Shown here piece by piece: positions 1 to 64,000 of a stretch of 64,000 nt of DNA; the first letter of the stretch is position 1; every line of letters begins with the position of its first letter. The position numbers and the translations under genes are program-made. The notes beneath the pieces are model-generated. The model saw only the letters and a list, made by a program, of their open reading frames with translations, was not told the DNA's origin and did not search any database. This DNA comes from Halospina denitrificans (GTDB lineage: Bacteria > Pseudomonadota > Gammaproteobacteria > Pseudomonadales > Oleiphilaceae), in contig NZ_SOAX01000008.1 of NCBI RefSeq assembly GCF_004364635.1, forward strand, positions 7,196-71,195, written 5' to 3'.

Positions 1-1
1 A

Positions 2-1195
<1,194 letters not shown>

Positions 1196-1207
1196 GAGTT
1201 TAGGTGC

Positions 1208-1283
<76 letters not shown>

Positions 1284-1312
1284 TTTATTTGGCACCCACA
1301 AAGTTGATTCCT

Positions 1313-1681
1313 ATGGAGTCCAGTTCCAGACAGGCCTCAACCCGCTTTGATGCTGTAAAGTGGGTTGTTGTTGTTGCCGTGATCGCTGTTGGGGTTGCGG
1401 GCAACTATTATTTCGGCAATGAGTCTCTGCTGTATCGGACGCTTGCCATGGTCGCCCTTGCGCTGGTTGCAGGCTTTATTGCGCTGCAGACCGATAAGGG
1501 ACGTCGACTTGCGCAGCTGATGAAAGAGGCGAAGGTTGAGATTCGCAAGGTCGTCTGGCCAACCCGTCAGGAGCTTCTTCAGACAACCGCCATCGTGTTG
1601 GCGTTCGTGCTGTTGGTAGCGCTTTTGCTGTGGGGTATGGACTCCCTGGTCGCGTGGGTTGTCGCAAGCTTGATCGGTTAA
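1313..1681 (+). CDS. secE: Preprotein translocase subunit SecE
   Basis: SecE is the clamp-like inner-membrane subunit of the SecYEG channel. The 122-residue product has three predicted membrane segments (about 15-35, 41-60 and 92-116), as in the enteric three-helix form. Before the last helix lies the conserved amphipathic region with [12 protein letters not shown], which contacts SecY. The frame is open further upstream, but that extension would translate the tRNA-Trp gene, so ATG 1313 is chosen. No strong Shine-Dalgarno sequence precedes it, and initiation may be weak. The gene is followed 14 bases later by nusG, the standard secE-nusG pair. Confidence 0.95.
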
Positions 1682-1695
1682 AAAGAGGGAACGTC

Positions 1696-2229
1696 ATGGC
1701 GAAGCGCTGGTATGTGATACACGCGTACTCCGGCTTTGAAAAGCATGTCATGCGGTCCCTCCGGGAGCGGGTGCAGCTGAACAACATGGAAGACCTCTTT
1801 GGTGAGATCCTTGTTCCCACCGAAGAAGTCGTTGAGATGCGCGAAGGCAAAAAGCGTAAGAGTGAGCGCAAGTTCTATCCGGGGTACGTGCTTGTACAGA
1901 TGGAGATGACCGATGAAACCTGGCATCTCGTCAAGAGCACACCGCGGGTAATGGGCTTTATTGGCGGAACGCCGGATAAGCCAGCGCCGATTACGGAAAA
2001 GGAGGCGGAAGCCATCCTGCAACGGGTTGAAACCGGCGCCGAACAGCCGAAGCCCAAGACGTTGTTTGAGCCAGGCGAGATTGTGCGCGTTACAGAAGGG
2101 CCTTTTGCCGATTTCAATGGTGTTGTTGAAGAAGTGGATTACGATAAGAGCCGCGTGAAAGTGGCGGTTCTGATCTTTGGCCGGTCTACACCGGTTGAGC
2201 TTGAGTTTGGCCAGGTCGAGAAAGACTGA
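1696..2229 (+). CDS. nusG: Transcription termination/antitermination protein NusG
   Basis: NusG binds the beta-prime clamp of RNA polymerase and suppresses pausing through its N-terminal NGN domain. Its C-terminal KOW domain binds Rho or ribosomal protein S10. The 177-residue product starts [18 protein letters not shown], contains the NGN signature around YPGYVLVQM, and ends in a KOW domain with [14 protein letters not shown]. Start ATG 1696 is preceded by AAAGAGGGA, a good ribosome binding site; an upstream in-frame start would overlap secE. A terminator follows, separating the gene from the L11 operon. Confidence 0.97.
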
Positions 2230-2249
2230 GGGCCAGACTCTGACAAAAG

Positions 2250-2278
2250 GCTCGCGGCCAGTCGGTCGCGGGCTTTTT
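2250..2278 (+). terminator. Intrinsic terminator between nusG and rplK
   Basis: Arms GCTCGCGGCC (2250-2259) and GGTCGCGGGC (2264-2273) form a 10-bp stem that includes two G-T pairs, with a four-base AGTC loop and a T5 tract at 2274-2278. It sits 20 bases after the nusG stop. It may be leaky, because only about 50 bases separate it from rplK and no promoter is obvious in that space. Confidence 0.8.
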
Positions 2279-2330
2279 ATGTCTTTCAGGGGAGCCCGGA
2301 ACGGGCGTTCGAACCCATCAGGAGGTTAAC

Positions 2331-2762
2331 GTGGCTAAGAAAATTGAAGCGTACATCAAACTGCAGGTGGCAGCTGCCAAAGCGAATCCCAGCCCCCCTG
2401 TAGGTCCGGCTCTGGGTCAGCATGGTCTGAACATCATGGAGTTCTGCAAGCAGTTCAATGCAGAAACCCAGGATATGGAGCCCGGCCTGCCCATCCCCGT
2501 TGTAATCACTGTTTACAGTGACCGGAGTTTTACCTTCATTACGAAGACACCTCCGGCACCGGTTCTGCTCAAGAAAGCAGCGGGTGTTTCCTCAGGCTCC
2601 GGTCGTCCGAATACCGACAAGGTTGGTAAGGTCAATCGCGAACAGCTCGAAGAAATCGTTAAAACCAAGGAACCCGATCTGACCGCAGCCGATATGGACG
2701 CCGCCGTGCGTACCATTGCCGGAACCGCGCGCAGCATGGGCCTTGAAGTGGAGGGGCTCTGA
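2331..2762 (+). CDS. rplK: 50S ribosomal protein L11
   Basis: L11 is part of the GTPase-associated centre with 23S rRNA helices 43/44 and is the target region of thiopeptides. The 143-residue product has the conserved [11 protein letters not shown] proline-rich switch region near residues 21-31 and the C-terminal rRNA-binding domain with [10 protein letters not shown] at the end. The start is GTG 2331, preceded by a strong AGGAGG at 2320-2325. It is separated by one base from rplA, so the two are translationally coupled. In enterics L1 represses this operon at the rplK leader; a small hairpin (GCCCG/CGGGC at 2294-2306) is present here but was not proven to be the L1 site. Confidence 0.98.
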
Positions 2763-2763
2763 G

Positions 2764-3462
2764 ATGGCAAAACTGAGTAAACGCCAGAAGCTGATCCGTG
2801 AAAAGGTTGACCGGACAAGCAGTTATGGTATTGAGGATGCGGTTGCCATCCTCAAGGATCTGGACCAGCATACGAATTTTGAGGAATCCGTTGATCTGGC
2901 CGTGAATCTGGGCGTTGATGCGCGGAAATCGGATCAGGTTGTTCGTGGTTCCACCGTTCTCCCCAATGGTACCGGCAAAAGCGTTCGCATTGCTGTCTTT
3001 GCCCAGGGTGACAACGCGGATAAGGCTCAGGCAGCTGGTGCCGACGTTGTGGGCATGGATGATCTGGCGGAACAGATCAAGGGCGGTGATCTCGACTTTG
3101 ACGTTGTGATTGCCACGCCGGATGCAATGCGTGTTGTTGGGCAGCTTGGCCAGATTCTTGGCCCGCGTGGCCTGATGCCGAACCCGAAGGTTGGTACGGT
3201 TACTGCCGACGTTGAAACCGCGGTTGGTAACGCAAAAGCGGGACAGGTTCGATTCCGGACTGACAAGAAGGGCATTGTCCACTGCACGGTTGGCAAGGTG
3301 TCCTTTGATGCTGCCGCGATCCGTCAGAACGTCGAGGCACTGGTGACGGATCTCAGGAAGCTGAAGCCGTCTACCGCGAAAGGTGTCTATGTCAAGAAGG
3401 TGACGCTGTCCTCCACCATGGGGCCAGGGATTACCATTGACCAGTCCTCGCTGTCCGCTTGA
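2764..3462 (+). CDS. rplA: 50S ribosomal protein L1
   Basis: L1 forms the mobile L1 stalk that helps move deacylated tRNA to the E site, and it is the usual translational repressor of the rplKA unit. The 232-residue product begins [11 protein letters not shown] and contains the signature region [15 protein letters not shown] 2764 lies two bases after the rplK stop and is preceded by GTGGAGGGG, so it is preferred over an in-frame start inside rplK. Length matches the family. A 234-base leader for L10 follows. Confidence 0.98.
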
Positions 3463-3696
3463 GGCTGGTATTGAATACGGGGGCGCCTGATGGCGCGCCC
3501 AGCAAGCTTTGTAGTCTTGGCGTGAGCCGGACTGTCAAAGACCGCAGGTCCTCAATCTCCACGAGGAGAGACGAGATTAAAGCAATGCCTGCGCAGACGG
3601 TGTAAGACGTTCTCTCCGAACAGCACCGTAAGGTCGCCCGAAAGGGCGTAAGTTGATCGCCGATCCTGGATCGGCACAACCTGAGGAGTAAAACCA
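3463..3696 (+). promoter_or_regulatory. L10-type leader (rplJ 5' autoregulatory region)
   Basis: The 234-base space between rplA and rplJ is rich in complementary segments, including GGGCGCC/GGCGCGCCC near 3481-3500, GGTCCTC/GAGGAG near 3547-3567, and TCGCCCGAAAGGGCG near 3632-3646. It also contains TGCGCAGACGGTG near 3590, which resembles the conserved part of the L10 leader. In enterics the L10-(L12)4 complex binds this leader and represses rplJL. The assignment rests on position and remembered motif similarity, not on a covariance search. Confidence 0.7.
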
Positions 3697-4227
3697 GTGG
3701 CAATCAGACTCGAAGGCAAAAAGGCGATTGTCGCCGAAGTCAACGAGGCTGCCAGTGGTGCTTTGTCTGTTGTCCTTGCGGACTACCGGGGTGTGGACTC
3801 CGGCAACATGACCGCATTGCGCGCCAAGGCCCGGGAACAGAATGTGTACCTGCGAGTGGTGCGTAACACCCTCGCAAAGCGCGCTGTTCAGGGCACTGAG
3901 TTTGAGTGCGTGAATGATGTGCTCGTGGGGCCCACCCTGTTTGCGTTTTCCATGGAAGATCCGGGAGCGGCGGCACGTCTGCTCAAGGATTTTGCCAAGG
4001 AAGATAAAGACTTCGAGATCAAGGCACTGGCCGTTGGTGGCGAACTGCTCGGTGCGGACCAGATTGACCGCCTTGCCAAGCTTCCGACGCGTGACGAAGC
4101 GCTGTCGCAGCTGGCCGGCACAATCCAGGCTCCGATCACCAAGCTGGCGCGGACCTTCAATGAGGTTCCGACCAAGGTTACCCGCGCGGTGGCCGCAGTT
4201 CGTGACCAAAAGAAAGAAGCAGCCTGA
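3697..4227 (+). CDS. rplJ: 50S ribosomal protein L10
   Basis: L10 anchors the L7/L12 dimers to the 23S GTPase centre through its N-terminal domain and long C-terminal helix. The 176-residue product has the N-terminal region with [19 protein letters not shown] and [12 protein letters not shown], typical of the family. It starts with GTG 3697, preceded by CTGAGGAG at 3681-3688. It is paired with rplL 35 bases downstream and is probably autoregulated through the leader upstream. Confidence 0.97.
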
Positions 4228-4262
4228 TTGGTTTATATTATTTTTGAATCTGGAGAATAGTC

Positions 4263-4643
4263 ATGGCTCTGTCGAAAGACGATATCTTGAACGCAATTGC
4301 TGAAATGAGCGTCATGGAAGTTGTTGAGCTCGTTGAAGCAATGGAAGAAAAGTTCGGCGTTTCCGCTCAGGCGGCCGTCGCAGCAGCTCCGGCTGCCGGT
4401 GGTGGCGAAGAAGCTGCCGCTGCTGAAGAACAGACCGAGTTTGATGTTGTACTGACCGCCGGTGGCGAAAAGAAGGTCAACGTCATCAAGGTGGTACGTG
4501 AACTGACCGGTCTTGGCCTGAAAGAAGCCAAGGCGCTCGTTGACGGTGCCCCCGGCACGGTCAAAGAAGGCGCAAGCAAGGATGATGCTGACGAAGCAAA
4601 AACCAAGCTTGAGGAAGCAGGCGCCTCTGTTGAGCTCAAATAA
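4263..4643 (+). CDS. rplL: 50S ribosomal protein L7/L12
   Basis: L7/L12 is the acidic multi-copy stalk protein that recruits and activates the translational GTPases. The 126-residue product has an N-terminal dimerisation domain (about 1-35), an Ala/Gly/Glu-rich hinge (about 36-57), and the globular C-terminal domain with [16 protein letters not shown]. Start ATG 4263 is preceded by TGGAGAATAGTC, a usable ribosome binding site. Downstream lies a terminator-like attenuator before rpoB, which would explain the usual excess of L12 over RNA polymerase subunits. Confidence 0.98.
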
Positions 4644-4682
4644 CGGCTTGATCGGCCGGTTAGAGCAGTACTGACGCGGATT

Positions 4683-4710
4683 GGCTGGTGGTGTATACCG
4701 CCGGCCTTTT
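4683..4710 (+). terminator. Attenuator hairpin between rplL and rpoB
   Basis: Arms GGCTGGTGGT (4683-4692) and ACCGCCGGCC (4697-4706) form a continuous 10-bp stem with a GTAT loop, followed by T4. It stands where enteric bacteria have the partial terminator that lets only a fraction of polymerases enter rpoBC. The short T tract fits partial read-through. Confidence 0.75.
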
Positions 4711-4729
4711 CGCGTTCTATACAGGTTGC

Positions 4730-4798
4730 TCATGACTACTGTCATGAGCTGCCCGGAATTTTCCGGGCTCAGTCCCGGGTCGCGCTTCGCACCCGGGA
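4730..4798 (+). other. Series of three hairpins in the rpoB leader
   Basis: Three consecutive inverted repeats lie between the attenuator and rpoB. TCATGAC/GTCATGA is at 4730-4747, GCCCGGAA/TTCCGGGC at 4751-4768, and TCCCGGGT/ACCCGGGA at 4773-4798. Enteric bacteria have an RNase III processing site in this spacer; these stems could play that part or protect the rpoBC message. Function is inferred from position only. Confidence 0.55.
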
Positions 4799-4834
4799 GA
4801 CACCAGTTATTAAGTCCGAAGCTGGGGAACGTAG

Positions 4835-7800
4835 ATGACTTACTCCTATACCGAGAAAAAGCGAATCCGCAAAGAGTTTGGCAAGTTGCCATCCGTTATG
4901 GATGTCCCGTTTCTGCTTGCGACGCAGATCGACTCCTATCGGGATTTTCTGCAGCTTGAATCAGGTGCGGAGGATCGTAAGGAGACGGGCCTGCACGCCG
5001 CATTCCAGTCCGTTTTCCCGATTACGAGCTACTCGGGCAATGCGGCCCTGGAGTATGTCAGTTACAGGCTGGGCGATCCGGCCTTTGACGTGAGGGAATG
5101 CCAGCTCCGCGGTGTCACCTATGCCGCGCCGTTGCGTGTGAAGGTTCGCCTTGTCATCTATGACAAGGAGTCCTCCAACAAGGCGGTGAAGGACATCAAG
5201 GAGCAGGAAGTGTACATGGGGGAAATGCCCCTCATGACCGTGAACGGCACCTTTGTTGTGAATGGCACCGAGCGGGTCATCGTATCCCAGCTTCACCGGT
5301 CGCCGGGTGTCTTCTTCGACCATGACAAGGGTAAGACGCACTCATCGGGTAAGCTCCTGTATACCGCCAGGGTGATCCCCTATCGCGGATCCTGGCTTGA
5401 TTTCGAGTTTGATCCGAGAGATTCGGTCTTTGTACGGATTGACCGCCGGCGCAAGCTGCCCGCTACCATTCTGTTGCGCGCATTGGGTTACAGTTCCGAA
5501 GAGATCCTTGATCTGTTCTTTGAAACCAGTCGTTTCACGCTCGGCAAGGACACCTGCCGGTTGGAGCTGGTGCCAAGCCGTCTGCGCGGTGACATCGCCA
5601 CCTTTGACATCAAGGATGGCGAGGGCAATGTTATTGTGGAGAGTGGTCGGCGCGTAACCGCCCGCCATATCCGTCAACTTGAAAAGTCGGGCGTGACGGA
5701 ACTCGAGGTTCCGCGTGAGTACCTGCACGGGCGCGTTACCGCTCAGGATATCGTTGATGAGAACACCGGTGAGGTTATTGTCGAGTGCAATACGGAGCTC
5801 ACCCAGGAGCATCTTGAAAAGTTTGAAGAAGCGGGCATCAAGACTGTTGAGACCATCTACACCAACGATCTCGACTGCGGTCCCTTTATCTCCGATACAC
5901 TGAGGATTGACCCTTCGCGGAACCAACTGGAAGCACTGGTCGAGATCTATCGCATGATGCGTCCGGGCGAGCCGCCGACCAAGGAATCCGCCGAGAGTCT
6001 GTTCAATAACCTGTTCTTTTCGGAGGATCGCTACGATCTGTCCGCAGTGGGCCGGATGAAGCTCAACCGCCGGCTGGGCCGTGAAGAGCTCGAAGGATCC
6101 GGTGTGCTCGAAAAGCAGGACATCATCGATGTCCTGCGCACGCTGGTTGATATCCGTAACGGCAAGGGCGAGACCGACGACATCGACAACCTGGGCAACC
6201 GCCGTATCCGCTGTGTGGGCGAGATGGCGGAAAACCAGTTCCGCGTCGGCCTGGTACGGGTTGAGCGCGCGGTACGCGAGCGTCTGAGCCTTGCTGAGAG
6301 CGAGGGCCTGATGCCCCAGGACCTGATCAATGCCAAGCCGGTAGGGGCGGCAATCAAGGAGTTCTTTGGGTCCAGTCAGCTGTCCCAGTTCATGGACCAG
6401 AACAACCCGCTTTCCGAGGTAACGCACAAGCGGCGTGTCTCGGCGCTTGGTCCGGGCGGCCTGACCCGTGAGCGGGCGGGCTTCGAGGTGCGCGACGTAC
6501 ACCCGACGCACTATGGCCGTGTCTGCCCGATCGAAACACCGGAAGGGCCGAACATCGGCCTTATCAACTCATTGGCGACCTATACCCGGACCAACCAGTA
6601 CGGGTTCCTGGAGAGTCCATACCGGAAGGTACATGACGGCCAGGTTACCAATGAGATTGTCTATCTCTCGGCGATTGAGGAAAGCAATTACATTATCGCC
6701 CAGGCCAGCGCCAAGATGGACGAGAACGACAAGCTGGCCGATGAGCTGGTCACGGTGCGCCACAAGAACGAATTCACCGTGATGCCGCCTGAGAAGGTCA
6801 ACTTCATGGACGTGTCACCGCGTCAGGTTGTCTCCGTGGCAGCAGCGATGATTCCGTTCCTTGAGCACGACGACGCGAACCGGGCCCTGATGGGTTCCAA
6901 CATGCAGCGTCAGGCGGTTCCAACCCTGAGAGCGGACAAGCCCCTGGTTGGTACGGGCATGGAGCGTATCGTCGCCAAGGACTCTGGTGTCTGCGTGACA
7001 GCCGAGCGCGGCGGTGTCATTGAGAGTGTGGATGCATCGCGGATCGTTGTCCGTGTGCGGGATGAGGAAACCGCGGCCGGTGATGCCGGGGTCGATATCT
7101 ACAATCTGGTTAAGTACACGCGTTCCAACCAGAACACCTGCACCAACCAGCGCCCGATTGTACAGCCGGGTGACGTGATCGCCCGGGACGATGTCCTTGC
7201 TGACGGCCCCTCGGTGGATCTGGGTGAGTTGGCCCTGGGCCAGAACATGCGGATGGCCTTCATGCCCTGGAATGGCTACAACTTTGAGGACTCCATCCTC
7301 ATTTCCGAAAGGGTAGCCCAGGAAGATCGTCTGACTACCATTCACATCCAGGAACTGACCTGTGTGGCCCGGGATACCAAACTGGGCTCAGAGGAAGTCA
7401 GCGCGGATATCCCCAACGTGGGCGAGCACGCCCTGTCCAAGCTGGACGAGTCGGGCATTGTCTATATCGGTGCTGAAGTGGATGCCGGCGACATTCTTGT
7501 CGGCAAGGTGACGCCCAAGGGTGAAACCCAACTGACGCCGGAGGAAAAGCTCCTGCGCGCTATCTTTGGCGAGAAGGCCTCGGATGTGAAGGACACCTCG
7601 CTGCGGATGCCGACAGGCAAGCGCGGTACCGTCATTGATGTCCAGGTGTTCACGCGCGACGGGGTTGAAAAGGACCAGCGGGCGCTTTCCATTGAACAGG
7701 AAGAGCTGGATTCCTTCCGGAAGGACCTCCGGGATGAATACCGGATTGTCGAGGCGGCTACATTTGAACGTCTGGCCGCGGCGCTCAACGGCCAGGCCGT

Positions 7801-8908
7801 ACTCAGCGGCCCCGGCCTCAAGAAAGGCGATACGCTGACCGACGATTACCTGGGTAAGCTGTCTTCCGAGGAATGGTTCAAGCTGCGTCTTCAGGATGAC
7901 TCACTGAATGAGCTCCTGGAGCGTGCTGAGCAGCAACTCGAGGAACGCCGCAAGGATCAGGAAGAGCGTTTCGAAATCAAGCGCGGAAAGATCCAGCAGG
8001 GTGACGACCTTGCTCCGGGTGTGCTCAAGATCGTGAAGGTCTACCTGGCCGTCAAGAGCCGCATCCAGGCTGGTGACAAGATGGCGGGCCGGCACGGTAA
8101 CAAGGGCGTTATCTCGGCGATCATGCCGACCGAAGACATGCCCTTTGATGAGCAGGGCGAACCGGTGGACGTGGTCCTCAACCCGCTGGGCGTTCCCTCG
8201 CGGATGAACGTGGGTCAGGTTCTTGAGACACACCTTGGCGCTGCGGCACGGGGTCTTGGCGACAAGATCAATCGTATGCTGGAGCAGCAGAAGAAGGTGG
8301 GCGAGATCCGCCAGTTCCTGGGTGAAGTCTACAACGGTACGAATACGCCACACGTCGATCTGGATGAGCTTACCGACGACGAAGTGATCAACATGGCGAA
8401 GAACCTTCGCCAGGGTGTGCCGATGGCGACAGCCGTCTTTGATGGTGCCAATGAAACCGAGATCAAGCAGATGCTGGAGCTTGCCGATATGGACTCCAGC
8501 GGGCAGATCCGGCTGTTTGATGGGCGCACGGGAGATGCCTTCCACCGACCCGTGACCGTTGGCTACATGTACATGCTCAAGCTCAACCATCTGGTCGAGG
8601 ACAAGATGCATGCGCGTGCCACCGGGTCGTACAGCCTGGTTACGCAGCAGCCGCTTGGCGGTAAGGCCCAGTTCGGCGGTCAGCGCTTTGGTGAAATGGA
8701 GGTCTGGGCCCTGGAGGCCTATGGCGCCGCTTACACCCTGCAGGAAATGCTGACCGTGAAGTCCGATGACGTGAACGGGCGGACGAAGATGTACAAGAAC
8801 ATTGTGGACGGGGATCACAGGATGGAGCCGGGCATGCCCGAATCCTTCAATGTTCTGGTCAAGGAAATCCGCTCCCTGGGTCTGGATATCGACCTCGAGA
8901 CGGACTGA
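4835..8908 (+). CDS. rpoB: DNA-directed RNA polymerase subunit beta
   Basis: The beta subunit forms one pincer of RNA polymerase and much of the active-site cleft. The 1357-residue product is slightly longer than the 1342 residues of E. coli. The rifampicin-binding cluster is recognisable around nt 6360-6470, with [16 protein letters not shown] followed by THKRR. The residues equivalent to E. coli His526 and Ser531 (here His531 and Ser536) are wild type, so a rifampicin-sensitive enzyme is expected. The C-terminal part has the conserved [23 protein letters not shown] 4835 is the first start after the leader hairpins. It is followed after 71 bases by rpoC. Confidence 0.99.
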
Positions 8909-8979
8909 AACCGGAATCCCGTTTGGCAGCGAAGGGGGTGGTTGCCACCCCCAAAGATTAACGCTCCGGAGCCAATATC

Positions 8980-13191
<4,212 letters not shown>

Positions 13192-13233
13192 TTGCTGTAA
13201 TCGGCAGTTCTGCTCAGAAACTGGTCAATATTC

Positions 13234-13262
13234 TTGACTGAGCGGGGGCGCAGACTTAAACT
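13234..13262 (+). promoter_or_regulatory. Candidate sigma70 promoter for the str operon
   Basis: TTGACT (13234-13239) and TAAACT (13257-13262) are separated by 17 bases, matching the sigma70 consensus at five and four of six positions. The -10 element lies in the loop of the rpoC terminator, so transcription would start near 13269 in its right arm. No better promoter was found between rpoC and rpsL. Confidence 0.5.
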
Positions 13263-13275
13263 TGCGCCCCCTTGT
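13244..13275 (+). terminator. Terminator after rpoC
   Basis: Arms GGGGGCGCA (13244-13252) and TGCGCCCCC (13263-13271) form a perfect 9-bp GC-rich stem with a 10-base loop, followed by the weak T-rich stretch TTGTT. It is 52 bases past the rpoC stop. The poor T tract and an overlapping promoter suggest incomplete termination. Confidence 0.65.
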
Positions 13276-13329
13276 TAAATTACCCCTATTGATGGGGTGT
13301 AAAACCTTTGAGAACCGGAGTTAGCTTAC

Positions 13330-13704
13330 ATGGCAACTATTAACCAGTTGGTCCGTAAGCCTCGTAAACGGCGGGTTGCGAAAAGCGACGTACCGGCGTT
13401 GCAGGCATGCCCTCAACGTCGCGGCGTGTGCACCCGTGTCTACACGACAACCCCGAAGAAGCCGAACTCGGCACTGCGGAAGGTCTGTCGTGTACGCCTG
13501 ACCAATGGCTACGAGGTGGCTTCCTATATTGGTGGTGAAGGGCACAACCTTCAGGAGCACAGTGTGGTCCTGATTCGTGGCGGCCGGGTCAAGGACCTGC
13601 CGGGTGTTCGTTATCACACAGTACGGGGAACCCTGGATACACAGGGTGTTCAGGATCGTCGTAAGGGCCGTTCCAAGTACGGTACCAAGCGTCCGAAGTC
13701 CTGA
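13330..13704 (+). CDS. rpsL: 30S ribosomal protein S12
   Basis: S12 sits at the decoding centre and influences translational accuracy. The 124-residue product equals the E. coli length and contains the [13 protein letters not shown] loop. Lysines 43 and 44 (counting Met) and the [20 protein letters not shown] region are unaltered, so a streptomycin-sensitive ribosome is expected. ATG 13330 follows a GGAGTTAG ribosome binding site. It heads the str block rpsL-rpsG-fusA-tufA. Confidence 0.98.
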
Positions 13705-13845
13705 TCGACAGACGCATAAACACATATTTCAGCAGGCTTTCTTTTATCGTGGGCGACGAGCGCCGGTAAGAGTAAGGCCGGGTGGCATTCATTTGCTTCA
13801 TCCCGGATCAACCTGAAGACCTGATTTTTACTCGAGGGCTTATCG

Positions 13846-14316
13846 ATGCCAAGAAGACGTATAGCAACGAAGCGGGAAATCATCCCGGATCCGAAATTCA
13901 ACAGTGAACGTCTCGCCAAGTTCATTAACCATGTCATGGAACACGGTAAGAAAGCCGTTGCCGAGCGGATTGTTTACGGTGCATTGGATATTGTCGCCGA
14001 CAAATCCAAGGAAGATCCGCTCGAAATGTTCGAGTCGGCGCTGGAGAACATCCAGCCGATGGTAGAGGTCAAGTCCCGCCGTGTGGGTGGTGCGACCTAT
14101 CAGGTACCGGTAGAGGTCCGTCCTTCCAGGCAGGTGGCGCTGGCCATGCGCTGGCTCGTGGATTTCTCGCGCAAGCGTGGTGAAAAGTCCATGGCCAACC
14201 GGCTGGCCGGAGAGATTCTGGACGCCGCCGGGAGCAAGGGTGCCGCAGTCAAGAAGCGGGAAGACGTACATCGTATGGCCGAAGCCAACAAAGCCTTCTC
14301 CCACTACCGTTTTTAA
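13846..14316 (+). CDS. rpsG: 30S ribosomal protein S7
   Basis: S7 nucleates assembly of the 16S 3' domain (30S head) and contacts E-site tRNA. The 156-residue product begins [17 protein letters not shown] and contains ALRW-type helix sequence [19 protein letters not shown], characteristic of bacterial S7. The 141-base rpsL-rpsG gap is long for this block. In E. coli S7 represses its operon by binding the equivalent intercistronic region, so the same may hold here. The stop is 18 bases before fusA. Confidence 0.98.
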
Positions 14317-14334
14317 TCGATCGAGGTATCTGAC

Positions 14335-16440
14335 GTGGCACGTAAAACACCGATCAAACACTACCGCAATATCGGCATCTGCGCACACGTGGACGCCGGT
14401 AAGACGACTGCGACCGAGCGGATACTCTACTATACCGGCCGCAGTCACAAGATGGGCGAGACCCATGACGGCGCCTCAACGACCGACTGGATGTCCCAGG
14501 AGCAGGAGCGGGGCATTACCATCACCTCCGCTGCCGTTACCACCTTCTGGCAGGGTATGGACAAGCAGTACGACGAGCACCGGATCAACATCATCGATAC
14601 GCCCGGGCACGTCGATTTCACTATCGAGGTAGAGCGTTCTCTGCGTGTTCTCGACGGTGCGGTCGTTGTTTTCTGCGGTACATCAGGGGTTGAGCCCCAG
14701 TCCGAAACGGTCTGGCGCCAGGCGGACAAGTATCACGTTCCCCGACTTGTCTTTGTCAACAAGATGGACCGGGCCGGCGCGGATTTCTCCCGTGTCGTCG
14801 CTCAGATCCGTGAGCGTCTTGGGGCGACCACGATTCCGATTCAGTTGCCGATTGGTGCTGAAGATGAGTTTGCCGGTGTGATTGATCTTCTGCGCATGAA
14901 GGCGATCTACTGGAACGACGCGGATCTGGGGATGACCTACGAGGAAAAGGAAATCCCCGATGAGCTCAAGGCTGATGCCGAGGCCACACGTGAGGCCATG
15001 GTGGAGGCTGCGGCCGAAGCCAACGAAGAGTTCATGAACAAGTACGTGGACACCGGGGAGTTGACCCTTGACGAGATTAAGAAGGGGCTCCGTATCCGGT
15101 GCCTTGATAATGAGCTCGTCCTGGCAACCTGTGGTTCGGCGTTCAAGAACAAGGGTATCCAGGCGCTGCTGGACAACGTCCTTGAATTCCTGCCTGCGCC
15201 GGATGAGGTTCGGGCGATTACCGGTGTTGTCGATGAAGACGGCACAGAAGAGACTCGCTCTGCTGATGACAATGCCCCCTTCGCTTCCCTGGCGTTCAAG
15301 ATCGCCACGGACCCGTTCATGGGTACGCTGACCTTCTTCCGTGTCTACTCCGGTAAGCTTGAGACCGGAACGGCGATCTATAACGCCAGTAAGAAGAAGA
15401 AGGAACGGGTTGGTCGTATGGTGCAGATGCACGCCAACGACCGGGAAGAGATCAAGGAGGTGTTCTCTGGTGACATCGCAGCGGCGATCGGCCTGAAGAA
15501 CATCACCACGGGCGATACGCTCTGTGATGAAAAGCATAAGATTGAGCTCGAACGGATGGAATTCCCGGAGCCCGTTATCTCGGTAGCGGTTGAGCCCAAG
15601 TCGAAAGCGGAGCAGGAGAAAATGGGGACCGGCCTCGGCAAGCTTGCCCAGGAAGACCCCTCCTTCCGCGTCCGGACCGATGAGGAGTCGGGTCAGACAA
15701 TCATCTCCGGTATGGGTGAACTGCACCTGGACGTTATCGTTGACCGTCTCAAGCGCGAGTTCAAGGTTGAGGCCAATATCGGCAAACCTCAGGTTGCCTA
15801 CCGGGAGTGCATTCGCAAGGCGGTTGACGTTGAAGGCAAGTTTGTACGCCAGTCCGGTGGTCGTGGCCAGTACGGTCACGTCTGGGTGAAGCTTGAGCCG
15901 CTTCCGCTGGACGATGAGGATTCTCCAACATTCCTGTTTGAAAACAAGATTGTTGGCGGTGTGGTTCCCAAGGAATATATTCCTGCGGTACAGCAGGGTA
16001 TTGAGGAGCAGCTGCAGAATGGCGTTCTGGCCGGTTACCCGATTCTCGGTGTCAAGGCAACGCTTTACGACGGTTCCTATCACGATGTGGATTCCAACGA
16101 GATGGCCTTTAAGGTCGCCGGTTCCATGGCGATGAAGCAGGGCGCGCTGGATGCGGATCCGCAGCTTCTGGAGCCGATCATGAAGGTCGAGGTTGTCACA
16201 CCCGAGGAATTCATGGGTGATGTTGTAGGCGACCTGAATCGTCGTCGTGGCGTTGTGCACGGGATGGAAGAGAGCCCGGCCGGCAAGGTCATTCGTGCCG
16301 ATGTGCCGCTGGCTGAAATGTTCGGCTATGCGACCGACCTGCGCTCCAGTACTCAGGGGCGAGCCTCGTACGTGATGGAGTTCCATAAGTACGGTGAAGC
16401 ACCGAACAGCATCGCGAATGAGATTATCAACAAAAGCTAA
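14335..16440 (+). CDS. fusA: Elongation factor G
   Basis: EF-G is the GTPase that drives ribosomal translocation and, with RRF, ribosome recycling. The 701-residue product has the P-loop AHVDAGKT at 17-24, the switch region [14 protein letters not shown] and NKMDR, and the C-terminal domains IV and V with GRGQYGHVW. The start is GTG 14335, preceded by TCGAGGTATC. Its position between rpsG and tufA marks it as the str-operon fusA rather than a paralogue. Confidence 0.98.
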
Positions 16441-16474
16441 CGTTAACTAAGAACAGCATCCAAGAGGTGGAATT

Positions 16475-17668
<1,194 letters not shown>

Positions 17669-17684
17669 ATCCGGTTCCGCCCTC

Positions 17685-17714
17685 AAAAGGGGTTGCAGTC
17701 GCAGCCCCTTTTTT
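17685..17714 (+). terminator. Strong intrinsic terminator after tufA
   Basis: Arms AAAAGGGGTTGC (17685-17696) and GCAGCCCCTTTT (17701-17712) form a 12-bp stem with one T-G pair and an AGTC loop, and the T run continues to 17714. It cleanly separates the str operon from the S10 promoter 48 bases downstream. Confidence 0.92.
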
Positions 17715-17761
17715 ATTTCAGGTGCGGCCATAGAGGAAGTTTGTTAAGACGACCCCGTGTC

Positions 17762-17790
17762 TTGACAGGATGTTCATAGCTGCCTACAAT
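17762..17790 (+). promoter_or_regulatory. Sigma70 promoter of the S10 operon
   Basis: TTGACA (17762-17767, perfect consensus) and TACAAT (17785-17790, five of six) are separated by 17 bases. Transcription would begin near 17797, giving a leader of only about 55 bases before rpsJ. That is much shorter than the E. coli S10 leader, so an enteric-style L4 attenuator is not apparent. Confidence 0.88.
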
Positions 17791-17852
17791 GCGCATCCTT
17801 TTTACGGGTCGGCTTAAACGAGCTGCCAGGAACGATTGGAGTTTGGTGCAAC

Positions 17853-18164
17853 ATGCAGAGCCAAAAGATCAGAATTCGGTTGAAGGCGTTTGATTATCGC
17901 CTGATCGATCAGTCCACTCAGGAAATTGTCGATACGGCAAAGCGGACTGGCGCTCAGGTTCGAGGTCCGATTCCTCTGCCGACCCGGAAAGAGAAGTATA
18001 CGATTCTGATTTCGCCGCACGTCAACAAGGACGCGCGGGATCAGTATGAGATCCGGACGCACAAGCGGCTTCTGGATATTGTTGAGCCTACCGAAAAGAC
18101 AGTCGATGCTCTGATGAAGCTCGATCTTGCAGCCGGCGTGGATGTGCAGATCAGCCTGGGTTAA
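17853..18164 (+). CDS. rpsJ: 30S ribosomal protein S10 (NusE)
   Basis: S10 is a 30S head protein that also acts as NusE, bridging NusG and the ribosome or antitermination complexes. The 103-residue product begins [20 protein letters not shown] and includes the conserved GPIPLPT and HKRLLDI segments. It starts at ATG 17853 and is the first gene after a near-consensus promoter, so it leads the S10 block rpsJ to rpsQ. Confidence 0.98.
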
Positions 18165-18244
18165 CGATAGCGGTTAACCCACTCAGAGTGTAACTGTTGA
18201 GCAGGCCATAGAGGGTGAGAGCCCCGTACACTAAGAGGTGAACA

Positions 18245-18883
18245 ATGGCGATTGGTGTTGTCGGCCGTAAGGCCGGGATGACGCGTATTTTTACAGACGA
18301 AGGTGCGTCTGTTCCCGTCACAGTGATTGAGGTTGAAGGCAACCGGATCACTGAAGTTAAAACTCCTGAGCGTGATGGCTATCGCGCTGTTCAGGTAACC
18401 ACCGGTGCCCGTCGTGCATCACGCATTACCAAGCCTGAAGCAGGCCATTTTGCCAAAAATGGCGTTGAGGCGGGGCGTGATCTCTGGGAATTCCGTCTTG
18501 ATGGTGAAGAGGCCGAAGAGTACCAGCCTGGCAATGAGCTTGGCGTTTCTCTGTTCGAGGATGGCCAGTCCATTGACGTTACCGGTCGCTCCAAGGGTAA
18601 AGGCTTCTCCGGCACCGTTAAGCGCTGGAATTTCTCCACTCAGGATAAGACTCACGGTAACTCACTCGCTCACCGCGCACCCGGCTCCATTGGCCAGTGC
18701 CAGTCTCCGGGACGTGTCTTCAAGGGCAAGAAGATGTCTGGCCAGATGGGTAACGCCCGTGTGACGACCCAGAACATTGAAATCGTGCGCGTTGATGCTG
18801 AGCGAAATCTGCTGCTGGTCAAGGGGCCCGTTCCGGGCGCCAACGGCGGTGATCTGATCATCAAGCCCGCAGTGAAAGCCTAA
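18245..18883 (+). CDS. rplC: 50S ribosomal protein L3
   Basis: L3 is an early assembly protein with a loop reaching the peptidyl transferase centre. The 212-residue product starts [16 protein letters not shown] and includes the long extension with [18 protein letters not shown], which contains the glutamine that PrmB methylates in enterics. Start ATG 18245 follows AAGAGGTGAAC. An 80-base gap separates it from rpsJ, the longest gap in the S10 block. Confidence 0.98.
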
Positions 18884-18893
18884 GGGGGCCGCC

Positions 18894-19499
18894 ATGGAAT
18901 TGACAGTAACGGGAAGCGGTAACGGTGTTCAGGTCTCTGATGCTGCTTTCGGAAAAGAGTTCAATGAGTCCCTGGTTCACCAGGTGGTAACGGCCTATAT
19001 GGCCGCTGGCCGTCAGGGCAGTGCAAAACAGAAGACCCGTTCTGAAGTCAGTGGTGGTGGTAAGAAGCCCTGGCGTCAGAAGGGAACCGGTCGAGCGCGT
19101 GCCGGCACGATTCGCAGCCCAATCTGGCGCGGTGGCGGTACAACCTTTGCGGCAAGACCTCGTGATTATTCACAGAAGGTGAATCGGAAGATGTATCGCG
19201 GTGCGCTGCGTTCGATTCTCTCTGAGCTCGTTCGTCAGGAACGCCTGGTGGTTGTCGATAGCATTACGCCTGCGGAGCCTAAAACGAAAGTGTTCAATGC
19301 CCGGCTCGCGGAGCTTGGTGTCAAGGATGCGCTGGTTGTCTCCGATAGCGTAGAGCGCAATCTTGAGCTTGCATCCCGGAACATCCCCAACGTCGCTGTC
19401 TCGGACGTGCGTGGCGTTGATCCGGTCAGCCTGGTGGCGCACAACCATGTTGTCGTAACCGTGGACGCGCTGAAAAAGTTTGAGGAGATGCTGGGATGA
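18894..19499 (+). CDS. rplD: 50S ribosomal protein L4
   Basis: L4 lines the nascent peptide exit tunnel through its extended loop, and in enterics it represses the S10 operon. The 201-residue product has the loop sequence [19 protein letters not shown], typical of the family. It starts at ATG 18894 after AAGGGGGCCGCC. Its stop overlaps the rplW start by four bases (ATGA), so the two are translationally coupled. Confidence 0.98.
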
Positions 19500-19789
19500 A
19501 TCAGGAGCGTATTTACAAAGTACTGCTGGGGCCTCATGTGTCGGAAAAGTCGACCATGGTTGGTGATCAGGGTCAGGTAGTGTTCAAGGTCGCGCCGGAT
19601 GCAACCAAGCCGGAAATTCGCAAGGCCGTTGAGCAGCTCTTCAACGTCAATGTTGTCTCCGTTCAGGTTAATAACCGTAAAGGCAAGAATAAGCGCACCA
19701 TGCATGGCATGGGCAAGCGTGCTGCCCTTCGCAAGGCTTACGTCAAGCTCGCTGAAGGCCAGGATATTGACTTTATGGACGTGGAATAA
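19496..19789 (+). CDS. rplW: 50S ribosomal protein L23
   Basis: L23 sits at the tunnel exit and is the docking site of trigger factor and SRP. The 97-residue product starts [20 protein letters not shown] and contains the conserved [12 protein letters not shown] loop. ATG 19496 overlaps the rplD stop. It is followed by rplB after 18 bases. Confidence 0.98.
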
Positions 19790-19807
19790 GTCGAGGGGGT
19801 CGTAACT

Positions 19808-20638
19808 ATGTCGATCGATAAAACCAAGCCAACGTCTCCCGGGCGTCGCCACCTCATCAAGGTCCGTAATCCTGACCTTCATAAGGGCGCACCGTACCCA
19901 GCGTTGGTGAGCAAGCTGAGCAAGACGGGCGGTCGTAACAACAACGGCCATATCACATCCCGTCATATTGGCGGTGGGCACAAGCGCCATTACCGCCATA
20001 TTGATTTCAAACGGAACAAGGATGGCATTCCAGGCACTGTTGAACGCCTGGAATACGATCCGAACCGTTCCGCTCACATAGCGCTGATCAAGTACAGCGA
20101 TGGTGAGCGTGTTTACATTATTGCGCCCAAGGGGCTCAAGAAGGGTGATAAAGTCCAGTCCGGCGTTGACGCGCCGATCAAGGCGGGCAGCACCCTTCCT
20201 CTGCGGAATATTCCGCTGGGCTCGGTGGTGCATTGTGTGGAGCTCAAACCCGGAAAGGGGGCTCAGATGGCGCGCAGTGCCGGAGCAGCGGTGCAACTCG
20301 TTGCTCGTGAAGGCAATTACGCCACTGTCCGTCTGCGTTCGGGTGAGATGCGCAAAGTGCTGACTGAGTGCCGTGCCACGTTGGGAGAGGTTTCCAACAG
20401 TGAGCACAGCCTCAAACAAGTCGGCAAGGCGGGTGCAACACGTTGGCGTGGCAAAAGGCCAACAGTGCGCGGTGTTGCTATGAACCCAATTGACCACCCA
20501 CATGGTGGTGGTGAAGGGCGCACCTCTGGCGGACGTCACCCGGTTACACCCTGGGGGATTCCGACCAAAGGGCATAAGACTCGTAAGAACAAGCGTACTG
20601 ACAAGATGATCGTACGTCGTCGTTCGGCCAAGAAATAA
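19808..20638 (+). CDS. rplB: 50S ribosomal protein L2
   Basis: L2 binds near the peptidyl transferase centre and is needed for subunit association and activity. The 276-residue product includes the highly conserved [17 protein letters not shown], whose histidine is the one implicated in activity. It ends in the basic tail region [14 protein letters not shown]. Start ATG 19808 is preceded by GAGGGGGTCG. Order rplW-rplB-rpsS is standard. Confidence 0.98.
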
Positions 20639-20656
20639 CGCTATGAGGAATACGCT

Positions 20657-20935
20657 GTGCCACGTTCTTTGAAGAAAGGTCCTTTCATAGACCTGCATCT
20701 GTTGAAGAAGGTTGAAACAGCTCTGGAAAGCAGTAGTCGGAAACCGATCAAAACATGGTCGCGTCGTTCGACAGTTTTTCCGGAGATGGTTGGCCTTACC
20801 ATTGCGGTTCATAACGGCAGGCAACATGTGCCGGTTATGATCACCGAGGAAATGGTAGGACATAAACTGGGCGAGTTTGCAGCAACACGCACTTTCCGCG
20901 GGCATGCTGCCGACAAGAAAGCGAAGAAACGCTAA
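20657..20935 (+). CDS. rpsS: 30S ribosomal protein S19
   Basis: S19 forms a head complex with S13 and contacts A-site tRNA. The 92-residue product begins with [19 protein letters not shown] after the initiator and has the signature [21 protein letters not shown]. It uses GTG 20657 as start, preceded by TATGAGGAAT. Lengths and spacing fit the S10 operon. Confidence 0.98.
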
Positions 20936-20953
20936 GTCTGAGGGGATAAAACG

Positions 20954-21286
20954 ATGGAAGTAGCGGCTAAGACGAAAGGCGCGCGACTCTCAGCTCAGAA
21001 AGCGCGTCTTGTCGCAGACATGGTTCGTGGCAAGAGTGTTGAGGAAGCGCTCAATGACCTGGCGTACACGCCGAAGAAGGCTGCCGGGATCATTCGCAAG
21101 ACGCTTGAGTCTGCGATTGCCAACGCTGAGCATAATGAGGGCCTGGATGTGGATGAGTTGCGGCTTGCGACCATCTGTGTTGATGAGGGCCCGACGCTGA
21201 AGCGGATCCAGGCGCGTGCCAAGGGGCGTGCGGATAGGATTCTGAAGCGTACGTGCCACATCACCGTCAAGGTTTCGGACCAGTAG
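20954..21286 (+). CDS. rplV: 50S ribosomal protein L22
   Basis: L22 spans the large subunit and sends a beta hairpin into the exit tunnel, forming a constriction with L4. The 110-residue product has [20 protein letters not shown] and the hairpin region around [18 protein letters not shown], with no obvious deletion of the kind linked to macrolide resistance. ATG 20954 is preceded by TGAGGGGATA. Confidence 0.98.
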
Positions 21287-21296
21287 GAGATACCAG

Positions 21297-21980
21297 ATGG
21301 GTCATAAAGTACATCCAACGGGTATCAGGCTTGGCGTTGTCAAAGAGCACAACTCAGTTTGGTACGCGGAAAAGCAAACATACGCAAAGAACCTGCTTAA
21401 TGACATCCAGGTGCGTGAATTTCTCCATCGCCGACTGGAGAAAGCATCCGTGAGCCGGATCGTGATTGAGCGTCCGGCGCAGAATGCGCGGATTACCATC
21501 CACACAGCGCGTCCCGGCATTGTGATCGGGAAAAAAGGCGAGGATGTTGATAAGCTTCGCCGCGAGCTGAGCGAGATGATGGGTGTTCCGGTTCACGTGA
21601 ACATCGAGGAAATCCGCAAGCCGGACCTTGACGCAAAGCTTGCTGCGCAGAGTGTTGCGAACCAGCTTGAGCGTCGCGTCATGTTCCGTCGTGCGCTGAA
21701 GCGGGCGGTTCAGAACGCGATGCGTCAGGGCGCGAAGGGTATCCGGATCCAGGCGAGTGGTCGCCTGGGCGGGGCAGAGATCGCGCGGACCGAATGGTAC
21801 CGCGAGGGTCGTGTGCCGCTGCATACACTTCGTGCCGATATCGACTATGCGCATTACGAGGCCCACACCACCTACGGCATCATCGGTGTCAAGGTGTGGA
21901 TATTCAAGGGTGAAATCCTTGGTGGACTTGAGCAGGTGCGGGCTGAGAAAGAAGCCGCACAGAAGAAAGCTCAAAAGTAA
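21297..21980 (+). CDS. rpsC: 30S ribosomal protein S3
   Basis: S3 lies at the mRNA entry site and with S4 and S5 gives the ribosome helicase activity. The 227-residue product begins [20 protein letters not shown], has a type II KH domain with the GKKG loop around residues 80-83, and the C-terminal S3 domain with [20 protein letters not shown]. The start ATG 21297 follows GTAGGAGATACC. rplP starts 13 bases after its stop. Confidence 0.98.
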
Positions 21981-21992
21981 GGAGGGTCTCAA

Positions 21993-22406
21993 ATGCTGCA
22001 ACCAAAACGTACCAAGTTTCGGAAAATGCAAAAGGGCCGTAACCGCGGCATGGCGCATACCGGTAATAAGGTCAGTTTCGGTGAATACGGACTGAAGGCC
22101 ACCGGGCGCGGTCGGATCACGGCCCGACAGATCGAGGCGGCTCGCCGTACTATGACACGTCGCATCAAGCGGGGTGGCAAGATCTGGATCCGGGTCTTCC
22201 CGGACAAGCCGATTTCGGAAAAGCCGCTTGAGGTTCGTATGGGCAAGGGCAAGGGCTCTGTTGAGTACTGGGTCGCCGAGGTGACACCAGGAAAGATGCT
22301 CTACGAAATGGAAGGGGTTGCGGAAGACGTGGCACGTGACGCGTTCACTCTGGCTGCGGCCAAGCTGCCTGTACCGACCACCTTCGTGAACAGGACGGTG
22401 ATGTAA
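21993..22406 (+). CDS. rplP: 50S ribosomal protein L16
   Basis: L16 helps organise the A-site tRNA region of the large subunit. The 137-residue product begins [19 protein letters not shown] and contains the conserved [18 protein letters not shown] and [12 protein letters not shown] segments. It starts at ATG 21993 after AAGGAGGGTC. The stop TAA shares its last base with the rpmC ATG, so the two are coupled. Confidence 0.98.
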
Positions 22407-22597
22407 TGAAAGCGACAGAAATGCGTGAAAAATCGGCAGAGGATCTGAACCAGGAGCTGATGCGGCTGCTCAAGGAGCAGTTCAACCTGCGGATGCGCAA
22501 GGCGACAGGCCAGCTCAATCAGTCCCACCTGCTGCGTCAGACCCGGCGTGATATCGCGCGCGTAAAAACCGTTATCACAGAGAAGGCAGGTGACTGA
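22406..22597 (+). CDS. rpmC: 50S ribosomal protein L29
   Basis: L29 lies beside L23 at the tunnel exit. The 63-residue product begins [18 protein letters not shown] and has the two-helix pattern with [16 protein letters not shown] and the end of the second helix [14 protein letters not shown] 22406 overlaps the rplP stop by one base. Only one base separates its stop from the rpsQ start. Confidence 0.97.
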
Positions 22598-22598
22598 G

Positions 22599-22865
22599 AT
22601 GGCTGAAGCAACGAATACCGCCAGAACCCTGAATGGCAAGGTGGTAAGTGACAAGATGCAGAAGACCATCGTCGTGATGGTTGAGCGCCGCGAAAAGCAT
22701 CCGCTTTACGGTAAGTATGTTAAGCGGTCGACTCGCATCAAGGCACATGATGAGGAAAACCAGTGTAATGTTGGCGATTTGGTGACAATTGCCGAGACGC
22801 GCCCGCTTTCACGTAAGAAAGCGTGGACCCTGGTTGATGTTGTAGAGCGTGCTTTGCGGGTGTAA
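22599..22865 (+). CDS. rpsQ: 30S ribosomal protein S17
   Basis: S17 is a primary 16S rRNA-binding protein of the 30S body. The 88-residue product starts [20 protein letters not shown] and includes [16 protein letters not shown] and the C-terminal [11 protein letters not shown], the family signature. ATG 22599 is chosen over an in-frame GTG at 22590 because AGGCAGG at 22584-22590 is properly spaced from the ATG. It is the last gene of the S10 block; rplN follows after 58 bases. Confidence 0.97.
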
Positions 22866-22923
22866 AGCGCCAGGACGGTGGCTCTTGTCGTAAAGACAAA
22901 GTGGTTTCTGCTGGAGATTAACC

Positions 22924-23292
22924 ATGATTCAAACGCAAACGGTACTTGATGTGGCGGATAATAGTGGCGCCCGTCGGGTAATGTGTATCAAGGTCCTGGG
23001 CGGTTCACATCGGCGCTATGCCCGTGTCGGGGATATCATTAAGGTATCCGTGAAGGAAGCTATCCCCAGGGGTCGTGTAAAGAAAGGGCAGGTGCTGAAG
23101 GCAGTTGTAGTGCGGACCAAGAGCGGTGTGCGTCGGCAGGATGGTTCACTCATCCGGTTCGATGGCAACGCAGCCGTGCTGCTGAATCCGCAGGATGCGC
23201 CGGTCGGTACGCGGATATTCGGTCCGGTGACTCGTGAGCTTCGGAATGAGAAATTCATGAAGATCATTTCACTGGCACCCGAGGTTTTGTAG
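22924..23292 (+). CDS. rplN: 50S ribosomal protein L14
   Basis: L14 lies at the subunit interface and forms bridge B8. The 122-residue product begins [20 protein letters not shown] and ends [12 protein letters not shown], exactly the family pattern and length. It opens the spc block. The 58-base spacer after rpsQ shows no clear promoter or terminator, so the S10 and spc blocks may be cotranscribed. ATG 22924 follows CTGGAGATTAACC. Confidence 0.98.
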
Positions 23293-23304
23293 GAGAGGCC
23301 GGTT

Positions 23305-23625
23305 ATGAACAAGATCAAACGAAACGACGAAGTAGTCGTCACCACGGGTAAAGACAAGAACAAGCGCGGCAAAGTGCTGCGTATTGTTGATGGCGAGCGG
23401 GTGATTGTTTCCGGCATCAATATGGTGAAGAAACACACCCGCCCGAATCCCATGATGGGAACCCAGGGTGGCATTATTGAAAAAGAAGCCCCGATTCATA
23501 TTTCTAACGTGGCGATCTATAACCCTCAGAACCAGAAAGCTGACCGAGTCGGTTTTCAGGTGCAGAATGACGGCACCAAGGTACGGGTTTACCGGTCCAC
23601 GGAAGAAGTGGTCGATAACCAGTAA
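23305..23625 (+). CDS. rplX: 50S ribosomal protein L24
   Basis: L24 is one of the initiators of 50S assembly and carries a KOW motif. The 106-residue product has the KOW segment [18 protein letters not shown] and the loop [17 protein letters not shown]. The start ATG 23305 follows GTAGGAGAGGCC. rplE follows after 15 bases. Confidence 0.98.
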
Positions 23626-23640
23626 GCGGCGGTGGTTACG

Positions 23641-24180
23641 ATGCCTAGCATGAAAGACGTTTATAAACAGGAAGTGATCCCTGCGCTCAACCAGCAATTC
23701 GGGTATGCGAATCCGATGCAGGTGCCAAAGATCCAGAAAATCACCCTGAACATGGGTGTTGGTGAAGCGGTCGGTGATAAGAAACAGCTGGACAACGCAG
23801 TGGCTGATCTTGAAAAGCTGTCCGGGCAGAAACCGCTGGTTACCGTAGCGCGGAAATCAGTAGCGGGCTTCAAGATCCGGGAAGGCTTCCCGATCGGTTG
23901 TAAAGTCACGCTGCGCGGTGAGCGTATGTGGGATTTCTTTGATCGCCTGGTACAGATTGCCATCCCAAGGGTTCGCGATTTTCGCGGCCTGAGCCCGAAG
24001 TCCTTTGATGGGCGTGGCAATTACAGCATGGGCGTTCGTGAACAGATCATCTTCCCCGAGATCGAGTACGACAAGGTCGACAAGATCCGTGGGCTTGATA
24101 TCACTATCACGACATCGGCTGAGACCGATGAGGAAGGCCGTGCATTGCTGTCGGCGTTCAGTTTCCCATTCAAAAAGTAA
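23641..24180 (+). CDS. rplE: 50S ribosomal protein L5
   Basis: L5 binds 5S rRNA in the central protuberance and contacts P-site tRNA. From ATG 23641 the protein has 179 residues, the same as E. coli, and begins [12 protein letters not shown]. An in-frame GTG nine bases earlier is disfavoured. Conserved segments are [30 protein letters not shown] and [18 protein letters not shown]. In E. coli S8 represses the spc operon at this initiation region; equivalence here was not tested. Confidence 0.97.
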
Positions 24181-24192
24181 GGTAAGACCACA

Positions 24193-24498
24193 ATGGCGAA
24201 GATTGGCATGAAAGAGCGGGAGCGCAACCGCGAGAAACTGGTTGCGAAGTACGCGGAAAAGCGTGCCCGGCTCAAGGCGATCATCAAAGATGTGAACGTC
24301 AGTGACGAGGAGCGTTGGGAAGCGCAGGTTCAGCTGCAGAAGCTGCCGGCGAATTCCAGCCCTGTCCGCCTCCGGAATCGTTGTCAGATTACCGGACGGC
24401 CGCACGGCGTTCTGCGGAAATTCCAGCTGTCACGCATCAAGCTGCGTGAAGCGGGAATGCGTGGCGATGTGCCCGGCCTGACCAAAGCGAGCTGGTAA
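24193..24498 (+). CDS. rpsN: 30S ribosomal protein S14
   Basis: S14 belongs to the 30S head. The 101-residue product is the long, zinc-free form: the C-terminal half reads [18 protein letters not shown], with one cysteine instead of the two CxxC pairs of the short form. It ends in GLTKASW. It starts at ATG 24193 with a weak GGTAAG upstream, 12 bases after rplE. Confidence 0.98.
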
Positions 24499-24564
24499 CA
24501 GCCACGCGTTGGTAAGCGACAGAATTGTTGCTGCACAACTGAAACGACCAGGAGTCTCATACGA

Positions 24565-24957
24565 ATGAGCATGCAAGATCCGTTGGCGGACATGTTCACA
24601 CGCATTCGCAATGCCCAGATGGCAGAAAAAGCGAGCGTGGCAATGCCGTCATCCAACATGAAGCAATCCGTTGCTCGCGTCCTTCAGGACGAGGGCTTTA
24701 TCCAGGATTTCAGTGTCGACGGCGAAACCAAACCGACACTGTCCATTAACCTGCGTTATTTCGAAGGCAAGCCGGTTATCGAAAGTATTCAGCGGGCGAG
24801 CCGCCCGGGCCTTCGGCAGTATCGGGGCAAGGGCGATCTGCCTCGCGTAGCTGGTGGGCTGGGCGTAGCGGTTGTCTCAACGTCCAAGGGCGTAATGACA
24901 GAAAGCGCGGCTCGCAAGGCCGGTATCGGCGGCGAAATTATCTGCACCGTATTTTAG
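24565..24957 (+). CDS. rpsH: 30S ribosomal protein S8
   Basis: S8 binds the 16S central domain and in enterics represses the spc operon. The 130-residue product begins [20 protein letters not shown] and ends with [20 protein letters not shown] followed by EIICTVF, the family pattern. Start ATG 24565 is preceded by CCAGGAGTCTC. A 66-base gap separates it from rpsN. Confidence 0.98.
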
Positions 24958-24965
24958 GAGGAGTC

Positions 24966-25502
24966 ATGTCCAGGGTTGCGAATAATCCTGTCGTGCTGCC
25001 ATCCGGTGTCGAGGTGAAATTCAACGGCAAGGACGTTGAAGTGAAAGGGGCCATGGGCACTCTTCATCACACGATTCACCCGAGTGTCGAAGTAACGCAG
25101 GACGACGAGAACAAATTGCGGTTTACGCCGGTCAACAGCGCCAAGAAATCGCGGGCGCTGGCCGGGACTACCCGAGCACTGCTGAATAATATGGTGGTGG
25201 GTGTCAGCTCCGGGTTTGAGCGTAAGCTGGAGATCAATGGTGTTGGCTACCGTGCTCAGGCGCAGGGAAACAGCGTCAATCTGACGCTGGGCTTCAGCCA
25301 TCCGGTAGAGTACAAACTCCCGGAAGGGGTGACGGCCGAAACGCCGAAGCCAACAGAGCTTGTGCTGAAGGGCATTGATAAGCAGCGGGTTGGCCAGGCT
25401 GCAGCAGATATTCGGGCTTTCCGCCCACCTGAGCCTTACAAGGGTAAGGGTGTCCGTTATGCGGATGAAGCGGTAAGGCGTAAAGAGGCCAAGAAGAAAT
25501 AG
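24966..25502 (+). CDS. rplF: 50S ribosomal protein L6
   Basis: L6 binds near the sarcin-ricin loop and helps place the translational GTPases. The 178-residue product starts [20 protein letters not shown], and its C-terminal domain has [20 protein letters not shown] followed by KGKGVRY, the L6 signature. It starts at ATG 24966 after TAGGAGGAGTC, one of the strongest ribosome binding sites in the block. Confidence 0.98.
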
Positions 25503-25511
25503 GGCAGAACG

Positions 25512-25862
25512 ATGAGCGCGAAGAAAGAATCCAGATTGCGTCGCGCACGGAAAGTGCGCATCAAGATCCGGGAACGTGGCTCCAGCCGCCTCTGCGTCCA
25601 CCGCACACCGCGTCATATGTACGCGCAGGTGACAACCGCGGATGGCAGTCAGGTGCTGGCTGCAGCATCCACGCTGGACAAGGAATTGCGCCAGGGTGCG
25701 ACCGGAAATGTTGAAGCGGCACGCCAGGTGGGTGAGCTCATCGCTGAGCGTGCTAAAAAGGCGGGAATCGAGGACGTGGCATTTGACCGCTCGGGTTACC
25801 GTTATCACGGTCGCGTCAAGGCGCTGGCAGATGCCGCGCGAGAAGCAGGCCTGCAATTCTAA
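25512..25862 (+). CDS. rplR: 50S ribosomal protein L18
   Basis: L18 binds 5S rRNA together with L5. The 116-residue product begins [20 protein letters not shown] with the basic N-terminal arm. The core shows [14 protein letters not shown] and ends [26 protein letters not shown] in two overlapping conserved stretches. The start is ATG 25512 after AGGGCAGAACG. Confidence 0.97.
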
Positions 25863-25874
25863 GAGGTGGAGAAC

Positions 25875-26375
25875 ATGAGCGCTAATGAACAGAACGCGTC
25901 CGAGCTCCAGGAAAAGCTGGTGCAGGTCAATCGGGTGGCCAAGGTTGTTAAGGGTGGCCGCCTTTTCGGTTTTACCGCATTGACCGTAGTGGGCGATGGT
26001 AATGGTCGTGTTGGCTATGGCCGCGGCAAGGCTCGGGAAGTTCCCGTGGCCATCCAGAAGGCGATGGAAGCAGCCCGGAAGAACATGGTGACGGTGCCGC
26101 TTCACGAGGCGACACTCCAGTACCCGGTCAAGGCGAACCATGGCGCGTCCCGCGTGTTCATGCAGCCAGCCTCGGAAGGTACCGGAATCATCGCCGGTGG
26201 TGCGATGCGTGCCGTACTGGAAGTTGCGGGTGTGCACAACGTACTCGCGAAGTGCTATGGCTCAACCAACCCCGTGAACGTTGTCAGGGCGACTGTCGAA
26301 GGTCTGAAGGCAATGCGTTCGCCGGATGAGATTGCGGCCAAGCGTGGTAAATCCGTTGAAGAGATCCTGGATTGA
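25875..26375 (+). CDS. rpsE: 30S ribosomal protein S5
   Basis: S5 affects decoding fidelity and with S3 and S4 lines the mRNA entry channel. From ATG 25875 the product has 166 residues, beginning [20 protein letters not shown]. The dsRNA-binding-like core shows [20 protein letters not shown]. The start is preceded by AAGAGGTGGAG; an in-frame GTG nine bases upstream lies inside that site and is rejected. Confidence 0.97.
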
Positions 26376-26379
26376 GATC

Positions 26380-26565
26380 ATGGCTAATAAAACCATTAAG
26401 GTCACATTGACCCGCAGCCCCATTGCCACCAAGCGCAATCATCGTGATTGCGTGAGGGGGCTGGGCCTGCGCAGGCTGAATCACACGGTTGAGGTAGAAG
26501 ATACGCCGGCAGTTCGCGGCATGATCAACCGTGTTAACTATCTGGTACGGGTAGAGGAACAGTAA
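26380..26565 (+). CDS. rpmD: 50S ribosomal protein L30
   Basis: L30 is a small 50S protein of the 23S domain II/5S region. The 61-residue product begins [20 protein letters not shown] and contains [20 protein letters not shown], the family signature. ATG 26380 is four bases after the rpsE stop; in-frame starts further up would lie within rpsE and are rejected. One base separates it from rplO. Confidence 0.97.
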
Positions 26566-26566
26566 G

Positions 26567-27001
26567 ATGCAACTGAATGAACTTCGCCCGGGAGACGGGT
26601 CCAAAGCAGCGCGTAAGCGCGTTGGACGTGGTATTGGCAGTGGTCTTGGCAAGACCGGCGGACGAGGTCATAAGGGCCTCAAGTCGCGCTCCGGCGGCAG
26701 TGTTGCACCTGGTTTTGAGGGTGGCCAGCAGCCGATGCAGGGGCGCCTGCCCAAGTTCGGGTTTACCTCTCGCCAGCAGCGCTGGGAATGTGAAATCCGG
26801 CTGCAGGAACTGGCGCTGGTTGAAGGTGACGTTGCCGATCTTGATGCGCTCAAGAAGGCTGACGTGATTCGCGATGATATCCGTGAGGCGAAGGTGATCC
26901 TGTCCGGGGAGCTTAATCGTCCCGTAACGGTTCGAGGTCTCAAGGTTACCAAGGGCGCCCGGGAAGCAATTACCGCAGCTGGCGGAAAAGTCGAGGACTA
27001 A
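26567..27001 (+). CDS. rplO: 50S ribosomal protein L15
   Basis: L15 is a late-assembly protein with a long basic N-terminal extension threading into 23S rRNA. The 144-residue product begins [20 protein letters not shown] and has the glycine-rich segment [12 protein letters not shown], followed by [20 protein letters not shown] 26567 is one base after the rpmD stop. Its TAA is immediately followed by the secY ATG. Confidence 0.98.
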
Positions 27002-28330
27002 ATGGCTAAGCAGGCACCGGCATCAGCCAAGGGACAGGGGCTCTCCGAGCTCTACTCCCGGCTCAAGTTTGTGGTCATCGCCATTCTGGTTTACCGGATT
27101 GGTGCGCACATACCCGTTCCGGGGATCAACCCGGAGCGACTGGCTGCGATGTTTGATCAGCAACAGGGCACGATACTGGGGATGTTCAATATGTTCTCAG
27201 GGGGTGCGCTTGAGCGCATGAGTATTCTGGCGCTGGGGATCATGCCTTACATCTCCGCTGCCATCATCATGCAGTTGATGACCGCGGTGAGTCCCCAGCT
27301 TGAGCAGCTGAAAAAGGAAGGTGAGTCCGGTCGACGCAAAATCAGTCAGTACACGCGATACGGCACTGTTGGGCTGGCGTTTGTTCAGGGGATGGGCATC
27401 TCAGTGGGGCTGGCGTCCCAGGGGATAACCTTCTCCGCCGGTCTGGATTTCTATTTTGTTGCGGTGGTGTCCTTTGTCTGTGGCGCTGTCTTCCTGATGT
27501 GGCTGGGCGAACAGATTACTGAGCGCGGTATCGGAAACGGCATATCGCTGTTGATTTTCGCGGGTATCGTGGCAGGGCTTCCTGGCGCCATTGGGCAGAC
27601 ACTCGAGCAGGCCAGAAGCGGTGAAATGAGTCTGCTGCTGGTGTTTGGCATTGGCCTTATGGCCGTGGCCGTCGTTGCCTTCATTGTGTTCATGGAACGC
27701 GGTCAGCGTCGGATCACGGTGAATTACGCCAAGCGCCAGCAGGGCCGCCGGGTCTACGCGCAGCAGCAGAGCCATTTGCCGCTGAAAGTGAATATGGCCG
27801 GGGTTATTCCTGCAATTTTTGCCTCATCGATCCTGCTGTTCCCCGCGTCGCTGGGGCAGTGGTTCGGGCAGAGTGAGGGCATGGAGTGGCTTGGTAATCT
27901 GTCGCAGATTCTTGGGCCGAACCAGCCCCTGTATATTCTGCTGTTTGCCATGGCGGTGATCTTCTTCTGCTTCTTCTATACGGCGTTGATGTACAATCCC
28001 AAGGAAGTGGCGGATAACCTGAAGAAATCCGGAGCCTTTATCCCCGGAATCCGTCCTGGTGAACAGACGGCGAAATATATAGATGGCGTTCTGACACGCC
28101 TGACCATCTTTGGTGCCCTTTACATCGCTGCTGTATCAATCCTGCCACAGTTCCTGGTGGTGTTTGGCAGCATGCCCTTTTATCTGGGAGGGACATCACT
28201 GCTGATCGTTGTGGTCGTGGTGATGGATTTCATGTCGCAGGTTCAGTCCCATCTGATGTCACATCAGTATGAGTCGGTGATGAAGAAATCCAACCTCAAA
28301 AACTATGGTCGTAGCGGCATGTTCCGCTGA
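27002..28330 (+). CDS. secY: Preprotein translocase subunit SecY
   Basis: SecY forms the protein-conducting channel of the inner membrane. The 442-residue product has about ten hydrophobic segments. Family landmarks include [16 protein letters not shown] in the plug region, [16 protein letters not shown], and the cytoplasmic loop with [20 protein letters not shown]. It starts at ATG 27002 directly after the rplO stop. Its position in the spc block between rplO and rpmJ is standard. Confidence 0.98.
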
Positions 28331-28347
28331 TTGAACTGGAGAGCGAA

Positions 28348-28461
28348 ATGAAAGTACGTGCATCGGTCAAGAAAGTCTGCCGAAACTGCAAAATCATTCG
28401 TCGCAATGGCTCGATCCGGGTCATCTGCACTGAGCCTCGTCACAAACAGCGCCAGGGTTAA
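28348..28461 (+). CDS. rpmJ: 50S ribosomal protein L36 (zinc form)
   Basis: L36 is a very small 50S protein. The 37-residue product begins [20 protein letters not shown] and retains Cys11, Cys14, Cys27 and His32, the zinc-binding set of the C-plus form. The C-minus paralogue, if present, would be elsewhere and expected to respond to zinc limitation. ATG 28348 is preceded by TGGAGAGCG, 17 bases after secY. It ends the spc block. Confidence 0.96.
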
Positions 28462-28482
28462 TGCCCGGCGTGGTGACTGATG

Positions 28483-28511
28483 TTGATATCTGCCGTTTCA
28501 GGCGCTATCAT
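28483..28511 (+). promoter_or_regulatory. Candidate sigma70 promoter of the alpha operon
   Basis: TTGATA (28483-28488) and TATCAT (28506-28511) are spaced by 17 bases, each matching five of six consensus positions. They lie between rpmJ and rpsM. Transcription would start near 28518, leaving about 53 bases of leader in which S4-type autoregulation could operate; no pseudoknot was modelled. Confidence 0.75.
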
Positions 28512-28570
28512 TCGGCACCTTTTTGTGACGGAAAAGTAAACTGCAAAGCTTTGAACGCGGAGTGAAATGA

Positions 28571-28927
28571 ATGGCACGTATAGCCGGTGTCAACATACCC
28601 GATAACAAACACGCTGTTGTATCGCTGACTTACATCTTTGGTGTGGGTCCCACGACAGCTCAGGAGCTTTGCGACGCCAGCGGCATCAAGCCGCATGTCC
28701 GGGTTTCAGAACTGACCGATGAGCAGGTTGATGGCCTGCGTTCCGAGGTTGGAAAGCTGTCCGTGGAAGGTGACCTGCGTCGTGAAGTACAGATGAACAT
28801 CAAGCGGTTGAGGGACCTCGGGTGCTACCGTGGTCTTCGTCATCGCCATGGCCTGCCGGTGCGCGGCCAGCGTACGAAGACCAATGCGCGTACCCGTAAG
28901 GGCCCTCGTAAACCGATTCGTAAATAA
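28571..28927 (+). CDS. rpsM: 30S ribosomal protein S13
   Basis: S13 at the top of the 30S head contacts P-site tRNA and the large subunit. The 118-residue product begins [20 protein letters not shown] and contains [20 protein letters not shown], the family signature, with a basic C-terminal tail. ATG 28571 is preceded by GCGGAGTGAA. It is the first gene of the alpha block. Confidence 0.98.
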
Positions 28928-28940
28928 CAGGTAGGTAAAA

Positions 28941-29330
28941 ATGGCAAAGCCAGGTACACGTACCCGTAAAAAGGTGAAAAAGTCGGTTGTTGATGGCGTG
29001 GCGCATATTCACGCTTCATTCAACAACACCATCGTGACCCTGTCGGATCGCCAGGGCAATGTCCTGTCATGGGCAACTGCCGGCGGTTCCGGGTTCCGTG
29101 GTTCGCGTAAGAGCACACCTTTTGCTGCGCAGGTAGCAGCTGAAAGAGCCGGTAACGCGGCTGCTGAATACGGATTGAAAAACCTGGACGTAATGGTCAA
29201 GGGTCCTGGACCCGGCCGGGAATCTGCGGTTCGCGCACTCAACAGCGTGGGTTTCAAGATCACGCAAATCGAAGACGCGACTCCCATCCCGCATAATGGC
29301 TGTCGTCCGCCGAAAAAGCGTCGCGTGTAA
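28941..29330 (+). CDS. rpsK: 30S ribosomal protein S11
   Basis: S11 forms part of the 30S platform near the mRNA exit. The 129-residue product includes [19 protein letters not shown] and the highly conserved C-terminus [21 protein letters not shown] 28941 follows CAGGTAGGTAAAA. rpsD follows after 18 bases. Confidence 0.98.
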
Positions 29331-29348
29331 TTAAGGAGACAGTGGGAT

Positions 29349-29969
29349 ATGGCACGTTACATTGGTCCGAAGTGTAAACTGTCTCGTCGCGAGGGGACAG
29401 ATCTTTTCCTGAAGAGCGGCGTAAGAGCACTCGAAAGCAAATGCAATGCGGATACTGCACCTGGCCAGCACGGTGCTCGCCGGACAAGGGTATCCGAATA
29501 TGGAACGCAGCTGCGGGAAAAGCAGAAAGTGCGTCGGATGTACGGAGTGCTCGAGAAGCAGTTCCGGAACTATTACAAAGAAGCAGCCCGGAAAAAGGGT
29601 TCAACAGGTGAAAACCTGCTGCAGCTTCTTGAAGGGCGGTTGGACAACGTTGCTTTCCGCATGGGCTTTGGCTCAACAAGGGCGGAAGCGCGGCAACTCG
29701 TTTCCCACAAGGCCCTGCAGGTTAATGGGCGTACAGTGAACGTCGCTTCCTATCAGGTGCAGCCCGGAGACGAGATCAAGGTCCGTGAGAAAGCACAGAA
29801 TCAGCTGCGGATCAAGAATGCGCTGGAGCTGTCTTCAAGCCGGGCGGCTGTTGAGTGGGTAGATGTTGATACGAGCAAGCTGACGGGCACGCTGAAGGCA
29901 CGTCCGGACCGGACTGACCTGTCCGCGGACATTAATGAAAGCTTGATCGTCGAGCTCTACTCCAAGTAA
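29349..29969 (+). CDS. rpsD: 30S ribosomal protein S4
   Basis: S4 initiates assembly of the 16S 5' domain, takes part in the entry-channel helicase, and represses the alpha operon in enterics. The 206-residue product begins [20 protein letters not shown] and has an S4 RNA-binding domain around residues 96-158 ([20 protein letters not shown]). It is the zinc-free long form. ATG 29349 follows AAGGAGACAGTG. Confidence 0.98.
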
Positions 29970-29992
29970 CGCACAACGAATAGGGGCGTCTA

Positions 29993-30997
29993 ATGCAGCG
30001 TTCAGCGAACGATTTTCTGACTCCGCGCAGCATTGATGTGCAGGAGCAGTCGAAGACCCATGCCAAGGTGATTCTGGAGCCGCTCGAGCGCGGTTTCGGT
30101 CACACACTGGGTAACGCGCTTCGCCGTATTCTTCTTTCTTCCATGCCCGGTTGTGCCGTCACGGAAGCGCAGATTGACGGTGTCCTGCACGAGTACAGCG
30201 CAATCGAAGGCGTGCAGGAAGATGTGATCGAGATCCTGCTCAACCTTAAGGCGCTTGCCGTTAAACTGAACGGTAGGGACCAGGTGGAGCTGTCGCTTTC
30301 GAAGAAAGAAGCAGGGCCTGTCACGGCAGCGGATATTCAGCTCGACCACGATGTCGAGATTGTTAATCCGGATCTGGTGATCTGTCACATCTCCGAGGGT
30401 GGTGAGCTGAATATGCGGCTCACAATCAGTGCTGGGCGTGGCTATGAGCCTGCGGATCAGCGGGCACAGGACGATGATGAGAGCCGGTCAATCGGTCGGC
30501 TCCAGGTGGACGCGACCTACAGCCCGATTCGTAGAGTGTCCTACATGGTTGAGAGCGCGCGGGTTGAGCAGCGTACGGATCTGGATAAATTGATCATCGA
30601 CCTGGAGACGAATGGCACGATCAATCCTGAGGATGCCATTCGCCGCGCAGCGACGATTCTCCAGCAGCAGCTTGCGGTTTTTGTCGATCTGGATCAGGAA
30701 AAAGAGCCGGAAGAGTCTGTCGAAGAGGAAGAGGTGGATCCGATTCTTCTCCGCCCGGTGGACGATCTGGAACTGACGGTTCGTTCCGCAAACTGCCTGA
30801 AAGCCGAAAATATTTATTATATTGGCGATCTGATACAGCGCACCGAAGTGGAACTTCTCAAGACCCCGAACCTGGGGAAAAAGTCGCTTACCGAGATCAA
30901 GGATGTGCTCGCATCGCGGGGGCTCTCGCTTGGTATGCGGCTTGAAAACTGGCCACCGGCAAGTCTGCGTGGCGATGATCGGGTTCTCGGTGGTTGA
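29993..30997 (+). CDS. rpoA: DNA-directed RNA polymerase subunit alpha
   Basis: Alpha dimers scaffold RNA polymerase, and their C-terminal domain contacts UP elements and activators. The 334-residue product has the N-terminal dimerisation domain with [20 protein letters not shown]. The linker is glutamate-rich (about residues 238-249). The C-terminal domain contains [18 protein letters not shown], including the DNA-contacting arginine region. ATG 29993 follows AATAGGGGCGTCTA; rplQ follows after 37 bases. Confidence 0.98.
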
Positions 30998-31034
30998 GCG
31001 CTCAGTCGCTAGTCTTGGTTAAGGAATTAGAGCA

Positions 31035-31436
31035 ATGCGTCATCGTAAGAGTGGTCGTAAATTTAATCGTAACAGCTCGCACCGCAAAGCCATGTATCGG
31101 AACATGACGGCCTCGCTGGTGGAGCATGAACTCATCAAGACGACCCTGCCAAAGGCAAAAGAGTTGCGTCGTGTGGCTGAGCCGCTGATCACTCTGGCCA
31201 AGCAGGATTCGGTAGCGAACCGTCGTCAGGCCTTTGCGCGGCTGCGCAGCGACGAGGCTGTAACGAAGCTGTTCAACGAACTTGGTCCGCGCTTTCAGGA
31301 GCGTCCCGGTGGCTATCTTCGCGTTCTGAAGTGTGGTCTCCGTGCCGGAGACAATGCGCCCATGGCGTATGTTGAAGTCATTGGACGCCCCGTGGTTGAG
31401 TACGTTGAAGACGATGAGGATGACGACGAGGACTGA
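31035..31436 (+). CDS. rplQ: 50S ribosomal protein L17
   Basis: L17 lies near the tunnel exit of the 50S subunit. The 133-residue product begins [20 protein letters not shown] and follows the family to about residue 120. It then ends in an unusually acidic tail, [12 protein letters not shown], where enteric L17 has only a few acidic residues. ATG 31035 is preceded by TAAGGAATTAGAGC. It is the last gene of the alpha operon. Confidence 0.97.
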
Positions 31437-31456
31437 AAGGTCTAACGTCGTATTCT

Positions 31457-31491
31457 AAAAGCCGGATCCATTTCATGGGTCCGGCTTTTTT
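31457..31491. terminator. Bidirectional terminator between rplQ and uvrA
   Basis: Arms AAAAGCCGGATCCAT (31457-31471) and ATGGGTCCGGCTTTT (31475-31489) form a 15-bp stem with one T-G pair and a three-base loop. A T run follows on the + strand to 31491, and the A4 at 31457-31460 supplies a T run for the - strand. It lies between the convergent genes rplQ and uvrA and can serve both. Confidence 0.9.
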
Positions 31492-31501
31492 GATTGTGAC
31501 G

Positions 31502-34324
<2,823 letters not shown>

Positions 34325-34349
34325 AAGCTCCCTGAGCGCAAAAAGATCC

Positions 34350-34355
34350 ATTATA
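34350..34355 (-). promoter_or_regulatory. Candidate -10 element of uvrA
   Basis: On the - strand this reads TATAAT, a perfect -10, about 26 bases before the uvrA start codon. The -35 region at optimal spacing is poor. The predicted transcript start near 34343 leaves a short leader that contains the ribosome binding site. Confidence 0.5.
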
Positions 34356-34414
34356 GGGGTTTGCGCCCGACTCCCATACCGCTTGCGAGCCATGTGAGTG
34401 AAAAACACGGGTTG

Positions 34415-34423
34415 TGGTATCAT
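34415..34423 (+). promoter_or_regulatory. Candidate extended -10 promoter of the yajR-like gene
   Basis: TGGTATCAT fits an extended -10 (TGn plus TATCAT), with no recognisable -35. Transcription would start near 34430, 40 bases before the chosen ATG at 34470, and would exclude an in-frame GTG start at 34398. Confidence 0.45.
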
Positions 34424-34469
34424 GCCGCCGCTTTTACCTTCCCCGAACCCTGAGGCAAAGACGACTTCC

Positions 34470-35837
34470 ATGAACTCCACTGAACGACGCTCGGTACTGG
34501 CGCTCGCGACCGTCTACGGCTCCCGGATGCTTGGGCTTTTCATGGTCTTGCCTGTATTTGTCCTCCTCGGGCGGGATCTGGATGGGGCAACTCCTATGCT
34601 GCTCGGGGTTGCCCTGGGTGCCTATGGCCTGACCCAGGCGGTGCTGCAGATTCCCTTTGGCATGCTCTCGGACCGTTTTGGCCGTAAGCCGCTCATCTAT
34701 ATCGGGCTGGTCCTCTTCGCCGCCGGCAGCCTGGTCGCGGCATTCTCGGACTCGATTCATGGCGTAATCGCCGGTCGTCTCCTGCAGGGGGCCGGTGCTA
34801 TTGCCAGCGTTCTGATGGCGCTGGCAAGTGACCTCACGCGCGAAGAGAACCGCACGCGTGCCATGGCCACGATCGGACTTTCCATTGGCCTCGCGTTCGC
34901 ACTGTCATTGGTGCTCGGGCCTCTTGTCGGGGAATGGTATGGGCTCACCGGGATCTTCACCCTGACCGCTGTGTTTTCCATGATCGGCGTCTTGCTGGTG
35001 GCTTTTGTGGTTCCTTCGCCTGAATCGCGCATCCATCAGCCCGATGCGCTGCCGGCTCGGGAGCAGATCCGGCAGGTGCTGTCCTCGTCCCGGCTGCTGA
35101 GACTGGACGCGGGCATCTTTTTTCTTCATCTGATTCTCACGGCCGTGTTTCTTGTGATCCCTGTATTGCTTGAGGACCGGCTTGCGGTTCAGGGCAGTGA
35201 GCACTGGTGGATCTATCTGACAGCCATGGGAACGGGCTTCATTGCCATGCTGCCGTTGATGATCGTGGGGGAGAAACACCGTCGGATCAAAGGCGTGATG
35301 GTCTTTGCCGTGGCCCTGCTGGCGACGGCCGTGGCCCTTCTGGGTGTGCCCCTGAGCTCGATCCTTCAGCTGTGGCTGGTTCTGTTTGCTTTTTTTGTTG
35401 GCTTTAATCTCCTTGAGGCGCTGCTCCCCTCGCTGATCAGCAAGGAAGCGCCCGCGGCCGGCAAAGGATCGGCCATGGGGGTTTATTCCACCAGCCAGTT
35501 CCTGGGCTCTTTTATTGGTGGCTCCGTCGGGGGCTGGGCTTCTGGTATCGCCGGTCTGACCGGTGTTATTGTGCTGATGCTGGCGGCGGCGCTGATCTGG
35601 TTGGTTGTTGTAGCCACCATGGCGCAGCCGAGCTATGCGAGTAGCCTGTCACTCCCGCTTGATCCGGCATACGGCACCTCGCCATCGGAAATACGGGAAG
35701 CGCTTCTCTCGGTGCCGGGGGTGAATGACGCCGTGGTGCTGGTCAATACCCATGAGGCCTGGTTGAAAGTTGACCGGCAAAAGCTCAACGAAGAGGCGCT
35801 GTGGCAATTGTCGTTTGTAGCCCGACAGCAGGCCTGA
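34470..35837 (+). CDS. yajR: Major facilitator superfamily transporter, YajR-like
   Basis: This is an inner-membrane secondary transporter with 12 predicted membrane helices and an unknown substrate. The 455-residue length, motif [11 protein letters not shown] at 64-73, and [10 protein letters not shown] with IGGSVGGW near the C-terminal bundle match the YajR group. As in YajR, a soluble ferredoxin-like domain of about 70 residues follows the last helix ([20 protein letters not shown]). ATG 34470 is preferred over GTG 34398, which lies upstream of the likely promoter. It is divergent from uvrA and followed 62 bases later by ssb. Assignment is by remembered sequence similarity. Confidence 0.85.
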
Positions 35838-35899
35838 ACGGCAGGGCCAGGGCAGGCCCTGGAGTGATAACTGAGAATAAAGGAAAAGGAGTAGAAAAA

Positions 35900-36406
35900 A
35901 TGGCAAGAGGCGTAAACAAGGTCATCCTTATCGGCAACCTGGGTGTGGACCCGGAGACGCGCTATACGGCTAATGGCAATCCCGTCACCAACCTGAGTCT
36001 TGCGACCGACGAGAGCTATAAGGATCGCAATACGGGGCAGATGGTTCCAAAGACCGAGTGGCACCGTATTGTTATGTTCGGCAAGATCGCAGAGGTCGCG
36101 GGCCAGTATCTTCGCAAGGGATCCAAGGTCTATATTGAGGGCCGGCTGCAGACACGCAAATGGCAGGACCAGAGCGGCCAGGACCGTTATACCACCGAGA
36201 TCGTGGTGGACATCAACGGCCAGATGCAGATGCTGGACAGCCGTGGTGGCGGGGATATGAACAGTGGCGCTGCCTCCGCGCCAAGTGGGCAGCAGGGGCA
36301 GTCACAGGGCGGTGGCTATGCACCGGACAGTGGTTCCTCGGGCGGCGGTGGGGACACCGGCATGCCGGAACCGGTGGACGACTTTGACGATGACATCCCG
36401 TTTTAG
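35900..36406 (+). CDS. ssb: Single-stranded DNA-binding protein
   Basis: SSB coats single-stranded DNA in replication, recombination and repair. The 168-residue product has an N-terminal OB fold (about 1-110) with [20 protein letters not shown] and [10 protein letters not shown] glycine/serine/glutamine-rich linker follows, then the acidic tip DDFDDDIPF, which recruits partner proteins. ATG 35900 follows AAAGGAGTAG. A 7-bp hairpin (CAGGGCC/GGCCCTG, 35842-35861) lies between yajR and ssb. No LexA-type box was seen upstream. A T-tailed terminator follows within the 3' end of the convergent gene. Confidence 0.97.
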
Positions 36407-36437
36407 GCTCTCATTTATGTGAATTGTTGATCTGAGA

Positions 36438-38399
36438 CTATTTCTGTATTTTCTGGTCCTTAAGACCCTGCTTCGGCAGGGTTTTTTGTTTTTTGGTGGG
36501 TGTCCAGCCGGGCGCGTCCGGCTCGGGCTCACCCGCAATCTCTCGGGCCCGCTCGCGATAGTGTGCTGCTTTGTCGGGATTGCCCAGGGCCTGGTGCACA
36601 CGGCTCAGCAGTCGAAAATAGTTCAGCGTGACCTTGTTGGCCGGATAACGGTGCTCGGCGTTTTCTTCGAGTACCGCCATGCCGGCCTCAGTATGATTGG
36701 CCCTGAGCAGCAGACGCCCAAGGCGAAAGCGGGCCGGGAGAAAGTACGGATCCAGGGCCAGGGCATGCTGGTAGGCGGTCCTGGCCGCTTCGGCCGGTGA
36801 GGTGTCGGGGGCGGGGCTTTGATCCAGCGTCTCGTAAAATCGCCCGCGCAACAGAGGTGTCTCGGGCCGGTAGGGGTTGAGCGTGGCGGCTTTGTCGAGT
36901 TCGGATGTGATCGTCGACAGTGTGGACCCGGCAGGGTTGCTCTGTTTCTCCCGCGCGGATTTAAACAGCATCTGCGCCTTGACGTAGTGGTAGAGATCGA
37001 CGTCCGGCCACCAGTTAATGGCGCTATTGATGTGGGCCATCGCGGTTGAGGGTTCGCTGCGATTTCTTGCCTCTCCCGCTCGATGATAGTGCCAGCCGCT
37101 GCCCGCCGCGCTGATGTAGAGGTTCAGCGGTATCAGCAGAAGCAGTGTCAGGCTCAGGTTGAAAACCGGCTTTGCGCGCGTATTTTGTTCGGGCGAGTCC
37201 ACGGTGGTTGGTCCGAGCAGTGATAACAGTCGGCCAATCGCCAGCCCCATCACAAAGAGGATCGGCATGAGGTACAGGTTGAAGGTGAGCAGGCTATGGG
37301 TGACAACCGCGAGCAGGCCACAGAAGAGACCTGAGGCTTCAATGCTTTGATCAGCGGCTGATCGCGCCATCAGGCGGGGAATCGTCCACCACGCCAGCAT
37401 CGCCATACTGGCCAGGATCAACAGCAGCCCGGGCCAACCTGTCTCGATCAGGAACTGGAGATAGTCATTGTGGGCGTAGAACGCTGCCGATTTATCCTCA
37501 ATGTCCCGGTAGGGTGGGTAGACGAGCCAGTACAGCCCCGGTCCGATGCCATGCCAGGGTGTGTCTTGCGCGAGCTCCAGCGAGCCTCTCCAGATCGCAA
37601 AGCGGCTGCCCCCGGCCGCCCAGGGGTCAGCCAGGGAGGACACGCGCTCACCCAGCTGACCCATCGAGGCCAGTTGGGCGCTACCCACTGCGCCAATGAA
37701 AATAAGACCCGTGCTGACAAGGGAGTTCCTGGCAACCGCTTTTCGGAACGCGAGAAAAAGCAGGATAACCATGCCGGTCACCAGGGTCAGCAGAGCGCCG
37801 CGACTGCCGATTAGGCCCACCACAAAAACCAGCAGGGCCATGAGACCCATGCCGGCCCAGTTGCGCCAGCCACGGCCATGCTGCAGCGCGAGGCCGGTCG
37901 CGCTTAACGCAACCAGCATCTGGAGGGCGGCAAAGTTGTTTTTGTTGAGAAAGGTGGCCGACGGTTGCCGGACCTGGATAAAGAACTGGTAGCAGGCCAT
38001 GATCGCAAGCGAGGCCATCAGTATCCCTACGCCGGCAATTGTAATGGAGGCAAACCATCGGGATTGGCGCAACCACAGGGTGATGGCGGCGCTGGCTGGA
38101 AGCGCCGCCAGTGTCCACGTGGCGCTTTCGCTCAGGTAACGCACCGGGCTGAAACCACTGAGCAGAAACCACCAGAACCAGACAAGCCCCAAGAGCCAGA
38201 GCGGCCCGGTTAGCTGCCAGGAAGCCGAGGGCGCGCGTGCCCAAAGCGCAATGGCGAAAGAGGTGATTAGGCCTAGACCCGAGAGCCCCAGATACATGGG
38301 GTCGAGTTGGTTATAGTAGAGGCTGGCGAGCAGCCCAAGTATCAGGAATACGGCTGCGAGGCTGGCGGCCCATGAAGGCGTCTTTGCAGCAGTGCTCAT
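36438..38399 (-). CDS. Wzy_C / O-antigen-ligase-fold membrane protein with TPR-like tail (possible pilin O-oligosaccharyltransferase)
   Basis: The 653-residue product has about a dozen hydrophobic segments in its first 430 residues and a soluble C-terminal part with tetratricopeptide-like helices (about 440-640). Hallmarks of the WaaL/PglL/Wzy family are FLNKNNFA at 150-157, SRGALL at 199-204, RFAIWRGSLELAQDTPWHG at 266-284, and the presumed catalytic AHNDYLQ at 309-315. Such enzymes move glycans from undecaprenyl carriers to lipid A or to pilins in the periplasm. It is divergent from the MSHA operon, which favours a pilin-modifying role, but an O-antigen ligase or polymerase cannot be excluded. 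ATG 38399 is preceded by AAAGAGGAAA. Confidence 0.75.
   Translation of the reverse strand: MSTAAKTPSWAASLAAVFLILGLLASLYYNQLDPMYLGLSGLGLITSFAIALWARAPSASWQLTGPLWLLGLVWFWWFLLSGFSPVRYLSESATWTLAALPASAAITLWLRQSRWFASITIAGVGILMASLAIMACYQFFIQVRQPSATFLNKNNFAALQMLVALSATGLALQHGRGWRNWAGMGLMALLVFVVGLIGSRGALLTLVTGMVILLFLAFRKAVARNSLVSTGLIFIGAVGSAQLASMGQLGERVSSLADPWAAGGSRFAIWRGSLELAQDTPWHGIGPGLYWLVYPPYRDIEDKSAAFYAHNDYLQFLIETGWPGLLLILASMAMLAWWTIPRLMARSAADQSIEASGLFCGLLAVVTHSLLTFNLYLMPILFVMGLAIGRLLSLLGPTTVDSPEQNTRAKPVFNLSLTLLLLIPLNLYISAAGSGWHYHRAGEARNRSEPSTAMAHINSAINWWPDVDLYHYVKAQMLFKSAREKQSNPAGSTLSTITSELDKAATLNPYRPETPLLRGRFYETLDQSPAPDTSPAEAARTAYQHALALDPYFLPARFRLGRLLLRANHTEAGMAVLEENAEHRYPANKVTLNYFRLLSRVHQALGNPDKAAHYRERAREIAGEPEPDAPGWTPTKKQKTLPKQGLKDQKIQK
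36465..36487 (+). terminator. Intrinsic terminator of ssb
   Basis: Arms ACCCTGC (36465-36471) and GCAGGGT (36476-36482) enclose the stable tetraloop TTCG and are followed by a T6 run to 36487. The element lies inside the last 50 bases of the convergent reading frame ending at 36438. Confidence 0.9.
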
Positions 38400-38770
38400 C
38401 GGGTTTCCTCTTTCATGATCAGCCAGTCATTGCCGCCTTCATCTAGTCCATGGAAGGCTATTGCAGTATCATCGCGTCAGGCTAGACCATTTTGGGTGAT
38501 TTGGCATGGATCTTTCATGGTGACCCTGGGTGTAAAGTACCAGGGCATCCATTAACTGCCGGTGACTTGCCAACTGATGGCGAGACCCTTCCAAGCTTTA
38601 CCGTAGAAGGTTTCACGTAATTCTGTCGGTCTTTGAGAATGTTGGGTGAATTGAGGACGCTAAACACCTGACACGACTGGATAGTTGTGAAGGCTAAACT
38701 ATACTGAGTGTGGCGTCGTAGGTGATTCCTGCGGTTCTGAATTCATCGCGCAGTACAGACCGGCAGATTT
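38400..38770. other. Divergent intergenic region before the MSHA operon
   Basis: This 371-base non-coding stretch separates the ligase-like gene (-) from mshI (+). No open frame longer than a few codons and no recognisable riboswitch was seen. A candidate promoter for mshI is listed separately. Inverted segments CCCTGG and CCAGGG occur at 38525-38548 around GTGTAAAGTA; their role is unknown. Confidence 0.6.
38678..38705 (+). promoter_or_regulatory. Candidate promoter of the MSHA operon
   Basis: TGGATA (38678-38683, four of six) and TATACT (38700-38705, five of six) are separated by 16 bases, 66 bases before the mshI start. The match is moderate, and it is the best sigma70-like pair seen near the operon head. 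Confidence 0.4.
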
Positions 38771-39697
38771 GTGATTCCAGACTTCCTGAAACGACCGTTC
38801 ACCAAAAAGCAGCACGGTGTCAGCCTGGCCCTGGAGCTGGCCTCCGGGGGCATTGCCTGGGCAATGACTGGCGATGGTATCCATGGGGCGCGGACGGGTT
38901 TTGTCGAGGTTGATTCCGCCTCCCGCCATGAGGCGGTTCAGGATTTGATTACCGAGCACTCGCTGAAGGGTGCTGTTGTCAATCTTGTTCTTTCGCAGGA
39001 CCAGTACCAGATTTTCCAGGCCGAACGGCCGCCAGTGGAGGCCCATGAGCTGGCCGAGGCTGTGCGCTGGAAACTCGGAGAACTACTGGAATACCCCGCC
39101 AACGAGGCCGTCATCGATACCTTCCCTTTCCCCGATGATGCCACGCGCGACCGGGGCAAGCTGATCAACGCGGTCTGTGCCCATCAGGAGCTGATAGGTG
39201 GTTACGTTGAGCTTGTTCATGAGGCGGGTCTTGAATTGAACCGCATTGATGTCGCCGAACTGGCGCTGCGTAACCTTCTCGCTTATGCCGATCCGGAAGG
39301 TGGAGGATCTGCGTTGCTGTACCTGAGCGAGAATCATGGGCACATGGTTTTCTGTCGGGGCACCATGCTTTATATGGCGCGCCGTATCGAGGTGTCCTTG
39401 GCACAGCTTCGGGACGCCGCAAGTCAGGAGCAGGCCGTGCAGGCGCTGGCCCTGGAGATGCAGCGTTCCCTGGATTATTTCGAGAGCCAGTTGCGCCAGG
39501 TTCCCCCTGGCCGCATTCAGGTGGCAGGCCATCCAGAGCATCTGCCCCTGGCGGGCATGCTCACGACCAATGTCACCGCCGAGGTTGCGGACTTCGACTG
39601 GCGGGTAGTGCTCGGCGATGAAGCCCCTGAGCCGGACCCCAGGGCCGGCCTGGCACTGGGTGCCCTGTTGGCAACCGATCAGGGGGTGCGCCCGTGA
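38771..39697 (+). CDS. mshI: MSHA biogenesis protein MshI (PilM-like)
   Basis: MshI corresponds to the actin-like PilM part of the type IV pilus inner-membrane alignment complex. The 308-residue product has no signal peptide or membrane helix and begins, after a GTG start, with IPDFLKRPFTKKQHGVSLAL. Identification rests on position at the head of the MSHA order and on the PilN/PilO/PilP-like genes that follow. The ribosome binding site is weak, so the exact start is less certain. The stop overlaps the next gene by four bases. Confidence 0.85.
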   Translation: MIPDFLKRPFTKKQHGVSLALELASGGIAWAMTGDGIHGARTGFVEVDSASRHEAVQDLITEHSLKGAVVNLVLSQDQYQIFQAERPPVEAHELAEAVRWKLGELLEYPANEAVIDTFPFPDDATRDRGKLINAVCAHQELIGGYVELVHEAGLELNRIDVAELALRNLLAYADPEGGGSALLYLSENHGHMVFCRGTMLYMARRIEVSLAQLRDAASQEQAVQALALEMQRSLDYFESQLRQVPPGRIQVAGHPEHLPLAGMLTTNVTAEVADFDWRVVLGDEAPEPDPRAGLALGALLATDQGVRP

Positions 39698-40305
39698 GAC
39701 AGGACGTTAATCTTTACACCGAGGCGTTCAGGCCAAGCCAGGAGTGGCTTACGCTGAGCTTCGCGGCGCGCTGTAGCGTGGCGGCATTGCTGATCGTGGC
39801 GATTATCGGCGGCTGGACCCAGTATCAGGTTCTGCAACTGCGTGATGAGCAGCAACAGCTCGAGCAGGAACAGGCCCGCACGCAAGACGTCATTGCGGGT
39901 TTGAATGAGCAGCTTGCTCAGCAACAGCGTGATCCTGAACTGGAAAATCAGGTTGAACGTCTGGAAGAACGGGCTGCGGACCGCAAGCGCCTGGTGGAGC
40001 GTGCCGGATCCGTGGCCAGGGCGAGCAATGAAGGCTTCACGCCTTATCTCGAAGGGCTCGCGAAACAGTCCCGGGAGGGGCTCTGGCTGACGCGCATACA
40101 GGTCAATCTGCTGCGTGATCGTCTGCACCTGCAGGGTGAAACCGTTCAGGGCCAGCACGTGCCCAATTACCTGCAGCGACTCAGGGAGGAGCCTGTTTTC
40201 GAAGGGCGGCGGTTTGAGCGCTTCGGAATTGAGCGGACTGATCAGTCCGCCTTTCTGGAATTTGATGTTGCCTCGCGCCGGAACAGCGGCGGGGAGGAGG
40301 ATTGA
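39694..40305 (+). CDS. MSHA biogenesis protein MshI2 (PilN-like)
   Basis: The 203-residue product starts QDVNLYTEAFRPSQEWL after Met-Arg, typical of PilN-family proteins, whose N-terminal NLY segment binds PilM. One membrane helix follows (about 27-46), then a glutamine/glutamate-rich coiled coil (about 47-105) and a small periplasmic domain. It starts with GTG 39694, overlapping the mshI stop by four bases. In Vibrio MSHA clusters the equivalent gene is called mshI2. Confidence 0.85.
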   Translation: MRQDVNLYTEAFRPSQEWLTLSFAARCSVAALLIVAIIGGWTQYQVLQLRDEQQQLEQEQARTQDVIAGLNEQLAQQQRDPELENQVERLEERAADRKRLVERAGSVARASNEGFTPYLEGLAKQSREGLWLTRIQVNLLRDRLHLQGETVQGQHVPNYLQRLREEPVFEGRRFERFGIERTDQSAFLEFDVASRRNSGGEED

Positions 40306-40970
40306 TGCAGGCGGTTCGTGAACGCTGGAATGCCTTTGCCGAACGATTCATGAGCTACGGCCGGCGCGAGCGGTTGATGATGACACTTGCCGTCGTTGTT
40401 GTCCTGTTGCTCGGTGGCTGGCAGTTGCTGGTTACTCCGTCGCTGGTTGAGAAGCAGGCCATGGAGAGCCGGCTGGCGAGTCTTTCTGATGAGGTCCGGG
40501 CACTGGAAGACCAGCGTCGGAGCCTGAAGGATCAGCTCAGCGAGGATCCGAATGAGCCTCTGCGCAAACGGCGTTCCCAGCTTCAGCAGCGTCTGGAGCG
40601 TTACAACCAGGAGCTTGAAGCACTTACAACAGGGCTGGTCAGCCCTACGGAAATGGTTGCCCTCCTCAGGGAGATGCTGGCCGAGCACGACGGGATCACC
40701 CTGGTTTCAGTCAGCCATGAGCCTGCCGAGCCGGTGGCGCTGGGCGGTAACACTTCAGACGGTGAAAACGCGGGGCTTTATTCCCATCCGGTCTCTGTAA
40801 CCGTCGGGGGAAGCTTTCATGAAATTCTGGACTATCTTGGTGATCTGGAGGCGCTGGATGAACGGCTTGGGTGGCGCTCGCTGGATTACCAGGTCTCGGG
40901 CTGGCCGGATGCCCGGGTTCAGATCCGGCTCCATACACTGAGTCTGCACGAGGAGTGGCTGGGTGTTTAA
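40305..40970 (+). CDS. mshJ: MSHA biogenesis protein MshJ (PilO-like)
   Basis: MshJ is the PilO-like bitopic partner of the PilN-like protein in the alignment complex. The 221-residue product has a short cytoplasmic N-terminus, one membrane helix (about 25-45), a coiled coil (about 55-110), and a ferredoxin-like periplasmic domain. ATG 40305 shares a base with the preceding stop and is preceded by GGGGAGGAGG. A TTG three bases earlier is in frame but less likely. Confidence 0.85.
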   Translation: MQAVRERWNAFAERFMSYGRRERLMMTLAVVVVLLLGGWQLLVTPSLVEKQAMESRLASLSDEVRALEDQRRSLKDQLSEDPNEPLRKRRSQLQQRLERYNQELEALTTGLVSPTEMVALLREMLAEHDGITLVSVSHEPAEPVALGGNTSDGENAGLYSHPVSVTVGGSFHEILDYLGDLEALDERLGWRSLDYQVSGWPDARVQIRLHTLSLHEEWLGV

Positions 40971-41286
40971 GCGGATTTCAGCAGCGCTTGTCATGGCAAT
41001 GCTTCTGGCCGCTACGGTGTCGGCCGATGACCTGCGGGATCCGACAAAACCGCCGCAACAGCGCCAGTCCTCACAGCAGCCGGCTGCGATTACCCGATAC
41101 AGTCTGGACTCCATACTGGTATCGGATTCACGGCGAATTGCCGTGATCAACGGCGTTTCCCTGGCTGTGGGGGAGCGCGTCGGGAATGCCGCAGTCAGAC
41201 GTATCGCCAGGGATCGGGTGTTACTCGAGATCAACGGGAAAACACACACGCTGGTGCTGGATTCAGCACCTTCTATCAGGCGGTAG
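40963..41286 (+). CDS. mshK: MSHA biogenesis protein MshK (PilP-like)
   Basis: MshK is a small periplasmic protein thought to link the PilN/PilO-like pair to the secretin. The 107-residue product has a signal peptide (basic MFKR, hydrophobic core, cleavage near SADDL at about 21-25). The following DPTKPP resembles the segment found in PilP and GspC-type proteins. GTG 40963 follows GAGGAG and overlaps the mshJ stop by eight bases. Confidence 0.83.
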   Translation: MFKRISAALVMAMLLAATVSADDLRDPTKPPQQRQSSQQPAAITRYSLDSILVSDSRRIAVINGVSLAVGERVGNAAVRRIARDRVLLEINGKTHTLVLDSAPSIRR

Positions 41287-41306
41287 TGGAGCAGGCGGAC
41301 CGGTTT

Positions 41307-42989
41307 ATGGGTTATGTTCTGAAACAGATTGTAGCGGGCGCAGTTTCGCTGGTGGTGCTCGGGGGTTGTGCCAGCAATCCGCTGATGCAGACCAGCACGG
41401 CCTCCTCCACGGAAACGACCCAATCCATCGAGGACAGTCTTGATGAGGCTCTGGAAAGTGCTCCATCTGAGTCGCAGCGCCAGGCTCCCGACGATGTGAC
41501 CGATGCTCTGATGCCTGAAATGGGCGGAGGAGGCAGCGCATCCATGGAAGAGGCCTTCAACGTGGATGCCAGAAAGCTGCCGGCGGAGACTTTCTTTCAG
41601 AGTCTGGTTGATGGCACCGATTACAACGCCGTGGTGCACCCGCAGGTCTCGGGATCCATCTCGCTGGAGCTGGATCAGGTGACGGTTCCCGAAGTCATGG
41701 ATCTTGTCTCTGATATGTACGGCTTCCATATTGAGCGCCAGAACAACATATTCCGAATCCAGCCGGGCGGTGTGCAGACCCGTGTATTCCAGATTGACTA
41801 CCTGGACATCCAGCGTCGGGGTACTTCTGAAACGCAGGTGCGCTCCGGCCAGGTCACCGATGCCAACGGCGGTAGTAGCGGCACCAGGAATAGTAACGGT
41901 GACGATAACGGGGTCGGTGGCGCTGTCGTCGGTACACGCATCACCACGCGGTCCGAATCCACGTTCTGGGCGGACCTGAATGAGTCACTGAACATGATCG
42001 TGGGTGACGGCCAGAACCAGAAAGTCATCACCACCCCCGGTTCCGGCGTGGTCGTGGTCCAGGCAACACCGGAAAAGCTTGCCACCGTCGAGGATTACCT
42101 GCGGCGTATGCAGTTGATCTCCAAGCGCCAAGTGATCCTCGAGGCCAAGATTCTCGAGGTGGAGCTCAGTGACGAGTATCAGCAGGGCATCAACTGGAAT
42201 GCAGTCGATGAAGTTGGAGGCGGTACTATTGATGCTGGCCTGAGCAGTATTGGGGCCGGTACCCAGAACGGTGGTGGTGTTTTCTCAGCGGCGCTCGATG
42301 TGGGAGGCTTTGATAGCCTGATCGAGCTCCTGGGTACCCAGGGTAACGTCCAGGTGCTCTCCAGCCCTCGCATCTCCACGGTCAACAACGAAAAGGCTGT
42401 GATCAAGGTGGGCAGTGATGAGTTCTTTGTCACCGACCTGGACTTTGATGACAGCACAACCGCCGCCAGTCAGACGTCGCGTTCCACCTCTGTGGACCTT
42501 ACCCCGTTCTTTTCCGGGATTTCGCTGGATGTAACCCCCCAGATCAGCGAAAACGATGTGGTTACCCTTCATGTTCATCCGGCTGTCAGCGAGGTCGAGG
42601 ACCAGCAGAAACTGATCACCATTGGCGATGAGGATGTGACCCTGCCGCTGGCACTGAGCACGGTTCGCGAGACAGACAGTGTGGTCAGCGCCCGCAGTGG
42701 CGAGATTGTGGTAATTGGCGGCCTGATGCAGGAAAGCACCGAGGAGACCACCTCGGCTGTACCCTTCTTCAGCGAGATCCCGGTGCTTGGTGAGCTTTTC
42801 AAGCAACGCCGTTTCGAGTCCCGCAAGAGCGAGCTTGTGATCCTGCTGAAACCGATGGTCGCGGGTGCGGAGCAATGGCGTGAGGATATTGAAGGCAGCC
42901 GCGAACGCATGCGCGAGCTGCGCCGGATCATGGAGTCAACGGAAGCGCCCGGACCGAAGCCGGCGACCTCTCGGCAACGCCAGAGGTGA
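41307..42989 (+). CDS. mshL: MSHA secretin lipoprotein MshL
   Basis: MshL forms the outer-membrane secretin ring through which the pilus emerges. From ATG 41307 the 560-residue product has a lipoprotein signal with lipobox LGGC (Cys21), an N-domain region (about 80-180), a Gly/Ser/Asn-rich loop (about 186-205), and the C-terminal secretin domain with VLSSPRISTVNNEKAVIKVG and VIGGLMQES. An in-frame GTG at 41286 overlapping the mshK stop is possible, but it would add an acidic segment before the signal peptide. AGGCGGA at 41293 supports the ATG. Confidence 0.9.
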   Translation: MGYVLKQIVAGAVSLVVLGGCASNPLMQTSTASSTETTQSIEDSLDEALESAPSESQRQAPDDVTDALMPEMGGGGSASMEEAFNVDARKLPAETFFQSLVDGTDYNAVVHPQVSGSISLELDQVTVPEVMDLVSDMYGFHIERQNNIFRIQPGGVQTRVFQIDYLDIQRRGTSETQVRSGQVTDANGGSSGTRNSNGDDNGVGGAVVGTRITTRSESTFWADLNESLNMIVGDGQNQKVITTPGSGVVVVQATPEKLATVEDYLRRMQLISKRQVILEAKILEVELSDEYQQGINWNAVDEVGGGTIDAGLSSIGAGTQNGGGVFSAALDVGGFDSLIELLGTQGNVQVLSSPRISTVNNEKAVIKVGSDEFFVTDLDFDDSTTAASQTSRSTSVDLTPFFSGISLDVTPQISENDVVTLHVHPAVSEVEDQQKLITIGDEDVTLPLALSTVRETDSVVSARSGEIVVIGGLMQESTEETTSAVPFFSEIPVLGELFKQRRFESRKSELVILLKPMVAGAEQWREDIEGSRERMRELRRIMESTEAPGPKPATSRQRQR

Positions 42990-42991
42990 AC

Positions 42992-43827
42992 ATGTACCTG
43001 TCGTTTTTCGGACTCAACGAGGCACCATTTTCGCTGACCCCGAATACCCGGTACTTCCTGCGGGCGGAGAGCCATGCGCAGGCACTGGAGTTGTTGCTGG
43101 TTGCCCTGCGTGAGCAGGAAGGGTTCATCAAGGTGTCCGGGGAGGTGGGGACAGGGAAAACCCTGTTATGCCGGTTGTTGCTGAACCAGCTTCCCGAAGA
43201 GGTGAAGACTGCCTACCTCCCGAATCCGCAGCTTACCCCGACCGGGCTTTTCCAGGCACTGGCCGATGAGCTGGGCCTGAGCCTCCCGGATGCGGAGAAT
43301 ACCCATCGGGCCCTGTCTGCCCTGCAACGCCACTTGATTGATACGGCGGCGGACGGCTACTCGGTGGTGCTGGTGATTGATGAAGCCCAGGCCATGCCGG
43401 AAGAAACCCTGGAAGCCCTGCGCCTGCTGACCAACCTGGAAACCGAGAGCCGCAAGCTGATCCAGGTTGTGCTTTTCGGGCAACCCGAGCTTGATGTCCT
43501 TCTGGATCAGGACAGCCTGCGTCAGCTCAAGCAGCGGATCACGTTCCAGTGCCGTCTCAGCACCCTGGACCGGGCGGCGGTTGATGCCTATCTCCAGCAT
43601 CGTCTGGCCCAGGCGGGATTCAACGGTGGTCGGCTGTTCCGGCCGGGCGCGGTGCGGCTGATCGCGAAATCCTCCCGGGGCACGCCACGGCTGATCAACA
43701 TCCTGGCCCACAAGGCACTGATTGCCGCCTATGGTCAGGGTGCGCGCGAAATCACCCGGAGCCACGCAAAGCAGGCGATCCGTGATACGGACAGTGCCCG
43801 CCAACCCAATGGGCTGGGAGGCTGGGC

Positions 43828-43831
<4 letters not shown>
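42992..43831 (+). CDS. mshM: MSHA biogenesis ATPase MshM (ExeA-like)
   Basis: MshM is an AAA-type ATPase of the ExeA group, thought to help place or assemble the secretin. The 279-residue product starts MYLSFFGLNEAPFSLTPNTR, has Walker A GEVGTGKT at 50-57 and Walker B VVLVIDEAQ at about 125-133. ATG 42992 follows AGAGGTG; a GTG six bases earlier is in frame but lies within that site. The stop overlaps mshN by four bases. Confidence 0.88.
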
Positions 43832-44847
<1,016 letters not shown>

Positions 44848-44851
44848 CGTC

Positions 44852-46735
44852 ATGGCTGAACAGCGTAAGAAAGTCCGTATCGGCGACCTGTTGGTCCAGA
44901 ACGAGGTCATCACGGAAGACCAGCTCCAGACCGCGCTCCAGGAGCAGAAGAAAACCGGCCGCAAGCTCGGCAAGACCCTGACGGGGCTGGGTTACCTGGA
45001 CGAGGATCAGCTTCTCAACTTCCTCTCCAAGCAGCTGGACATCCCTTTCGTGCAGCTGCGCCATTACAACTTTGATGACGATCTCATCAAGAAACTGCCG
45101 GAAGCCCAGGCCCGCCGTTTCCGGGCCATTGTCCTGGCCGAGCGTAACGGCGAACTGCTCGTGGGCATGGCCGATCCCATGGACATCTTCGCCTACGACG
45201 AGCTGGTGCGCCTCCTGAAGCAGCCCGTAAAACAGGCGGTGGTGCGGGAAAGCGAACTGCTCAACACCCTGGACCTGGTCTATCGCCGTACCGATGAAAT
45301 CGCCTCCCTGGCCGAGGAACTGGACGACGAGATCGGCGATGAAGCCTTTGATCTGTCGGATCTCGGCAACGACTCGGATGTGAACGAGGCGCCGGTAGTG
45401 CGCCTGCTGCAGACCATCTTCGAGGATGCCGTCCAGGCCCGGAGCTCGGACGTGCACATCGAGCCGGACGAAACCGTGATCCGCATCCGCCAGCGTATCG
45501 ACGGCGTGCTCCAGGAACAGGTCATGAAGGAGAAACGCATCCACTCGGCCCTGGTGCTCCGCCTCAAGCTCATGGCCGGACTGAATATTTCCGAGAAACG
45601 GGTGCCCCAGGACGGGCGCTTCAACATCCGCGTGCGGGGGCGCAGCATCGACGTGCGGGTCTCAACACTACCGGTGCAGTACGGCGAATCCGTGGTCATG
45701 CGTCTGCTGGACCAGTCCGAGGGGATCCTGAACCTGGAATCCACAGGCATGCCACCGGACATAATCCGGCGCTTCCGGCGCCTGATCCATCGCCCCTTCG
45801 GCATGATCCTGGTCACGGGCCCGACGGGCAGTGGTAAGACCACCACCCTCTACGGCGCCCTGACCGAACTGAACAAGCCCGAGGTGAAAGTCATCACCGC
45901 CGAGGACCCGGTGGAATACCGGCTGCCACGGATCACCCAGGTCCAGGTGAACAGCCGGATCGGGCTCGACTTTGCCTCGGTGCTGCGTTCCGCCCTGCGC
46001 CAGGATCCGGACATCATCCTGGTGGGCGAGATGCGGGATCAGGAAACCGTGGAAATTGGGCTAAGGGCCGCGATGACCGGCCACCTGGTCCTGTCCACCC
46101 TGCACACCAACGACGCCATCAGCAGTGCCATGCGACTGCTGGACATGGGCGCCGAGCCCTTCCTGGTCTCCAGCTCGATTTCCGGGGTCCTGGCCCAGCG
46201 CCTGGTGCGTAAGGTCTGCGATAACTGCAAGGCACCTTACACGCCCAGCCGACAGGAGCAGGTATGGCTGGACAGTATCCGGAGCATGTCCGGAAGCGAC
46301 CGTGCCGAGCGTGAGACTGAGTCACTCCCCAACACTGAGCCTTCCGGCGAGGAGGTGGGCGAAGACCGCGATGAGTCACTTGAGCTTTCGTTGTCCGATG
46401 AGCTTCTGGAAAGTTCAGAGCCTGAACCATCCCTTGAGGGTGGAGGGGCAAGCGGCTTTGTGAAGGGGAACGGGTGCTACCAGTGCGGCAATACGGGCTA
46501 TCGCGGGCGGATCGGTGTCCATGAACTCCTGGAGATGGACGACGATATGCTGGATGCACTCCGGCGCGCGGATTACGCGGCTTTTGAACGCGCGGCACGG
46601 GCCAGCCCCGGCTACGAGAGCCTGGATCGCTGCGCCCTGCGCTATGCGGAACAGGGCATCACCACGCTTGAAGAAGTGGCGCGCGTGTCGGCCACGCTCA
46701 GCGGCAACATCAGTAACGACAAGGGCGAGGTGTAG
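44852..46735 (+). CDS. mshE: MSHA pilus extension ATPase MshE
   Basis: MshE is the GspE/PilB-type hexameric ATPase powering pilus extension. The 627-residue product starts MAEQRKKVRIGDLLVQNEVI. The N-terminal domain shows two tandem MshEN-like motifs (from about residues 9 and 38), the module known to bind cyclic di-GMP in Vibrio MshE. Walker A GPTGSGKT is at 323-330, with the usual Asp, Walker B and His boxes after it. The zinc motif cysteines are 456, 459, 542 and 545; between the pairs lies an acidic stretch of roughly 50 extra residues. ATG 44852 is used because the frame is open far upstream inside mshN. Confidence 0.93.
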   Translation: MAEQRKKVRIGDLLVQNEVITEDQLQTALQEQKKTGRKLGKTLTGLGYLDEDQLLNFLSKQLDIPFVQLRHYNFDDDLIKKLPEAQARRFRAIVLAERNGELLVGMADPMDIFAYDELVRLLKQPVKQAVVRESELLNTLDLVYRRTDEIASLAEELDDEIGDEAFDLSDLGNDSDVNEAPVVRLLQTIFEDAVQARSSDVHIEPDETVIRIRQRIDGVLQEQVMKEKRIHSALVLRLKLMAGLNISEKRVPQDGRFNIRVRGRSIDVRVSTLPVQYGESVVMRLLDQSEGILNLESTGMPPDIIRRFRRLIHRPFGMILVTGPTGSGKTTTLYGALTELNKPEVKVITAEDPVEYRLPRITQVQVNSRIGLDFASVLRSALRQDPDIILVGEMRDQETVEIGLRAAMTGHLVLSTLHTNDAISSAMRLLDMGAEPFLVSSSISGVLAQRLVRKVCDNCKAPYTPSRQEQVWLDSIRSMSGSDRAERETESLPNTEPSGEEVGEDRDESLELSLSDELLESSEPEPSLEGGGASGFVKGNGCYQCGNTGYRGRIGVHELLEMDDDMLDALRRADYAAFERAARASPGYESLDRCALRYAEQGITTLEEVARVSATLSGNISNDKGEV

Positions 46736-46737
46736 CC

Positions 46738-47961
46738 GTGCGCTTTGAATACCGGGGTCGCAACAACAAAGGTGGACTGGAGCAGGGCGTTCTGGACGCG
46801 GGCACCCGCGATGGTGTGGCGGCCGAGCTCCAGCGCCGTGGCATTACCCCGGTCAGTGTTGAGCCGGAGGCAGACCAGAGCAGCCTCCAGGAACGGTTCG
46901 AGAACATCAGCCTCTTCAAGCCCAAGGCCACGCTTGATGACCTCATCGTCTTCTGCCGCCAGATGTACGCCCTGGCCAAGGCGGGGATTCCCATCATCCG
47001 GACCATGCGGGGGCTGGCCGAGACCTCCAAGTCCAGGGCCCTCAGCGAAGCCCTGGACGACATCGCCGACCGCCTTGAAGCCGGCACCACCATGGCGACG
47101 GCCATGCAGGCCAACCCCGAGGTCTTCTCCGAGCTTTTCGTGGCCATGGTGCATGTGGGCGAGAACACCGGCCGGATTGATGATGCCTTTAGTCGTCTCT
47201 CGAAAATCCTGGAGCTTGAACGCGAGACCAAGCGACGCATCAAGCAGGCAACTCGCTACCCGATTTTCGTGATTGTGGCGCTCACCGCGGCGCTGATCAT
47301 CGTCAACTTCTTTGTGATTCCCCAGTTCACGGCCACCTTTGAGCGGCTGGGCGCGGACCTGCCCTTCCTGACCCAGGTCCTGATCATGACATCCGACTTC
47401 ATGACCACCTACTGGCCGGCCCTGTTGGGAGGCGTTGTCGGAGCCGTCTATGCGTTCCGGCGCTGGATAGCCACCGAATATGGGCGCATGAAGTGGGATC
47501 ACTACAAGCTGAGGACGCCAATCCTGGGCCCCATACTGGAACAGATCGCGCTCAGCCGGTTTTCCCGCAACCTGGCCACGACACTGTCTGCCGGCATGCC
47601 GGTCACCAGTGCCCTGTCGGTGGTGGCGGATGCCAATGACAATGCCTGGATCGGATATCATATCCACGAGATGCGTTCCTGTATTGAGCGCGGCGACAGC
47701 CTGCTGCGCGCGGCCCGGGAAAGCGGGATGTTCCCGCCCCTGATCCTGCAGATGATCTCTGTAGGTGAGGAAACCGGTGCCGTGGACGAGATGCTGATCA
47801 ATGTGGCCGATTTCTACGATGAGGAAGTGGATTACAGCCTGAACCGGCTTTCCGAATCCATTGAGCCTATACTGTTGGTAGGCGTTGCCATACTGGTCTT
47901 GATTCTGGCGCTGGGCGTGTTCCTGCCCATCTGGGATCTGGGAAGCGCGGCTATCAATTAA
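46738..47961 (+). CDS. mshG: MSHA platform protein MshG (PilC/GspF family)
   Basis: MshG is the inner-membrane platform that couples the ATPase to pilin assembly. The 407-residue product has two GspF domains, with the first membrane helix near 168-190, the second near 215-235 and the last near 375-400. The repeated signature is AGIPIIRTMRGLAE in the first half and AGMPVTSALSVVAD in the second. It starts with GTG 46738, three bases after the mshE stop. Confidence 0.92.
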   Translation: MRFEYRGRNNKGGLEQGVLDAGTRDGVAAELQRRGITPVSVEPEADQSSLQERFENISLFKPKATLDDLIVFCRQMYALAKAGIPIIRTMRGLAETSKSRALSEALDDIADRLEAGTTMATAMQANPEVFSELFVAMVHVGENTGRIDDAFSRLSKILELERETKRRIKQATRYPIFVIVALTAALIIVNFFVIPQFTATFERLGADLPFLTQVLIMTSDFMTTYWPALLGGVVGAVYAFRRWIATEYGRMKWDHYKLRTPILGPILEQIALSRFSRNLATTLSAGMPVTSALSVVADANDNAWIGYHIHEMRSCIERGDSLLRAARESGMFPPLILQMISVGEETGAVDEMLINVADFYDEEVDYSLNRLSESIEPILLVGVAILVLILALGVFLPIWDLGSAAIN

Positions 47962-47973
47962 GCGGAGGTCGGT

Positions 47974-48459
47974 TTGATACAGGGCCGACGACCGGAGGTC
48001 TGGCGCAAAAGGGCCGTGAACTGGCTGGCCCTCATCGTACTCGCGCTTGTGCTTGCAATCTTCGGCGCCTATCTGCGCGAGCGTCTCGCGGAGGCGGAAG
48101 CGATGGCCGTGCGGGTTGCGCTCAATAACCTGCGGTCCCAGCTGGCCTTTGAGGAAAACACGGCCCGGGCCCGGCTGGAGAAAGGAAGCCTGAGTGACCG
48201 GGCCGGCGCGAACCCCATGGACTGGGTGGATGAACCGCCGGATTCCTATCAGGGCGAGTGCGGGAGCAGTGCGGCCGGGGAATGGGGCGTTTGGTGTTTT
48301 GATCCGTATCGTGGGGAATTGCGTTATTACCCTCGGTTCAGTTTCGAGGAGCAGTTTGAAAGGGCGTTCAATGGAGAAGCCTACATCTGGCGTGTTGAGG
48401 TTTCCCAGCGGGGTCACCTGAGCCTGGTTCCGAGAGGCAATAAAGGTAACGGCTTGTAA
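47974..48459 (+). CDS. mshF: MSHA biogenesis protein MshF
   Basis: The 161-residue product has one N-terminal membrane helix (about 17-34) and a periplasmic domain with a coiled start (about 36-65) and two cysteines. It has no close enzymatic motif and is named by its fixed place between mshG and mshB in MSHA operons. The start is TTG 47974, preceded by GCGGAGGTC, a good ribosome binding site; no ATG or GTG fits better. Confidence 0.75.
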   Translation: MIQGRRPEVWRKRAVNWLALIVLALVLAIFGAYLRERLAEAEAMAVRVALNNLRSQLAFEENTARARLEKGSLSDRAGANPMDWVDEPPDSYQGECGSSAAGEWGVWCFDPYRGELRYYPRFSFEEQFERAFNGEAYIWRVEVSQRGHLSLVPRGNKGNGL

Positions 48460-48515
48460 AGCGGTTAAACTTTTAAACGTTCGGGTCGTACGAAGTTACA
48501 AATGGAGTCCGTACA

Positions 48516-49028
48516 ATGAAAGCAAATAAGCAGCTCAGTAGCGGCTTTACCCTGATAGAGCTGGTGGTGGTCATCGTCATACTGGCGATCCTGGCCGCCA
48601 CGGTGCTGCCCCGATTCGCGGAGTTGTCAGAGGAAGCCCATCGGGCCAGTGTTCGTGGTTCCGGGGGTGCCTTTGGATCCGCGGTTGCGTTGGTCAAGGC
48701 GCAATGGACGGCTAACGGCGCACCCGGCGCTGTTACCAGTATGGAAGGGTTTGGCAACGATGACGTGAACGTCAGCAGTGATGGCTGGCCTGTCTCCATC
48801 ACTGGGGGTACGGATCCAACCAGTATCTCGGCGACAGATTGCGCTGAACTCTGGAGAGCGTTGCTGCAATCAAACGCGCCATCGATTTCGACCAGTGCGG
48901 ACGATGCGGATTACTTCGCTTTCCTGGATGGGGGCGACTGCCGGTTCAGGTATGAACTCGATGACCGGGGGAACTATATCGATTACGACCCCGAAGAAGG
49001 GGAGGTGTTCACTCAGATCAACCCCTGA
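48516..49028 (+). CDS. mshB: MSHA minor pilin MshB
   Basis: This 170-residue product is a type IV prepilin with a ten-residue leader ending in Gly10, followed by FTLIELVVVIVILAILAATV with Glu5 of the mature protein. The C-terminal part has two cysteines (about 109 and 147) that could form the D-region disulfide. It precedes the major pilin and is named by order. Start ATG 48516 follows TGGAGTCC. A 56-base gap precedes it. Confidence 0.85.
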   Translation: MKANKQLSSGFTLIELVVVIVILAILAATVLPRFAELSEEAHRASVRGSGGAFGSAVALVKAQWTANGAPGAVTSMEGFGNDDVNVSSDGWPVSITGGTDPTSISATDCAELWRALLQSNAPSISTSADDADYFAFLDGGDCRFRYELDDRGNYIDYDPEEGEVFTQINP

Positions 49029-49104
49029 CTCGAAAATTTAGGAATTTGAACCATACTGTTAGCAACTCAATCGAAATTGTAATGAAGGTCTAGAGGAGTA
49101 CCTT

Positions 49105-49548
49105 ATGAAACGGCAACAGCAGGGCTTTACCCTGATCGAACTGGTTATTGTGATTGTTATCCTGGGCATTCTGTCGGCGTTTGCGCTGCCGCGGTTTGCA
49201 GATCTTGGTGGGGATGCGCGTGCGGCAGCTATTGAGGGCGCGGCAGGCTCTATGAAGTCGGCCTCATCCATTGTTCGCTCCGCATGTCTGGCCGATTCGA
49301 ATTGCGACGACTCATCTGCTGATATCAGTCTTGAAGGACAGCCGATTGACTTAACGAATGGATATCCTGCTGCCACCACTGATGGCATTATTTCGGCAGC
49401 GCAGATTTCTGGAGATGACTTCAATATTGTTTCCGGCTCTCCGATCGAGGTTCAGGCTAACGGGGCAACGAGTGACTGCAAGGTATCTTACGCGGCGGCT
49501 ACTTCAAGTCAGCCACCGGTTTTTGCGACAACCTTGTCTGGCTGCTAG
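49105..49548 (+). CDS. mshA: MSHA major pilin MshA
   Basis: MshA is the expected structural subunit of the pilus. The 147-residue prepilin has leader MKRQQQG, cleaved before Phe8, and then FTLIELVIVIVILGILSAFA with the conserved Glu. Four cysteines follow, including a pair near 60-67 and the C-terminal Cys147. The C-terminal part is rich in Ser, Thr and Ala and could carry glycans. The ribosome binding site AGAGGAG is strong. Its own 76-base upstream gap and a hairpin after the gene suggest higher expression than its neighbours. Confidence 0.88.
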   Translation: MKRQQQGFTLIELVIVIVILGILSAFALPRFADLGGDARAAAIEGAAGSMKSASSIVRSACLADSNCDDSSADISLEGQPIDLTNGYPAATTDGIISAAQISGDDFNIVSGSPIEVQANGATSDCKVSYAAATSSQPPVFATTLSGC

Positions 49549-49585
49549 ACACAAAGTCGAGGGTAGGTTGCGTTGAGCGCAAAAA

Positions 49586-49615
49586 ACCGCCCCAAAGGTG
49601 TTGGATCTAGGCGGT
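49586..49615 (+). other. Hairpin between mshA and mshC
   Basis: Arms ACCGCC (49586-49591) and GGCGGT (49610-49615) could pair around an 18-base loop, 38 bases after the mshA stop. There is no T tract, so it may be an mRNA 3' stabiliser or processing site rather than a terminator. Confidence 0.35.
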
Positions 49616-49649
49616 CCCTCGGACGTCCCGGAGCCATCACGGGGGGGCT

Positions 49650-50132
49650 ATGAAGTATTCCGCCACGCCCCAAGACGATAACAGTGGCTTCACGCTGGTG
49701 GAACTCGTCATAACCCTGGTTCTGATCGGGATTCTTAGCGCTCTGGGGATCGGCCTTCTGGCCTCCCCGGGCGCTTACTCCGCCGGCGCCGCCCGGGATC
49801 AGTTTGTCTCCTCCGCACTCCTTGCCCAGAAACGGGCCCTTGCCAATTCCGGCTCTACCGATACCGTTACCCTCGAAATTGAAGAAAACGCCGACGAGTG
49901 GATATTCCGCGTTACCCAGGGTAATACCCAATACCCGAAGCGCAGTGCGGCCCGTGAAGGAGCAACGCTGAGCGTAAACGGGAGCCCCCCCGGTAATCCG
50001 GAAACCTTCGAGTTCGATCCCCGGGGCCGGCTGGTCGGTGGCGGTGATGCAGAGCTGGTTTTTGACGGCACTTCGGCGCACCGGGCCTGTATCTCCTCGC
50101 TCGGATTCGCCTATCCGGAGCGCTGCCAATGA
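49650..50132 (+). CDS. mshC: MSHA minor pilin MshC
   Basis: This 160-residue product is a prepilin with leader ending at Gly13, then FTLVELVITLVLIGILSALG. Its C-terminal region resembles GspH/FimT-type minor pilins, with two late cysteines (147 and 159). It starts at ATG 49650 after GGGGGGGCT. The stop overlaps the mshD start (ATGA), which ties the minor pilin genes together. Confidence 0.83.
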   Translation: MKYSATPQDDNSGFTLVELVITLVLIGILSALGIGLLASPGAYSAGAARDQFVSSALLAQKRALANSGSTDTVTLEIEENADEWIFRVTQGNTQYPKRSAAREGATLSVNGSPPGNPETFEFDPRGRLVGGGDAELVFDGTSAHRACISSLGFAYPERCQ

Positions 50133-50623
50133 GCGGGCGTCGTTCTCAGGCCGGTGTCACGCTCGTAGAGTTGGTTATTACCATTGTAATCATTGGTGTT
50201 GCGCTGGCGGGGGTTCTCGGTGGTTACTCGCTGGTGGTCGGACGCAGCGCAAACACGCTCTTCCAGACCCGCACCACGGCGGTTGGCCAGGCCTATCTGG
50301 ACGAAATCCTGGTCCGGCGCTTTGCTCAGCAAACCGGTGCTGGCGGCTCTCCCCGTTATGACGGCCCCTGTGAGGTCAATCCGAGTGGTGGTGACCGCGA
50401 GAACTATAAGGTCGTGGATGATTATGACGTGATTGACGATGAGCCCCCGGCACTGATCTCGGGTGATTTCGAGTCAGGCTATGACGGGTACCGCGTCAGT
50501 GTTGATGTCACCTGCGCCGGCTCTGAGGTGGGCGTCGGGGAGGATGCCAAACGCATTGATGTCAGCGTGTCGCCACCCCAGGGGCCGGACATGGTATTCA
50601 CGGCCTACAAGGGGAACTTCTGA
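50129..50623 (+). CDS. mshD: MSHA minor pilin MshD
   Basis: This 164-residue prepilin-like product has leader ending at Gly9, then VTLVELVITIVIIGVALAGV, so the first mature residue is Val instead of Phe. The rest resembles the PilV/GspI group, with NYKVVDDYDVIDD in the middle. ATG 50129 overlaps the mshC stop, and its own stop shares a base with mshO. Confidence 0.83.
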   Translation: MSGRRSQAGVTLVELVITIVIIGVALAGVLGGYSLVVGRSANTLFQTRTTAVGQAYLDEILVRRFAQQTGAGGSPRYDGPCEVNPSGGDRENYKVVDDYDVIDDEPPALISGDFESGYDGYRVSVDVTCAGSEVGVGEDAKRIDVSVSPPQGPDMVFTAYKGNF

Positions 50624-51432
50624 TGCGGCGGGCGGGCGGCTTCACGCTCACGGAGCTGATCATGGTGATCGTGATACTGGGCATCATTGCAAGTATTTCG
50701 GTGCGCTTTATCCAGTTTTCCACTCAGGGCGCCCTTGATACCGCCAATCGTCAGCGCCTCGCTATGGCGGCGGGCATCATCTCCGAGCAAATGAGCCGTG
50801 AGCTTCGTTCAGCGCTGCCGGGTAGTGTGCGCACCGGTGAGGGCGGGCAGTGCGTTGAGTTTTTCCCGATCTGGGCAGGCTCCTCCTATATTGATGGTGA
50901 AGACAGCCTCAATCTGAATGAGGTGCTCTCGTCCTTCCGGGCACTGCCTTTCAGCCGCGCGACGGACGAGGCCGAATACGTTTTTGTCTACCCCTATGCG
51001 GAGGCCAGCTTCCCGGCGGACCTCTATTCGGATGGCGCCCTGACCCGGACGGGGCTCGCGAGCACTAACGCCCTTGGCGCCGGGGAGGTGGAGGTATCCC
51101 TTTCCGAACCGCATACATTCAGGGCGCATTCTCCCCGGCGCCGGGTGTTTCTTGCCAAGGGGCCCGTGACGTACTGCCAGGGGGAAAACGCGGAGAGCCG
51201 CTTTCTTTTCCGTTACCGGGATTATGGCCGTAACGGCAGCGCCACCCGGGAGACTGATGGTACCCGCGAGGTGGCTGCCATGCCGCTGGTTCCCGGATCG
51301 CTGGACTTTACCTTTCTGCCGCCTACCCAGCAGCGTAATGGTGTGGTGACCTTTGAGTTCGACCTGCGCTCCGAGGACTCGGATGAGTCCCTGGCCGTTT
51401 CCCAGGAGGTTCAGATCCGCAATGTGCCCTGA
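50623..51432 (+). CDS. mshO: MSHA minor pilin MshO
   Basis: This 269-residue product is a large prepilin-like protein with leader MRRAGG before FTLTELIMVIVILGIIASIS. Size and order match MshO, the PilW/GspJ counterpart of the tip complex. ATG 50623 overlaps the mshD stop by one base. mshP begins within its last codons. Confidence 0.85.
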   Translation: MRRAGGFTLTELIMVIVILGIIASISVRFIQFSTQGALDTANRQRLAMAAGIISEQMSRELRSALPGSVRTGEGGQCVEFFPIWAGSSYIDGEDSLNLNEVLSSFRALPFSRATDEAEYVFVYPYAEASFPADLYSDGALTRTGLASTNALGAGEVEVSLSEPHTFRAHSPRRRVFLAKGPVTYCQGENAESRFLFRYRDYGRNGSATRETDGTREVAAMPLVPGSLDFTFLPPTQQRNGVVTFEFDLRSEDSDESLAVSQEVQIRNVP

Positions 51433-51817
51433 TCATTGTCTCTATCGGTACCAGCGCGGCGTCGGCCTGCCACTGGCCATCTTCCTGATTACGGTGATGG
51501 CGCTGATTGTGGCAACCATTGCCCAGCTGCAACAGACCACAGGCGAAATGGAAGGGCTGGATATCCAGTCAGGGCGGGCGTATTACGCCGCCGAGTCCGG
51601 AGCGCAGCTCGGGATGACCTTCCAGGATGAAGGTGAAGGCTGTGGTTTTTCCCAGCAGACATTCAATGGTTTTCAGCAAGGTATTGAAGGCTGTGAGGCA
51701 ACAGTGACCTGTCAGGAACTGGGTGGGGCGGACCCCATGTTCGAGATTGAGAGTGTCGGCGAGTGTGGGTCCGGCCAGGATCGTGCCCGTCGCACCGTGG
51801 AGGTTCTGGCGCGATGA
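51422..51817 (+). CDS. mshP: MSHA minor pilin-like protein MshP
   Basis: This 131-residue product has a short N-terminus ending in YQRG, followed by a hydrophobic helix VGLPLAIFLITVMALIVATI. It lacks the Glu5 of ordinary pilins, as in the PilX/GspK group that caps the initiating tip complex. Five cysteines lie in the C-terminal half. ATG 51422 overlaps mshO; a longer upstream frame would lie wholly inside mshO and is rejected. Confidence 0.8.
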   Translation: MCPDHCLYRYQRGVGLPLAIFLITVMALIVATIAQLQQTTGEMEGLDIQSGRAYYAAESGAQLGMTFQDEGEGCGFSQQTFNGFQQGIEGCEATVTCQELGGADPMFEIESVGECGSGQDRARRTVEVLAR

Positions 51818-54800
51818 GGAAAGCAGCTGGATATGCACTCTGGATGCTGGTCCTGCTTGCTGCGGGGCAGGCCAGTGCCGGGGTTGAGCTCAGTCTCGAG
51901 GGAGAAACTGAGAGCCCCGTGGAGGTGATGCAGGGGGAGGAAGTCCTGTTCGAGGTGGAGGCGACCGGGTGCGACAATGTGACTGCGGAGGAGTGGCGCT
52001 ATGCCTGGGAATCGGGCGATGGTGCGCGGGACGAGTCGGGGGCCACGGATACGTCCCCATGTAATGCGGCTCCCCTGGAGTATCCCCATACCTATGACGA
52101 GACCGGCGACTATACCGGCAGTTTTGTGGCTGAATACTGCACCTCCCTCCGGGGCCGCCGTTGCCAGAACTGGGAGACCTTTGATACCGATGAAATCAAT
52201 GTGACGGTCACCTTCAATCCGGACTCGCTGATCTACAGGTATTACTTCGATGGCGAAACCTGGGATGGGACGGCTGGTGAAGTGACGGACTACTCCGGCA
52301 ATAATCTGGATGGAACGGCGCTGGGAGCAGCAACCGATGATACGGAGCCGGCGAGGGCCGGTGACCCGGGCACCTGTGATTACGGGGTGTTTGCCGGCAG
52401 TGATCGCATTGAGGGGCCTGCTTCCGGCCAGGTGGCCAATACCACCTCCTTCACCCTTGCGGCCTGGGTCAGGCTGGATGATGCCGAGCAGAATGCCGAT
52501 TTCCCGTCGCTGATAGCCTACGGTGATACCGCGAATGATGGATTTGCCGAACGCTTTGAATTCTATCTGGATCGCACAACAGCGCCGGCGGAGTATGTGC
52601 TGGCGATTCGCCGTGAGAATGGGCAGGTACGGGATTTCGCGGTTGAGACCGGCAGTAATGGGTCAGCGGATCCCCTGTCCGGAAACTGGGTCCATCTGGC
52701 CGTCACCTATAGTGGGGCCTCGCGGGACGCCGTGCTCTACGTCAACGGCAACGAAGTGGTCAGTGACGGGCTGAAGGGCCCCCAGGGCCTGGCGGATGCC
52801 ACGGCTGGCCTTGGATTGATGGCACACACCGGCGGTGCCTATTCAGCCGTGGGCGACATGGATGAGCCCCGTGTGATCGATGGTGTTCTCGCCGAGGCGG
52901 ACGTTGAATCCCTCTTCCTCGAGACCCGCCCCTGCGGTGTTACTGCCTTCGATGTTACGGCACCGGCGGAGGCCAGTGTCTGTGCGCCTGCGGAAGTGAC
53001 GGTGACGGCCCTCAACAGTAAGGGCAATGCTGTTACGGGGTACGAGGGCAATGTGCAGCTTGCCACCAGTGCTGGCCATGGCAACTGGTCCGTGCTCACC
53101 GGCAACGGCACCCTGACACCGGATCCGCATACCGCCGATGACGGCTCTGCCGAGTATGATTTCGTCACGGAAGATGACGGCGAGGTGATCTTCGGCCTCA
53201 GTAACGAGCGGGCGGATGAGCTGGAAGTAAGCGTCACGGATCCGGATCTGGGTGCGACAGGAACCTCGGACCCCATCCAGTTCCTGGAAAATGCCTTTGC
53301 CATTCGGACAGTGGATGCCCTGGGAGACGACCTGGTGGCGGGCCGTGGGCATGATATCGAGATTGAGGCACTCAGGCGCGACCCGGACAGCGGGGAGTGC
53401 GGCCCCATCACGGCCTATGATGGCGATGTTGGGGTCAAGGCCTGGATTGATCGCTCCGGTGTCGATCCGGGCGGTGACGCCCCTGTACTGGAAGCTGCTA
53501 ATGACAGTGCCAGCATGCCGGATTCCCAGCCTGCCAATGACAACGTTGCCATTACCTTTAACCAGGGGCTGGCTGCGGTGAATTGGCAGACCTCGGATGT
53601 AGGCCAGTACGCATTGAACCTGCTGGATGACAGTTCCGGGCTGGTGGTGGACACCAATGACGATCCGATCCCGGTAAGCGGGACAGGCCCCGAGTGGACC
53701 GTACGGCCTTTCGGGTTTGATGTCGCCGTAGCCGATAACCCCGGGGCGCAGGATGCCGGCGGGCCGGGGTTCCTGGCAGCAGGGGGTGATTTCGAGGTCA
53801 CGCTTCGGGCCGTGACCTGGCAGGCCGGGGATGACGCTGACGACGATGGCCAGCCGGATGGCCATTCAGACCCCGATCCTGACGGTAATGCAGACCTCTC
53901 GGATAATGCTGTCGCCGGAGCCTTCGGCGGTTCCGGCCCCGAGGTTGAGGTTTCCGCCACCCTGGTCTCAGGGCCGCCAGACCCCGCTGACCCTGGCCTG
54001 GTCGACGGACCGTTAACGGCCAATGCATTCGCCAGCGGCCAGGACGCCGTTACCGCTGCCTACATGGAGGTGGGCAGCATCAGTCTGCTCGCTGACCTGG
54101 GCGGCAGTTATCTTGGTCAGGCCAGAACCGTCGTGGGGCGTTCCGGTTATGTGGGCCGTTTCCATCCGGAACTGTTCACCGCGGTACCAGCGGATGGCAG
54201 CTTCCAGGATGAGTGCAATGGTTTCGTCTATATTGGCCAGGACTTCGGCTATGCGCTTGAACCGGAACTCGAGATCATACCGAGAGGCTACGTGGATTCA
54301 GGAACGGGGCCGCAGCTCACCAACTACCGGGGAAACTGGCAGCGGCTCGATGCGGGTGGTGTCAACCGGGATTACCCTGTCGAGGACGACAATAACGCCC
54401 TGACGATTGATGTGACGCCTGAAGTGCCGGGTACGCTGTTACCTTTGGGCGATGGGCGAATGGACTATGTGTTTGGGGCGGATGAGTACCGGTACGTGAA
54501 GGATGAGGACGCCCGGGTTTCGCCTTTTGACGCGGCGCTGACGACCGCGATCACCGCCATCGATGATGGCGATGCCGCCCTGGACCCCGATCAGCAGCCA
54601 AGTGGGAGCAACCCACTTTCGGTGACTCCCGAGGGCGTTGAACTCCGTTATGGCCGCCTGCGGCTTCAAAACGCCTATGGCCCGGAAACTCTGGACCTGA
54701 TTGTCCCGATGCGCGCGGAATACTGGGATGATGGCTTTACGCTTAACACGGACGAAGGCTGCTGGCTTTATAACACGGATGAGGATGTGACGCTGGACCA

Positions 54801-55062
54801 GTCGGGCCTCAGCTCCGGTTCCACCTCCGTGGTCTCCGTGGAGGATCAGTTGGAGGCGGGTGAGCCCCGGCCCGGTTCGGAACTGCAGCTCACGGCGCCC
54901 GGGAAGGGCAATACCGGTGATGTTGGCGTCAGTTTCGGTGTTCCCGTCTGGCTGCAGGATGACTTTGATCGCGACGGCATTCTGGAGGACCCGAGCGCGG
55001 TAGCCACCTTTGGCGTCTTCCGCGGCCATGACCGCATCATCTACTGGCGCGAGGTACAGTAA
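51814..55062 (+). CDS. mshQ: MshQ, large LamG-containing probable MSHA tip adhesin
   Basis: The 1082-residue product has a signal peptide (1-24, ending ASAG), a PKD-like region (about 25-125), and a concanavalin/LamG-type domain (about 143-369, with FTLAAWVRLDD and GNWVHLAVTYSG). A long C-terminal part (about 480-1080) is typical of MshQ proteins. It is strongly acidic. A Ca-binding-like aspartate-rich loop occurs near residues 672-698. It probably sits at the pilus tip or surface; ligand unknown. ATG 51814 overlaps the mshP stop, and the stop is four bases from the convergent ntrC. Confidence 0.88.
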   Translation: MRKAAGYALWMLVLLAAGQASAGVELSLEGETESPVEVMQGEEVLFEVEATGCDNVTAEEWRYAWESGDGARDESGATDTSPCNAAPLEYPHTYDETGDYTGSFVAEYCTSLRGRRCQNWETFDTDEINVTVTFNPDSLIYRYYFDGETWDGTAGEVTDYSGNNLDGTALGAATDDTEPARAGDPGTCDYGVFAGSDRIEGPASGQVANTTSFTLAAWVRLDDAEQNADFPSLIAYGDTANDGFAERFEFYLDRTTAPAEYVLAIRRENGQVRDFAVETGSNGSADPLSGNWVHLAVTYSGASRDAVLYVNGNEVVSDGLKGPQGLADATAGLGLMAHTGGAYSAVGDMDEPRVIDGVLAEADVESLFLETRPCGVTAFDVTAPAEASVCAPAEVTVTALNSKGNAVTGYEGNVQLATSAGHGNWSVLTGNGTLTPDPHTADDGSAEYDFVTEDDGEVIFGLSNERADELEVSVTDPDLGATGTSDPIQFLENAFAIRTVDALGDDLVAGRGHDIEIEALRRDPDSGECGPITAYDGDVGVKAWIDRSGVDPGGDAPVLEAANDSASMPDSQPANDNVAITFNQGLAAVNWQTSDVGQYALNLLDDSSGLVVDTNDDPIPVSGTGPEWTVRPFGFDVAVADNPGAQDAGGPGFLAAGGDFEVTLRAVTWQAGDDADDDGQPDGHSDPDPDGNADLSDNAVAGAFGGSGPEVEVSATLVSGPPDPADPGLVDGPLTANAFASGQDAVTAAYMEVGSISLLADLGGSYLGQARTVVGRSGYVGRFHPELFTAVPADGSFQDECNGFVYIGQDFGYALEPELEIIPRGYVDSGTGPQLTNYRGNWQRLDAGGVNRDYPVEDDNNALTIDVTPEVPGTLLPLGDGRMDYVFGADEYRYVKDEDARVSPFDAALTTAITAIDDGDAALDPDQQPSGSNPLSVTPEGVELRYGRLRLQNAYGPETLDLIVPMRAEYWDDGFTLNTDEGCWLYNTDEDVTLDQSGLSSGSTSVVSVEDQLEAGEPRPGSELQLTAPGKGNTGDVGVSFGVPVWLQDDFDRDGILEDPSAVATFGVFRGHDRIIYWREVQ

Positions 55063-55066
55063 GAGG

Positions 55067-56494
55067 TCACTCCTCGCTGTCCTCGCTCTCCATCCCCAGC
55101 TCCTTGATCTTGCGCGTCAGGGTGTTGCGCCCCCACCCCAGCATCCCCGCCGCATCGCGACGCCGTCCGCCGGTGTGCTTCAGCGCCACCTCAATTATGA
55201 TGCGCTCGAATTCCGGCAGGGCCGTATCCAGTATCGGATGCTTGCCCTGCTTCAGGGCCTTGTCCGCCCAGTCCCGCAGCTGTTCCTGCCAGCTGCCGCC
55301 GGCGCTCTCGGCCGCTTCCTGCTCGGTCAGCTCCCGGGGCAGGTCGCTCACGTGCACCTCCCGCCCCGAGGCCATAACGGTCAACCAGCGGCAGACGTTC
55401 TCAAGCTGGCGCACGTTGCCCGGCCAGGGCAGGGTGCTCAGGTAGGTCTCGGTCTCCGGCTTCAGCACCTTGGGCTCCACGGACAGCTCCTGCGCCGCTT
55501 TCTTCAGGAAGTGGTGCATCAACAGTGGGATGTCCTCCCGGCGTTCGCTCAGGGTCGGCAGGTGGATGCGGATGACGTTCAGGCGGTGGAACAGGTCCTC
55601 CCGGAAGCTGCCTTCACGGACCCGTTCTTCAAGATCCTGATGGGTGGCGGCGATGATGCGCACGTCCACGCGCATGGGGGTGGCGCCGCCCACGCGGTAG
55701 AACTCACCATCGGCCAGGACTCGCAGCAGCCGCGTCTGGGTTTCGGCGGGCATATCGCCAATCTCATCCAGGAACAGAGTACCGCCGTGCGACTGCTCGA
55801 ACCGGCCCTGGCGAACGGCGGAGGCGCCGGTAAACGCGCCTTTCTCGTGGCCGAAGAGCTCCGATTCAATCAGGTCCCGGGGAATGGCGGCCATGTTCAG
55901 CGCGACAAAGGGGCCGTCATCCCTCGGGCTGTGATTATGCAGGGCGCGCGCGACCAGCTCCTTACCCGTGCCGCTCTCACCGTTGATCAGCACCGTGATA
56001 TTGGAGTGGGACAGCCGGCCAATGGCCCGGAAAACCTCCTGCATGGCCGGGGCTTCCCCAATGATCTCCGCATTCTCGCCCCGCGCTTCCACGTTGGCGG
56101 CCTTGTTGCTGGAGCGACGCTCACGGCTGTGCTCAATGGCGCGGCGGAGCAGTTCCAGGGCCTCGTCCACGTCAAAGGGCTTGGGCAGATACTCGAAAGC
56201 CCCTGTTTGGTAGGAGGAGACGGCGCTGTCCAGGTCGGAGTGGGCGGTCATGATGATGACGGGAACATCCGGGTAATCCTGGCCGATTGACTTGAGGAGG
56301 CTGATGCCGTCTATGCCGGGCATTCGGATGTCACTGATGATCGCATCCGGGACCTCGGTTTCCAGGCGCCCCAGCACGCCTTCCCCGGACTCGAAACTGA
56401 CGGTGGTCATGCCGGCCTGGGAAAGCGCGCGGTCGAGAACCCAGCGGATGCTCCGGTCGTCGTCGATGATCCAGACAGTCGCGTTCTCAGTCAT
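55067..56494 (-). CDS. ntrC: Nitrogen regulation response regulator NtrC (NR-I)
   Basis: NtrC activates sigma54 promoters under nitrogen limitation. The 475-residue product has a receiver domain with phospho-acceptor Asp55, an AAA+ domain with Walker A GESGTGKE at 172-179 and the sigma54-contact loop GAFTGA at 219-224. The C-terminal Fis-type helix-turn-helix is GGRRRDAAGMLGWGRNTLTR. Start ATG 56494 overlaps the ntrB stop (ATGA); a longer in-frame start would lie inside ntrB. The NtrC palindromes found before glnA and ntrB are its likely targets. Confidence 0.96.
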   Translation of the reverse strand: MTENATVWIIDDDRSIRWVLDRALSQAGMTTVSFESGEGVLGRLETEVPDAIISDIRMPGIDGISLLKSIGQDYPDVPVIIMTAHSDLDSAVSSYQTGAFEYLPKPFDVDEALELLRRAIEHSRERRSSNKAANVEARGENAEIIGEAPAMQEVFRAIGRLSHSNITVLINGESGTGKELVARALHNHSPRDDGPFVALNMAAIPRDLIESELFGHEKGAFTGASAVRQGRFEQSHGGTLFLDEIGDMPAETQTRLLRVLADGEFYRVGGATPMRVDVRIIAATHQDLEERVREGSFREDLFHRLNVIRIHLPTLSERREDIPLLMHHFLKKAAQELSVEPKVLKPETETYLSTLPWPGNVRQLENVCRWLTVMASGREVHVSDLPRELTEQEAAESAGGSWQEQLRDWADKALKQGKHPILDTALPEFERIIIEVALKHTGGRRRDAAGMLGWGRNTLTRKIKELGMESEDSEE

Positions 56495-57561
56495 TCGGAA
56501 GACTCCAGCGGCAGGAAAATGATAAAGCGCGTATGGCCTGGCCTGCTCTCGCATTCGACCAGGCCCTCATGCTGCCCCACGATGCTCTGGGTAATGGCAA
56601 GGCCAAGGCCGGTGCCATCCGCCCGTCCGCTGATCATGGGGTAGAAGATGTTCTGTTGCAGTGGCTTGGGAATGCCCGGGCCGTTGTCGATGATGTCCAC
56701 CCGGCAGGCCAGTCGGTGGCGTTTGTGGCCGATGGTGAACTGGCGCAGGGCCCGGGTGCGCATCGTTATCGTCGGCTCCGCGTTCGTGGGCGGATGCTGG
56801 GTGAGGATTTCCAGCGCATTGCGGGCAATGTTGAGGATCGCCTGGATCAGCTGCTCCCGGTCTCCCATGAATTCGGGAATACTGGGATCGTAATCGCGCA
56901 CGAACCGGACCTGATCACCGCCTTCCGCCTCAAGCAGCGTCCTGACGTGCTCGACCACATCATGGATGTTGGTGGGTGCCGTCTCTATGGCCCGGTTCGG
57001 CCCGAGCATCCGGTCCACCAGGGTGCGCAGGCGGTCCGCCTCTTCCATGATGACCCGCGTGAAGTCCTGAAGTTCCGGGTTATCCAGCTCCCTCTGGAGC
57101 AACTGGGCTGCGCCCCGGATTCCGCCCAGCGGGTTCTTGATCTCGTGGGCCATGCCGCGCACCAGGGTGCGGGTGGTCTCCTGTTGGGTGAGGATTTCCT
57201 CTTCCCGGGTAATGCGCTGCAGGCGGTCCCGTTGCTGGATTTCCATCAGCAGCAGGGGTTCGTCCCCGGGGAATGGGGAGATGGAATAATCCACGCAGAT
57301 CAACTGGCCGGTCGGCAGCAGCAGTTCCGCTTCACGCTTGGTGAAGGTATGGCCGGTGGCCGCGGTTTCGGTCAGTGTTTGCAGGGCTGAATCGGGCTCC
57401 ACAAAAATGTCCGTAACCGGCAGTCCCCGGATTCGCTCCCCGCTGATCTGCAACAGCATCTCGGCGGCCGGGTTGATGTACCGGGTATGCTTGGTGTTAT
57501 CCAGCACCAGTACGGCCGTGGCCAGGTTGTCCAGTATGCGCTGGTGCATTGGTTCGGTCAT
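56491..57561 (-). CDS. ntrB: Nitrogen regulation sensor histidine kinase NtrB (NR-II)
   Basis: NtrB phosphorylates or dephosphorylates NtrC in response to the PII protein. The 356-residue cytoplasmic product has an N-terminal PAS domain (about 5-115), the H-box GMAHEIKNPLGGIRGAAQLL with His139, and a C-terminal GHKL ATPase domain with DNGPGIPK and GTGLGLAI. ATG 57561 is preceded by GGGAGGAT. A sigma54 promoter just upstream with an NtrC site about 155 bases further indicates autogenous activation. Confidence 0.96.
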   Translation of the reverse strand: MTEPMHQRILDNLATAVLVLDNTKHTRYINPAAEMLLQISGERIRGLPVTDIFVEPDSALQTLTETAATGHTFTKREAELLLPTGQLICVDYSISPFPGDEPLLLMEIQQRDRLQRITREEEILTQQETTRTLVRGMAHEIKNPLGGIRGAAQLLQRELDNPELQDFTRVIMEEADRLRTLVDRMLGPNRAIETAPTNIHDVVEHVRTLLEAEGGDQVRFVRDYDPSIPEFMGDREQLIQAILNIARNALEILTQHPPTNAEPTITMRTRALRQFTIGHKRHRLACRVDIIDNGPGIPKPLQQNIFYPMISGRADGTGLGLAITQSIVGQHEGLVECESRPGHTRFIIFLPLESSE

Positions 57562-57584
57562 ATCATCCTCCCTCGCAAGGAGTC

Positions 57585-57600
57585 TGCAAAAAGTGAACCA
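57585..57600 (-). promoter_or_regulatory. Sigma54 promoter of ntrBC
   Basis: The - strand reads TGGTTCACTTTTTGCA, with GG and GC separated by ten bases and a perfect TTGCA at -12. The start of transcription is predicted near 57574, only 13 bases before the ntrB ATG, leaving just enough leader for the ribosome binding site. Confidence 0.75.
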
Positions 57601-57721
57601 GAAATGAGCCCTGTTTCCGGTCTGTGAAAGGCATAAAAAACAGGTGCTTACGTGTGGGCGTGTGCGGTGTTCAGCATTTGCTCAACGCAGTTCACCAAAA
57701 GAGGGCGCATCACCTGTGGAG

Positions 57722-57738
57722 TGCACTAATATGGTGCG
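57722..57738. promoter_or_regulatory. NtrC-binding site upstream of ntrB
   Basis: TGCACTAATATGGTGCG closely matches the enteric NtrC palindrome (GCAC-N7-GTGC with a GGTGC half site). Its centre is about 156 bases upstream of the predicted ntrB transcript start, a typical enhancer distance. Confidence 0.78.
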
Positions 57739-57780
57739 CTTGCGTGACCCGCTTGTGAAGAGGGTTTGAGGCTTAAAGGC

Positions 57781-58347
57781 TCAGTTCAGGCGCGATGGGC
57801 GATGGAGGGTGAATCGGGTGGCATCGGAGGAGGTGATGACTTGGCCACTGGAGTCGAGAACGTGCACAACAACGGTGTGGGTGCCGCGATCCACGTTATT
57901 CAGCGAAAACGTGCCACTGCTGTTCGTGTCGCCGCGTTCGCCATCAAACTCAAGCTGGTAGCTGTGTCCCTGGATTAACTCGGGCTCAGTGCGTGCGCGT
58001 ATCGTGACCATGCCGCCGCCGTGCCAGAAAGCACTCTCATGTTCCGGTTCCACGATCTCAACACGCTCGTAGTCTTCACGTTCTTGGGTCTTTTCGGTGT
58101 CTTCCTCCTGAGTGTTCTGTCTGTTGGAGGGGCGTTCGGGACTCGGTATGCTCACTTCCGGAAGCGGGGCAAGCTCCATGGGTTTAGTGTCCTTCTCGGG
58201 TGGTTCGTCCGAATAGGTCACGTTGCCCTGATCATCCACATGCCGATAGATCTCTCCCGCCTGTACTGCACCAAAAAGCAGCACTACCAGGACTGAAAGG
58301 ATCAGCGCAGCGCGGATACGGTAAGAGGAGGAAGTGGTCAGCGTCAT
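57781..58347 (-). CDS. DUF4124 domain-containing exported protein
   Basis: The 188-residue product has an N-terminal signal peptide or anchor (about 10-30) and a DUF4124 domain (about 31-55, EIYRHVDDQGNVTYSDEPPE). A charged low-complexity linker (about 65-105) and a C-terminal beta-rich, Ig-like part (about 112-185) follow. The function is unknown. It lies between glnA and ntrB, a place where DUF4124 genes are often found in gammaproteobacteria, and has its own leader after the glnA terminator. ATG 58347 is the only well-placed start. Confidence 0.8.
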   Translation of the reverse strand: MTLTTSSSYRIRAALILSVLVVLLFGAVQAGEIYRHVDDQGNVTYSDEPPEKDTKPMELAPLPEVSIPSPERPSNRQNTQEEDTEKTQEREDYERVEIVEPEHESAFWHGGGMVTIRARTEPELIQGHSYQLEFDGERGDTNSSGTFSLNNVDRGTHTVVVHVLDSSGQVITSSDATRFTLHRPSRLN

Positions 58348-58413
58348 GATGCTCCCAGTCAGCAGTGTGGAAACTCTTACCTGATTATTGGAGCCTGACG
58401 CGCTTAATGCAAT

Positions 58414-58447
58414 AAAAAACCCGGCGCGGGTTACCCCGGCCGGGTTT
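58414..58447 (-). terminator. Intrinsic terminator of glnA
   Basis: On the - strand, arms AAACCCGGC (58447-58439) and GCCGGGTTT (58425-58417) form a 9-bp stem with an inner GC-rich loop, followed by a T run (58419-58414). It is 22 bases past the glnA stop and separates glnA from the DUF4124 gene. Confidence 0.88.
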
Positions 58448-58469
58448 CTGGCAGTACTGCGCTCCGGGT

Positions 58470-59876
58470 TTAGACAGAGTAGTACATATCGAATTCCACC
58501 GGATGGGTGGTCATGTTGTAACGGGTCACTTCTTCCCGCTTCAGTTCAAGGAAGCCCTGGATCATGTCTTCAGTGAAGACGCCGCCACGGGTCAGGAACT
58601 CGTGATCCGCTTCCAGCGCGTCCAGTGCTTCCTGGAAGGTTTCCGCTACGGTCGGGATCTCGAGTGCTTCTTCCGCTGGCAGGTCGTACAGATCCTTGTC
58701 CATGGCTTCGCCGGGGTGGATCTTGTTCTGGATGCCGTCCAGGCCCGCCATGACCAGCGCGGAGAACGCCAGATAGGGGTTGGCGGTGGCGTCCGGGAAG
58801 CGAACTTCCATGCGGCGCGCCTTGGGGCTGTTCACGTAGGGAATCCGGATGGATGCAGAGCGGTTGCGGGCGGAGTAGGCCAGCATAACCGGTGCTTCAA
58901 AGCCGGGAACCAGGCGCTTGTAGGAGTTGGTGGACGAGTTGGTGAACGCGTTGATGGCCTTGGCGTGCTTGATAACGCCGCCGATGTAATACAGCGCGGT
59001 CTCACTCAGGCCCGCGTAGCTGTCGCCGGCAAACAGGTTCTTGCCGTCCTTGCTCAGGGACATGTGGACGTGCATGCCGGAGCCGTTATCGCCAACCACC
59101 GGCTTGGGCATGAAGGTTGCCGTCTTGCCGTAAGCATGGGCGACGTTATGGACGCAGTACTTCAGTACCTGCACTTCGTCTGCCTTGCGTACCAGGGTGT
59201 TGGCGCCAACGCCGATCTCACACTGGCCGGCCGTGCCCACTTCGTGGTGATGCACTTCCACGTCCAGGTTCATCGCTTCCATGGCGGCACACATGGCGCC
59301 ACGCAGGTCGTGCAGGGAATCCACCGGCGGTACCGGGAAATAGCCGCCTTTCACGCCGGGGCGGTGGCCGATGTTGTTGCGGTCAAAATCCTCGCCGGAT
59401 ACCCAGGCTGCTTCCTCGGAATGGATCTCGTACATGGCGGACTCCATGTCCACTTTCCATTTGGCGGAATCGAAGACGAAGAATTCCGGCTCCGGGCCAA
59501 AGAGGGCGGAGTCAGCAATGCCGGCGGACTGCATGTAGTCTTCCGCGCGGCGCGCGACGGAGCGGGGGTCACGCTCGTAACCCTGCATGGTGGCGGGCTC
59601 AACGATGTCGCAGGTGATGTTGATCGTCGGTTCTTCAGTGAATGGATCCAGTGTCACGGCATTGTCATCCGGCATCAGGATCATGTCGGACTCATTGATG
59701 CCTTTCCAGCCGTTGATGGAGGAGCCATCAAACATCTTGCCGTCGGTAAAGAAGTCGTCATCCACTTCCTTGGCGGGCAGCGTTACGTGCATCTCTTTAC
59801 CGTGGCTGTCGGTGAATCGCAGGTCCACCCATTTAACGTCGTGTTCCTGGATAAGATTCATCGTCTTGCTGGACAT
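58470..59876 (-). CDS. glnA: Glutamine synthetase type I
   Basis: Glutamine synthetase condenses ammonia and glutamate with ATP hydrolysis and is the entry enzyme of nitrogen assimilation. The 468-residue product begins [20 protein letters not shown], and has [25 protein letters not shown] and the ATP-binding [14 protein letters not shown]. The adenylation site is Tyr397 in DLYDLP, so GlnE-type control is expected (I-beta class). ATG 59876 is preceded by TGGAGTTC; the frame is open further up, but that region is the promoter. Transcription is from the sigma54 promoter upstream. Confidence 0.97.
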
Positions 59877-59986
59877 GGTCAGAACTCCATCTGTGGTTCG
59901 TGTTGATATATGAGAGCTGTTTTGCTCCGGGGCGTGGACCTGGTGTGCACCGTTATAGGTCCCGTCGTAGCGCCTGAGTTCCATTA

Positions 59987-60002
59987 AGCAAAAGCTTTGC
60001 CA
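59987..60002 (-). promoter_or_regulatory. Sigma54 promoter of glnA
   Basis: The - strand reads TGGCAAAGCTTTTGCT, matching the -24 TGGCA and -12 TTGCT elements with the GG-N10-GC spacing. The predicted start near 59976 gives a 100-base leader before the glnA ATG. Confidence 0.85.
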
Positions 60003-60043
60003 ACTTTGATTCGCCACTGGATTTGCCGCATAACAACAAGTTG

Positions 60044-60058
60044 GCGCTACCGTGGTGC
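60044..60058. promoter_or_regulatory. NtrC site 1 upstream of glnA (weaker)
   Basis: GCGCTACCGTGGTGC keeps the GGTGC half site and a degenerate left half. The centre is about 75 bases upstream of the predicted glnA transcript start. Confidence 0.6.
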
Positions 60059-60076
60059 GAACATAACCGACTCAAG

Positions 60077-60093
60077 TGCACCTTAATGGTGCT
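60077..60093. promoter_or_regulatory. NtrC site 2 upstream of glnA (strong)
   Basis: TGCACCTTAATGGTGCT has two perfect half sites (GCACC and GGTGC) separated by five bases. Its centre is about 109 bases upstream of the predicted start and 34 bases from site 1. Confidence 0.85.
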
Positions 60094-60108
60094 TTCAATG
60101 TTGGGCGC

Positions 60109-60123
60109 GCTCCTTTTTGGTGC
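60109..60123. promoter_or_regulatory. NtrC site 3 upstream of glnA
   Basis: GCTCCTTTTTGGTGC has one perfect half site and one with a single mismatch. Its centre is 31 bases from site 2, so the three sites lie on roughly the same face of the helix. Confidence 0.6.
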
Positions 60124-60189
60124 AGTCAAGCTGAGTGCGGTAATCATCGGTGATTCCGGTATCAGATGGTACAGCCTTCCTTATTGCTG

Positions 60190-60195
60190 TATACT
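60190..60195 (+). promoter_or_regulatory. Candidate -10 element of typA
   Basis: TATACT matches five of six -10 positions, 85 bases before the typA start. The best -35 (GGTACA, 16-base spacing) matches only three of six, so this is tentative. Confidence 0.35.
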
Positions 60196-60279
60196 GCGCC
60201 GCCCCGGATCGGCATCAGCCGTCCGGTCACCATTGTGTCCATCCTTTTCAGAAAATACCAGTGATTCAGAGGCTCCTTA

Positions 60280-62091
60280 GTGATAGAAAATCTTCGCAAT
60301 ATCGCCATCATCGCCCACGTTGACCATGGGAAGACCACTCTGGTCGACCAGTTGTTGCAGCAGTCGGGAACCCTGGATCGCAAGAACTCGGACACCGACC
60401 GGATCATGGATTCGGATGACCAGGAGAAAGAGCGCGGCATTACCATCCTGTCCAAGAACACCGCGCTGAACTGGCACGACTACCGTATCAACATCGTGGA
60501 TACCCCCGGCCACGCCGATTTCGGCGGTGAGGTGGAGCGCGTCATGTCCATGGTGGATTCCGTGCTGCTGCTTGTGGACGCGGTCGACGGCCCCATGCCG
60601 CAGACGCGTTTCGTCACCCAGAAGGCGTTCGCGCAGGGCCTGAACCCGATCGTGGTGGTGAACAAGGTTGACCGGGAAGGTGCACGCCCCGACTGGGTGG
60701 TCAATGAGGTTTTCGAACTGTTTGATGCACTCGGCGCCAATGAAGAGCAGCTCGATTTCCCGGTTGTCTATGCCTCAGCGATCAACGGCATCGCCGGCGC
60801 GGACCCGGAGCAGATGGAAGACGACATGCAGTCGCTGTTCCGCATGATCGTTGATTACGTGCCCGCGCCGACGGTCGACCCGAATGCCTCCCTGCAGATG
60901 CAGGTGTCATCCCTGGATTACGATCCCTACGTGGGCGTTCTGGGTGTGGGGCGCATCAAGGGCGGCCAGATGAAGCCCGGCCAGCAGGTCACCGTTATTG
61001 ACCGCCACGGCAAGCAGCGCAATGCCAAGCTGCTGGAGGTGAAAGGCTTCCTGGGGCTGAATCGCATCAACGTGGATGAGGCCAATGCGGGTGAGATCGT
61101 CTGTATCTCCGGCATCAGCGACCTCCATATCTCGGATACGATCTGCGCCAAGGAAGCGCCCGAGGCTATGCCGCCGCTGACGGTGGATGAGCCGACGGTG
61201 AGCATGACCTTCCAGGTCAACAACTCGCCTTTTGCGGGTCTGGAAGGCAAGTTCGTGACCAGCCGCCAGATCAAGGAGCGGCTGGAGCAGGAACTTCTGC
61301 ACAATGTTGCGCTGCGGGTTGAGCAGGGTGACGCGGCAGAGAAATTCACGGTGTCAGGCCGTGGTGAGCTTCACCTGGCGGTCCTGATCGAAAATATGCG
61401 CCGGGAAGGCTTCGAGCTCGGGGTTTCACGCCCCGAGGTGGTGCAGCGCCAGGGCGAGAACGGCACCGAAGAGCCCTATGAGCAGGTGGTGGTCGATATT
61501 GAGGATCAGCACCAGGGGCCGGTGATGGAAGAGCTCGGTAACCGCCGGGCGGAAATGGAGAACATGGTTCCCGACGGGCGTGGCCGCATCCGGCTTGATT
61601 TCATCATGCCGGCGCGGGGCCTGATCGGTTTCCGTTCCCAGTTCCTGACGCTGACGTCCGGTTCCGGCATTCTGACCCACGTGTTCGATCACTGGGGGCC
61701 GGTGAAGGGCGGCATGGCCGAGCATCGCCATAACGGCGCCATCGTTTCCATGGTCAAGGGTAAGACAACCGCCTACTCGCTGTTCACGCTCCAGGATCGT
61801 GGCCGCCTGATGGTGGCACCCGGCACGGAGGTCTACGAAGGCATGATCATCGGCATCCATGCCCGCGAGAGTGACCTGACCGTGAACCCGACCAAGGGTA
61901 AGCAGCTGACCAACGTGCGTGCCGCGGGTACTGATGAGAACCTGGTGCTGACGCCGCCGATCGACATGACGCTTGAGAACGCGCTTGAGTTCATCGATGA
62001 CGATGAGCTGGTCGAGGTCACACCCACCAGCATCCGTGTCCGCAAGAAGCTGCTGACCGAAGTGGAGCGCAAGCGTTCCGGAAAGAAATAG
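60280..62091 (+). CDS. typA: Translational GTPase TypA/BipA
   Basis: BipA is a ribosome-associated translational GTPase related to EF-G, needed for efficient 50S assembly and stress growth, especially in the cold. The 603-residue product has the P-loop AHVDHGKT at 12-19, [16 protein letters not shown] and NKVDR. The C-terminal BipA domain contains [14 protein letters not shown]. The start is GTG 60280. It is divergent from glnA, with the shared 403-base region containing the NtrC sites, the same neighbourhood as in many enterics. Confidence 0.97.
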
Positions 62092-62163
62092 TATTGGCCT
62101 GTAGCAGGACCTGCCTCTAGACTGCGGTTAAAGGAACTGACGCAATCGGGGTGACAGGCCTGC

Positions 62164-63132
62164 ATGCTAACGCTTTATCCGGAAGTTGAGCCTTATGCGA
62201 CCCATCGCCTGGACGTAGGCGATGGGCACTCCCTTTACCTGGAAGAGTCCGGTTACCCTGACGGGATACCCGTTCTTGTCGTCCATGGTGGCCCCGGCGC
62301 GGGCAGTGACGCCGCCGCCAGGCGGTTTTTCGATGCGGAGCGCTTCCGTATTATCCTCTTCGATCAGCGCGGCAGTGGCCGCTCCACCCCTTTTGCATCC
62401 CTCGATAACAACACGACAGACCACCTCATTGAGGATATGGAACGGATCAGGGCCTTTCTGGGAATTGATCGCTGGCTGCTGTTCGGGGGCAGTTGGGGGG
62501 CCACCCTGAGCCTGCTCTACGCGCAGCGCTATCCCGCCCCGGTTCTGGGAATGATCCTGCGCGGTATCTTTCTTTGCCGGACCTCGGATATCCAGTGGTT
62601 CCTGCATGAGGGGGCCAGTCGTGTGTTTCCCGATTACTGGGAAGACTTTGTCGCACTGATTCCTCCCGAGGAGCGCCAGGACCTCGTTTCTGCCTACCAT
62701 CAGCGCCTGACCGGTGATAACGAGCTCCAGCGGCTGCAGGCCGCACGGGCCTGGTCCATCTGGGAGGGACGATGTGCCACCCTGCACCCGAGCCCGACGG
62801 TGGTTGAGAAGTTCGGCCAGACTCATATGGCGACGTCGCTGGCGCGTATCGAGTGCCACTATTTCATCAACGGCGGCTTCATTGAGGAAAACCAGATCAT
62901 GGCGAATGTGGACCGGCTCAGGGATATCCCGGCGCGGTTGGTTCATGGGCGCTATGACATGATCTGCCCTCTGGAGAACGCGATGACATTGTCCGATGCC
63001 TGGCCGGAGGCGGATCTTTCCATCGTCAGGGATGCGGGACACGCAGCTTCAGAGCCGCCGATCGTGGATGCCCTGATACGGGCTACGGATGCCATGAGTG
63101 ACCGGTTCGGGCCCGAGTTTGGGTTGAGCTGA
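62164..63132 (+). CDS. pip: Proline iminopeptidase
   Basis: This alpha/beta-hydrolase releases N-terminal proline from peptides in the cytoplasm. The 322-residue product has the oxyanion-region HGGPGAGSD at 41-49 and the nucleophile elbow GGSWG with Ser110. Asp265 (GRYDMICP) and His293 (DAGHAASE) complete the triad, and DQRGSGRS at 67-74 is typical of family S33. ATG 62164 matches the usual start of the family (LYPEVEPY). It lies 72 bases after typA with no clear terminator between. Confidence 0.93.
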   Translation: MLTLYPEVEPYATHRLDVGDGHSLYLEESGYPDGIPVLVVHGGPGAGSDAAARRFFDAERFRIILFDQRGSGRSTPFASLDNNTTDHLIEDMERIRAFLGIDRWLLFGGSWGATLSLLYAQRYPAPVLGMILRGIFLCRTSDIQWFLHEGASRVFPDYWEDFVALIPPEERQDLVSAYHQRLTGDNELQRLQAARAWSIWEGRCATLHPSPTVVEKFGQTHMATSLARIECHYFINGGFIEENQIMANVDRLRDIPARLVHGRYDMICPLENAMTLSDAWPEADLSIVRDAGHAASEPPIVDALIRATDAMSDRFGPEFGLS

Positions 63133-63148
63133 TGAGGCAGGATGTGTT

Positions 63149-63169
63149 GCCGCTCCAGAAAGGAGCGGC
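63149..63169. terminator. Hairpin between pip and the porin gene
   Basis: Arms GCCGCTCC (63149-63156) and GGAGCGGC (63162-63169) form a perfect 8-bp stem with an AGAAA loop between the convergent stops. No T run follows on either strand, so it may be a weak or factor-assisted terminator. Confidence 0.5.
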
Positions 63170-63181
63170 ATGGGGCAGGCG

Positions 63182-63874
63182 TTATTTGAAGTCGAAGGAC
63201 TTTGAGTACGTGACCTGGACCAGCGTGGTTCGACGGGTGCTGTCATCAGTATCCGAGTCCACGATGGTGCTGGTGGTGAACGACAGCTCGTCGTTGAACT
63301 GGAAGCTCAGGTCGAGGTGGGTCATGTCGTCGCCGAAGGGTGCGCCGGCCTCGTCAAGATGCTTGCCGACGGCAATTCCAAAAGGTCCATAACCGTAACT
63401 GGCATTCACGTACTGGTAATCCGAACCGGTGACGTTCTTGTAATAGTCCACGCCAAAACCGTAGGCACTAACCCCCAGATAGGCTTCAGAGAAGTCGCTA
63501 AAGCCATCCTGTGGAACCGATTTGTCCTGTTTGGGGTAGATGTAATTGATGATGGCCGCGTCGACGCTGATGTCGTCGGTGATATCCGTGGCGTAGCCCG
63601 CGTAGAGGTCGTATTCCTGACCGGCTCCGCTGTCACCGCTTGAGGTCCAGACGCCCGCATAGGCGCCCATGCCGCTGTCCACGTCCAGGCTGCCTGACAC
63701 CATGGCGTCTCCCGTGCCGAGGTCAACGCCACGCCACAGATACATGTTTGAGATGCCGACACCGGCGCTGAGGCTCGGGTCAAAGGCAACTGCGGGGGAT
63801 GCGGCGAGCACGGCGGTTGAGCCCATGATTCCGGCGGCGACATAGGTGGCAAGGCGGTTCTTTGGTGTTTGCAT
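63182..63874 (-). CDS. TorF-family putative porin
   Basis: The 230-residue product has a signal peptide ending near SPAVA (about 26-30) and then beta-strand-rich sequence with SNMYLWRGVDLG, the marker of the TorF (Gcw_chp) family of small outer-membrane proteins. It ends in aromatic-terminated strands (SKSFDFK). In pseudomonads relatives lie next to glnK-amtB, which hints at a nitrogen link. Here it is near glnA, and a sigma54-like motif lies upstream. Start ATG 63874 follows GGAGGCTTT. The substrate is unknown. Confidence 0.82.
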   Translation of the reverse strand: MQTPKNRLATYVAAGIMGSTAVLAASPAVAFDPSLSAGVGISNMYLWRGVDLGTGDAMVSGSLDVDSGMGAYAGVWTSSGDSGAGQEYDLYAGYATDITDDISVDAAIINYIYPKQDKSVPQDGFSDFSEAYLGVSAYGFGVDYYKNVTGSDYQYVNASYGYGPFGIAVGKHLDEAGAPFGDDMTHLDLSFQFNDELSFTTSTIVDSDTDDSTRRTTLVQVTYSKSFDFK

Positions 63875-63919
63875 GGTTTAAAGCCTCCGTTGGCTATTTC
63901 CTTGGGTTATCCGTTGCAG

Positions 63920-63935
63920 TGCAACTTGACTCCCT
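63920..63935 (-). promoter_or_regulatory. Possible sigma54 promoter of the TorF-family gene
   Basis: The - strand reads AGGGAGTCAAGTTGCA, with GG and GC at the correct ten-base spacing and a perfect TTGCA, but a poor -24 element (GGGAG instead of GGCAC). It overlaps a perfect GTTGCA/TGCAAC palindrome at 63913-63925. The predicted start near 63909 is 35 bases before the ATG. Any NtrC site would lie beyond the window end. Confidence 0.4.
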
Positions 63936-64000
63936 CCTAGCAGGAGTTGTGCCTAAAAATTAAAAAATATTTAAAACAGTCTGTTAGGGCTGTTTTGGGG

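Follow-up and report, generated by a model that had tools for sequence, protein, structure and literature searches.

The stretch of DNA analysed here (hereafter the window; 64,000 nucleotides from a genome of 3.3 Mb) carries on its minus strand, in this order, glnA (58470-59876), a gene for a DUF4124-domain protein (57781-58347; PF13511), ntrB (56491-57561) and ntrC (55067-56494). glnA encodes a type I glutamine synthetase (NF007006 and TIGR00653, above cut-off) and is followed at its 3′ side by a predicted intrinsic terminator (58418-58432, minus strand), a hairpin with a T run that can also be read in three congeners. The product of ntrB (glnL), the nitrogen sensor kinase NR(II) of 356 aa, was assigned by the NCBIfam equivalog NF008293 (378 bits against a cut-off of 240) and shares 43% identity with E. 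coli NtrB. The start of ntrC (glnG) overlaps the stop of ntrB (ATGA), and its product, the response regulator and sigma54 activator NR(I) (TIGR01818 and NF008176, above cut-off), is 67% identical to E. coli NtrC, contains the GAFTGA loop and has kept the C-terminal LGWGRNTLTRKxKELGME, with the helix segment differing from that of E. coli at one position. Both proteins are thus full-length with scores above their family cut-offs, and the DNA-binding and sigma54-contacting parts expected of the NtrC that serves an NtrC enhancer are conserved. In addition, rpoN was found in the genome by a Sigma54_AID match of 65 bits (G000:C2:335373-335507). At 90-91% identity in NtrB, Halovibrio salipaludis and strains labelled Vreelandella utahensis were the closest named relatives found, followed by Mangrovitalea and Marinobacter. 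An Rfam scan of positions 55000-60500 yielded no element at the gathering threshold.

Upstream of glnA, which was used as comparator, a sigma54 element, TTGGCAAAGCTTTTGCT, is located at 59987-60003 on the minus strand, and two NtrC sites (60077-60093 and 60108-60124) lie within 60077-60124. The glnK gene of this genome (L195, G000:C1:509399-509716) has the sigma54 element TTGGCACAGGGCGTGCA and an NtrC-like site 62 bp upstream of it. Outside the nitrogen locus, the window contains an exact direct repeat of 300 nt (2-301 and 16475-16774, spacing 16473 bp), 300 nt being the reported reference length and further matches at the same offset suggesting a longer repeat. Since the first copy is situated within the reading frame 2-1195, which we take to encode an elongation factor Tu-like protein, the repeat probably represents duplicated tuf genes.

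Directly before ntrB, a sigma54 (RpoN) -24/-12 element of ntrBC, CTGGTTCACTTTTTGCA, was predicted at 57585-57601 on the minus strand, a position that aligns in the congeners. Its GG (57599-57598) and GC (57587-57586) are separated by the 10 bases characteristic of sigma54 elements, and the predicted transcription start near 57574 would leave a leader of 13 nt to the ntrB ATG at 57561, with a GGGAGG in between. Compared with the sigma54 consensus TGGCACG-N4-TTGCW (-24 form TGGCAYR), the -12 side is perfect and the -24 side, TGGTTCA, consists of TGG plus one further matching base; the CA that follows the GG at -24 in the consensus is absent from the window. Further upstream, positions 57722-57738 contain a predicted NtrC palindrome, the putative enhancer, which reads CGCACCATATTAGTGCA on the minus strand. 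It has the GCAC-N7-GTGC form of an NtrC enhancer and lies at looping distance, its centre at 57730 being 156 bp upstream of 57574 and the palindrome as a whole 120 bp upstream of the sigma54 element and 160 nt before the ntrB start codon. A review gives 70 bp as the smallest distance from an NtrC enhancer to the start (PMC7408454). The minus-strand reading therefore agrees with the original prediction of a GG-N10-GC element with a perfect TTGCA, a leader of 13 nt before the ntrB ATG and a near-perfect NtrC palindrome about 156 bases upstream (57738-57722), with the term near-perfect fitting the NtrC site only, as the -24 half of the sigma54 element departs from the consensus. A weaker NtrC-like site, tentatively assigned at 57709-57725 (TGCACTCCACAGGTGAT, score 18/22), overlaps the first at an offset of 13 bp, and its distance of 107 bp to the promoter element places it close to the preferred helical face described below (1.7 bp off); one congener inspected at this offset had no second NtrC match.

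On its own, the palindrome core is weak evidence, because it occurs 24 times in the 3.3-Mb genome versus 21 times for a reversed-pattern control. In a four-way alignment of the window and three congeners, spanning the interval from the DUF4124 gene to ntrB, the clearest runs common to all sequences coincided with the palindrome, with the -24/-12 element and with the region of ribosome-binding site and start codon; additional stretches are common to the three congeners but absent from the window. The comparison was extended to ntrB upstreams from 30 relative loci including that of the window, 80 loci of named genomes (the genomes partly overlapping) and 60 pieces representing further families within the order and the class, which gave 158 upstreams of at least 200 nt and, of these, 110 non-redundant ones. 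Motif scorers were set by hand from the consensus and thresholds were chosen after scan results had been seen, with shuffled sequences scored under the identical rule; start codons were assigned by rule, so that a few may be wrong. A sigma54 element was present in 95 of the 110 upstreams, an NtrC palindrome (score of at least 19/22) likewise in 95, and the ordered pair of both in 88, compared to means of 10.6, 3.3 and 0.15 (maximum 2 for the pair), respectively, in 20 dinucleotide-shuffled sets. The remaining 22 of 110 lacked this layout. A sigma54 element of this type (score 20) was present in all six Pseudomonas loci examined, and an NtrC site scoring at least 19 in five of them.

With 30 more distant genomes added, 87 class-wide pieces were obtained, nearly all from different families, except that family f33 contributed two pieces and the window's own family one; judging from the relatives, the class was taken as Gammaproteobacteria sensu lato. 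This set is not a random one: all pieces come from genomes with an NtrB match (209 of 276 and 55 of 58 genomes), and the 90 pieces picked were taken from high-scoring NtrB matches first and low-scoring ones after, three of them being excluded as unusable (L141, L246) or for unknown bases (L242). Ten of the 60 pieces had no ntrB match and were left out of the set of 110, and were recovered class-wide by a fixed anchor, so that some start codons differ between the sets. The layout was found in 47 of the 87 pieces (shuffled mean 0.3, maximum 2), whereas 40 lacked it: eight had a palindrome 0-30 nt before the ntrB start and 32 had neither arrangement. A DUF4124-like tblastn match upstream of ntrB was obtained in 55 of 88 class-wide pieces. 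Hence, the layout is not peculiar to this genome but recurs in many related bacteria. Among the variants encountered, four loci (L164, L175, L227 and L236) have the palindrome 14-17 nt before the ntrB start and an ntrB-type sigma54 site about 100-130 bp upstream of the palindrome, which could mean that the enhancer naturally lies downstream or that the layout serves both activation and repression. In three others (L243, L251 and L229), the ntrB ATG is directly or almost directly adjoined by a perfect NtrC palindrome that contains a -10-like hexamer (as in TGCACTACAATGGTGCAATG of L243), which points to an autorepressed and perhaps leaderless start.

Palindrome-promoter distances ranged from 49 to 215 bp and tended to fall close to multiples of some 10.6 bp (R = 0.58 at a period of 10.7 bp, n = 88, none of 5000 jittered sets reaching this value), as expected from a looping activator bound to one helical face. 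The clustering was also seen when only distinct spacings were counted as a control for relatedness (n = 54, R = 0.44, p = 0.00075), in the order/class pieces with nearly one sequence per family (n = 35, R = 0.51, p = 0.00075) and class-wide (n = 47, R = 0.49, 0/5000), where 35 of 47 spacings fell within 2.65 bp of the mean phase. Enhancers of glnA showed a phase of -0.5 bp (R = 0.59, 33 genomes), those of ntrB -0.4 to -0.7 bp, and those of glnK were near the same phase (-1.7 bp; 13 sites, partly redundant). With its primary spacing of 120 bp, the window departs from the preferred face by 4.1 bp, and the congeners, with 90 bp, do so by 4.7 bp; in six Pseudomonas loci the spacing was 125-127 bp. 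A scan for IHF sites that might compensate for off-phase spacing revealed no signal (mean best score 6.64 versus 6.48 in shuffled sequences), and this idea was rejected. A second NtrC site at +13 was present in only 3 of 88 ntrB loci and was thus rejected as a general feature of ntrB; at 19 bp downstream of the best match, a second NtrC-like match (score of at least 16) was present in 15 of the 88 non-redundant loci. Upstream of glnA, several Marinobacter loci (L058, L061, L067) contain NtrC arrays offset by 13 bp that share a TGCA, with three half-sites in a row.

As most ntrB promoters share the departure of the -24 half from the consensus, TGGTTCA can be regarded as a conserved variant. A glnA upstream was usable in 69 of the 80 named loci and in the window, and 35 non-redundant genomes with both genes were compared by scoring only the GG, the TTGC and their immediate neighbours, with an upstream NtrC site required and bases -23 to -16 left unscored. 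For glnA, a core site was present in 33 of the 35 genomes, with GGCA in all 33; for ntrB of the same genomes it was present in 32, with GGCA in none and GGTT in 23 of 33 sites. Unbiased scoring of all 110 non-redundant ntrB upstreams returned a site in 92, and of 94 sites one had GGCA and 64 had GGTT. By other rules, GGCA at ntrB amounted to 7 of 101 (a rule favouring the consensus, NtrC site not required), 2 of 93 and, class-wide, 4 of 47 with 25 GGTT. The glnK promoters passing both thresholds (13 of 30 loci) all had GGCA, in a set that includes several near-identical congeners and in which ties were broken towards the consensus. With ntrB mostly GGTT and glnA and glnK GGCA, the three NtrC targets thus carry locus-specific versions of the element. 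The bases preceding TTGC at ntrB are T-rich, with T occupying -17 in 90% and -18 in 73% of the sites (n = 88). At nifH, T residues near -17 to -14 raise the affinity of the holoenzyme, and a promoter in which such residues make up for a weaker -24 half would be well suited to feedback that is meant to lag behind the targets. We regard it as evenly balanced whether the ntrB promoters across Gammaproteobacteria form a distinct, selected sigma54 sub-type (weak -24, T-rich before TTGC, face-phased NtrC enhancer) by which feedback is kept weaker or later than expression of glnA and glnK, so that the regulator would be amplified only after its targets have been served.

The same palindrome could also be read as the operator of a sigma70 promoter, through which NtrC would repress ntrBC, as passages of PMC3870243 describe for E. 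coli glnLp, which is under negative NtrC control. In E. coli K-12, the palindrome is located 21 nt before glnL, and neither a sigma54 site passing the score nor a DUF4124-like match was found in the glnL upstream, so that the contrast with enterics drawn by the original prediction proved correct. A palindrome 0-30 nt before the ntrB start, as in E. coli K-12 and in eight of the 87 class-wide pieces, speaks for such repression, and rhizobial ntrBC is described as negatively autoregulated in a passage of PMC10746234. In the window, however, the palindrome does not lie beside the ntrB start over a sigma70 promoter, as it does at enteric glnLp, but 160 nt before the start codon with the conserved sigma54 element in between, and a tool scan of 57400-58600 detected no sigma70-like promoter. 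Based on the position of the palindrome, enteric-type repression of ntrB in the window was rejected, and repression by NtrC is considered very unlikely here. The occurrence of the layout is linked to the distance from glnA: where the end of glnA was at most 300 nt from ntrB, a limit set after seeing the results for the 60 pieces, the layout was present in 1 of 15 cases, compared to 36 of 52 cases in which glnA was further away (Fisher p = 1.6e-5). In 20 class-wide pieces glnA was not found, and ten of these had the layout.

Expression of ntrBC mainly together with the DUF4124 gene, from a sigma70-like promoter behind the glnA terminator and with little contribution of the sigma54 element, has to be considered as well. 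A candidate for this promoter, TTGCAT-17-AATAAT, lies at 58384-58412 on the minus strand, the same hexamers at the same spacing being discernible by eye in three congeners, and a corresponding TTGnnn-17-GATAAT was found behind the glnA terminator in 21 of 36 loci, all 21 of them Marinobacter. Over the 36 loci, the sigma70 score at this place averaged 11.31 versus 9.89 in shuffled sequences, with 15 loci above the 90th percentile of the shuffles, and the stretch between the DUF4124 gene and ntrB yielded no terminator-like site. However, the site in the window is weak (score 11.0), being below the threshold of the tool scan and hence unreported by it, and the other 14 of the 36 loci, Pseudomonas and Oceanospirillum-type loci among them, had no clear site. 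Moreover, the strong conservation and phasing of the sigma54/NtrC pair imply that it matters, which makes it very unlikely that this promoter is the main source of ntrBC expression. Directly before ntrB, no sigma70-like signal above background was observed (mean 9.37 versus 9.63 shuffled, n = 110), and an overlapping sigma70 promoter downstream of the sigma54 element was rejected, given that no position from -10 to +19 (upstream of the start codon) with a sufficient number of sequences exceeded 0.25 bit and the score was not above that of the shuffles. For this reason, the basal NtrBC that seeds the loop would probably be supplied by read-through from the sigma70 promoter of the DUF4124 gene. 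That a different sigma54 activator drives the ntrB promoter and the palindrome is incidental appears extremely unlikely: other two-component partners may exist, because tblastn with NtrB gave 15 matches in the genome, ntrB itself among them, but the conserved palindrome matches the sites at glnA and glnK and shares nearly the same helical phase with them.

All these observations taken together, ntrBC is very probably an operon with its own nitrogen-inducible sigma54/NtrC promoter and a positive feedback separate from glnA. A promoter separate from that of glnA is suggested by the terminator of glnA and the DUF4124 gene in between. Positive feedback is the best reading in view of the full-length NtrB and NtrC, the E. 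coli-like C-terminal helix of NtrC, the presence of rpoN, the glnA terminator and intervening gene, the deep conservation of the sites, and the autoactivation reported for Pseudomonas fluorescens. Under nitrogen limitation, NtrB would phosphorylate NtrC, and phospho-NtrC would bind to 57722-57738 and perhaps also to the overlapping weaker site at 57709-57725. From there, it could loop to the sigma54-RNA polymerase waiting at 57585-57601 and melt the promoter, whereupon the levels of NtrB and NtrC would rise in a feedback loop distinct from that of glnA. Directly observed in the sequences are the elements and how they are conserved, the phasing in relatives and the terminator-like hairpin, from which we infer NtrC binding, sigma54 dependence, the direction of regulation and the basal source. 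The positive feedback of phospho-NtrC on its own operon, independent of glnA, that had been predicted originally is consequently retained as a mechanism inferred from both deeply conserved sites, the terminator and gene behind glnA and the P. fluorescens precedent, with two amendments: it is no peculiarity of this genome, and the window has its primary NtrC site off the face usually found in relatives. This off-face spacing in the window and the congeners, the off-consensus -24 half and the upstreams without the layout (22/110 and 40/87) count against the model.

The predicted activation by NtrC of its own operon, from a site within the ntrBC promoter, resembles the situation in P. fluorescens SBW25, and the arrangement of Pseudomonas, that is a sigma54 element plus an upstream NtrC site directly before ntrB and separate from glnA, is present here, although at a spacing of 120 bp instead of the 125-127 bp found in the six Pseudomonas loci. 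The primary study on ntrBC and HutC in P. fluorescens is reportedly that of Naren and Zhang from 2021. According to passages of other papers, NtrC of strain SBW25 targets the ntrBC promoter and activates its own expression (PMC12977541; PMC8871633; PMC10621929), with HutC competing with NtrC at this promoter at the Pntr site (PMC12977541; PMC8871633). With E. coli glnALG, the locus has in common the genes, the NtrC motif and a feedback of NtrC on its own synthesis (described in part of PMC3870243). Unlike in the window, the positive feedback in E. coli, according to the same passages, runs via glnAp2 upstream of glnA, while glnLp is under negative control and the glnL-proximal site is separated from the start by 21 nt. 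A further parallel is Klebsiella nifLA, an NtrC/sigma54 promoter of a regulator operon for which a passage of a review reports dependence on the face of the helix, adding that the face may matter less at glnALG (PMC7408454). In contrast to those experimental data on one promoter of a different gene, the phase preference described here was read from natural variation across families.

In kind, the autoactivation layout of ntrBC is already known, since autoactivation has been reported for P. fluorescens and sigma54 promoters have been predicted at NtrB genes of beta- and gamma-proteobacteria (PMC12316311, in the passage concerned). Likewise, a passage of PMC5343134 lists ntrB and ntrC as computed members of the NtrC core regulon. 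In these passages of both papers, ntrB or ntrC is placed under sigma54 or NtrC, as it is here, and spacing, -24 variant and glnA-fusion link are not mentioned. No description of the ntrB -24 variant, the cross-family phasing or the link to glnA fusion was found in the literature searched, which constitutes weak evidence of absence as subscription papers were mostly outside its scope.

Direct positive feedback on ntrBC is therefore suggested to be the commonest layout among the sampled families with an NtrB-like protein (47/87), and the textbook enteric arrangement to be an alternative state linked to the closeness of glnA or to a start-site operator. The natural variation in spacing represents a broad test of the helical-face dependence of NtrC enhancers, and the -24 variant of ntrB provides a two-base handle on the means by which a feedback promoter might be kept below its targets.
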